NCBI RefSeq assembly: GCF_032362555.1
Contig: NC_083515.1
Location: 9,087,001 to 9,151,000, forward strand
From: Amyelois transitella
Lineage: Eukaryota; Arthropoda; Insecta; Lepidoptera; Pyralidae
Direction of reading: 5' to 3'
Length of the DNA stretch: 64,000 nt
A program made the position numbers and the translations under genes. The notes under the pieces were generated by a model. It worked only from the letters and a program-made list of their open reading frames with translations. It had not been told where the DNA came from and searched no databases. Positions 1 through 64,000 of this stretch are shown here, piece after piece. Positions within the stretch are counted from its first letter, which is position 1. Every line of letters begins with the position of its first letter.

Positions 1-1127
1 CTGGGACTGAAAAACTGCCACTTCTTTTAATTGGAAAATCTAAGAGCCCAAGATGCTTCAAGGGTATTAAAATGTTGCCTGTTAATTATAAAAACAATAA
101 AAAGGCCTGGATGACTTCTGAATTATTTGCAGATTGGTTAAAAAAAGTGAACGCCGATATGAGGGCCCAAAAACGAAAGATCATTATGTTTGTTGACAAC
201 TGCACAGCTCACAACAATATGCCCAAATTAGACTATGTTACATTATTGTACTTACCCGCCAATACCACAAGTAAATTACAGCCCATGGATCAGGGTATTA
301 TCAACAACTTTAAGGTTTACTACAGGAAGGAAGTTGTTCAGTATGTTCTTAAATCTATAGAAGAGGATAAAAGCCCAGAAATTAACATCCTCCAGGCCAT
401 GAGATTTGCGAGAAAAGCTAATTGCTTCAAAAAAGCTGGATTCAAAGTCACGAATGTATCTGAACCTGAGAGCCTACAAGACGAGCCAGAGATCTGTGAA
501 ACTTTTCCAGAATGGGATAAATTATTTACTGAATGTAGGAATGAGCAACAGGCGACTTTTCAGGATTGCGTTTCTATGGATAATAATGTACTCATTTCAG
601 AGGAGCTCAATGATGATGACATAGTTGCTATGTATTCTTCTTTGGACACAGAAGAAGAAGAAGAGGAAGAAGACTGTGAAGAGACTCCAGTGAAAATTTC
701 AAAGTGTGAGGCAATGGAAGCTTTAGAAACTTTACACAAGTATTTCGAAATGTCAAATGTTGATGATTCTAATATTTTTGATCGAATTTATTATATCGAG
801 AAACAGGTTTCAGCAACTAGCAATCAAGTACAAACAACCATTACCGATTACTTTAAGTCATAATCGTTACAATATTGTTTTTTTTTATATGTAGTACAAT
901 CATATCTACTACATTAAATTCTTAACACCAAAAATACGCATTTTTATTAACATTTCCACGTCTAATAAAAGAATAAAGGCACATTTCTACCTCTGTAAAG
1001 GGGCCTCTGTAAATGAGACAACTATAATTTTAAACCTGTTTAATTGGAAAACTGGATTATTGGAAACTCTCAATAATTGGTACATATGTCTTGGTCCCTT
1101 GAGATCCCAATTAACCAGGTTTCACTG
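1..1127 (+). mobile_element. Tigger/pogo-type DNA transposon, 3' portion
   Basis: The right part of a DNA transposon cut by the window edge. It holds the transposase frame (3-863) and about 260 bp of non-coding DNA, and ends at 1127 with a terminal inverted repeat that reads, on the minus strand, CAGTGAAACCTGGTTAATTG. It is followed by TA (1128-1129), the target duplication expected of the Tc1/mariner-pogo superfamily. CAGTnAAACC is the usual Tigger terminus. The left terminus lies outside the window, so its length and its own duplication cannot be checked. Confidence 0.85.
3..863 (+). CDS. Tigger-like DDE transposase, C-terminal part
   Basis: The frame is open from the window edge and codes about 286 residues to a TAA at 861-863; the first in-frame ATG (72) is probably internal. 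The protein looks like the DDE_1 endonuclease domain of CENP-B/jerky/Tigger proteins: IIMFVDNCTAHN contains the second catalytic aspartate, and LPANTTSKLQPMDQGIIN is the typical block leading to the third acidic residue. A Glu/Asp-rich stretch (EEEEEEED) and a short TITDYFKS end follow, common in this family. No stop or frameshift is seen in the visible part, so this copy may be young. It could instead be a domesticated jerky-like gene, but the terminal repeat just downstream favours a transposon. Confidence 0.85.
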   Translation, partial: GTEKLPLLLIGKSKSPRCFKGIKMLPVNYKNNKKAWMTSELFADWLKKVNADMRAQKRKIIMFVDNCTAHNNMPKLDYVTLLYLPANTTSKLQPMDQGIINNFKVYYRKEVVQYVLKSIEEDKSPEINILQAMRFARKANCFKKAGFKVTNVSEPESLQDEPEICETFPEWDKLFTECRNEQQATFQDCVSMDNNVLISEELNDDDIVAMYSSLDTEEEEEEEDCEETPVKISKCEAMEALETLHKYFEMSNVDDSNIFDRIYYIEKQVSATSNQVQTTITDYFKS

Positions 1128-3039
1128 TATATAGAACTGCATCTGAATCCGAACAAAGCTTGGCTTGCTCAATGAACAGTAAAAGGCCGTGTATGCAATA
1201 TCGCACTGTTGGTAGGTAGATATGAACTGCTGGAATGAAAGTGTATGTTCCCGTCTGGTGAACGGCTTTGTACACAATATCACTTTTTTTTTTAAATACA
1301 AACAAACGTTTGCCCCGGGTTTTGCTTTCGAGAGAAATTAAAGATCCATCCAAATTAAAAAAAAATATTCATTATCATAGGATACTTCATATCGTTTAAT
1401 AATTGTCAAATCTTTTGGTTTCACAACATTGGTTGACGTCAAATAAATTACTTAAAATACTACCCTTGCCTATGTGTTTATAATTATTATAAACAATATA
1501 CGTTTATATAACAGACATCTTTTAGCACCCGCATTCACCCGCATTAGTGGTAGTGTTTGCGTCCGGAACATCATCTTGGCGTAGTACCGGTTGCATCCTT
1601 ACTTTTTTTTAAAAAGGAGTGTCCGAAACATACTTACATACATATAATCAAGTCTTTGTCCCTTGCGGGGTAGACAGAGCCAACAGTCTTTCACGTCACG
1701 TCATGTCATGACACGTCAGTCAGCCTATTACGACCTCTATGGGAAAGAGGAAGGAATGGTCCTATTCTTTACCTATTAGTGCCGGGAATCACACAGCACA
1801 GCGTCCGAAACATATAGATAAAATTCAAGAGAGCCGACGACGCTGGTACGATCATGTATTGCTGAAACCTCGCAACTATATGGGAAGCAATATCTGGTTT
1901 ATTCATATAGAAGAGATGCGCCGTTAAATATCATAGATTGCCGTCACCACAGATGTGACGATATATTAAAACTGAGGATGACGAAAGCCTGCCAAAGTGG
2001 AAAATAGCCCGGTTAATAAATCGAAGCGTAATGAAACGGCTGGCGGTGTTACCAGGAAAATGTAAATAAGAGAGAGACGGCGAGAGAAACAGAGAGAAAA
2101 AACTGGTACACAAATTTGTTTAAAAAAATTGTTTTATTACTTACTATGTTTATGGTGATATTAATAACTCTTGTTTGTACCAACATTATGTGCGAAACAG
2201 AATGTTGTTCAGTTACTCGCGTGTTTTACCGCAAGCGTCAACTATGTATTGTTTGTAATTAACTTAGCGTAAATGTATGAAGACAATAGCATTCAATGTA
2301 TATCATGTCAACTAAAGCAGATAATATGATGGTTAGATGTAGTTAAACAAACATATGAGAGAGAGCATAACAACAACAATTTAACGAGACTGCGTAAAAT
2401 AATGACAACACAGAAGACCTTCAATAAAAACTGAATATTCTGGTTATACTTTTAAACTATTGACGGAAAGTGAAAAGTTTTTTTTATTAAAATATCACCA
2501 ATAAAATAACGATGAAGCAGATATTACACCAAATAATGACAAGAAGCCGATTTTAGTAGTGATGGTGTAAAGATTGTTGAAAACAATATTGGTTAGTACT
2601 CTAATATTTCTCAATAAATAGGACAAAAACACTTAATTACAGGTGTCCTGTTAATTAAAGTGATTGTAGAGGTTTTATCATTGTCATGTTTTTGTCAATA
2701 AATACCAATCTGTTGTATCTTTTTGGAATTCAATACATACAAATGCGGCCGGACATTGCCATTTTTGTTTATTAAACACACCATCATCATTGAAATGTAG
2801 CTATAATCAAACCCAACATGTGACAGTTCTATTCTCTTTTTAATTTGTAACTGCATCCCTCATAATGCTCCTTGGTAATTGCATACATTAAGGCCCTTGT
2901 AACTGGTATATCACACCCTTATTCTCAATACTTTATAATGGCTCATTCATTATTAATAAATGCTTCATGCTTCATTATTAATAAATTTGGAGCATTGTTA
3001 TGTATGGTTTCAGAACACAACCTGCAAAAGAAGACTCAC
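1128..3039. other. Non-coding stretch, probably intron of the minus-strand gene
   Basis: AT-rich DNA with one SINE-like copy (1631-1799). No open frame looks coding. A minus-strand frame at 1111-1353 overlaps the Tigger terminus and is not a gene. If the gene at 3040-4208 continues to the left, this stretch and the Tigger copy lie in its second intron; I could not find a third exon here. Confidence 0.5.
1631..1799 (+). mobile_element. SINE-A copy, internally deleted
   Basis: Head ACATACATATAATCAAG then CCCTTGCGGGGTAGACAGAG, and tail GGTCCTATTCTTT with GTGCCGGGAATCACACAGCA. The middle is missing: the CACGTCACGTCATGTCATG stretch stands where the GTTCAGCTGTTTGGC block should be. Confidence 0.75.
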
Positions 3040-4208
3040 CTTGCAGTCTTTATGCCTGTAACACCATGTGCATCCAAATAGTAGCCCAACGGCAGTGAGC
3101 GTCAGCAGCAGAGCAGGCACCGCATACAATCCTGAGTCCCAGCTGTCAAACACCAAGGCACCCTTGTCATCTGCAAGTTATTAATAGTAATATATTTCAA
3201 CAGTCTTAAAAGGCAGCTCAGGGATAGGCTTATAACCTTGGGATTAGGTTTATACTATGGAGGTCAGGCAAGAGTCACTTCATGTAAAAACCTGACTTTT
3301 CCCATTAAAAATTCAAAAATTTTATGCATTTTATTATAGGACACTTCATATCACTTAATAATTGTTATTCAAGGATCATATCCAAAAGGCACAGGCAAAG
3401 TTCTTTTCCAGAAAGGAAGGTGTCACAATTTTACTATTTTCATTAAAACTATTTAAATACATTTTAATGATAAGACACTGAGATCTATTATGACAATAGA
3501 AATTTCTCATTAAACAATATATTTAAATTAAGTTTGGACCCTTAGGTAGGGTACCCATCATGCAGACAGCATCCCCGTGCTGTATTGCAATAGCAATATG
3601 CTGAATATGTTTTTTGTTTGTAGTTAATGAATTTAACTTTATTTTAATTAGGTAGATTTATTAAATATAGTTTAGAAATTGTTTTTGATTTGATCAATTT
3701 TATTCAATAAAAATGTTATACATTTTTAAATTAATGAAGTGCATTATTATTTTTGAGATAAATTACAACAAGCAAGGCATTTAAATATAATCAATGGGAG
3801 ATAATTTACTTGAAATAAAATAAAGATATTTTTGTAGTTTATACTTTTTTTGCACAGGGTAGGGCCCTATTTAATTACTTTTCATTAAAAAAGAAATAAC
3901 ATACACAATGCATTCACACTAAGCCCAAATAAATACCTAACACAAACATTTATATCCCTATTATATTTGTCAACGTTTCCTACGAAAGTCAGTGGCATAA
4001 TTCAAATAAACATAGTTTGAGAACATAATTTCATGTGAATTGTTTATATAAAAGAATTTCCAAACTGGTTATTTGTTGAAAAACATGCAAACTTCATAAA
4101 AGGCTTACTGTGAGGGTAGGATTGCGGCGTCGATCCTAATGGTAATCCACATCCAATTTGTGCGCCACTCAAGGCCACAAATAACACCATCCATAACATG
4201 CCCATCAT
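3040..4208 (-). CDS. Small type I membrane protein, first two exons (unrecognised)
   Basis: Minus-strand gene, 5' part only. Exon 1 is 4208-4109: ATG ATG GGC, then 33 codons plus one base, and donor GTAAGC. Exon 2 is 3170-3040, preceded by acceptor TTGCAG and followed by donor GTGAGT; the phases join exactly (A+AT gives Asn). The 77 residues start with a signal peptide (MMGMLWMVLFVALSGAQIG), then a short Pro/Ser-rich ectodomain, then a membrane segment (GLYAVPALLLTLTAVGLLFG) and a Cys/basic cytoplasmic start (CTWCYRHKDCK). Later exons must lie further left, outside the window. The order of short ectodomain, one membrane pass and Cys-rich juxtamembrane piece occurs in several receptor and adaptor families; I cannot name this one. 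The first exon could begin at either of two adjacent ATGs. Confidence 0.65.
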
Positions 4209-6287
4209 TGTATCATTATTTGCACAGTTGCTTTAATTTCGGTTTCATTATTTATAATTTTCGTACATCACCACAACACAAAAAATACACGGTCCACGAC
4301 AGGATTGCACTTTGTGAAAAATACTAAGACACAACACAGTATTTACAGTATGAACTACGTATAACTAACATATCAACAGTCTAGAATATTTGTTTGGCTT
4401 AAAATTTAATTTAACTAACGAATTTCATGCACATTTACTTGAAAATTGCGCAACCCACAGCTGTACAAAACGCCATTTTTGATTTTTCGATACAAGTATT
4501 GCTAGTTTGTGAAAGAAAATGTCTTCCACAACAAAATTTATTTATCTATAGATTTCTACTAATATTTTCTACCATCCATAGAAGTATATAAAGATAGGTT
4601 GAAAAATATTGACAGCGTGACCAGCCAACCAGTTAAGATTTGAGAGTCTTAACCTCTCAGCTGCTGTGGCGCATATGTGCGCCAACTGTCCGAGACAACT
4701 TATAACTCGATTTAAAGCTTAAAATACATATGGTTATGATTAAAAATTGCTTAATTTACATCCCAAACATACTCAACCACAGACAACAGAAGTTGAAAAT
4801 CAGTTCAAAACAGACCAATTTCAAGAAGTTCCAGACCAGTGCGTGACCGTGAAAGATTTTTTTGAAAAATATCGGATTTTTGAAAGAAAGAGTATGATTT
4901 AATAGTAAAAACTGTGTTATTTATTAAATATAAGATAAATATGATGTTTATCTTGATGATATAATACCTAAAAACTAATATTATATGGAAATAATGACAA
5001 CTATAGATCGCGCGAGTGTTTTTGATGAATGTTGTAACTAAAGGTCCAGTAAAGTAAAATGAAATTATTTTTTTTTGCTATAATGGGGTGTTATAATATG
5101 CAATTCATAATGTAGCTTTAACAATTAACTAGCTTTAATAGTATTTTATTAACTTCAAAGCAAATATTCCTATATTTTCATCAAGTTCTGAAACAAGTCA
5201 CGCGCGTCATTTTTCGTTCAAATCCGCTGCAGTCCTAGTGCCTCGGTAGTACGGCAACGTCGACAATTAATGACATAATGTCATAACTAATAAAAAACAA
5301 ATTATGTTAGCAGTTCATATTGTAGCTGGAGCAATGATTCGGCTCGAACGCCACCATAGGGAAGATCTTCCGTCAGGCTAGGTGTTATTGGTTGAGCGCG
5401 TCAATTTCTTCGCGATGATTGACAGTTGTTGTGTGATTGGCTGTTGTGACGTTTGGCGTAGAGATATCGCCACAATATCATTATGACCTAATACCAGATT
5501 TTTTTGGCTGGTTACTTTATTATTCCGCAATATTAGTTTTATTGAAAGTATTTTGGATTCCTCAACCGTTACCGCATTCTCATAAATAAAAAATTCTCTT
5601 TCTTTATCACTTCCAAAAAATTTAAGAGAAATTTCACTGTGCAGCGCAATGCCGGGCTGAACGGGCGAGCAAGACCTCTCCAACCCACTCCCACGCTGTT
5701 CACTGGAAAATGCCCTTTTAATTATTTTTTGTATATATATGTACCTAGTTATGTACGGACAGGACATAAGCTTTTGGGTTGGGTCCATTAGTACTTAACA
5801 ATAATTTCCTATGATCCACTTCGCATCCTGTAAATTTGCGCGTGACAATTACTCTTAATCATTCTCACTCCCTCAACAACCCTAGTACCTATTAAGTTGT
5901 GCGTGAGTCTTAACTTTGGCCGACACGCGTTTTCACGTTGCCATATCACAACTAATTTGTACTTATTTATATTCTTTGAATCAATCCAATAGGTACAATT
6001 TCTTTGGATCTATGCTGTCCACTCATCATGTGTCAACATCAAAACAACGTGACAGTCTTCTTGACTGTGACAGCAAGAAAGTGAAAAAAGCTATGAGTAC
6101 ACGGAAAAAAGAGAACTGAAAAGAAAACTCAAATCTTGCTGTTGTTCTAAATCTGAAAATGTGTCTTGTGTCACAATAACCTAAGTAAATAATTATGATT
6201 TGTGACAAAAACTTCCTATTTCCATGAAAAAAATACACTCCTAATGCTCGTAAACATTTATTTGAACCGAAAATAACCTCAAATCAC
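4209..6287. other. Intergenic region between divergent genes
   Basis: This holds the promoters of the minus-strand membrane protein gene and of ELAC2. A minus-strand frame of 136 codons (5788-5378) has no recognisable domain and no splice context; I do not call it a gene. The stretch around 4640-4700 (TTAACCTCTCAGCTGCTG) begins at a TTAA and could be the end of a TTAA-inserting element, but no matching second end was found. Confidence 0.4.
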
Positions 6288-9200
6288 ATGTACGGTAAAA
6301 GTGTATTATTTAGTTCTCGAGTAGTTAGTTTGAATAATAACCGCTTCAAAAGTGGTAGCACTAAGAAGCTGTTGGATGTTTTAGCCGCGATGCCTAAGGC
6401 GAATTCTGGACGGATATTAGATGCTCAACGACAACGGCAGAACATATCAAAGAAGTCAGAAAAATATGCGCCGAGTACTGTGTACTTACAAGTACTTGGT
6501 TCAGGAGCTAGAGGGGCACCCAACACACTATATGTCTTCACAGATCAGAAACGGTAAAGCCGATTAATTACCTAATGTTATTGCTTCAGATGATTATGTT
6601 TTTAATACTAAGTAGTTATTTCACTATGTTGCATCATTGACAATACTTTTTAAAATTACTGTATATTTTATCTAATATAGTTTTACAATAAGGTGTTTCC
6701 CAGAATTCACATTCAATAAAGAAGCAATTATAATATCTGAACATTATTTTCCATTAATATTTTCAGATACCTATTTAACTGTGGAGAGAGTACACAGCGG
6801 TTAGCTCATGAACATAAAGTGAAACTATCCCGTTTGGAGCACATATTCATAACAGCCAAGACATGGACAAACATCGGAGGCCTGCCCGGGCTGTCGCTGA
6901 CCCTGCAGGACGTTGGAGTGCCCAAGCTGACGTTGCATGGACCTGAGGGCCTTGTATGTGATTTTACTAAGTTAAATTGAACTATAACAGTGTAGCTGCT
7001 ATTATCACCAGCCATATGAGTTACTCACAAATTTTTAACTGAGGCAAAGTGTGTAGTTCAAACTTAGTGCCCTGTAGAGAAAATTTGGAATTAGTTACTT
7101 TAGGCATGAGCAAAGGTCTACATAAAATCTGATACACTGTATTGGATATTTACCTATACCTTGTCTTAACCTTTTGCAAGTCTACAGAAAAATGTTATTG
7201 CTATTGAATAGGACTGTACCATCTCATCTTGTGGATGTTTGTGTAATGATAGAAATACCTAAGTTATAAAGTATAACTGTACTTTGTTGAATATGTTTCA
7301 TCTACTATAAAAGAAACATTGAATAATTTCGATAAAATGTAACTAATCACTGTATATAAACTTACACAATTTTCGATTATGTCAGTTACTTTTGAGTCAC
7401 CTAATTTAATTGAAATCTAATGGACCTTTTTATTTCAGGATGAACTATATCAGGCCACGAAACGGTTTGTTATCATGAAGGACATGGACGTCACAATGGC
7501 TGAATGCAAACCCACTGCAGACTTTGAGGATAATGTCATGAGTGTTAAATATGTCATACTGTGAGTTCAATATTATTTAGAATAGAATAGATTTATTTTC
7601 AAAATTGGATACAAGGTATCACTTATTGACGTCACATAACTTAAATCTAATTTTAACTACTACCGCTTCCAAAACGCATGTGTAGAAGAAGCGGCGGAAC
7701 AAACTACACTGCAGCATTTTCATCGGAAGTTATTTGTTATGGCTCCTCCCTAGAAACATTTTCGTCCTTGCATTGTTATTACTTTGTTTCAAAGCTGGTG
7801 GTCAACTAAAGACTTTCAAAATAAATATTGTTCATTTTGATTCTAAATATTCTGATCACTAATTAAATACTTAGGCAGAATATAAAAAATCTACTTTTAC
7901 ATATATGTAAAAGAAGGTGTGTAATTAAAACTTCTAGAATAGAATAGACTTATTTTCAAAATTGGAGACAATGTATCACTTTATTGATGTCACATTCAAT
8001 TCTATTCTTTACATTAGTCTATTTTAAATATCAACATATGTATTTAAATATCTATAATATATCATTAACATTAATATATCATTAATATATTAAAAATTTT
8101 TATAGCAGCAATGAGGAACTTCGTCATGACCAAAAATCAGCAGCGAAGAAACCGAGATTAGAAGAAAAATTACACAAAGAGACTAAAGAGATTGAGAAAT
8201 TTATGCAGGATGACACAGATTATTACAAGCATGAGCATAAAAAAAACAGGAAAACTAGAGAGCGGTCCATGTCGCGTACGCGGTGTGAAAAAGGTACGTA
8301 ATTAATTATTTATTTATATAGCCACAAATCATAAAGAGATACCAGCTGGCACAAAGAAAAAGTTTTTTTTAAGGTACGTCTGTCATGAAACCTTTGTTCA
8401 GATCAGTGATTTCTACTCCTTGTAAATCTGTAATGTGACATATATTTGTATCATATCATATACTTAAATTAATTTACATACATATAATCCTGTTTACAGG
8501 GAAGACAGAGCCAAAAATCTCAATTTGACTGGAAGATCATAATCAGTATTTTACATAGAATTAACTTCTTTATTGTATTTTATTTTATTATTTTATCTAT
8601 TGTTCTTTTACAGATGTTAAAGCAAAGAATGAAAAGCATGAAGTTAAGGGGAAATGCACTATCGCCTATATTTGCACTTTGAAGGTTGGCATTCATCCAT
8701 TATTTACATACATTCAAATTGAGAATACTTAATCTTCTTCACCTCACTATTTTAAGAATATTACTGATAATTAATATCCAATTTTGTACTAGGTTTAATG
8801 ACCAAAGGAAGTTCCAAAAATTTATCCTTATCAATTTGCCTACCATTATGTATGTCATATACATTTTCACCTAATTAAAGTATTGTATGGCACTGTACGT
8901 CAATAAATATAATATTAATATTTTAGTTACTTAAGGGTGCCGTGTGGTTCCCGGCACCAATACAAAAAGAATAGGACCACTCCATCTCTTTCCCATGGAT
9001 GTCGTAAAAGGCGACTAAGGGATAGGCTTACCAACTTGGGATTCTTTTTTAGGCGATGGGCTAGCAACCTATCACTATTTGAATCTGAATTCTATCATTA
9101 GGCCAAATAGCTGAACGCGGCCATTCAGTCTTTTCAAGACTGTTGGCTCTGTCTACCCCGCAAGGGATATAGACGTGACCATATGTATGTATGTTACTTA

Positions 9201-12200
9201 AGGAAAGTCGTTGACGGCCGTTTAATTTTTAAATGACTCATTTTTTTGGTAAGAAAATTAGAATTTCATGAAAATTTTCATGAAAGAAAATTTTTCAGTT
9301 TCAATAAGTAAGGTAAGGCAAGTTCAGTCTCATAATATCATTTCTTAACTTTTACAGAAGCGCCTTGGTACTTTAGACTTGGCGAAGTGCGTCGAGCTAG
9401 GGGTGCCCCCCGGCCCGATGCTGGGGCAGCTGAAGGCTGGCTTCGACGTGGTGCTGGCCAATGGAGAGTTGGTGCTTTCCAAAGACGTGAAGACCCCAGA
9501 CGACCCAGGACCAGTATTTATTGGTAAGTGTCTTGGCACTAGTGGCGGTTTCACCTGAGAACAGGCAAAGATAATAGAGAGAGAGAGATATACACTACTA
9601 ATTGTTTCGGAAAAGTTTTTACAGGACACCTGTTATCTCGTGAGTTTTTTTTACACAGCCTGCATGGAGTAATAGAGGCGCCGCGCAAAACGCAACGACC
9701 GCCTCTATTACTGATCAACATACATACATACATATGGTCACGTCTATATCCTTTGCGAGGTAGACAGAGCTAACAGTCTTGCAATGATAGAATTGAGAAT
9801 CAAATAGTGACAGGTTGCTAACCCATCGCCTAAAAAAGAATCCCAAGTTTGTATGCCTATCCCTTACGCCTTTTACGGCATCCATGGGAAAGAGATGGAG
9901 TGGTCTAATTCTTTTTTTTTAATGGTGCCGCGGTAACCACACGTCACTTCATTACTGATCAACATACATACATAAAATCACGCCTCTTTCCCGGAAAGGT
10001 AGGCAGAGATTACCTCTTTCCACTTGCCACGATCTCTGCATACTTCATCATCATCATTACTGATCAATTTTGTAATAAATTAACTCCGGTTTCAGTGTTG
10101 GAGGTGCCCGAGCTGTCGTACCTGAAGGAGACCGAGTTCTCGGCGCACTTCGCCGACTCCAACCCCCCGGAGCGGGTGCCGGCGCTCGTGGTGCACTACA
10201 CGCCGCCGCACGTGTTCCGGGACCCCAAGTAATTATATTAACACATACATAATTATCATCACAGGAAAACGAAGTGTGGGTAAACCAGCTGCCGGATGGT
10301 CGGACGATATCAAAAAGACGGCAGGGCCGATTTGGACCAGGATCGCCGCATTAAGATCGAAGTGGAAATCCATTGAAGAGGCATACGTTCAGCAGTGGAC
10401 AAAAATATGCTGATAAGAAGAAGAAGAAGAAGAAGACATATATCATGTCTTTTTCTCTTAAGGGGTAGACAAAATGATATTTTCTAATCTAAATATTCGT
10501 AAAACCACTGGATAGCTTGGACGCTTCGGACGATTGGTGCGAATATGGGATGTTAACGGTAAAAGGAGAGTGAGAAAGAAATAACGATTTTCTTTTTGCC
10601 GCGCACTTTAAAATTATACATTACTAGCGACCCGCCCCGGCTTCGCACGGGTGCAAAATTATAAATGGTATTTATTATACCTAAAAAACTTGCTCTTGAA
10701 TCACTCTACCTGTTACAAATAACCGCATCAAAATCCGTTGCGTAATTTTAAAGATTTAAGCATACAGACAAACCGACTAAAATAGCGACTTTGTTTTATA
10801 CTATGTAGTGAAATCACGTGCCGTGTGATCCCCGGCACCAATAAAAAAAATAGGACCACTCGCATCTCGTTCCCATGTACGTCGTAAAAGGCAACTAAGG
10901 GATAGGCTTATAGGCGATGTGCTAGCAACCTGTCACTATTTGAATCTTAATTCTATCATTAAGCCAAACAGCTGAACGTGGCCTATCAGTATTTTCAAGA
11001 CAGTTGGCTCTGTCTACCCCGCAAAGGATATAGACGTGATTATATGTATGTATGTACATACATAAAATCACGCCTCTTTCCCGGAGGAGTAGGCAGATAC
11101 TACATGTTTGCACTTGCCACGTTATCTGCTTACATCTTTTGCTACATTCACATTCATAACTCTCTTCATGCCGATTTCGGGTACTCAACCTGACCTTTTG
11201 CCATTTGATCAAAGTACGTTCGTTATAATTATATTTTTGGCCAAACAAAGATTTATTTGATGTTTTTTTTTAAACTCAGGTATCGAAAATTCATTTCCAT
11301 GTTCGGACGGAACACGAAACACTTGGTGCTCAACTCCCAAAACTCCTGCCTGGGCTCGGAGGCGGTTCATAGGTACGAATGTCAACCATTTTTAATGAGA
11401 TATAAAGTATTTGTAGGTATTACAGTCAATTTATAAACACAATGTTTCCTGATTTTACGTCTGCGCATACACATAGTTTCTATATTCGATCTTGATTGTC
11501 AAAATTCGTAAGCGAAAGCAGTATATTGTATTGAATAACATTATTTTATCAACCTATTTTAATTTGGGTAACTGGAAGTAATCCCACTTGGCATAAGTCC
11601 GCCATTATACATAATTTTTAGTTCTAAGAACTGTATGATTTAATTTATTTTTTTGTGCAATAAAGAGTTTACAAACAAACAAACATTATAACATGGTAAC
11701 TGTTGCAAGGACCCAGCACAAACTCCACCTTCTAGACCAAGACATCTTCCCTTTACTGAAAGATCTAAGCATCCCAGCCGTGTGGAGCGCTTCGCCTTTA
11801 CAGACCGAGAGTCCGGCGAAGATTAAGGCGCTGGAGGAACTTAAGAATAAGGTTGGTGTTACTGGCCAGTATGTTGCTTTTTTTAAATGTTTAATAAAAA
11901 TCGACGCTTTTTTAATGTTATAAAAAAATTGCTTGGTGTTTGGTGTTTCAGGCTAGTAAGCCGATTCTTTTTTTAAAATGATATGAAAAATAAATAATTG
12001 ATTTCCAACCATAGCTTTCAAGAGAGCTTGAATCCTCTTTGTGTCATGATCTAGAGAAGATTCTTTCTTTGTTTACTACAGTTTTCATACAAACGTATTT
12101 TCGTGAGTTGAATCTCGATGCAATATGAAAAAGTAGAATGATTTAATTGAAACTTAAGTATACACGGGAGACTTGGTGTTGGGTAAACTTGGAAATAATG

Positions 12201-15200
12201 AATAAAATAGAATAGATTTATTTTCAAAATTGGATACAAGGTATCACTTATTGACGTCACATAACTTAAATCTAATCATAACTACTAATGTTGGTTATTG
12301 AAGGCTTGATTTGCTTAGTCTGTAAAATAAAATTTGACCACTGTGATGCTAGTTGGAACAATAACATTGAAGTAGATGCGAAAATGTTTGACCAAAATAT
12401 TGTATGCATTTGACAATTGTCACAGAGATCAAGTTATATTTTACAAAATTTCGGAGAAAAATCTTAAAGAGCTGTAAATAGCTTGATGGCTGGTGAAGGG
12501 GATAATACCACGTGTTTAGATTGCGCTCGCGCAGTTCCAGAACATTATCAGCATGGAGGGGTGCTGCAAGGGCGATTCTGACGCTAAACCCGAGGAGGAA
12601 GACAAGGCTCATGATATATATGAAGGGAAAACCCTGACTGTATTCCATTTGAGGCCTAAGAAAGAGATTGACAGGTCAGTATTCATTGTGAATTGTTTTT
12701 CTAAAGCGGTGTTTAGGTTGTGAATATAAACTTTTTATCGTTATGTTTTTAAGGAACTTTTAACAACTGAAGTAGACTTAAAAAAATGAATACAGAAATT
12801 CAGAAAATCGGTCTCCAAATTCCCAAAAGAGATAAAGGTATCTCTAATGGAGAGTGAGAGAAAATCTTTATTTCGTTTCGTAGGTCATTTACAGCATGTA
12901 AGAAATACGTTGTGCACTGTAGAATGGTTTGGTAAAGTTGTAATATTTGAATGCCTGCTTCACACTAACCCACTTTGGGAAATTTGACGAATGAGTTTTG
13001 TCTAGCTTCAGACGAACTAATCCTTTTCTACGTTGTCGGTAACAATTGGCCAAAACTTAGAAGGGACAAAGTGTTAATTTTCTCCGATATTTATGCAATA
13101 GGTTTCAGATCGATTAAATTTTCAGATCTGCAGAACCCAAGCTCAACATTCAAGAGTACATACGCGAGACCATGGACATCTCTGGTTTCGCCGCCAGCCT
13201 CGAAACCCTGAGGAAGCAGTTGGACAGCATCAGATACCTCCAGAGCGACGTCTCCGAGTACCCCAAGGTCATCTTCCTTGGCACCGGGTCCTGTATACCC
13301 AGCAAGACTAGGAATACAAGCGGGATGATCTTGCAAGTTGAGTTAGTATCTTTACTTATCTATTTAGAGGTCAATCAACCCTGTACACTCTTAGGAAAAA
13401 GGTGGACAGCATCAGATACCTCCAGAGCGACCCCAGTACCCCATGGCTTATTCTTCGGCATATGGGTACTGTATTGTATACCAGCAAGACCACAGCCCGT
13501 ATAGATTATCCCTGTCCCGTTTCACGTCATAATAAAAAGCGAAACAGCGATAGTTTTTCGCGCGATTCAAGTGATATATATTTTTTTTATTCTCCAGCGA
13601 CAACAAATCCATGCTTCTCGACTGCGGCGAAGGCACTTTAGGGCAAATCGTCCGGTTCTTCGGGCCGAAGCGAGTCAACTGGTTCTTGAGGTCATTGCGC
13701 GCCATCTACATATCACATTTACACGCGGACCATCATATTGGTAAGTTGTGATATTTGATTACAGCTAAAAATGTAAATGTAGTGTACACATGTAACTTTT
13801 TGAAAGTACTTCTTCTCAGCATTATTTGTTCAACGTGATTGTATTATTACACTTTTCAAAATATGTTCGATAATGGACTGGTTAATTATTTTGTAATTAA
13901 TAATTTAAACATTGTTTTTAACAATTAAAACTTTTGAAAAAAAATTACATTTGGAAATAATCTATACTAATATTATAAAGCTGAAGAGTTTGTTTTGTTT
14001 GTTTGTTTGTTTAAACGCGCTAATCTCAGAAACTACTGAACCGATTTAAATAATTCTTTCACTGTTAGATAGTCTATTTATCGAGGAAGGCTATAGGCTA
14101 CATTTTATCCCGGATTTCCTACGGGAAACGTCAACAATGCAGGTGAAAGTTGAATGAGTCGGCCATCTGCGAGCTTTCCACGCGAACGCTGCGCAAACCA
14201 ACAAAGATATAGTAAAACAATGTACTAAAGATGTGAAGTACTCATTTTTTGCCACAAAAAAGTCCGCGAGAGCATATATCTATCTCTTAAGGTTTACTTA
14301 CAATAACCACTTTTATGTTCATTTTTTAAGATTATTTTTTCATTATAAACATAAGTTATTTTGAAACCAATTTTCTTTAATTCAGTATTAATCCTTATCC
14401 AAATAAATATGTTTATTACTTTCGGCTTTTCATGTAGACTAAAATTGCCATTTACAGTATATAAATCAGACGAATAGGTTTTGAGATATAGTCGTTATAA
14501 GCAATTTGCAGCGAAACATTTAATACGGCGAACCAGCGTTCTTTCTAATACGCGTGACCGCCTGACCGCCTGAGGAGGATGTTTGCAAAAATAAATATGA
14601 TGCCCAAAATAACTATTCCACGCGGACGAAGTCGCGGGCACAGCTAGTGGTAGGTATATATCGACGAGATTATCGATCGATAACTATGGAATTTTTAGAA
14701 AACAACGGTAATTGATTTTATCATTTTTTGGCGTGACGACGTCTTATAATTCGATTGAGCCGGCTGCACACACGAAAAAACATGACTGATGCGGCGTTAC
14801 CTCGCTCTGAGGTGTTCCATGTAAGGTCTGAAGTGCAAGCGAGAGCGCGGAACGAGCGACAAAGAGGCGCAATCGGCCTTGGCGTTTCTCAGCGTATACC
14901 TCCTTCTCTATATATGTACATACAAATCTATTATACAAATGAAATTAAAAATTTCTTTTGAAAAAATGCTACCATTCCATCAGTATTTTATTAAGACGTT
15001 GTCACGTTCAACTATCGTCAGTAAACCGACTTTACGGACAATCGATTTTTTTTGCAGGTCTAATAGGCGTACTCCAAGCTCGTCGCCAGGCGTTCAAAGA
15101 CCATCCGTCACAAGAGTGTCACGCTCCGTACGAGCCACTTTATCTGTTAGCCCCTGGCCAGATTATGTCTTGGCTGAACATGTACGACCTGCAGTTTGAG

Positions 15201-17054
15201 AAGATTCGACAGGACTTCACACTCATACCTAATCAAAGTTTGGTAAGTTTATATAAAGTATCACTGTCTCCGTAAGCCTTGGATGATTGTTACAAGAGCG
15301 TCATGACACATACATGAGCTCCTGTATCTATAAGAAAATATGTACGAGGATGAGATTCAACAGGACGTCACTCTTATATTTGACCGGAATTCGGTAAGTA
15401 TTTTTTTAAATCTATCCATTGACCTAAAGACACTGTCACAGGAGTCTTCTTTGTCGTTACCTTTTCCCACTTTTTATGTGGGTATAGTATGTTAGTTTTT
15501 TCAATTACTTGCCATCTTGCCAAGTGACAGATTTACCATCTCACTGGTCTCCCTTCAACTCATTGCCTGTCACAGGAGCGTCGATCATTAAATGTGAAGC
15601 ATTGTTTTAATGTAAGTAACAAAGTTGTATAACACCTCACTCTCCACCAAATTTGAATATTTAAAAGGTATTTCTTAAGTCAATAAAACATGTTTTATAT
15701 CATAGTTTTGTTATTTTTTCTCACTTCCAGTTGCACACTGAGAAAAATCAAGTAGAACTGTCGCACACTGAGCAAAATCAAGTAGAACTGTCGTCAGCAG
15801 CTTTAGCGTGCATCGGAGTGTATCAAATCAGAACGTGCTTAGTGTCGCATTGTCCCAACGCGTTTGGCGTCGCCATAGATGTGGACCAACAGAACAAGAT
15901 AACTTATTCTGGTGACACTATACCTTGTGAGGAGTTGGTTAAGATAGGTAAGATTGAATTATGTTGGTTAATTTTATTGCGTTATACGTTTCAATGGCGC
16001 TTTACCTTGTAAATAATTGGTAAAAATAGGTAAAATTCAAAATGAAATTTGAGAACAGGAGTTGTAATTGACCACGCCGCGCAGTTCATTCATATTCAGT
16101 TATCAATACCATACCCAGACGTAGACGTAACCCAGACGCGGCGTGGTCATTTCATGTGGTCATCATCAATTCCTTTATTCGCAGGTGACAAATCAACGCT
16201 GCTCATCCACGAAGCGACGATGGAAGACGAGTTGGCGGACGAGGCTCGCATCAAGATGCATTCCACCACATCCCAAGCTATTGAGCAAGGGAAAAACATG
16301 AAGGCCAGTTACACAGTACTGACGCACTTCAGCCAGCGGTACGCGAGACTGCCGAGACTTAACGCGAACATATTGAACGACAATAAGAGTGTTGGCATCG
16401 CTTTTGATAACATGCAGGTTGGTAAATAATAGCAGTTTGGTTAATTTGTACGGTAAATTGTTTATAGCGCCATCTATCGGACAACGGTTGAGTTAAGTAG
16501 TAGCTTGAGAAGACCATGAAGGTTATTGTTCACACTTGAGCTAGCGATACGTGTGATTGCCGGGACTTACTCGTAACGCGAATATATTAAACGATAATAG
16601 GAGTGTTAGCATCGCTTTTGATAAGATAATCGCAGGTCGGTTCTCATTGTTTATGCAAAATTTCTATAACGCCATCTATCGGGCGACGGTTTAATTAAGT
16701 AGTAACTAGATCAAAGGAAGAATATGAAGGCTATGTGTACAGTAGTGAAACACTAAAATCAAGTCAATCAGATAACAGGAGTATTGGCATCGCTTTTGAT
16801 AACATGCAGGTCAATTCAATAAGAGGTTTCTGATAAAGTGAAAGGGTTAAAGATAAAGATATTATGATAATGATTTTCAGATCACAATGAGCGACCTGAA
16901 ACTTCTGCCGCACATGTACGCGCCTCTATTACAAATGTTCGCCGAGCACTGTGTAGAAATGGAGGCTAAAGCGGCGCACCGTGCTCGGCAAAGGGAACGC
17001 CGGCCGTCTTCCCCCATGGAAAGCATGGGTACGACTGCGCAACACAGTAGTTAG
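6288..17054 (+). CDS. ELAC2: Long-form tRNase Z (RNase Z, ELAC2), 16 exons, complete
   Basis: Metallo-beta-lactamase endonuclease that removes 3' trailers from nuclear and mitochondrial pre-tRNAs. Exons: 6288-6553, 6767-6953, 7439-7560, 8106-8293, 8614-8684, 9358-9523, 10096-10228, 11280-11372, 11710-11851, 12535-12674, 13126-13341, 13598-13740, 15058-15242, 15731-15947, 16185-16417, 16881-17054. Every junction keeps phase, giving 891 residues against 826 in man. The N-terminal half is the degenerate domain (YLFNCGESTQRL, ITAKTWTNIGGLPG). The C-terminal half is catalytic: FLGTGSCIPS near residue 553, LLDCGEG, the metal motif HLHADHH at about 615-621, then YSGDT and LIHEAT. The first residues are basic and Ser-rich, and a second Met at codon 35 (MPKANSGR) allows mitochondrial and nuclear forms. 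Exon 10 may start 15 bases earlier (12520) at an in-frame alternative acceptor. The gene carries several partial exon duplications, listed separately. Confidence 0.95.
7579..7740 (+). repeat. Dispersed repeat C, full copy
   Basis: Begins AGAATAGATTTATTTTCAAA, contains ACAAGGTATCACTTATTGAC and a GAAGCGGCGGAACAAACTAC block, and ends near CATTTTCATCGGAAG. The same unit recurs at least six more times in the window. It looks like a short 3' retroelement fragment; I know no name for it. It lies in ELAC2 intron 3. Confidence 0.7.
7936..8003 (+). repeat. Dispersed repeat C, truncated
   Basis: Only the first 65-70 bp of repeat C (AGAATAGACTTATTTTCAAA to ATTGATGTCACATTC), 200 bp after the fuller copy and in the same ELAC2 intron. 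Confidence 0.6.
8937..9192 (-). mobile_element. SINE-A copy, near full length
   Basis: An antisense copy in ELAC2 intron 5, from GTGCCGTGTGGTTCCCGGCA to ACGTGACCATATGTATGTAT. It serves as a good reference copy of about 255 bp: tail GTGCCGGGAACCACACGGCA, CCATGGGAAAGAGATGGAGT, AGTCGCCTTTTACGACATCC, GCTAGCCCATCGCCTAAAA, and head CATACATATGGTCACGTCTA. I see no A or B box typical of a tRNA, so its RNA source is unclear. Confidence 0.85.
9718..9948 (+). mobile_element. SINE-A copy in ELAC2 intron 6
   Basis: A sense copy with head (ACAT)n then GGTCACGTCTATATCC. About 30 bp between CAGTCTT and AATGATAGAATTGAG is deleted. The tail is GGTGCCGCGGTAACCACACG. Confidence 0.8.
9965..10038 (+). mobile_element. 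SINE-B fragment
   Basis: First 70 bp of a second repeat family: ATACATAAAATCACGCCTCT, TTTCCCGGAAAGGTAGGCAG, CCACTTGCCACGATCTCTGC. It sits directly behind a SINE-A copy. Confidence 0.65.
10262..10438 (+). mobile_element. RTE-like non-LTR retrotransposon, 3' end
   Basis: A short frame reads GKRSVGKPAAGWSDDIKKTA and then IAALRSKWKSIEEAYVQQWT before a stop. The W-S-D-D-[IL]-K-K-x-A-G and EEAYVQQW blocks are the usual last residues of RTE-type reverse transcriptase ORFs. A (GAA)n-like run (about 10411-10436) follows at once, as expected of RTE 3' tails. It is a dead fragment in ELAC2 intron 7. Confidence 0.7.
10621..10812 (+). mobile_element. Helitron-like non-autonomous element (family 2)
   Basis: CTAGCGACCCGCCCCGGCTT to AAATAGCGACTTTGTTTTAT. 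The same unit occurs inverted at 23998-24178, where it ends CGGGTCGCTAGTA. Codon-like Helitron marks (a terminal CTAG and a GC-rich subterminal stretch) are present, but a clear hairpin was not verified. Confidence 0.5.
10815..11054 (-). mobile_element. SINE-A copy, head-to-head with SINE-B
   Basis: An antisense copy missing about 25 bp near GGGATAGGCTTATAGGCGAT. Its ACATAC head runs directly into the ACATAC head of a sense SINE-B copy at 11055. Confidence 0.75.
11055..11200 (+). mobile_element. SINE-B copy, 3' truncated
   Basis: ACATACATAAAATCACGCCT, CCCGGAGGAGTAGGCAGA, ACATTCATAACTCTCTTCAT, GCCGATTTCGGGTACTC. It ends about 80 bp before ELAC2 exon 8. Confidence 0.7.
11570..11688 (+). repeat. 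LINE-like 3' tail (repeat E)
   Basis: ATAAGTCCGCCATTATACAT and later GTGCAATAAAGAGTTTACAA, then (CAAA)n. Related tails occur at 37893-38022 and, inverted, at 49601-49735. Such ends are typical of CR1/jockey-type LINEs. It stops about 20 bp before the acceptor of ELAC2 exon 9. Confidence 0.55.
12199..12287 (+). repeat. Dispersed repeat C, truncated
   Basis: ATAGAATAGATTTATTTTCA to ACATAACTTAAATCTAATCA: the first 85 bp of repeat C, in ELAC2 intron 9. Confidence 0.6.
13393..13497 (+). repeat. Decayed partial copy of ELAC2 exon 11
   Basis: GGACAGCATCAGATACCTCC is exact to exon 11. The match continues, with small deletions and substitutions, through AGTACCCCATGG, CTGTAT and ATACCAGCAAGAC. It lies about 50 bp behind the exon's own donor and keeps no open frame. 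Confidence 0.85.
13961..14647 (+). mobile_element. Helitron, non-autonomous, long variant
   Basis: Begins TCTATACTAATATTATAAAG after A and ends GTCGCGGGCACAGCTAG before T, the 5'-TC / CTAG-3' ends and A/T insertion point of Helitrons. It is 687 bp, longer than the roughly 265-bp form seen elsewhere in the window: the ends match but the middle has an unrelated roughly 400-bp filler. Located in ELAC2 intron 12. Confidence 0.8.
15336..15401 (+). repeat. Decayed copy of the 3' end of ELAC2 exon 13 with its donor
   Basis: ATGTACGAGGATGAGATTCA, CAGGACGTCACTCTTATA and TTCGGTAAGTAT align with the last 55 bases of exon 13 and its donor (ATGTACGACCTGCAG, CAGGACTTCACACTCATA, TTGGTAAGTTT). It sits 94 bp downstream of the real donor. 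Confidence 0.8.
16418..16809 (+). repeat. Two decayed tandem copies of the 3' end of ELAC2 exon 15
   Basis: Unit 1 is 16418-16635 and unit 2 is 16636-16809. Each holds an intron-derived part (GCGCCATCTATCGGACAACG, and ACGCCATCTATCGGGCGACG) and a copy of the exon end (GGAGTGTTAGCATCGCTTTT, and GGAGTATTGGCATCGCTTTT, against GAGTGTTGGCATCGCTTTTG in the exon). Unit 2 keeps GATAACATGCAGGT, a potential competing donor. Neither unit is open throughout. Confidence 0.85.
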
Positions 17055-19600
17055 CTGTAGATTTGAATTTAAAATCGGAACGCGGGTTCGTTCCAATTTT
17101 GTTTCCTTTTTGTTGAAGGCCAATGACATTTTATGAGAATGTAGATAGGTAGTTTTGAAGTTATAATCATTGAAACTGTAGCCACGACGCTGTTATTTTT
17201 CAGTCCAATATCTACTTTATATTTGAACTTTGATGGCTATCAAAAGAGGTTCGATTTTGACTGCTAGTACGATTTTTTTCCAGCATTATGTTGTAAGTAC
17301 ATTTATTTTCATTTTTTTAATTAAAATATTAGAATGAATTGAATGAAGGAATACTTATTTGTATATCAGGCTTAAATATTTTGTTTTTGACTTTTTGCCA
17401 ATATTTTAGTTTTATTAAACTACCCACTTAATTTTTCTTATTGTGCATTAAGCATATAATGTTGGTGTATACAGTGTAGGTGTGGTATGAAGTTGACTCA
17501 GAGGACTGAAGCTTTTATTTATATATGTTGTGTGCCTTTAAAATGTTTCTTATCATGTATGTCATAGATTCACATGCTGTAATTTGACAGATAAAACAAA
17601 TTTCAAAGGTATTGGTTGTTTGACTGTTTGAATAGGTTGGTTGACAGCTGTTAGTCGTGGAAGTGATCTTAATTTTTATAGACGCGTTCGTATTCTAAGA
17701 TTTATATAAGTCTTTCATTCAACGAACACATTTTAAACATATCAAAACATTTAAAAAAAGGGAATGCCAGTGATAATTTAATCGCGATCACTTTTCAAAC
17801 TTTGTTGTACCCTCTCGTTTTAAGTTTTTCATCTGTCAAAATTAATAAATTGTAGCATTTACAAAGAATTGTGATTTGTTGATTAGCTTGTAAATATAGT
17901 ATTTATTCTCATACTGTGCTTAGTACATTGTTAGAGCTGTTAAATAATAAATGTATGCAATGTTGTATTGTTGTTTCATTATGTAGTTGTAGTAGCCTGT
18001 CCGGTAAAACATTGCTGTAGTAATCATAAGTAGGCAGTGTGATAGCCAACATACGACTAATATGCCATTTTTTTTAAATAACGAATTCAACTTTTTTTAC
18101 TGAAATTGCTTCTATCGCCAATAAAGTTTAACCAGAAATAAAGCAGAATTAGCTATATTTCACCTAAAAAAAAATTAAAATATTGAACTGGAAATAATTA
18201 TTCAAAAAGTAAGCAAAACTCAACGCTATTAAGTAGTCAGGCTTGTTGAAGGCTAAAATACTTCATATTTTGCAACAGGTCGGTTTATACATACATACAT
18301 ACATAAAATCACGCCTCTTTCCCGGATTGGTAGGTAGAGCCTACCTCTTTCCACTTGCCGCGATCTGCATACTTCCTTCGCTTCATCCACGTTCATAACT
18401 CTCTTCATGCAAGCTCGGCGGTTTCGGGTACTTTTGACCTGACCCTTTACCAGGTCGGTTTATATTTGATTGTAGTGCACTACTGTCAAATCACATCATC
18501 ACATATCACTGGATATGTCACAACTATGGTTAGTAGATCTCGTTGACAGGTCTACTTTATTTCTGGTCAAGCTGTAGTAAACTCGGTTGCGCCCTCACCT
18601 CCCTTAAAATGAGCTCAAGGTCTGCTATATCTGCCTCCAATACTGGTATTGTTATGTCAAGTTTTAACATGATGAGACTCCCATTTGACCTCCGCAACCT
18701 TACAGAAAAAACCTAATCCATATTTGATCATGGTTACACATTCAGTTACTTTAATATGCAGGTTTACTCACGATAAAAGTCAAATAATACCCCAGGCTCC
18801 TCTCCAGAGTGGTGAGGATACATTTGGGACTAAAGCCAGGAGGAGGAAGACTCACGATGTGTAAAATGACACTGCTGAATCTGTATTCTCAAATCTTGGA
18901 CTCATTATATATTTCGATGATCGTAATATTATATTTTTTTCTTCACTAAGGTTACAATAGAATGAACGACCACGAACAGATTCCTTCTGGATGTCGTGTT
19001 ACAGAGACGGCGGGCAGATCTGCCAACTACCGGGAGAGTAATGCTTCACGTTAGTTCTTTATTATCAACATAGTGTTTATATGTCACCGGAACGTAACAA
19101 GAACCGCTAGTTTATTCTCCGTAGCGATCAATGGCGCAGGAGAGGAACGAGATGGAACACGTGACTTGTTCAACCAATCAGAGCGCTCAAAACGTTTGGT
19201 CATAGCTTACTTATTATTTTACGCGTGATTTCGGTAAGTTTATCAATTTGCGGAAACGGGAAGGTGAAATAATATGTTTCATCTCTCGTTTAGAATCCTA
19301 CGATAGTTTATAAACTTCATAATAAACTTTTTGTTATTTTCTGTTGACATATATAACGAAGTTTTATACAGAAGAAAACATTTTAGCGCCAAGAGATTGC
19401 GAGTGATATTTAAATCGCGATATTTTCATTGGTTCGATTTTTAAACCCTGGCTAACTACAAACTCGAAGACAGCATTTGATGTGTTCGCAGATTTGGTTA
19501 GACAGTACAGACAGACAGATTTGGTTACCCAGTAATTACATTTTTCAGTAAAGTCTGTGTACACATTTATTTTTCTGAAAATTTTCATGCTTTGAAAAGT
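17055..19600. other. ELAC2 3' UTR and intergenic DNA
   Basis: Candidate polyadenylation signals AATAAA at 17844-17849 and 17946-17951. A SINE-B copy lies at 18291-18455. Around 18780-18860 is a fragment of another repeat (CCAGGCTCCTCTCCAGAGTG) that recurs near 50180 and 52720. At 19140-19240 a CACGTG E-box, an ACCAATCAGAGCGC CCAAT box and a GTAAGT donor look like a promoter with a non-coding first exon, perhaps of the next gene. Confidence 0.5.
18291..18455 (+). mobile_element. SINE-B copy
   Basis: (ACAT)n then AAAATCACGCCTCTTTCCCG, CTTCATCCACGTTCATAACT, GCGGTTTCGGGTACTTTTGA and CTGACCCTTTACCAGG: about 165 bp, nearly the full unit. Confidence 0.75.
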
Positions 19601-19601
19601 T

Positions 19602-19877
19602 TTGACAGTCTGTTGTCTACCAGACCTTAACGTGAAAATTGATATACCATTGGGTACTAAAGAAAAAATTGTCCATTGGGATCGGAGGTGGTTCAATGAA
19701 TACACTGGTGAACAGATGATAGACCAGCTTCAGATAAGACGAGTGGCCGATGAGATTCTCTCTCTCATCTCTGCGTGTTCCCGGTTGCACCCTCCACAGA
19801 AGTGTTTCGGGGCCCGGGGTCCCAATGGTCGATGAGATTACGAGGGAAAAATTGTCTCAAAAATATATAAACATTGG
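19602..19877 (+). other. Open stretch, possible first coding exon of the next gene
   Basis: The frame is open from about 19602 to a TGA at 19833-19835 (KIDIPLGTKEKIVHWD, then FNEYTGEQMIDQLQIRRVAD). The same frame resumes after the stop up to a good GTAAGT donor at 19878, in exactly the phase that exon 20041 needs. A weaker donor at 19784 (CG/GTTGCA) would also give that phase and skip the stop. So the frame may be the gene's N-terminus with an odd splice site, or upstream untranslated sequence. A second ATG frame (19829, MVDEITREKLSQKYIN) runs across the same exons and stops after about 70 codons in exon 20433-20506. No family recognised. Confidence 0.35.
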
Positions 19878-20040
19878 TAAGTATACCCAAGCTGAGAAGA
19901 ATCTATACCCTATATTCATATAATATAATAATATAATGACTAACCTACCTAAGACTTGATAGACTGATGGCCACCACTATTTTTCTGAGGTTCCACAGTT
20001 GACATTCTAGGTATTTCATTACAGTAAGTATTCGTTACAG

Positions 20041-23000
20041 GTTTGAGGCAAAAGTCAAAAGGGATGACGATAACCGGAATGGTCAGAGGCCCTCGATGCG
20101 CCAGCGCCGCAAAAACACACTCCGGACCAAGTATGTCCTGTTATTATTTAGGTTAGTTACAAATTGTAATCTATCCATTGTTATTCGATTGGTAGCTTGG
20201 TGGTAGAGAATATATGGGTAGTGAAATAAGTTAGAGTGTTACTCTTCCACGCAAAAAGTACGAATCGATTTGGTTGAAACTTTACAGGAATACAAATCTA
20301 AATATTTAATAGTTGTGTAGTATGTTACCTTACGATTTTCATTATAATTTTTACATACATTTTAAATCGTAAATGCCAACATTGCATGTGGATTGTTAAA
20401 TATAAATATCTTGATTTAGGTTCTTTGCACAGCGATCTCGGTTCTCCCCACGGCAGCGCGAGGAGTCAGCCCGACAGTTCTTCGGTCAAATCTTACGAGT
20501 TGAATGGTAAATAATTTTCAATCGCATCACCAAAATATTTCTTAGGAAAGTTCATATAATGATCTGATACATCAACCCAATCTCTCACTAGCACCTTTGT
20601 GCTAGGATGCCTTTGTTTGCATACCTATTAGGTGCTTATAGTTTATGATAGGCATAGGGTACTTATGGTACATAGGCACCGCTTTTCGCCATTTCTCTTT
20701 ACTCTTAGTCCGGTCTGCAGTGTATTCAGTTTCAAGATCATTGATGAACGATTCATCCAACTTGATCGGTTCAAAAAATGGACGTATCGTGATAAAATTG
20801 GAAATATTCCTATAAGTACCTACCTACTCACGTAGTGATTGTTAGAATGATCATTGGCCTATTTCGTAGGCTAACGTATTTAATCTAATTTCCAGAGCCA
20901 TTTTAATGTGTCTTTCATACACATTAAAATGGCTCTGGAAATTAGATATGAGATAGATATGAGAGGTATTTTTGTGTTACTTTATAGTTCGTACAATGAG
21001 TGACACAAACCCGTCGTCGCGACGGATGACCTCAAGGCCACACTCTGGGTCCACGTCGAATTCTGAAAGTAAGTTCAGTAAAACTTTTTTTGTTACGGAA
21101 GGGGAAAGCCTTTTTTACGGCCTGACCCCCTTGAAACTTCACCTAGGATAGTGTGGTACTCCTGGCATCTGGTGTGCCTATACCCACTAAAACTTTTCCG
21201 GCGCGCCATTTTGAGGGCCTCGTGGGGAATCTGCTCGTTATTGCCGTTACGAACATAATTAATATTTTTAGATTTCAGTGCAATTAATTAATACAAAATA
21301 ATTATAGGGTCTAAATACAAAGCTACCACGTCGCAGATGAAGAATGCAGATCGCATTTCTCTCTTGTCGAATAATCCAAAAAGTCGGGCTGGTTCGAGAA
21401 CTACCATCGAATCGACCGAGAACCCTTCTGGTAAAGATTTTGTTTTTAATTATTATCTTTAAAGTATTACCTGTATAATTTAAAACCTATATACCTACAT
21501 GGTCATAGAATGCTACAAATACATATATTTTGATTCTTATGAAGACTGTTCTAGAAGGTAAAATTTTAAATCCAGTTTAGTGAGTAACTGGTTTATTTCA
21601 AAATTTATTACTAGTAAAAGCATTTAGGTTTTAGGTTCACTGTAGTAGATAGGTAATCCTGCTAATAGTTAATCTGTTTTTTGGTCCTATTTCTAAATGT
21701 AAAAACCTTCGTGAAATGCATAAAAAAGGAGTAAGAAAAGAAATAAGAGTTGGTACTTATTTTATCGTTACTACTCTATACCCAATATACTCCGCTGTTA
21801 CCTACCAATTTGACGAACATTGAAAATGGATTTTTTTGTTTCATCGTCCAAAATATATCCATTTTATTTCAGTGATGAAAGTATTATCAAATACGGAAAG
21901 ATCTAAAGTGGAGGAAAGTCCTTACGGTAAACCATTGGTTACTAATCTAAACAAGAGATTGAAGATTATGCGTTACACACCTACTCGTAAGTATAACTAA
22001 ACTCATAACAAGTATCGTGACTATACAAAAAAATGGCGTTGCACTTTAAAATCCTTATCAATATCCATCGCGATTTGACTCATTATCTGATTCTCGTACG
22101 AAATAATTAGAAAATATTGAGAGGGGGTTAAAGTATAATAGCGGTATTATTTGTGTTTATGTTTATTTTTGCATAAACCATTTTTCGACGGCCTCGGTTG
22201 CGCAGCGGTAGTACGCTTGTCTGTGACACCGGCTGTCCCGGGTTCGAATCCCGGTCAGGGCATGATGAGAAAAGAACTTTTTCTGATTGGCCTGGGTCTT
22301 GGATGTTTATCTATATAAGTATTTATTATAAAATATAGTATCGTTGAGTTAGTATCTCGTAACACAAGTCTCGAACTTACTTCGAGGCTAACTCAATCTG
22401 TGTAATTTGTCCCGTATATATTTATTATTTTACCTTTTAATGTCTTTTTTAGCAATTATATTCAACCAAAAGGATTTGGCTGTTATGCGACCGACTTCAG
22501 CGCGGTCGCCGATCAGATCAATGAAATGTACGTTATTAAAATCACTCACACTTTTTTACAGCTAAGTATTTAAGTTTTCCACTGAGTAAATAAGAGACGG
22601 TTGCCTTAATGTTTAAGTTTCCTTACCATATTTTTCCTCTTTTCCCTCGCCGTAAGAGCATTGGTTAGCAAACAAACTAATGTAGGTACATCACTCAAAT
22701 CATTGGTATATGGCTGCGGTGGGATTTGCACCTTGTTCACCTTGTAACCTTTGACAGATAATCGTTCGATCTACGATCCTAAAGAAACCCCTTTTTTCTT
22801 TCACGTTCCTTACTCTCTTTATCTTCGCTTAGGTAGAGAAATACTTAATAAGTTGTTGAATATAATGTTAAACGATTTATTTTGATTAACAGCGTCTTTA
22901 TTTAACGATAAAGAAAATACGAAAGCAAGGCAAAGTTCCTTACGCACGCAAGTACCAATTTCTACCAGATCCAGTAAAAGTAAGTACGTACATATTTCCG

Positions 23001-26000
23001 CTTCGTTCCTGTGGTAATTGCCAGTAAAAAAATGCTATGTTACTGCTAAAAGTTTTATCTGCTCTATTCCAAATATCATTGATATCGGTCCAGTAGTTTT
23101 GAGTTTATTCTTTACAAATTGAAAAAAAAAACAAATCTCCAAAAAACAAAGCTCCATAATTAGTACCTATGGATGAATAAGAAGAATACGGAACTAGGTT
23201 TATATTCTATTTTCATATTTAGACCTCAGAATTTTAAATGATACGCGAAAAGATTTGTCGAAGTTGAGAAGGTTTGTTCAAGACTGCTGGCTCTGTCTAT
23301 CCCGCAAGTGATATACTTATACGTGATTATATGGATGGATGGATGGAGAAGGTTTGATGATAATGTAACTTAGTACTTCTTCTTTTTTCAAGCGAGTCAC
23401 AAAGAGTCGATTCAATCGTCGAATTTGTTCAAGCGACCCGACAGTAGTAAATCTAAATTAGGTACGCAATTATATACACTGTTGTTTTATTACTCAAGTA
23501 GATATTTGAGAATGGCGATGCGTTTTTGTAGAAGTTAAAACGGGAAGCTCAAGAAGTTACTCATCTTTCTCTTGTCCTTTTCCCACATTCAATGGGATTA
23601 GGTCTCTCTCTAATCTTTCTGCGCTGAAAGTCCGTACTGGGTTGTCAAGAAGGCACTAGGTACCTACTATTTGAAAAATTAAAATCCTATTTTTTTTTTG
23701 GTCTTACGATGACCAAAATTTCGGGCTAATTGGGAACGTGTAGGCTATTCCTAATGAAGCCAACAGACAAGCGTACATTTGTATCAATAATAAATATAGT
23801 AATTATTAATGTAATATGATACTCACTGATATAAATATAGTAATTATTAATGTGATACTCACCGATATTAATGTTTTGAACAGCTACCAGGAGTAATATA
23901 TCCGGCAACAAGATGCATGTTACGTTGAAAAATCCTATTGAGAAGAAGTTCACTGAGAGACCGGATGTCGCGAGATGTAAGTGATGCTATAATCACTACA
24001 TAGTATAAAACAAAGTCGCTTTTTTAGTCTGTTTGTCTGTATGCTTAAATCTTTAAAATTACGCAACGGATTTTGATGCGGTTTTTTGTAACAGGTAGAG
24101 TGATTCAAGAGGAAGGTTTTTATGTATATTTTTTTCCGAATTTTGCACCTGTGCGAAGCCGTGGCGGGTCGCTAGTATAAAATAAATCGTTCTGTTTGCA
24201 CCCTTACTTCGTTGGCAAGGAGCACGGGGCCGCCTGATTTTGGTAGGTAATCTATACCAATAATATAAAGCTGAAGAGTTTGTTTGTTTGAACGCGCTAA
24301 TCTCAGGAACTATTGGTTCGAATTGAAAAATTATTTTTGCGTTGAATAGACCATTTATCGAGGAAGGCTTTAGGCTATATAACATCGCGCTGCAACTATA
24401 AGGAGCAAAGAAGTAATGGAATATGTGAAAAAACGAGGAAAATTATTCATCCTTGAGGGCTTCAGTGATGCCCAAAATAACTATTCCACGCAAACGAAGT
24501 TGCGGGCACAGCTAGTGTTTTTATATGAAGCGACTTTCGCCTGACTGCTAGACAGTAGGAAATTCTAACTTTGTAGGGAATTCTAACTTTGGTTTATAGG
24601 ATCAACATTTTTTTTTAAATTTGACATTAAGTATAACCATTTCGACAGCCTCTGTGGCGCAGCGGTAGGACGCTTGTCTGTGACACCGGATGTCCCGGGT
24701 TCGAATCCCGGCAGGGCATGATGAGAAAAAAACTCTTTCTGATTGGCCCGGGTCTTGGATGTTTCTCTACTATATAAGTATTTATTATTAAATATAGTAT
24801 CCTTGAGTAAGTATCTCGTAACACAAGTCTCAAACTTACTTCGAGGCTAACTAAATCAGAGTAATTTGTCCCGTATAGAGGAAAGTCACCAAATATGGAA
24901 TAGTATCCTAATATGGATTACCTTCATTTCTCTAAGACTATAAGTATAGAAATGCAACACTCGACATCTTCTGTTTCATTCGGTCTACTAACTATCGCAC
25001 TCACACCATCGAGTCAGTTGCGCGAACGCTTCACGTGTGGCAGGCGTGTTTTATTTTGTTATCGTGCAGAAAATTTTAAAGGTAAGTAATAAATGAGTAT
25101 AACCAGCTGTTATGTTTGTATACAAAAGTGTTATACTATTTAGTATATCGGTATTATGTTTATTTCACCATTTTGTGATCTTTTATCATTAAAATATTGT
25201 GACTTGAAAAAATATTTGGAAGAGTTTGAACTAGTATAAAAATCCAAATATGGACAGTCGTGGGTGTCTAATTATGGAATATTTCATAATTAGGTCTTAA
25301 TATTTCATAATGAAAGATACTTGCTATTTTTTCTTTAAAAAAATATATGTAATGTTTGTTTTTAGAATGTCCGGTTCACAATCAACCAAACGAAAAACCT
25401 GGGATGAAGAAAAAATGGCACAAGCTATAAAATTCGTCCGGGAAAAGAAAATGGGGTATTTGAAAGCGGCACAGCATTTTCAAGTGCCTAGGAAAATGAT
25501 TTAGAAGATAAAAATATGAAGAGACAAGAAAAAGAAAATAAACTAGTCAAGACAAAGAATAAGAAGAAAACTGCGAAGAGAAACAAACAAACGAAGAAAA
25601 ATAAGGATGATAGTGAAGAAGAAGACTCTGAGGAACTAGACGTTATCCAGTTTAGTGAAGGTAGTGAACAAGATGAGTTGATGGACCAAGTACGCCCTGA
25701 CTCTGCTGATGCAGAATGTATGTTTTGTTCAAGTCTTTTTTCCATGGATAAAAGTGGAGAAAGCTGGATTAAATGCTTGATGTGTGGGCTCTGGGCACAT
25801 TGTGATTGTGCTGGTCCAGAGTTTGATACTTGGATCTGTGACTTTTGCAAGTAATTATGTAACTTCTTTCATTTATCACAATATGTTATATTCATTTGAT
25901 TGATCTCAAAGATATTAATGTCCATTTTTGTTATTGTTACGTTGATTTATGCTTATATTCCATATATGGGTACCTATTCCATATTTGGTTACTCATTTGT

Positions 26001-28921
26001 GATTTTGTGTTAGATTTTAATTTGATTACTAATATATTTGATTAAAGGCTGTTAATTACTACATATAAATGTATGACTGATTAGTAAAAACATTAAACTG
26101 GTTTAATTTATATGAAGTTTTTTTTTTATATCCCAAAAACAAAATGGTATTCCATATTTGGTGACTTTCCTCTATATATTTTTTAATTGCTACTGGTGAA
26201 TGTGACGTCACAACTGATGATTTTAACACTATATCTATCCTTTTTTTATTGTTTAAATCCATTCGTGGTAATAATGTATATGACACATCATTCTATTTAT
26301 TTTTATTGCCTTATCTCATTATGATTTCTATGATACTTTCGCTCATATGTAGATTATACTTATACTAATTTATTTATTATTCTAGCCACCAAAACCCCAT
26401 TGTTTCCGAGGTTCGGCGGCAGTCCAAAGAGGGAAGGCGTGGAAGCCAATGGTGAGTCCAATAACTTAGACAACTTATTACAGAACTGTCTTACTGTATT
26501 TAATATAGCGTCGGTGATCTAACGGTTAAGACGCTCGAGTTGAAATAGCGTGATGCACAGAGAGGTATAAAAAGCGATACCCATCAGACCCCTGTGGCCA
26601 GAGTTCAAGTTGGTTTTGATAGGAAGGGAAAAATAATGTAATCCATAATTCCATACTAGGTTATAACAAAGAGAAAATATATGTTTTTGTTTGTAACGAA
26701 TAAATTCAAAGTCACAGTGGCACAGAGATAGAATTGACATACATACATATAATTACGTATATATCCCTTGCGGGGTAGACAGAGCCAACAGTCTTGAAAA
26801 GACTGATAGACCACGTTCAGCTGTTTGGCTTAATGATAAAAATGAGATTCATAGAAAAGACCTTCGGGATAAACTATAGGCTAAATGAGAATTTAAAATT
26901 GCTAAGTAGTTGATCGAAAAAACGCTCCCGTTTGCAGTGATGATGAACACAAAAATACCAGTGATGACGAAGCCTCGGTCCCCCGAGCGCAGGATGTCGG
27001 CTCACCAAATGCACAGAGAGTCGCCGAAGAAGTTCGAACCGCTCCGAGACATTGTCACGGAGAGACTGAAACAGCCGCTCTGTAAGGAGAAGATCGGCCC
27101 GCACCCTCATATGCAGTTGGCCAGACCTCATTGTGAGTTATTTATCTTGTATTGCAAGGTGCAACCTATGTTGTATTTTCAGGAAAAATCTGGCGGAGAA
27201 AAAGTGTAGGTATGCAAAGTGGGTTAACCAAATAATATCTACCACAAGCGTTACTAGTTTATTATTATACCTACACACATAACGTAGTTGTTCGAAAGTA
27301 ATAGTCACGTCTAAACCCCTTGTGGGGTAGACAGAGCTAACGGCCAAAAGCTTCATGATGGCTTAGGCCTATCGCCTACAAGAGGAATCCCAAGTTTATC
27401 GCTTTTTACGACATCCATCAGAAAGATGGATCGGTTTTATTCTAAAGTGCAAAAACCACACGGAATAAGTCCATTAAGAAGTCTTCTTTATAAATATATT
27501 AATCTTTTTCCAGCGGTATTATACAGCAGCAAATCTTTTAAGCCACAGTTGGAGGATATCAAGAGCTCCTTCCTATTGCTGAACAGACAGACTCGAGAGC
27601 CTAAACAGAAAACCAACGAAGTTGAAAAGGGTAAAAGGATTTTATAAGCCTAAATTTCATACAGCCTGTATAGCCATGTAAATGTTTCTTGTTTCCGCAA
27701 AAGAGAAGGTTTTTCTTAACTTCTACCAAGACGACGATAAATGCAAAATTAAATAAGTTTTCCGGCGGAATATTCTCATTCGAATGGTCTCTCATTGGAA
27801 TAATGTTTTGAAATTTGGAATGTCGTATTCTTTACGGTTCTTTTCCAACAAACCTACGTACGCTTGAACAACGCATTTCCTAAGGATTAAATATGTTTTA
27901 TTCAATTTTGGAAAGTCTCCAAGTAACTCTATGTACCTATACTTCGGATAAAAGTTTATTGGTCATCATACGTAAAGTTGGGAGAATCATTAATTATAAT
28001 ATTAAAAAGACTTTAAAGTTAAGCTACTTAGAATATATGTATTGAGAATGAGGTAATGCTTAAAAATGTTTCTTTCTCCCAATTCTACTTCATAGTCTGA
28101 CGCCCACACAAACGGAGTCATGCTAAAATGGACCAATCATGTTATGTTTGAAGGAATGAATCTCTCTTCTTGACTGTACAAAATTTTTCATTATCATTTT
28201 TATAACTGTAATACATACCTATTTCTCTTATTATTTTAGTGAAAAAAGGACTGGAGCTACACTCTTATTCTTTTGCAAGGAAAACTGATTATGACTAGTT
28301 GAGGTGCGATGTGCAGTGTCCAGTCCCATTTTCACAAGGTAATATATGAAATTTACTCATTTGTTTGCTTAAATACCGTAATACTTTATTGAAAAGTTTT
28401 AATACCTTCTTTAAGTGTTGATATGTAAAATGACTGATTTAACACAATACATAAATGAAACTTTATTGTTTCGAATCTTATTTTCGTTTATAATTTCAAA
28501 TTTAAAAAAAATATAGCTATATTTTTTCCTCTTTATATGTATTGATATGCAATCAAATTTTTTAAAATGGACTTAGGTATTTATATTTTTTCGACTTAAA
28601 TCATGGACCTAATAATAATTTATAATGTCCATGATTTAAATGTCAAAATTGAGCTCATGTCACGACGGTATCTAAGCAATACCTAACTTCCAATTATATT
28701 TGAAATTTTCCATAGATAATTATTTCTTCATTTCAGGCATCCCAAGGTCACCTCCACCAGAGAGACGTCCAGTAATCAATGAAGAGGAAAGAAAAAGGCA
28801 ACTAATGGAAGTGAAAAAGAAATTCCAGAGCAGAAGGTTTTTCATAGACTCGAGTGTGTATTTCCTCCTATTTCTGTTACTCCTAGTCAATTTTCTGTTA
28901 AACAGTAAAAACACATGCTAA
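20041..28921 (+). CDS. Unrecognised Ser/Arg/Pro-rich protein with C-terminal membrane-anchor exon
   Basis: Exons: 20041-20130, 20433-20506, 20988-21068, 21308-21430, 21873-21986, 22453-22527, 22893-22979, 23393-23461, 23884-23976, 26386-26451, 26938-27132, 27514-27630, 28240-28338 and 28737-28921. One frame runs through all of them. From 20988 on, every internal exon is a multiple of three and is bounded by phase-1 introns. The start is uncertain: ATG at 20096 (MRQRRKNT), ATG at 20997 (MSDTNPSS), or an upstream exon. The roughly 400-residue product is polar, basic and Ser/Thr-rich, with many SP sites (SARSPIRS, PRSPERR, GGSPKR, HRESPKK) and no folded domain I can see; NTKIPVM in a basic context resembles an EB1-binding motif. 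Exon 28240-28338 has an in-frame TAG at 28296-28298, so inclusion ends the protein as FARKTDYD. Skipping it joins exon 28737-28921, which encodes a charged coiled stretch and the hydrophobic tail VYFLLFLLLVNFLL. AATAAA lies at 29035-29040. Confidence 0.7.
20883..20947. repeat. Perfect 29-bp inverted repeat with 7-nt loop
   Basis: Arms 20883-20911 and 20919-20947 are exact reverse complements (arm starts ATCTAATTTCCAGAGCCA); the spacer is CTTTCAT. It lies in the intron 41 bp upstream of exon 20988-21068. Confidence 0.95.
22195..22432 (+). mobile_element. tRNA-derived SINE, copy 1
   Basis: The head is tRNA-like: an A-box-like GTTGCGCAGCGGTAGTACG and a B-box GGTTCGAATCC at usual spacing. A shared non-tRNA body follows (TGATTGGCCTGGGTCTTGGA, GTATCTCGTAACACAAGTCT). 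It is not a functional tRNA gene: the acceptor stem does not close and the body continues. The second copy is at 24643. Confidence 0.85.
23270..23344 (-). mobile_element. SINE-A head fragment
   Basis: TTCAAGACTGCTGGCTCTGT, CTATCCCGCAAGTGATATAC and (GGAT)n: only the 5' 75 bp of the repeat, antisense. Confidence 0.6.
23998..24178 (-). mobile_element. Helitron-like element (family 2)
   Basis: ATAGTATAAAACAAAGTCGC to GGCGGGTCGCTAGTA, the inverse of the unit at 10621-10812. Confidence 0.5.
24251..24515 (+). mobile_element. Helitron, short non-autonomous form
   Basis: TCTATACCAATAATATAAAG to TTGCGGGCACAGCTAG, 265 bp, inserted between A and T. It shares TTTATCGAGGAAGGCTTTAG and AACTATAAGGAGCAAAGAAG with copies at 46737, 52097 and 62090. 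Confidence 0.85.
24643..24877 (+). mobile_element. tRNA-derived SINE, copy 2, split by a transposon
   Basis: Same unit as 22195-22432 (TGTCCCGGGTTCGAATCCCG; GTATCTCGTAACACAAGTCT). It stops at CCCGTATA where the element at 24878 begins, and the expected continuation TATATTTTT appears behind that element at 26173. Confidence 0.85.
25367..25504 (+). pseudogene. Transposase N-terminus, psq/CENP-B-like HTH
   Basis: ATG at 25367 directly behind an acceptor. KRKTWDEEKMAQAIKFVRE and YLKAAQHFQVPRKM form the Pipsqueak-type helix-turn-helix of pogo/Tigger transposases, which binds terminal repeats. The frame stops at TAG 25502-25504, where the internal deletion joins the C-terminal part in another frame. 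If expressed, it would be a bare DNA-binding peptide. Confidence 0.75.
25516..25854 (+). pseudogene. Transposase C-terminus with PHD-like zinc finger
   Basis: 112 codons: a Lys-rich stretch, an acidic linker (EEEDSEELDVIQFSEGSEQD), then a Cys/His set CMFCSSLF, KCLMCGLWAHCDCAG and WICDFCK, spaced like the PHD-type finger found at the C-terminus of some Tigger transposases. The upstream in-frame codons run back to the deletion point near 25500. Confidence 0.75.
26505..26612 (+). mobile_element. tRNA-like SINE fragment
   Basis: GCGTCGGTGATCTAACGGTT, AAGACGCTCGAGTTG and later GCCAGAGTTCAAGTTGG resemble degenerate A and B boxes. A related unit lies near 62450 (GTCGGTGGTGGAACGGTTAA). Confidence 0.5.
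26738..26857 (+). mobile_element. SINE-A, 5' half only
   Basis: Head to TTAATGATAAAAATGAGATT, then unrelated DNA. It ends 80 bp before exon 26938-27132 of the unrecognised gene. Confidence 0.75.
27300..27464 (+). mobile_element. SINE-A copy, internally deleted
   Basis: TAGTCACGTCTAAACCCCTT to AAAAACCACACGG; the region between GGGTAGACAGAGCTAACGG and ATCGCCTACAAGAGGAATCC is shortened. Confidence 0.65.
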
Positions 28922-29134
28922 ATTTATATTTTTATTTTATAATTAGCATTAGTACCTATTCATAACACTATGTTTCTTTGCAGAGTATGACAAAATTGAG
29001 GGGCTGAATTGGATATCGTGGAAATGAATGTACAAATAAACCCAATGTATAAAATTCCAAAGTGACAGTAACACTGTTGTGTATTATGTAAACGTTTACG
29101 AGCATAATGTATTAAAAAAAATTGAATAACAACT

Positions 29135-30250
29135 TCAATTTTCCTTTGAACTCGAACCTGATCCTTTTCCGTCTTTGTCCTTTTGGTCTTTGTCATCCTT
29201 CTCGTCTTTGTCTTTCTTGATGGTGGACATGGCATTTCTTATAGCTTCACTCTGAGGATCCACACCTGGGAGGTTCTCTAATACACTTTGCAGGAAGGCA
29301 GGGTCATTAATAACTTCAGCATATTCTTCAGTTCCATCAGACACATCCATCACTTCCACAGACTGTGGAGCATCCTGCTGCATACTCATCTCCATAGCCA
29401 GAGCTATCTGCTCCTCTTCAGACAGTTCCATGGCTTCCCGGCCGAGAGACATAGCTAGAGCCCGCTCCATTCCACTATTCTGTGTCTCTCCTGTCTTCCC
29501 AGTCTCTCCACCTTCAGTGTTAGCCTGTTGACGACGTGTTTCTTCTTCTTGACGCTGTCTCTGCTCCTCCATAGACACACGCAATGCAAGTGCTAGCTCT
29601 GGATCTTCATTTGGATCCACACCAAATTCAAATGGTGACATTCCAGAGCCAGATGGGCCCGCACCATCTCCACCAATCAGTGGACTTGAAATAAGTGCTT
29701 CAGAAAGTACAACACAGCCACCAGCTGGAACAGAGACTAGATGGCTGCCTCCGGATGTGTTGTCTTTGCCATTTAGAGTGTTCACAAATGCCGTTAGCAA
29801 AGGGTTGTTCTCTGAATCTTCTCCAAATGAAACAACATCACAATTTACCTTTTCCTTCTTGAGTCTCTTGGCTAGTTTGACTAGCTCCTTCTCATCTGTG
29901 TTCACAGGAGAGCCCACGAAAACAACAATACGCATTTTATGGTTCTTTCCTTGGCGATGCTTAAGTGCCAAGTGAGCAATACGAATTCCAGTCAGTAAGT
30001 TGATGTTTCCATTCGGCTGGACGCGGTGTAGCTTCGATAATATGCGCCCGACGTCGCTGGTCAGGGTGGCTAGCACTTCTACATTAGCAAGAGTTAGCAG
30101 ACCCACATTGTTCTCGGGATTTGATCGTGTTTTGGAGTGACACACCAAATTCACAGCATCTTGTTGTGCTTGTAGCCTGGTTGGTAGGAAATCTCCATTT
30201 CGCATAAAATCGCTATTGTCAACACAAATCATAGTACTTTCTAAGACCAT
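29135..30250 (-). CDS. PSMD4: 26S proteasome regulatory subunit Rpn10 (PSMD4), intronless
   Basis: Ubiquitin receptor of the 19S regulatory particle. One uninterrupted 371-residue frame, close to the usual 375-395. The von Willebrand A domain spans about residues 1-190 ([20 protein letters not shown] start; [10 protein letters not shown] core). Ubiquitin-interacting motifs follow: [16 protein letters not shown] (about 215-230), [12 protein letters not shown] (about 261-272) and [14 protein letters not shown] (about 279-292). The tail is Lys/Asp-rich. The ATG begins the VWA domain exactly as in orthologues. It is head-to-head with the ATP synthase f gene (495 bp apart) and tail-to-tail with the unrecognised gene. 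There is no poly(A) tract or target duplication to suggest a retrocopy, and the frame is intact, so I take it as the functional gene. Confidence 0.97.
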
Positions 30251-30745
30251 TTTTATAGGATAAATGTATTCCTGGATTTAAGAATATTCAGTTCAATCAA
30301 AAAGACGAATCACCAAAATCTCACAATGATATGAAATTTGCTGTATAATCATAGACTAGAAGCTTTCTTTTTAAAAATGTCAAACGTCATAGATTTCAGA
30401 AGGTGACATTATATATCATAATACCGAAACCAAAAGGTAGATCGAGTACTTCTCGTTTAACACAACATAAATTATATCCTTGGAACACAGATTAAACAAA
30501 ACACAATTCATTGCTTTCAAATAGGTATAGTAAATACCAAGGACACTCGGAACATGGTCGAGAATATACGTGGGCCAGAAATTAGGGCTCAAATACTCGA
30601 AAAAGAACGTAAATAATTGTTAATTTTTTTAAATCTTGGTTGTTGTAAATGCACATCCCTATTTTCAAATTGACAGTTTTGACAGCTGCTCCGGAGTCAG
30701 TACGAGAAAATTTCGAGTTTCTGAATTTCTAAATTATTTGTAATT
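30251..30745. promoter_or_regulatory. Bidirectional promoter, PSMD4 / ATP synthase f
   Basis: 495 bp between the two divergent ATGs, which must hold both transcription starts. No TATA box in an obvious position and no motif I can name with confidence. Confidence 0.6.
30554..30616 (+). CDS. Short ORF upstream of ATP synthase f
   Basis: A 20-codon frame, MVENIRGPEIRAQILEKERK, stopping at TAA 30614-30616, 130 bp before the ATP synthase f start. It could be an upstream ORF, the first exon of something else (CGTAAAT offers a GT) or chance. The composition looks protein-like, but there is no other support. Confidence 0.2.
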   Translation: MVENIRGPEIRAQILEKERK

Positions 30746-32261
30746 ATGGGTTTTGGAGACTATCCGAAAGAGTACAATCCAGCTGTTCATGGGCCTTACG
30801 ACCCAGCTCGTTATTATGGAAAGCGTAAGTGTATTATTTGCGATGCTTTATAATATTAATTCTTCATGAATGCTGTTATGTAATTTTTGTGTTTTCAGCT
30901 GATACTCCATTCGGGCAAGTGAAGATAAGTGAATTAGGAGGTTGGTTGGCCCGCAGGAATAAGACTCCATCTGCCATCGCTGGCGCTTTCAGCAGAGGTA
31001 ATTGTGTTGTTTTAATAAAGGTTATGTTGCAGTGGGTAGCAGAACGCTTAGGTTAGAACACAACCGCCTTTGAAATGAAGTATTCACAAGAGTGTGCAAT
31101 AAAAAATACTTGTTACATAATATAAAGGAAAACCCAGAGACTTCTGACCATATTACAACTTGATTTTAACTATCATTTATTTTCATAGTTTACTTGGTTC
31201 TTTATAAATTACTGATGGTAATTTTGTTTCAAAAAGTTTCTTATTTACGTAATTAATCAGGATTTTAGATATGTACATTTACCCTTTAAAGGGCAGACAG
31301 TGTCTACAGCCTGGAAAACACTGAAAGGCCATGTTTAGTGGGCGGCCCAATGTCATAACATATGGGCAGAAAAGTAAATTAAATATTTTAAAATTTTTAT
31401 AACATGTTTATATTTTATTTTCTACCATAACATGAATAATAAAATACAGCAAATGAGAAGAAAACCTTAGAGATAACAGCTTAGGTTTATGGTACAAAAG
31501 GCATACCCCTGGCACCTCACTAGAAAGGTGAGTAAGTAACGAGAACTAACGAAATTGGCAAGAATAACCAATTTTGTTTCCTTGCAGCCTGGTGGAGGTG
31601 GCAGCACAAGTATGTGCAGCCAAAGAGAGTCGGCATGGCTCCTTTTTTCCAGCTTCTTGTTGGGTCCATGACTTTCTTCTATGCTATTAACTATGGCAAA
31701 ATGAGTAAGTATAAACTTTTTCAAACTGCCGGTTATAAATTTAGTTACTTTAGTGAATGAAAAGGATCTGGTATTTATTTTTTTCTACAAGGGATATGTT
31801 TCACTTATTTTTTACTAACTCTCAACCCCGTTTTTGTTCTATGAAAAAACATTGAGTTAATGATGGAATCAAGATTCAAATAGTGACAGGTTGCTAGCCC
31901 ATTGCCTAAAAGAAGAATCCCTGGTTTATAAGCCCTTCCCTTAGTCGCCTTTTACAAAATCCATGGGAAATAGATGGAGTTATTATAATATTCTTAAGTG
32001 CTGGGGGTTACACTCCATATCATTGTGATAATGGCAGCTTATAAGTAAATTCACACATTTGTCATTGTTTTAAAAGGAATTTGATGAATCTAGAGCTCTT
32101 GTCACACTTAATGATAATCTCTGTTTTAAATTTTATCAAATCTGATCAGCAATGTTTGAGTTTATTTATAAAAAGAAAAACCCTAATCATTCTCTTTATT
32201 ATATGTCTAAAATCTTGTATTTTCTTCTACAGAGCACCACAGGAACTACAAGTACCACTAA
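30746..32261 (+). CDS. ATPsynF: Mitochondrial ATP synthase subunit f, 4 exons, complete
   Basis: Small single-pass subunit of the membrane (Fo) part of complex V. Exons: 30746-30824, 30899-30997, 31588-31704 and 32233-32261 (TAA 32259-32261), with intron phases 1-1-1, giving 107 residues, the usual insect length. Family blocks: FGDYPKEYNPAVHGPYDPAR, YYGKPDTPFGQVK, WLARRNKTPSAIAGAFSR, WWRWQHKYV and MAPFFQLLVGSMTFFYAINY (the membrane helix), then the basic end KHHRNYKYH. No cleavable presequence, as in other animals. AATAAA at 32357-32362. Intron 3 holds a decayed SINE-A. Confidence 0.96.
31858..32018 (+). mobile_element. SINE-A, 3' part
   Basis: GAATCAAGATTCAAATAGTG to AGTGCTGGGGGTTACACTCC; the head is missing. 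A further worn head fragment is possible at 31270-31345 (AAGGGCAGACAG, GGCCATGTTTAG). Confidence 0.65.
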
Positions 32262-32262
32262 A

Positions 32263-34064
32263 AGGCACTGGGAAATCAAAAAAATCATGTATTTATGTAA
32301 CTAATTACTTGATGTATGTTGTTGGTGTAGAAATCTGAAATTGGTAATCCTCCTGCAATAAAATAGTTCAAAAAGTTATTTTGTGTTACTTATTTTGAAG
32401 AACTATTTACTCAAAACATTTTTACTATAAGCCACTTGCTAAGATGTGGAATTACCTTCTAGCTGTCTGGTTTCCTAAATATTTATATTTTCTGATAGGC
32501 ATGACCATCGGGCAGATTGAAGTCAACTGCACAAAAAATTTAAATTAAAGCAAACTATAATTATAATCTGCCCCAGAAAGGATACAGATGTGTCCAATAT
32601 ATGTAGGTATAATTATAGTGTGTGATTCAAGCTCATAGCCATGTAAAAGTCAATCAAGGGAGTGGTTAATAAACTGCTTCTAGGTGATGGCAACCTAGCA
32701 GCGAGCCTGTTACTGATTCCTATCTGAATTTCATTTACATCAATTGAATGTTTAGTCTGTGAAAATGTATACCTATATCCAGCATAATGAATGAATTTAA
32801 TTATTATTACACTTAAGTTATATTGACATCAAAAGGATATCCTTTTGTATGCTATTTTGAACATAAATTTATTTCTACTTTTTGTACAATTACCAACAGA
32901 TTTAATGTAAATTTTTTTTCCATCATATCTTGCCATCAGCCCTGTTGGCTATAAGCATTTGAAATGGTAGGTATTACTTTCAAACAAGTACAGTCCTTTT
33001 TCATGTTATTTAGTCTTTCTGACTACACTAGATATCCCATTTCTTTAGTTGAAGAACAGTCATTGTGGTAATGCATAATAAAACAACAAAATGTTTAAAA
33101 AATATTTACTTAATTTACAATAATAATTTAGTCATTAAGTTCACACAATCTTCTCATGCACACAATGCAGTTCAAATGCTGATGATCACTATGAGCTGTG
33201 GAGTGCTGACTGAACGGGGCTCATATCACATTGGCCTATGAATAATTTACTGAAACAAAGAGACAAATTGTATTAATTACAGTGATAAGATCTAATCTGT
33301 CAATCTAGCCAAGATTTACCTATTCTACTTCTTCTGCTTTTGGTGTAAATTGAATATAAAATTGCATCATAATCTGTTTCAACTGCATTTTGGCAAAAAT
33401 TATTCCTAATATATACAGTTGATAATACTCCAATTCAAAAAACCTACATACATATAGTCACATTTGATATTCCTTGCAGGGAAGACTGAACTAACAGTCT
33501 TGAAAAGACTGATAGGCCACATTAAGTTGGTTGGATAGTGACAGGTTGCTATAAGAGGAATCCCCTGTTACTGTGCTAGACAGTCATGAACCTACTACAA
33601 GAAATTAATTTATTTCTTTTATTTATTTTTTAAAATATAGCATTGTTACAAGTACTGTGAAGTGATAGGTAGTTACAGGCTTTGAATTAGCATACGGGTT
33701 TAAGAGATTACCCCCTACAGTTAATAAATTAAACTTTACTTTTTCCTTTAGAGCACATCTAATTTAAGGTTTAACTTGGCACACCGCCACAGCATTCCTT
33801 GGTGATTGTTAATATTCATTATATATAACACTGTGCCATCTGTTCTTTCATGAACTAAAAAGGGGACTTAACATAAATAGTGTATGATAAGTTACAAGGG
33901 TTAGTGAACAGCAGTTTCTGGTTGTAAAACCTTAACTAAATCTTATCACAGTAGGTAACATGCTGTCTTAGCCAGCAGACCAACTTTTTGACCAACAATT
34001 GAGAGCATAACATGATGAATAACAGAAAAAAAATTTAAGTTTTTACCTATTGTATTATGCTACT
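32263..34064. other. Region between ATP synthase f and MANF 3' ends
   Basis: Holds both 3' UTRs and a worn SINE-A fragment at 33446-33568. A minus-strand AATAAA (TTTATT on the plus strand, 33609-33614) could end MANF. A perfect 18-bp palindrome CAAAAGGATATCCTTTTG lies near 32830. No gene seen. Confidence 0.5.
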
Positions 34065-34592
34065 TTAGAGTTCAGATCTCATGTATTTTGGTTTCAACTC
34101 TTCTATTCTTTTAATGAAGTCTGTTTTTTCGATGCAGCCGTCGCACACTTCGTCCCAGTCGTTCAAAATCTTCTTCAGGTCGCGGACCTTCAACTTCTTC
34201 AAGTCTACATTGTTGAGGTCTATCTGCTTGTCGAATCGGAGATCACAAATTTGTGCATCTTTTTTCCTTAACTTTTCACATATTTTATCAGAAGGCATCG
34301 ACCAACTCAAAGGTTTTGAAAGCTCGCCAAGAATACCGGTAGCAGATTCTTCCAGACCGCCCAAATAGTAACAGAACCTATTTTCTTTGTTCTTACTGCC
34401 TTTGCAAAACTTCTTAAATTCAGCCTCAATTAATTTGGGGTCTTTCTTCACATCATCTGCTAACGTAGCCGCAAATTTGTCGACAGTTTTCACACAGACT
34501 TCGCATTCTCCATCCTTTAGTGCTAGGGCTACTTGCAACGCGGCCGCCGCAAATAGTAAATGAAGTACACTTGATTTGTACATTTTGATCAA
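34065..34592 (-). CDS. MANF: MANF (mesencephalic astrocyte-derived neurotrophic factor), intronless
   Basis: Secreted/ER-resident cytoprotective protein induced by ER stress. 175 codons from ATG 34590-34592; MYKSS (codon 4) is an alternative start. A signal peptide ([15 protein letters not shown]) precedes KDGECEVCV. All eight family cysteines are present (CEVC, FCKG, RFCYYL, KICEKL, AQICDL, CDGC). The N-terminal half is the saposin-like lipid-binding domain; the C-terminal half is the SAP-like domain with the CxxC motif CDGC. The last four residues, RSEL, form a KDEL-type ER-retention signal (RSDL in fly). A single exon with no sign of retroposition. Head-to-head with DNAAF5. Confidence 0.97.
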
Positions 34593-35036
34593 TTACTTAC
34601 TTATAACAACTTTTGATACAAGGTAACCAAGCTGGGTTGCGCAAAATTAAATGCCTACACGATAGTTAAATTTGAACTCGAAATTACAAATGCTGGAAGA
34701 ATCTCGGACAGTCAGCAAAATGAAGAGTAGACGTTGACAGATTTACTTGGCCTGCTGTGATTGGTGCACGTCATGTTGTCTGTCACATTTATAATGTTGC
34801 CAATGCGATCCATGGTTGCCAGAAAATAAACATTTGCGAAGACGAAAAAATTAAACTTGTATTAAATATAGCAATGTCACTCACTGTCATCTGCTCGCTG
34901 ATCTACAGCTGCTCACGGCTATCATTGTTGTTATGGAAACGGGAGTGTTTGTTTGATAATAATTCAATTGAAGAACCTCTTGTTTTATCAATAAAACAGG
35001 ATCGGTCTCGTCAATTCTTACGTTAAAGAATTGAAA
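34593..35036. promoter_or_regulatory. Bidirectional promoter, MANF / DNAAF5
   Basis: 444 bp between divergent start codons. ATTGGTGCACG at 34760-34770 matches ERSE-II (ATTGGnCCACG) at 9 of its 10 fixed positions and overlaps CACGTCA (34767-34773), the complement of the UPRE core TGACGTG; both fit MANF induction by the unfolded-protein response. GTTGTTATGGAAAC at 34927-34940 matches the RFX X-box consensus at 11 of 14 positions, about 100 bp before the DNAAF5 start. A 4-base GTTGCC pair at 34797 and 34813 may be half-sites. Read by eye only. Confidence 0.5.
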
Positions 35037-38000
35037 ATGGCTGAAATTAAACCAAAGCTGCAGGAAAATCCTCGAGGTGCTCTTGAGCAGTATATCACGG
35101 CTTTACAGAGCGAATCCAAGATGACCCGAAAACAAGCCCTTTTGAATATAAATACAGAGATATTTGAGAGTGCAGTGAATAGCGACTGCGACCTAACTGT
35201 GGTGTTTCCTGAAGTGTATGCTTACATCCTCAAAAGCTTTTCCGATCCTTCGGAAGCATGCCGCGAAAGTGCCGCTGTTATCATAGAAAATTTTATAGAG
35301 AAGTTACCTCTAAACGATTATTATTTAACATATATTTTACCCGTACTTGTACGTCGTATAGGCTGCCCAGAAATAGTTGAAGAATCTGAAGAAATTCGCT
35401 TAGTTTTGATCCAACTTGTTCATAAAATTATAGAAAAATACAGGGTGACGCATCTTCTCACATCATTCATGAACGATTTTACAAGTATTTTGACCAAAAC
35501 TAGCACAGATCCATTTCCTAAAGTGAAATTGGAGGCTTGTGAATGTATAATTTTGTTGTCAAAACTATTGCAAAGGGATTTCCATTTTCAGTCGGAGAGT
35601 TATGTGAAACCTGTTTTGTCAAACTTTTCACACCAACATTTTAGGATTAGAGTGGCAGCTGTTAAAGCAATTGGTAAGTTTAACGATCATTTACATTTAA
35701 CCTAGAAAAAACAATTGAAAATATCTAAGACTTATATTTAGTCGCCTTTTGCGACATCCATGGGATAGATATGGAGTGATTCTATTCTTAAGCACTGGAA
35801 ACCAAGCGGCACTTTATAAGACATGTCTTACATATTTTAGACAATAGAAAATTTAATTATTTTTCAGGTGCAATTGTAATGGCGGGCAATGCCAAATGTT
35901 TCGAGCTGTCCATCACGCCGATGGCTGAGAAGCTGTTCGATGAGAACACCCAGGTGCGGCTGCAGGTCACCCAGGAGGTCGGCAACTGGATGCTGAACTA
36001 CAGAGATAGATACTCTTTCTGGCATCGGATGATACCACTCATTTTGACCAGGTAGAGTTTATTAGTTTATTGATGAGAGTTTTGATATTGTTATAAACTG
36101 CTTTGTTTAATTAATAATCTTAAAAAACACGAGTAAAGCTAGGAGTAGTGCTGTGTAGAAAGAAAAGAAGACTTTCTTAAAATTATTAGTAGCGCAGGAG
36201 AGTGATTGCTAGTCAGAGTTTACAAGTGATCTTGTATGTTTCAGAATAGTATAGTACAGTATTACTTATTGACGTCACATTACTTAAATCTTATTATATC
36301 TACTATTGCTTCCAAAGCGCATGTGTAGCAGTTCACAGTTTACACTTTTGAGATTCAGTTGATTTGAAAAGCTAGCTAGCCCATACGTTAGCTCATTAGG
36401 TTTTAAACTTTTACAATAATTTTGAAGCGAATGAAGTATGAAGAGATGGCAAGTGGAAAGTTGTAGTCTCTCTCTACCCCTTCGGGAAAAAGGCGTGAGT
36501 TTATGTATTTATGTACATAACTTTCATTATTTTTCATATCATTGCAGTATGAGTGACGTCATGGCGGATATAAGAGAGACTGCTACTAAGCTCTGGACGG
36601 ACATTGGGCTCCAGTACATGGACGAGAACGAGGAAGACCTGAAGAAGAGGACGGACTTCCTCAAAGACGTGCCCTCACATTACCCTGACGTCAAGAGACC
36701 CAACCTTGGGTGCAGAATCCTAGTTCAGAGCAATATTGGGAAGATTGTACCGGCTATTTATAGAGGTAAATAAAAAATTACCTCCAATAGTTTCCTGTTT
36801 GGATTCAATCGGCGTATGACATGAAGAGACTTCACTCTGATTTTGGCCACTTGCTTAGGCTATAGTAACATTGTTTTGTTTGAATGTTTAGATATGTTTA
36901 CGGAGTTTGAGTTAACAGCTTTTAAAACTTCTTATCGCTAAGTCTTGCGATATCTACTGGAAGGAGTCGTATACCTAAGTGCCATGAAAATATAACTAAA
37001 CGAATAAGTCTACCTACTGAAACCAAAAAATAATAGAATAAAAAAATGTCATCGTATGCCTTTTATTTTCCATCTCTTTCATTTAAGGCCAATTGAAAAG
37101 AGACAAATTGTTTCTCTTGCCGTCTGTCTCTCTTTAATTACACCAATTAGAGATAAAGTGATATGAAGATTGTCATAGTAATTTTTCCCGCCTGAATGTT
37201 TTTTCCACGATAAGTAGGTATAAGTATTTTGTTGTCAGGAACCATATAGTGGGTACCATAGACGTAGAAAAAAAGGCGGTTATATTGTGGCTTTAAAAAA
37301 AAAGTGAAGCATCATAATGGCGGCGTTGTACGCATGTGTGAGTTTCAAAAACGTAACTATCTATACCTATATATATAATTGCGGCAGACTGTCACACTTT
37401 TGGTGAGTGTGAGTGCGTGAGGCGTATATACATACATACAGTGGGCAATTGGTGGTTCATTTTGCCGTATACTTAGTAAAACTCCTGCCTTTTTTTCTAC
37501 GTCTATAGTGTGTACTAAACAATAGTTGCTAGTATATAACACAATTTTTTTTTCAGAAATGGAAGGTTGGCAGGCGGACGCTCGCCTCCGTTGCGCCCAG
37601 CTGCTTTGTTGGTTGCTGTTGTGCGCTGAAGAGGGCGCCACGCAACACGCCAACACCATCGTCAGGACCATGGTGCGGGGCGCCGTGGACGAGGACCCTA
37701 GGATCGTTGTTGAGGTATCGGACATTCAAATTCGGAATTTGAGTGCGAGAGAGTATCGCATCTCATCCCTTGCGGAGTAGGAAGTAGGAGTAAAAATGCA
37801 AAATTCAAGGTTGAAAGGAACGTGATATAATCGTAGACAAACCTACTCACATACATACATGTCAAATTGAGAACTACCTTTGTTTGCCGGTTGACTGGAA
37901 GAGATCCCTTCGTGGGATAAGTCCGCCATTGCAAGTGATTTGTTTCTTTTATAACTATGCACTATTTTCTTGTTACTGTGTAAATGTCTATGCAATAAAG

Positions 38001-41000
38001 ATATTACAAAAAAACAAACCCTTTTTTGAAGGCGGTTAAAATAACGATTTCATAAAGATGAATGAATCTCTTACTTTCTTTTTATATAAAGATAAAACGC
38101 GCAGCCGAACTGTTCGGCTACTTCATCAGCCCCGAGACCTGGTGGCCGCTGCTGGAGGCCGACGTGGACTCGTGGGGAGTCCTGCTGGTGCTCGCCAACA
38201 TCCTGAAGGGATCCCGCGCCGAGCTGGTCAAGGAGAAGGTGTTGGGGGAGCTGTGCAAAGAGTTGGCGGATCCTGATAGGTGTCAGATGAGGAAGGTAAG
38301 TTTGAATTCTCTCTCACATTTTTGTGGACAGTGGAGAGTTGGAGACAGGAGTTGGGATTTTCCAGGAGTCTTACACTACTCAGTGTGAAGATCCAAAATG
38401 GGTCGGTAAAAGGCACAGAAAAAACTTTTTTCCAGTAAGACTAGATTTTTATAAACTTAGGCAATGTAGATAATTATTTATCATCTGTAGGTATATAGGT
38501 ATTCAGGAAGAAATAGCAGAAGATGAGTACAGGCGCGGTACAGTGTCAGATTCGATATATTTATAAGCCTATCCCTTAGTCGTCTTTTACAACGTCCATG
38601 AGAAAGAGATGGCGTGATCCTATTTATTTTTTCTTTTGGTGCCGGGAACCAAATGGCGCAGTTAGTAATATCGCGCGAAAAACTATCGCTGTTTCGCTTC
38701 ATTTTTTTATTGAATGAATGAATGAATGAAAAATTATTTATTCAACTAACTATAGGACTCACAATATTATTATGACGCTTCACGAGGGCAGCTGTCAAAA
38801 GGTTAAATTGATTAACAGGTGCCGTGTGGTTCCCGGCACCAACAGAAAAAAGAATAGGACCACTCCATCTCTCTCCCATGGATGTCGTAAAAGGCGACTG
38901 AGGGGTAAGCTTATAAACTTGAAATTCTTCTTTTAGGCGATGGGCTAGCAACCTGTCACTATTTGAACCTAAATTCTATCATTAACCCAAACAGCTGAAC
39001 GTGGCCTATCAGTCTTTTCAAGACTGTTGTCTCTGTCTGCCCCGCAAGGGATATAGACGTGATTATATGTGACCTGTGATTTGCAGGTTAAGTACCAAAC
39101 CAACCTGATGCACGTATCCGAAGCCCTGATGGACCTCTGCGGGGAGGATTGCTCTGTGGTCGCAGAACATATCTTTACCATAGTGTTCAACGTGTACGCT
39201 ATGCCGGTGGATGACCAGGTCCAGTTCATGGCTTTGTGTGAGTTGACATGTTTTTTTAACTAGAGCTTGTTTTTTTTTTAAAAGGAATTTTATCCTACTA
39301 ATACTTATAATAAATGCGAATGTTTGTCATGTCAGTACTATGGATTTTTGTTAATCTTTCACGCAAAAACTACTGAACCGATTACCGATGAAATCTGGTA
39401 TTTAGGTAGTTGAAGACCCAGAGTAACATGTAGGATACTTTTTATCCCGTAGTTCCCGCGGGATTGATTGTTACGTTATGATTGGGTTTTCACGCGGACG
39501 AAGTCGCGGGCCGCCTCTAGTCATTCATATAATTAGGTTTATATCCCTTGCGGGGTAGACAAAGCCAACAGTCTTGAAAGACTGACAGGCCTCGTTTAGC
39601 TGTTAGGCTTAGTGGTAGAATTGAGATTCAAAAAGCGGCAGGTTGCTAGCTAAAAGTAGAATCTCAAGTTTATAAAACTATCCCTTAGTCGCCTTTTACG
39701 ACATTCATGGGAAAGAGATGGATTGGTTCTACTCTTTTTTATATTGGTGCCGGGAACCTCACCTTTTTACCTAACTTTAATATTGAAAAACTGAAGCGTA
39801 ATCTTCCATAGAAAATTGTTCTACAATACAATATTATACATACATCAAAAATAAATAATTATTTTTTTATTTTTGCCAGCAAACCTTGACAAACTGCGTT
39901 TCATCAAAAAAGATGGCCGTTCGTTGACATCTCTGTACGAGAGACACATCAGTCTCATCCTCGAGGACATCAAGAGTGACCCCCTCACTTGGACCCTGAT
40001 GTCCCCTGACCGCTGTCTGCTGGAGTGCGTACTGTTGCGTTGCGGTGAGAATTATTAAAATACATACATACATACATATGGTCACGTCTATAGTCCTTGC
40101 AGGGAAGACAGAGCCAACAGACTTGAAAAGACTGAATGGCCATGTTCAGCTATTTGGCTTAATGATAGAATTACGATTCAAAAACCGACAGGTTGCTAGC
40201 CCATCGTCTGAAAGTAGAATCTAAAGTTTATATGCATATCCCTTAGTCGCCTTTTACGACATCCGTGGGAAAGAGACGGAGTGGTCCTATTCTTTTTTAT
40301 ATTGGTGCCGGGAACCTCACGGCACTTCAAAAAGGCAGGTAAAAGATATTCGATAGTTATATTGCACTAGGTATAAGTACTTAGCAGAAAACAAAAGTAG
40401 TGTCGAAGGCGGCTTTTTCGATAGTACGTAGGTACCAACTTTTGTATAAACAGAATTACTCTCAACAACTATTTCCTCTCTAACCCGATCAGGTTCAGCT
40501 ATAGGCAACCAGTTGCATCTGATAGCGCCGCTCCTCACGAAATGCCTGGCTACTCCCAAAGCGGATCCGGAAGTGAAGCTGAAGATATTCACCAGCCTGT
40601 CCACGGCCCTGCTGAGACGTGAGGACAACTTCAGGAAGTGTCAGCGTGACGCTTTGGAGGAGTTCCTCAAGATTGTCATAAAAGGTTTGCTATCTGTGCC
40701 GTGTGGTTCCCGGCACTAATAAAAGAAAAAGAATAGGACCACTCCACGGATGTCGTTAAAGGCGACTTAGGGATAGGCTTATAACCTTAGGTTCCTTCTT
40801 TAAAATTATTCATCCTTGAGGGCTGCAATGATGCCCAAAATAACTATTCCACGCGGGCGAAGTCGCCTAATTGCCTCTTTGGATAGCAATTCATATTCTT
40901 TAACAAAAAGGTTTTTTAATAAACTTTTTGTTTCAGATGTAATAATGCCAAACTTAGTTTGGTCGCCTGGGCGCACCGCCGAAGCTATACGTACCGCCGC

Positions 41001-42953
41001 CGTCGCTTGTCTATGCTCAGCTCTCCAGGAGAAACCGCAGGAACAGTTACAGGAACAGGGGGACGGCGATAAAAATACTAGTCAAGGCGATACTAAGGTA
41101 AATACCCGTTATTTTTGGGACTAGTACATAGTTATCGTATCGCCGCCGTCGCTTGTCTTTGCTCAGCTCTCCAGGAGAAAATGCAGGTACAGATATAGAA
41201 CAGGGAGACGGCGATAAAAATACTAGTCAAGACGATACTGAGATACCTGTTATATATATTGAACAGTGATATCTGCAACATACTGGCATAGTAATTTTTA
41301 CCACTGCCGTAACTATGTAGTGTATTTTCATAAATTAATTTTTTTCGCATACATTATCTTGTCTTAATGTTCTTTAGCATAACGATTTTGGCATTAAATA
41401 TTTTGGCATATTAGGTCTACGGCATAATTGATTTTTGGCATACGGGTAAATATGGCATAATTAACTTTCCCACTTTTCTTCAAATTCAAATTCAAAATCT
41501 TTATTATTTTTATCATAAAGTACATCAGTTGAATTACAGTTACTGCTTATAAATAGGTACTTCTTCGCAAGGTTAGGTTTGAATAGTTATGCGAAAGAAA
41601 ATTATGCTAAAAAACATAATGCCATTACGGCATTTCATGCTACGGTATAGCATACCGTAGCATTTCATTACGGCTTAATTTTTTTATGCTTATATGTAGA
41701 TAGCCCTATTATTTTTTAGGAGTAATAAAGTTTTGAATCTTTAAAATACCATTTTTATAGAATTAAAATCCCTGTCTATTACAGGCTTCCCTATGGTCAT
41801 ATGCCCATGTTTTATCTATTTGCAGAAAGTAGACTTGTTCCCCACGAAGGAGTCTCTTGAGCCGTTATTGGAAGTCATAGTGCCTTTGTTAGCTGGTCTG
41901 GTGGATGACAACTCTGCCTTGACTCGCCAGCATACCCTGAGAGCTATCAGCTGTCTCGCGCCTTTGGCTAAACAACGGGATTGCTTCACGGCTGAAATAT
42001 TGCATAAATTGTACTTTGGTAAGTATATTTTTATGAGCTTCTCCATAAAAATTTGGCATATTTCGGCATAACTTGGGCAAAGTTTTCGAAAAGATTTTTT
42101 ATAAAATTTGTTTCTATTTCTTTACGATAAATAGTCATTTATATAAAAGGTTATTATGCATAGCTGCCCATTTATTTTAAAAATGAAAATGGCAACGAAT
42201 TTTATCTTTGCTAGTTTCTTAAAAAGAGTGAATGACTGTCAATGTCAAAATGACAATGACACTAAACTTCGTCTGGGCTGCCAGATTAGTATGATTTCCC
42301 AAAATCACTAGGTATTTTGTATTATGTACTTGTATGGAATATTTATAACTTGTTATATCGACTGATATTCTCTCGTTCTCTCTAGTTGTCCTCAAGCGCT
42401 TGGATGACAGCAATGACACGGTTCGGTCGTACGCAGTGCAGACGACACGAAAATTGTTTGCTAATCGACCCCAGCCATACGACACTGTCGTGTTCGGCGC
42501 GCATATTGATGCGCTCTACAGTGCTATGCTGATTCACCTCGATGATACTCAGGAAGCGTTCCGAGCTGAGATATTAGGTAACCTTTTTTATGTAAAAGAT
42601 AGTGTCAGTATCATTAATTTCTATTAGAAAATAGTTTAATTTTCTAAGCACGCAATTGTATATTGCAAAGTTACTATTTAATATTTCACTTGTAAATAAA
42701 AATGAACACATTTAATTAAATGTACCTAGTAGAAGGAAGTTGTAACGAATATATAGCAGTGAAGTTTGTGCTTTTTATAGAGGGTAATTTTTATTAGTTT
42801 TGTACCAAATGTTTATATTTTACAGATGCGTTGATAATGCTGAGTGAAATCGATCCGAAGACGTTAATGGCGAAGGTTAAAGCAAACATTCATCTGTATA
42901 GAAATAAGGCCGCTTACGAGAGGTTGACGAGACATCTTGAAAAAATTGTGTAA
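35037..42953 (+). CDS. DNAAF5: Dynein axonemal assembly factor 5 (HEATR2), 12 exons, complete
   Basis: Cytoplasmic HEAT-repeat protein needed to preassemble outer-arm dyneins for cilia and sperm flagella. Exons: 35037-35673, 35868-36051, 36548-36765, 37557-37714, 38092-38295, 39087-39237, 39880-40044, 40493-40684, 40937-41097, 41826-42018, 42386-42577 and 42826-42953 (TAA). All phases join, giving 860 residues (human 855). HEAT-type helix pairs run the whole length, for example DPSEACRESAAVIIENFIEK, FRIRVAAVKAIG, NTQVRLQVTQEVGNWMLNYR, MADIRETATKLWTDIG, HTLRAISCLAPLAKQRD and SYAVQTTRKLFANRP. Conserved family blocks include WHRMIPLILT, LFGYFISPETWWPLL and LHLIAPLLTKCLA. The ATG sits in AAAATGG; a TTG two codons before is not used. 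AATAAA at 43080-43085. Introns 5-9 are packed with SINE-A copies, and exon 9 has a decayed duplicate. Confidence 0.95.
35730..35812 (+). mobile_element. SINE-A, 3' fragment
   Basis: TTATATTTAGTCGCCTTTTG to ACCAAGCGGCAC, in DNAAF5 intron 1, ending about 55 bp before exon 2. Confidence 0.65.
36240..36328 (+). repeat. Dispersed repeat C, partial
   Basis: TCAGAATAGTATAGTACAGT, ATTACTTATTGACGTCACAT and TTCCAAAGCGCATGTGTAGC, in DNAAF5 intron 2. Confidence 0.55.
36434..36515 (-). mobile_element. SINE-B head fragment
   Basis: GAGATGGCAAGTGGAAAGTT and CCCCTTCGGGAAAAAGGCGT, antisense, ending 30 bp before DNAAF5 exon 3. Confidence 0.55.
37893..38022 (+). repeat. LINE-like 3' tail (repeat E)
   Basis: GGGATAAGTCCGCCATTGCA and GCAATAAAGATATTACAAAA, in DNAAF5 intron 4. 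Confidence 0.55.
38558..38662 (+). mobile_element. SINE-A, 3' fragment
   Basis: TATTTATAAGCCTATCCCTT to GTGCCGGGAACCAAATGGCG, in DNAAF5 intron 5. Confidence 0.7.
38818..39070 (-). mobile_element. SINE-A, full length, abutting DNAAF5 exon 6
   Basis: An antisense copy from GGTGCCGTGTGGTTCCCGGC to AGACGTGATTATATGT. Its end is only 16 bp from the first base of exon 6 (39087), so the branch point of that intron must lie inside the SINE. Confidence 0.85.
39289..39520 (+). mobile_element. Helitron-like element (family 3)
   Basis: TCCTACTAATACTTATAATA start and CGCGGACGAAGTCGCGGGCC then CTAGT end. The ends resemble the other Helitrons but the body differs (TTTATCCCGTAGTTCCCGCG). Confidence 0.6.
39523..39762 (+). 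mobile_element. SINE-A copy in DNAAF5 intron 6
   Basis: ATTCATATAATTAGGTTTAT to GGTGCCGGGAACCTCACC, almost full length, directly behind the Helitron-like unit. Confidence 0.8.
40061..40325 (+). mobile_element. SINE-A copy in DNAAF5 intron 7
   Basis: Full length: (ACAT)n, GGTCACGTCTATAGTCCTTG to GTGCCGGGAACCTCACGGCA. It begins 17 bp behind the donor of exon 7. Confidence 0.85.
40695..40870 (-). mobile_element. SINE-A 3' half joined to a Helitron end
   Basis: 40695-40801 is an antisense SINE-A tail, starting 11 bp behind the donor of exon 8. 40802-40866 (ATTATTCATCCTTGAGGGCT, ACGCGGGCGAAGTCGC) is the 3' end of the short Helitron in sense orientation. The two fragments abut. Confidence 0.7.
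41134..41254 (+). repeat. Decayed copy of the 3' part of DNAAF5 exon 9
   Basis: CGCCGCCGTCGCTTGTCTTT, GCTCAGCTCTCCAGGAGAAA, GACGGCGATAAAAATACTAG and TCAAGACGATACTGAGATAC match exon 9 and the first bases of its intron, starting 37 bp behind the donor. The exon's AAGGTAAAT donor is changed to GAGATACCT, so the copy cannot be spliced in the same way. Confidence 0.85.
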
Positions 42954-43119
42954 ATTTTTTACTACCTTCTTGACCAGTTCTAGTGAGAATTGTTTTGTTT
43001 AAAGTTTTATTTTGTTTAAAATAAGTGGTGAATATTTTTATTTATTTCAATATATTCAGAAGTTGGTTTCATTTTATGGAATAAATGAGTTATGTTTAAA
43101 AAAATACTTTTATTTTATA

Positions 43120-44010
43120 CAGTCAAAACCTGATATAACGACATTGAAGGGACCGTATAGTTGCCGACGTTATATCCGATTGTCGTTATATGCAATACAG
43201 TCATATACACAAGTACAGTAGTTACATATATGTATGTTTTATCATATGTAGTTATTTATCTAGTATAAGTGTAAGTTATAAATGTAAAAGAGTCAGATAA
43301 GACATAAAAATATTTATTACGAAAAATTAGAATACAAAATGTACTTAGCCTCTAGTTACGGGTTACAAAATTACACTACATCAGTCAGTCTCAAATATTG
43401 TTTGCATTTTACGTTTCATACTCCTCAAGGTATGAGTATCATCAATATCAAACTGTTCATTAAATGCAACAAATTTCGGAATATCATCGTCGTCCTCCGC
43501 TTGTGATAGAGAGAGAGAGACCTTTGAAACCTGCATGGCGAAAGCAGTTAGCTATAGTGGTCTGTGTGACCTTTTCCCAAGCTTCCGATATCATTGGAAT
43601 TGAATCCAGAACAGAGAGAGTTTTAATGCTGTTATCAATATCAATATTCTGTATCATTTGTAACACTTGAAGTTTCCTGTATTGTGTTTTTAAACAATTG
43701 GTCTAAAATATGCAAGGTCAAATGGCCGCAAAGTGGGAGTAAGTAATAATATACAAAATATTTCTTCAATGCTTATCAATAAGATTTAAAATCGTTTGTA
43801 TTATTTTGTTTTGAGCGGATCCGTTGGTCGTTATAGCCGATGAATATCGGTAAAGTTTCGTCGTTGTAAGCGATATGTCGCTGTATCCGATGTTGTTATA
43901 AGCGGTTTGTTTACTAAATAGTTTACTAGGAATTCGGACGGGACCATACAATCTGGCTGTAATAACCGATAGGTCGTTGTAAACGATGTCGTTATAAACA
44001 GTTTTGACTG
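43120..44010 (-). mobile_element. Tigger-type transposon, deletion derivative
   Basis: 891 bp with termini CAGTCAAAACCTGATATAAC and, inverted, CAGTCAAAACTGTTTATAAC, flanked by TA on both sides. The subterminal TATAACGACAT motif recurs many times inside both ends (CGTTATATCC, CGTTATAGCC, GTTGTAAACG). A minus-strand remnant of transposase lies at 43484-43666. It starts 35 bp behind the DNAAF5 polyadenylation signal. Confidence 0.85.
43484..43666 (-). pseudogene. Tigger transposase C-terminal remnant
   Basis: SEAWEKVTQTTIANCFRHAG is the block that follows the DDE domain in Tigger/jerky proteins. It is preceded only by a short open stretch; the catalytic domain is absent. Confidence 0.7.
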
Positions 44011-44063
44011 TATTTCTTTATAAAGTTCACTTCTGTTTCGCAAAAATATTATAGTTAATTTAA

Positions 44064-45512
44064 TAGTGTCCGACCGAAGGTCTATTTTTGGCCGAAGCCG
44101 AAGCCGATTAATCGGCTATCGCCACAACCTTCGGCCGAAGCCGAAGCCGAAGCCGAAGGTTTATATTCTCTCAGCACTCAGTAATTAATTTTGTTCAATA
44201 TTGTCTACAAGCTACAATTAATATTAAAATCATTTCAAAACCTCAATATTAAAGGTTTATATATTGACTGTCTCATATAGAAGTTGATGATATATCATTG
44301 AGGTGGTTGGTTTAGAGATAAACTAGCTGTTGCCCGCGACTTCGTCCGCGTAAATTTCGAGTTGAATTTTAATCATACAGTCAGATACAGACAGACAAAA
44401 AATGTAAAAAAAAAATTCTCTATCCGTTTCAGTCAAAATATTAAATGTACAGAAAAAATATTTTTACCGTTTTATTATATGTAGTATTTTGATTTTCAGT
44501 TTTTTTACATAAAATACTCAAACAATACAAAAAAAATATATTTTTAATAATAAAAAATATCTTGTAATTGTTGGGATTCGAACTTGGACCGCCAACTTCA
44601 CAGTCTCACGGGCTAACCACTGGACCATCGAAGCTGTTGCGTTGGTGTCGAAATTAAAGTAGACTACATACATATGGTCACGTCTTTATCCCTTGCGGGG
44701 TAGACAGAGCCAACAGACTTGAAAAGACTGAATGGCCACGTTCAGCTATTTGACTTAATGATAGAATTGAGATTCAAAAAGTGATAGGTTGCTCGCCCAT
44801 CGCCTAAAAAAGAATCCCAAGTTTGTAAGCCCATCCCTTAGTCGCCTTTCACTTATATTTATATGTTATAGGTATAATGCCGTCGTATAATGATAAATGA
44901 CTTTGAATTTTTAATTTCGTAACTTATTTGCCGGCATACTGATGCCTTGAGTTCATTCAAATGTCGATAACTTTTTTTTTTGTGAACCGATTTTGATGAA
45001 ACAAACGAAAAGAAAAAATGAAAGTTTGAACTAAATCGGTTTAGTACTTTCGGAGATAATCGTGATCATACATACAGACAGACAGACAAGAAATTAAAAA
45101 AAATATTTTTGCTTTCTATTATTCATTCTAAGTGTCCCTCTATCCATTTCAGTCGAAAATACTAAATGTACAGACAAAATATTTTACTGTTTTATTATAT
45201 GTATAGATAAAAGTTTGTGATTTACCTACTGGTAAAAATAATGATTTGATTTCTTACAAAAATACTCGTTTAAATACACGTACGGACTTGTTTTGATGCA
45301 TGCAATCAGCAATGCGATATTTTGACAGTGACTCCCCGCCGCCTCATGACTTTCGTAACAGTTCGTTCAATCTCGACGGTCGCTCGGACCTTCGGCGAAA
45401 CCTTCGGCTTCGGCCGGATTTTGGGCCGAAGCCGAATGTTTCGCCGAAGGTGGATTTTTTGGCCGAAGGTGGCCGAAGCCGAAGCCGAAGCCGAAGCTTC
45501 GGTCGGACACTA
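44064..45512 (+). mobile_element. 1.45-kb TIR element with CCGAAG repeats, copy 1
   Basis: Ends are exact inverted repeats (TAGTGTCCGACCGAAG and CTTCGGTCGGACACTA). Both are followed inward by arrays of the hexamer CCGAAG (GGCCGAAGCCGAAGCCG). The body holds a tRNA-like stretch in minus orientation (44577-44640) and a truncated SINE-A (44667-44852). No transposase. 5-bp flanks TTTAA are shared, but an 8-bp duplication is not clear in this copy. The second copy is at 56342-57774 in the same orientation. Confidence 0.85.
44570..44645 (-). mobile_element. tRNA-derived segment inside the TIR element
   Basis: On the minus strand GATGGTCCAGTGGTTAGC is an A-box-like block and GGTCCAAGTTCGAATCC a B-box-like block, with an anticodon-loop-sized gap. 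It has no proper acceptor stem and occurs identically in the second copy, so it belongs to the repeat, not to a tRNA gene. Confidence 0.6.
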
Positions 45513-45960
45513 TTTAAAATACAAATTTGTTAACGTGAATCTTGTCTGAGCCTTTGCCTTAAAGTTCTGATAATATTCATTAAGATCATTCTGCGTAGAC
45601 TTTACATAGAAATAATATAGAGCACCGCCTTAAAGGTAGTTTTTATGATATTGGATTAAATTAAATATTTTAAATGAATGTAAAACAATTATGGCATTAA
45701 AATTTTAACTAAAAATCGCGTCATGCCTAATTTATATTACAGACCTTATCATCTCTATTATCCAGAGTATAAAAATATTAAACATATTTATTGAGGTAAT
45801 TTTAAAACTCACACTGGCAATACTTTGTGACATACTCTAACCGCGCGCTTGGAAGATACTTTTATTTATTTATATTTTCACGATTTTTTAGTTTAGTTTC
45901 ATATTAATGGGACCGAAAATCACCATAATAAAGTAGCATTATATTTATTTATGCAACATA
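45513..45960. promoter_or_regulatory. Upstream region of PNLDC1
   Basis: Only 448 bp separate the transposon end from the PNLDC1 ATG, so the promoter must be here or within the transposon. AT-rich; no motif recognised. Confidence 0.4.
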
Positions 45961-54174
<8,214 letters not shown>

Positions 54175-56205
54175 GAAGGTTTTATGTACTTTATTTTTTT
54201 TTTGTTCTTATATTTAAAAGTTAATTTTTGTCTGTGTGGCGTCCGCCTTTCATTTCTCTTGAAAAAAAAGGGGAAAAGAAATTAATAGTGATTTTAAGTT
54301 AATTATTTGCGTAAGTTCACCTTACGAATTTTACGAATTACAGCAAATTCTCTGCGTTGTTTTTAGAAGTATATTTTTTTTTTTATAGATTTTAGGTTTA
54401 ATTAGGATTTTTATTTTTTAACTTTTTTCACGATCTCGTTTTTATGTCGTATTGTTTTAATATTAAGATATTTAAGGTTGTTTCTTCTATTTATTTTTTG
54501 ATGATTTTTAGGTTATATTTTGCTCCGCCGTTAAATTCATTTACGTTTAAAAATTTCTAAGTTATTAGTTTGTTTTTACGTGAACGTCCATATTAATACG
54601 TCAATTTGGGCGAATCTCGATAATAATTAACGCGTATCTCGAGATATTACTTAATCGTTTAATACAAGTATACAGGTCGGATAAGGAATTGTATAACAAC
54701 CATAGAGGGCTTATAGGTTTCTCGCAACACGGTTGCGTTAGACGTTTGGTTTGCCTTGGCTTAGGGATTTGAAAAGAAGAGGCCTTACCTATTCTAAACG
54801 CTAATTGCGTTTTAGCGGCAGCGCCTTAATTAAAGCATAATACAAATATAAGCATAATAGTTGATCTCAAGTGATTTAATCAAGTAAGTAGTTATTAACT
54901 ATTAATTTTAGTTTTCTTTTAAAACTTAAGATAATTTTACTAAAAAATAATGTCAGTGACAGAATTTAAGATGTGAACTTATGAGGATAAAATGTTAACA
55001 CAGAGTTAAAAAAAATTGTCAATTAGGAACATATTAAAATTAATTTCATAAAATGTTCTTGAGAGTTTTAAAAGTAATTAGAAATATGTTCAGCAGTCAA
55101 AAGATAATGTTTTACAGTGTTTATATCAATTTATTTATTATTTAATTTAGTTTATCTTAATTTAACATTTTAATATGTTGAGTACATATATATTGAAACT
55201 GGTAAAAATTTTCTATCATAAAATTCATTCAAACGTCTCCTAAGAGACATTTTGTAAACGTATTTTTTTAAACCAATTATTATAAGAAGTGATTTATGAT
55301 AAGGTTGTGGGAACAATAAATATAATAAGTTTAAAAAAATATTTATATATAGAAATTATAATGATTGCTAGGCAAATATATTTCTATTCATAAGAAACTT
55401 ACTTAATTTTTAATTCGACGGCATATTTTGGTTGTGTATTTGTATGTTTCCCAGGCACGCTCAGTGTCTCATAAAAGCGTTATTTCAATTATTATATTGG
55501 TGAAGCTCGATGTTCACAAAACCACCATTAGATAAGAATTTTGGCAGTATTTTTTACAATTTGCTTATTTGAAAAATGTCCTTTTATTATGAATACTGCC
55601 AAGCTTCTCCGGTCTTAGAAAAATAACCGAACATAAAAAGAACCAGTAAAAATATGTACATGATGTAGCTTTGAATTATACTGTCGAAAATTTAGCTTTT
55701 TTGGGCAATGATCTATATGAGAAACACCGAGAAAATATATAACGTACATACTTAGAGTTCTGTTTTTTTATATAAGTACTTAGTTGTTTTAATATATGAA
55801 TGGTTAGTGCATTTATATGGCACTTTTCTTTTAATAACTGTACCGATTTTGATATTATTTTTGTTATTGATGTAGTAGGTATATAAGTTTTGAAAATAAA
55901 TTTTACTTTAATTTATTTGTTTGTTTTTTTTTTATTATTTCAATGTATTGATATGTCTTTGACTGCTGAACATATTAACCTTTGCAACATTAATAATAAA
56001 TTATAGTTATTGCCATAAATACTTCATTCAAAAAGAGGATTGGAGAGTTTTTATAAACTGTATAAAAATATTATCACAGTAATTTTTACCTACTCAGTAG
56101 TGCCTAGAGACGGCTGATGAGTTTCGGAGTAATCTGACATCTTTTACGGTTGTTATGGCAAAGGCATAGATGTCGCCACAAGCGTGTGCAATATATATTG
56201 AAACA
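54175..56205. other. PNLDC1 3' UTR and AT-rich flank
   Basis: About 2 kb with unusually few repeats for this window and no coding-like frame. AATAAA at 55315-55320 and 55895-55900 could end the transcript. The first kilobase may be a long 3' UTR. Confidence 0.45.
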
Positions 56206-56208
56206 TAC

Positions 56209-56341
56209 ATATAACGTTTAACTATTTGAATCTCAATTCTATCATTAAGCCAAATAGCTGAACGTGGCCATTCAGTCTATTCGAGACTGTTGGCTCTGTC
56301 TACCCCGCAAGGGATATAGACGTGACCATATGTATGTATGT
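56209..56341 (-). mobile_element. SINE-A head, interrupted by a transposon
   Basis: ACTATTTGAATCTCAATTCT to GACCATATGTATGTATGT. The 1.43-kb TIR element is inserted in the (ATGT)n head, duplicating ATGTATGT (56334-56341 and 57775-57782). Confidence 0.8.
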
Positions 56342-57774
56342 TAGTGTCCGACCGAAGGTCTATTTTTGGCCGAAGCCGAAGCCGAAGCCGAAGGTTTATA
56401 TTCTCTCAGCACTCAGTACTTAATTTTGTTCAATATTGTCTACAAGGTACAATTAATATTAAAATCATTTCAAAACCTCAATATTGAAGGTTTATATATT
56501 GACTGTCTCATATAGAAGTTGATGATATATCATAGAGGTGGTTGGTTTAGAGATAAACTAGCTGTTGCCCGCGACTTCGTCCGCGTAAATGTCGAGTTGA
56601 ATTTTAATCATACAGTCAGATACAGACAGACAAAAAATGTAAAAAAAAATTCTCTATCCGTTTCAGTCAAAATATTAAATGGACAGAAAAAATATTTTTA
56701 CCGTTTTATTGTATGTAGTATTTTGATTTTCAGTTTTTTTACATAAAATACTCAAACAATACAAGAAAAAATATTTTTAATAATAAAAAATATCTTGTAA
56801 TTGTTGGGATTCGAACTTGGACCGCCAACTTCACAGTCTCACGGGCTAACCACTGGACCATCGAAGCCGTTGCGTTGGTGTCGAAATTAAAGTAGACTAC
56901 ATACATATGGTCACGTCTTTATCCCTTGCGGGGTAGACAGAGCCAACAGACTTGAAAAGTCTGAATGGCCACGTTCAGCTATTTGACTTAATGATAGAAT
57001 TGAGATTCAAAAAGTGATAGGTTGCTCGCCCATCGCCTAAAAAAGAATCCCAAGTTTGTAAGCCCATCCCTTAGTCGCCTTTCACTTATATTTATATGTT
57101 ATAGGTATAATGCCGTCGTATAATGATAAATGACTTTGAATTTTTAATTTCGCAACTTATTTGCAGGCATACTGATGCCTTGAGTTCATTCAAATGTCGA
57201 TAACTTTTTTTTGTGAACCGATTTTGATGAAACAAACTTTAAATGTTATTCTGAGTTAAAACAAAGCAATTGGTGAAAGTTTGAAGTAAATCGGTTTAGT
57301 ACTTTCGGAGATAATCGTGATCATACATACAGACAGACAGACAAGAAATTAAAAAAAATATATTTTTGCTTTCTATTATTCATTCTAAGTGTCCCTCTAT
57401 CCATTTCAGTCGAAAATACTAAATGTACCTACAGACAAAATATTTTTACTGTTTTATTATATGTATAGATAAAAGTTTGTGATTTACCTACTGGTAAAAA
57501 TAATGATTTGATTTCTTACAAAAACACTCGTTTAAATACACGTACGGACTTGTTTTGATGCATGCAATCAGCAATGTGATATTTTGACAGTGACTCCCCG
57601 CCGCCTCATGACTTTCGTAACAGTTCGTTCAATCTCGACGGTCGCTCGGACCTTCGGCGAAACCTTCGGCTTCGGCCGGATTTTGGGCCGAAGCCGAATG
57701 TTTCGCCGAAGGTGGATTTTTTGGCCGAAGGTGGCCGAAGCCGAAGCCGAAGCCGAAGCTTCGGTCGGACACTA
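56342..57774 (+). mobile_element. 1.43-kb TIR element with CCGAAG repeats, copy 2
   Basis: Nearly identical to 44064-45512 along its whole length, with the same ends, the same internal tRNA-like stretch and the same truncated SINE-A (about 56895-57085). Differences seen: a roughly 50-bp shorter 5' hexamer region and a roughly 35-bp extra piece near 57240. An 8-bp flanking duplication points to hAT- or P-type insertion, though it falls in a simple repeat. No transposase. Confidence 0.85.
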
Positions 57775-57960
57775 ATGTATGTACATATAACGTCACTACT
57801 GTTTCCCATAGTGGTAGGCAGAGACTATGGATTGATACTTGCTACAGTTCTTACAGATTTCTCTGGCTACCTCTTATAATATCTTGTGATTAGCGGGGTT
57901 ATTGAGGAACGGTAAATAAGGCATTTATATCTGCCCTGTCTGACTTTTTCTGAGGATAAC
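57775..57960 (+). mobile_element. Diverged SINE-B-like sequence
   Basis: ATGTACATATAACGTCACTA, TAGTGGTAGGCAGAGACTAT and CTTACAGATTTCTCTGGCTA follow the SINE-B pattern loosely. It is directly behind the TIR element. Confidence 0.4.
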
Positions 57961-60900
57961 CTTAAATAAAGCAGAAGAAGGGAGATAAGACGATGTGATA
58001 AAAAGTACGGAGATGAACATAAGGAAATTTTTAAGAAGGAATGTCGCGGGCGGAATCTAGTACATACATTTTAAACTTAAAATAATGTGTGGTACACAAG
58101 GGAGAAACCTGCTTGTGCAACTTTTGTAGGTGCATAGGTTAATCTGTGGTTTAATCCGTATTTTATAGAATGCAAATTGTGTAAAACAATTGATTAGGTG
58201 AGTATTGGAATAGTTTCAGTGTTGTAACGCGGCTGGGTTTCGAACCGCCATTGTGATGCTGCGGATCGTGAGAAGATATCTGTAGGGTGACAAATGGTCT
58301 TGATACTTGCGCGGGAAAATATGATTTACGTACTTCTTATATTATAAACTTTTGCCCGGGTATTCACCCTTACATACACAACAAACAAACATACATAAAA
58401 TCACCCTTCCAGAAGAAAAAACTAACAACCTAATACAATTTCATAAATGGTCTACCGGTTTAGCGTGAAAGTGTTACAAATAAATAATTAACAGACTTAG
58501 GAAGGAATATGTACAGTAAGGTAAATTTTGGACTCCGAGCGCTGATTGAAGCTGAAGATAACCGCTAATGATGCAAACGAAAAAGGCTTTTAGAGAGATA
58601 CAAATGTTGCGACTAACTAAATTTAACATCTTCAAAATTCCACGCAAAGACTTTAAGTGGCTTGGTAACAAATTTGAAAAGCTAAGCTTGTTATACCGCC
58701 CAGATGGGAGATCTATTTCCTCACTCACCTCACATCTCTTTAGAAATAAATCGCATGCTCCTAACACTAACCTTACCAACTACATTTAATGTCCATTCAT
58801 TATAGTGTAAAGTTTGACAAACGACCTACTTAAAAATATAAATTCCCTGTCCCCAACAAAACATATAGCATGGCCGCTGTAGTCGGTAGCTCGGACAATG
58901 GCGCGTGGATAGCGGCGACCCCCCGACCTCGCGTGCGCGCTTCCGCCATCTTGCATTTTAATGCGCCCGCGCATTTGCATACCGCGGACAAGTGAGATGA
59001 TATTTTATTCTCATTTAGTATGAATTACCTCGATTTGTTTCATTGGAGTTATTCAAAACTGAAAATTGAAAGAACCATGAATTGCACGTGTTTTGAAGTG
59101 TGTCTGTTACAAAATCCTGATGACGTTGCCTGGTATGATATGCCAGCTAATGATCTCAATATGAAAAAGACCAGGCAAATGGGGAGAAATATACAAAATC
59201 TTCCATCCTGGAACATAGAAATTTGATCGTGGTTTCTTGTAAAAAACTGGAATTCAGCGAAAGTCTTTATTCTACACCGTATGGTGGCCCTACAGATAAT
59301 CCAATTTAAAGTTTGTGAGTTTAATGTCACCGTTTCATTTATCGCACAGCACACGGCTTTTCTTCCCATAACAAATGCTATACCGTCGCTTCCTAAAGTC
59401 CAGAAATTACACAAAATCATAAAACAAACAGTACGATTATGGCCTGTACAATGTTCTCGAAATTTACGCTACCCTGTGGGTGTAATGGGCACCGCAATTT
59501 ACATACCCTCCGCGTAGTCCCGATGGCAGCGATTCCTCCCACGCGTTCCTATCGGGACTATAATCGTCTATTCGCACCTAGGAGTATCGAAACATATGGA
59601 GAAGACAATGCCATGGATTCCATGGTTTTTTTTATCACCCTGGGTTTTAGTGCACTGTGTCTGGGCAAAGGCGTCCAATTTCTAATTTCAAAAAAGTATA
59701 ACCCTAGTTAAATTTTGTCATGCATTGAAAATGATGTCGATGTCAGCCTCCATATCCTCTTCAAAAAGTAAAAAAAAAAATACTTGGCACGACATTAAGA
59801 GAAGACATTATGCACTCTAGGTACAGGACCAAAGGTTATTCTTTAAAAACGAACAGTGCGAATCGATATCTACGATTACGATATAACTAACGATTTTAAT
59901 CTTTGGCAGAGTAAGAAATTACATAAAATCGATGGAAAAAAATCCATATTTACTAGGCAATTAGATTTCTTCACTTCTCGTGCCTTTTACTTTGAAACGC
60001 GTGATGTGCGTTAAAAATTACTTTTATCTAGATTTTTAAAATAAAAAAAAAAATCTAGAGCAATTTTTTGTAAAATTTAATTTCATAATGAGTCATTTCT
60101 ATTGGTTTATTGTAAGGCTAGAGAAGAAAAAGAGGCAATATTTTGTTATCATTTATAGCGTCCGCTCCATAATATTGTGAACTCCATGATTCGCACTGTT
60201 TCCTTTTTGTTCGATTGAATTGTTTCATGTTAATGCTTATGGCAAGCGACGTAGCGACCGAATTATATGGAAAGCTTGATTTATGAGAATAGCGAATATT
60301 TGCAAAATAATGCAAAATTCTATCATTTTTATGTGTAACTTAAGTCGTATATTTATTCATCAATTCTCTAAACAAAAACATTCTATATAAGAAACTCCAA
60401 TACTTCCAATGGTATAGTTTTAAAATGATGACTTCGATCACTCAAAATAGGTTACCTTATTTTTTTTCCCTTTGCAAAAATCTACAAAATCCTCAAAATG
60501 ACAGACGTAAATTACACGAACCTCATTAACTCCGTCGTGCATATCATATCTATAGCAAAAATATCTCCGCCATCACTGAGCCATTTCGCAACCCACAGAG
60601 TATAAATCGTCCCTTTGATGTACCACACTCCATGGTAACCCAATATTGGTGACGCGTGGTCACGACTCGCGTACGTCGGTGTCGGCAGCATAAACATCGT
60701 CTGAGACAATGTGGCTGATCCTCGCTTTTCATCGCTCGTGCCGATGGTATCTGATGGCGGGAGCGCGCACCGCTTAGAATTGTTAACTGTAGAAGAGGCA
60801 GAGTTTTTTATGCTAGAGTGGAATGTGAGCTCTTCATGTGGAGGCAGTAAGAGACAATGATAGTACTAAACCACCTTTTATAATATAATAAGATGAACGA
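57961..60900. other. Region without recognised genes
   Basis: Several frames of 60-123 codons exist (for example 58568-58789 plus, 59049-59420 minus, 59439-59711 plus) but none shows a known motif or splice context. A GC- and CpG-rich patch at 58867-58990 carries TTCCGCCATCTTGC, close to the YY1/Pho consensus, and could be a promoter. An inverted repeat TAGTCCCGAT / ATCGGGACTA lies at 59515-59524 and 59551-59560. Confidence 0.4.
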
Positions 60901-60919
60901 TATATTTGCAGAAGATATT

Positions 60920-61310
60920 TTTTGAAATTGCAATACTTTGTGGCCAACATTTATCTTTTAATTTAAAATGAATAGCTCTTCTGTTCGTTGTGTACTCTAT
61001 GCTGTGCACGCGCCACTCAATCAGAGCAGCACTAGCGATAGTGGTTGGTATTAACGTGTCAATAAGTTCTTTAAAAACAAATATTAAACGTTTTTCTCAT
61101 TTCAAATAAGTGGCTAGAATTTAAATTTTTTTTCCTCAGTTCCATACTCAGTGGCCAGTTTTTCTCTTTGACATCATCTGCTCATTGTATACTCTATGCT
61201 GCGCACGCGCCACAATCCAGGGCGGCACTCGCGATAGTGCTTGGTATTTCCGCGCCTAGATTTAGGAGGTCGTGACGCCGCAACGGTGTAAATGCGGCGC
61301 GAATGTTTTC
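60920..61310. repeat. Diverged tandem duplication, about 190-bp unit
   Basis: TACTCTATGCTGTGCACGCG with GCAGCACTAGCGATAGTGGT (60990-61045) and TACTCTATGCTGCGCACGCG with GGCACTCGCGATAGTGCTTG (61180-61235) are copies of one block. Each is preceded about 40 bp earlier by GTGGCCA. The duplicated part is CpG-rich and non-coding. Confidence 0.75.
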
Positions 61311-61845
61311 GGCTGACGATGCTTCGTGCAGTTGACCTCTTTAGTTGAGTATTGTTGTGAATAAACTGCAACTGTTGTCGGTGACACCAGTAACTAAGTG
61401 TAGTTATTGCATTATCATTATGTATGTCTATGCCCCAGTTTGAGCCTCTATGTGTTTTAACGCCCATACTCTTGAAATTAGCTTATTTATAGCAACAACA
61501 AAAAATGTTTCTTAGAAGTTTGTCTGTGGTAGGTACTTTTTCAATGGTATTGCTGAATTATTTTTTTTAATATAATCGAAATCAAACGTACCTATTGTTT
61601 GTATGAACGTGAAATTATATTGTATGAAACTTTAACTTATAATGGGAAGTAAACAGCAAAGTTGAATGTTGAACCAATTAAGTGCCGGTAAATTTAGGAA
61701 CAAAGAAATCGTAATACAAATACAGAGCTCCCATGACACATAACGATAATCTACATATAATTTGGGACTTGATTCCTGAAGTCTTTGGATGTTCTTCATA
61801 GAAAATATATCATTTTCGCTGGTAAATATAACAACGCACGCGTAA

Positions 61846-61988
61846 CTTCTGTTCATTAGCACAAAAATGGCCAAACGTCTATCTTTTCACCGCATAAACG
61901 TCGCAATGGCAACATTCCAGCAAATATAACACCTAGTTCTCGTTCATTAGCACAAAAAGCGCTGAGCACGCAACATATCTCAGCGCTT
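61846..61988. repeat. Direct 17-bp repeats and a 10-bp hairpin
   Basis: GTTCATTAGCACAAAAA occurs twice about 80 bp apart. The second is followed at once by a perfect inverted repeat AAGCGCTGAG (61957-61966) / CTCAGCGCTT (61979-61988). No transposon ends recognised. Confidence 0.7.
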
Positions 61989-62089
61989 CAGGAATGAACG
62001 TATATCCAGTTAAGAAGGCGCCATGACAAACGAGCGCCATTTCGATGTTCTGTCGCGTCGGGTTAACACTAGTCGAGATATATAATATA

Positions 62090-62348
62090 CTAGCTGTGCC
62101 CGCAACTTCGTCCGCGTGGAATTGTTATTTTGGGCATCATTGAAGCCCTCAAGAAACCCGTTTCTTTCACATTTAACATTATTTCTTTGCTCCTTATAGT
62201 TGCAGCGTGATGTTATATAGCCTAAAGCCTTCCTTGATAAATGGTGTATTCGACGCATAAAGATTTTTTCAATTCGAACCAGTAGTTCCTGAGATTAGCG
62301 CGTTCAAACAAACAAACAAACTCTTCAGCTTTATAATATTAGTATAGA
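62090..62348 (-). mobile_element. Helitron, short non-autonomous form, inverted
   Basis: CTAGCTGTGCCCGCAACTTC to TTTATAATATTAGTATAGA, about 259 bp, the same family as 24251 and 52097. Confidence 0.85.
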
Positions 62349-62447
62349 TATCGTTTTGTTAGTTTGTCGGTGTAAAGACATAGAAATATTAATAGTACTT
62401 ATGAACGGACGGATAGCAAAAAATATCTTTAACCAGATAGATCACTA

Positions 62448-62645
62448 GAGAGTCGGTGGTGGAACGGTTAAGGTTTCAGAATAAAACAGCGTGATCCGCA
62501 GGGTGGCAGAGGTTCAAACCCCATGGCCATACACAAATGGATCTTTTCTGAGTTATGTGTTAGTTTAACTGCTAACCGAACATGTTTTTACACTAAATTA
62601 CTCCCGTCTGATCTCCGAAACCTTTGTAGGGATTTCAACCTACAA
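62448..62645 (+). mobile_element. tRNA-like SINE, worn
   Basis: GAGTCGGTGGTGGAACGGTT, GTGGCAGAGGTTCAAACCCC (B-box-like) and CTGATCTCCGAAACCTTTGT; related to 26505 and to the short fragments near 50180 and 52760. Confidence 0.5.
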
Positions 62646-62739
62646 TGGATCGTGTTTTCACTTTACCGTTAGATTATGGTTTAGTAATCAATGTTACGTA
62701 TGTATTACTCAGAAAATAAATGAATCTATGCCACCCTTT

Positions 62740-64000
62740 GCTTCATGATTTTTAATTCGGACACTTTAACTGTACGACCACCGTCGCTTGCTTCAAGCTT
62801 AAATTTATGCTACACTCCTACCAAACTAATCGGTAACGGGCGAGATAGTACAAAAGACGCATACGCATTCGGGAGCGGCCGTTTTATACGGCGACGTGAT
62901 ACTAATGGTTGCGCCCGGCGTCGCCCATGATTTATCGACCCCACACCACCGTTTAACGAGTGTGTATAACTTTTAGTGGCGGTATGTTAAGATTGCGTCG
63001 TATTCGTACCTGAGGTAGCTATAGAGTTTGTGCGTTCAAGAGTGTCTGTGGTCAGGTTCCGAAAAATTTTGGGACCAGGTTCAAATCCTACCGCGACCAA
63101 CCAACGTATTAATAATTCCTCTCTGATGTTCTTTATGTTGAGGTAAAATGTCGTGAGGAAACTTTAGGTGTCCAGATAACCGTGATTTAGTGATCCAATA
63201 AGGGACATTCTCAAACCAGGATCGTCGTTAGAGGTGCAATTGAGGCTCCTCTCCAAAACCATGAGTATTTAATCGGGACTAACGCTGTATTGAAATCGCT
63301 TAGAACAGCTGATGCAATTCACGCAATTAAAAGTGCAACAGACATAGGTCACGTCCACACTGCAAACGGGGAATCTGATCGATTCGCACATCGACTAACG
63401 TCCGATCGACATCGACTCGAGTCGGAATCGCTCACAGTCGCCGGCTGTCATCGTCAGGCACCTAACGGGGTGTGTGACAGACTATATTCGCTTTGCGGCG
63501 CCGCCGAGATCCTATCTAAAGGGCTCATTAAGTAATGGCATCGGAGCGACGCGTCCGGGGCAAATTGTGTACATTTCTAGCTCGTGTGTTAGGGGTTTTA
63601 CGTGTAGCGTGTCATTCAGTGTCACTTAGTATCTCTAATACTTTCTATTCGGCACGTGTAATAGTTTCTGTACTGAATAGCTTTGCCTTTTTTAGATTTA
63701 GTCGATCAGGTTTGGCAGAGAAAAATATAAATTTTATTCTTCGAATGGTGGTATTTGGATAATGGGACATATTGAGACTAATCTCTCTAAGAAATCTCCA
63801 ATTTCAAAATGTATATTATTTAATTCTTAAGTAGCCTTATTCTTTGTATATGCATTGGAAAGCGACTGATACATCGAACTTTAAAGGTTCGTGTAGTCAT
63901 TTTCTTTTTAGGTCAGCCTTTGCTAAGACAATATTAAAATATAGAATCCCAACCGCCGAAGAGCGAGATAAACAAGGGTGTTAAGCGGTAACAATGTAAA
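62740..64000. other. CpG-rich right end, no gene recognised
   Basis: CpG-dense patches at about 62770-62990 and 63340-63520 (ATCGACTCGAGTCGGAATCG, TTGCGGCGCCGCCGAGATCC) stand out from the AT-rich surroundings. Open frames of 60-80 codons across them lack motifs, and the longest has no ATG. They may be the promoter or 5' exon of a gene lying further right. Confidence 0.35.

Follow-up and report, generated by a model that had tools for sequence, protein, structure and literature searches.

We identified a single gene with 14 exons and 13 introns, all of them in phase 1, in the window (the whole stretch of Amyelois transitella DNA that was analysed, 64,000 nucleotides in length). The gene is real and unnamed, and its layout is of a known type. 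Our preferred reading, to which we give roughly even odds (a probability of about 0.5), is that it encodes a 55-kDa basic, mostly disordered protein that is anchored to a membrane at its C-terminus, with skippable exons that tune a tether. The region encoded by the 12 symmetric 1-1 exons would act as a flexible tether, linking an acidic partner, e.g. microtubules, chromatin or the lamina, to the membrane of the ER or nuclear envelope. As all tether exons are frame-neutral, the tether could be shortened or re-sorted by splicing with the anchor left intact. Skipping would probably be limited to one exon or a few and not extend freely to all of them.

Exon borders, phases and reading frame

The initial annotation had proposed 11 internal exons of 81, 123, 114, 75, 87, 69, 93, 66, 195, 117 and 99 bp, each flanked by phase-1 introns. 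All 11 lengths are exact, and each of these exons is preceded by AG and followed by GT. The pattern reaches further upstream, to exons of 90 and 87 bp and an exon with an ATG, all joined in phase 1 (Table 1). When we re-derived the GT-AG borders of the 14-exon model, from which the 99-bp exon is left out, 13 of 13 introns were in phase 1, and all 12 internal exons (2–13) were symmetric 1-1. The ATG in exon 1, with an in-frame TAA about five codons (~12 bases) upstream and a weak donor (score 0.5) at the end of the exon, is a candidate translation start.

Table 1. Exons of the gene model, the possible additional exon and the downstream poly(A)-like signal. All internal exons listed as 1-1 begin and end in phase 1.
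Feature	Position	Strand	Description
Exon 1	18962..19049	+	ATG exon, 88 coding bases, ends in phase 1; added in this analysis
Exon 2	20041..20130	+	90 bp, 1-1; alone open in two frames
Exon 3	20420..20506	+	87 bp, 1-1; alone open in two frames
Exon 4	20988..21068	+	81 bp, 1-1
Exon 5	21308..21430	+	123 bp, 1-1; weakest acceptor of the model (-0.5)
Exon 6	21873..21986	+	114 bp, 1-1
Exon 7	22453..22527	+	75 bp, 1-1; alone open in two frames
Exon 8	22893..22979	+	87 bp, 1-1; two frames open; lowest codon score (-5.5)
Exon 9	23393..23461	+	69 bp, 1-1
Exon 10	23884..23976	+	93 bp, 1-1
Exon 11	26386..26451	+	66 bp, 1-1; alone open in all three frames
Exon 12	26938..27132	+	195 bp, 1-1; highest codon score among the exons (11.9)
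Exon 13	27514..27630	+	117 bp, 1-1
Possible exon 14	28240..28338	+	99 bp, 1-1 borders; in-frame TAG at 28296-28298
Exon 15 (last)	28737..28921	+	Basic helix and hydrophobic C-terminal tail; stop TAA
AATAAA	29035..29040	+	No earlier canonical poly(A)-like signal (AATAAA or ATTAAA) from 28001 on

The joined exons of the model read through 489 codons without a stop, whereas the two remaining frames contain 28 and 23. Pieces of intron of the same length contained a mean of 31.8 stops and a minimum of 16 (2000 draws). An unbroken frame of this length, free of stops, speaks against a decayed gene. GC content is 0.46 in the exons versus 0.34 in the introns. As had been claimed from the sequence, the neighbouring genes are less uniform: among 10 introns bordered by eye in two of these genes (part of their introns), four are in phase 1. 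The difference from 13 of 13 gives a Fisher P value of 0.002, and P is 7e-6 if a flat rate of 0.40 is assumed.

We also asked how many open symmetric exons of 60–220 nt with acceptable splice sites can be chained in one run at most, using cut-offs for the sites that were set close to the weakest sites of the model. The splice matrices used here, and in the gene finder, the candidate lists and the comparison of site strengths, are consensus values and untrained. On the strand of the gene, the longest chain was 12 exons in phase 1, as compared to three in phase 0 and six in phase 2; on the reverse strand the longest chains were two, four and zero. Joining the introns gave a chain of one in each phase, four other stretches of the window gave chains of at most four, and 60 dinucleotide shuffles, scored in phase 1 only, gave a mean of 1.3 and a maximum of four. 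The chain of 12 comprises 11 exons of the model, with exon 13 falling slightly below the donor cut-off, and an additional open, phase-1 symmetric candidate at 19624-19707 in intron 1. This candidate was kept out of the model; by eye, it is dissimilar to the other exons.

Codon usage, trained on 2014 codons of the neighbouring genes after one segment had been dropped for its stops, did not pick the frame. The model scored far above introns (mean of -79.3), with 32.7 in frame versus 51.3 in frame +2, and we rejected codon usage as proof of the frame on account of the higher score in frame +2. Synonymous usage scored 15.1, within one standard deviation of the mean for shuffled exons (9.1, SD 7.5). 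A simple gene finder that left the phase free did not have the power to recover the gene: of the exons that it called, 5 of 14, 3 of 8 and 3 of 4 agreed with the model. When restricted to a single phase, the gene finder scored phase 1 above phases 0 and 2 at each of its three settings. Ranking non-overlapping candidates without regard to phase placed 9 of the 12 internal exons in the top 30, two of which were read in phase 2; first place went to transposon sequence, and two candidates on the reverse strand scored 10.2 and 9.0. Support for the gene model comes from its borders, its open frame and the statistics of the chain; codon bias and conservation contribute none. The gene is of a sort that can escape a simple gene finder, as happened here.

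The window also holds other genes and repeats. Pfam identified neighbours encoding DNAAF5, ARMET/MANF, a protein with VWA and UIM domains, which is presumably Rpn10, and a CAF1-family nuclease that we take for PARN. An ELAC2 neighbour was recognised by eye only, and a Pfam search with two pieces of it gave no fitting family. Decayed copies of ELAC2 exon and adjoining sequence lie just downstream of the originals, at 13387-13490 (76% identical to 13205-13308) and at 16533-16734 (71% identical to 16325-16526). Within the gene, intron 10 contains a DNA transposon (24874-26176) whose 29-nt ends are perfect inverted repeats. One of its frames begins with a Psq-type helix-turn-helix (Pfam HTH_psq, E 7.9e-7) and another has a sub-threshold PHD-like end (E 0.0014), with no transposase core in the two frames scanned; it is probably a non-autonomous element, of a type that we take to be pogo-like. 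Two copies of a SINE-like repeat, 91% identical, are found in intron 6 (22176-22418) and intron 10 (24635-24877), each with a tRNA-like head (Rfam tRNA) that ARAGORN assigned to tRNA-His. A stretch of 65 bases at 20883-20947, 40 bases before exon 4, is 92% identical to its own reverse complement and possibly forms a hairpin near the exon 4 acceptor. Elsewhere, a segment of ~1.4 kb occurs twice with 96% identity (44130-45512 and 56365-57774), a short frame inside it having no Pfam match above the cut-off, and at its left edge (3-863) the window carries a DDE_1 transposase domain (E 2.7e-36) in an open frame.

The predicted protein and the search for relatives

The predicted protein has 489 amino acids, a mass of 55.4 kDa, a pI of 10.7 and a net charge of +51. 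It is rich in Ser (14.5%), Arg (9.6%), Lys (9.4%) and Pro (7.8%), and order-promoting residues make up 8–33% of the residues in exons 1–13. This composition suggests that the protein is mostly disordered, a property that we infer for the chain as a whole. The initial annotation had described a disordered protein rich in Ser, Arg and SP; the Ser and Arg richness and the low content of order-promoting residues agree with this description, but there is no RS domain, with no clear excess of RS dipeptides (11 versus 6.9 expected, P 0.06) or SR dipeptides (6 versus 6.75 expected). [ST]P sites do not clearly exceed the expectation from composition (10 versus 8.2, P 0.29).

We considered function from motifs, namely KEN, CDK-like SP sites and SxIP, which in a basic disordered context marks EB-binding proteins, and dropped it, as none clearly exceeds composition. 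[ST]P.[KR] occurs 4 times versus 1.56 expected (P 0.07), KEN once versus 0.16 expected (P 0.15), and SxIP, written as [ST]xIP, once, as TKIP at residue 329, versus 0.31 expected from composition (P 0.27). Since SxIP, KEN and SP sites do not rise above composition, we name no partner. An origin of the exons by duplication or from a repeat was not supported: blastp among the 15 exon peptides gave a best E value of 0.014, over 11 residues and without composition correction.

Exon 15 encodes the only hydrophobic stretch in the protein. The best 19-residue window spans residues 465–483 (mean hydropathy of 2.2), whereas windows starting before residue 419 reach at most 0.27. A single hydrophobic segment at the C-terminus, with none elsewhere, is the arrangement of a tail-anchored protein, a class that is inserted post-translationally and has its N-terminus in the cytosol, and the tail is likely to be a membrane anchor. 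Structure prediction for exon 15 alone, without an alignment, gave one helix over residues 15–59 of 60 (mean pLDDT 80.1, pTM 0.40). The protein ends in NSKNTC. A possible additional last intron, in phase 1, lies at 28905-28983 (acceptor at the 99th percentile, donor at the 75th); if used, it alters the C-terminal residues, and the protein then ends in ISWK.

The gene had been annotated as matching no known family, and our searches agree. Pfam, run with the whole protein at E values up to 1, returned nothing above threshold, its one match being to RGI1 (15.6 bits against a cut-off of 25), a match that we take for chance. With single exons, the matches were again all sub-threshold (RGI1 in exon 5, and a phage terminase family and YhiY in exon 12), and exons 13 and 15 had none. 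A search of the PDB gave no matches at E values up to 10. No relative was confirmed in viral contigs (4 pattern matches) or prokaryotic contigs (25), as expected, because neither is an insect collection. Literature searches by word name no such gene, a result that cannot prove the sequence absent from print.

Potential exon skipping and the possible exon 14

Joining every subset of exons 2–13 kept the frame, created no stop at a junction and left the tail unchanged in 4096 of 4096 combinations. The proposal in the initial annotation that any subset of the exons can be skipped therefore holds for exons 2–13, but not for the 99-bp exon: it carries an in-frame TAG and so is no neutral cassette, despite being a whole number of codons in length. 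That exons 2–13 give rise to a large set of isoforms is unproven.

A less probable explanation than the splicing-tuned tether, and one that we consider rather unlikely, is that the same gene makes the same protein by constitutive splicing, in one form in all tissues, with the uniform phase being a by-product of intron origin or of the tolerance of a disordered chain. A frame-neutral layout is by itself silent on use. Donor scores match those of the neighbours (2.12 versus 2.00, P 0.88), and acceptors are weaker than those of the neighbours but not significantly so (1.77 versus 2.96, P 0.11), indicating that sequence cannot tell cassette from constitutive use. Moreover, the reported link between exon symmetry and disorder in human comes mainly from collagens, outside of which symmetry is little higher in disordered proteins (44.41% versus 41.88%; PMC4838654). 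By contrast, the run of 12 same-phase exons far exceeds what the bordered introns of the neighbours show, and if frame neutrality was not selected for, something else must have produced the run, for which this explanation offers no specific candidate. If the exons were constitutive, the gene would be a clean example of a frame-neutral layout that does not imply alternative use.

Exon 14 bears on a further alternative, that the protein is soluble and basic, with a main form that ends elsewhere, e.g. in exon 14, and that the tail exon is minor or wrong. Including exon 14 keeps the frame, and the TAG then ends the protein without its tail in all 4096 combinations; this stop lies 40 bases before the exon 14 donor, such that the position-dependent decay rule, with its limit of ~50 bases, would spare the transcript. 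Apart from its tail, the protein is also very basic and hydrophilic. However, the exon 15 acceptor (4.2) is at the 100th percentile. There is also no AATAAA or ATTAAA between 28001 and 29035, which makes exon 14 unlikely to be a last exon in its own right. The splice sites of exon 14, at the 92nd and 97th percentiles, are ordinary: the 7384 bases of introns 1–12 contain eight pseudo-exons that are as strong or stronger, one of them symmetric, corresponding to a chance expectation of ~1 of any length, and 0.15 symmetric, in the 1106-base stretch around exon 14. Exon 14 is indistinguishable from a chance pseudo-exon, and we lean slightly against its being real; a soluble main form is improbable.

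We give little credence to a more elaborate form of the tether reading, in which combinatorial skipping of 12 unrelated exons sets the length, charge and phosphorylation sites of a repeat-free, detachable tether and a thirteenth, stop-bearing cassette frees it. A partly wrong model, made of pseudo-exons, two joined genes or a decayed gene and uniform only through the picking of borders that fit, is equally improbable: exons 2, 3, 7, 8 and 11 are each open in more than one frame when taken alone, codon usage is no guide to the frame and intron 1 offers one more fitting candidate, but neither shuffled sequence nor joined introns gave comparable chains and the long frame is unbroken.

Comparison with known systems

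Like SR splicing factors, the protein is rich in Ser and Arg; we rejected membership of that group, as Pfam finds no RRM and there is no clear RS excess. KASH proteins have a lumenal C-terminal peptide that ends in a PPPX-like motif, and neither the NSKNTC terminus nor the alternative ISWK has such an ending, so this assignment was rejected too. The closest parallel to anchored and soluble forms of one protein is LAP2 (TMPO) of the nuclear envelope, for which splicing of one gene is described as producing mostly isoforms with a C-terminal transmembrane anchor and one that is soluble (PMC4053830). For the gene described here the soluble form is a prediction only, and membership of the LEM/LAP2 family was rejected, as Pfam finds no LEM domain.

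The layout of the gene belongs to a described class, that of successive symmetric exons, defined as at least three adjacent symmetric exons of one phase (PMC4838654); here there are 12 in a row. The protein is not collagen-like, in contrast to the proteins that carry the human link between symmetry and disorder. Genes with almost exclusively symmetric exons are known, and hence the layout alone is not unprecedented: symmetric exons are reported to make up 97.25% of exons in the nebulin metatranscript and more than 73% in TTN, NEB and OBSCN (PMC9222585), and the titin PEVK region is described as having many small exons, with 113 annotated in human (PMC6469411). As in this gene, most exons of nebulin, titin and obscurin are symmetric, making skipping frame-safe, and those genes are heavily spliced. 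They encode giant muscle repeat proteins, however, whereas the gene described here has 12 short exons without clear repeats, with no clear sign of exon duplication of the titin and nebulin type, and encodes a basic, Ser-rich chain with a hydrophobic tail. If many of its exons are optional, it would serve as a small model, free of repeats, for how splicing alone can tune a disordered tether, apart from the giant muscle proteins.
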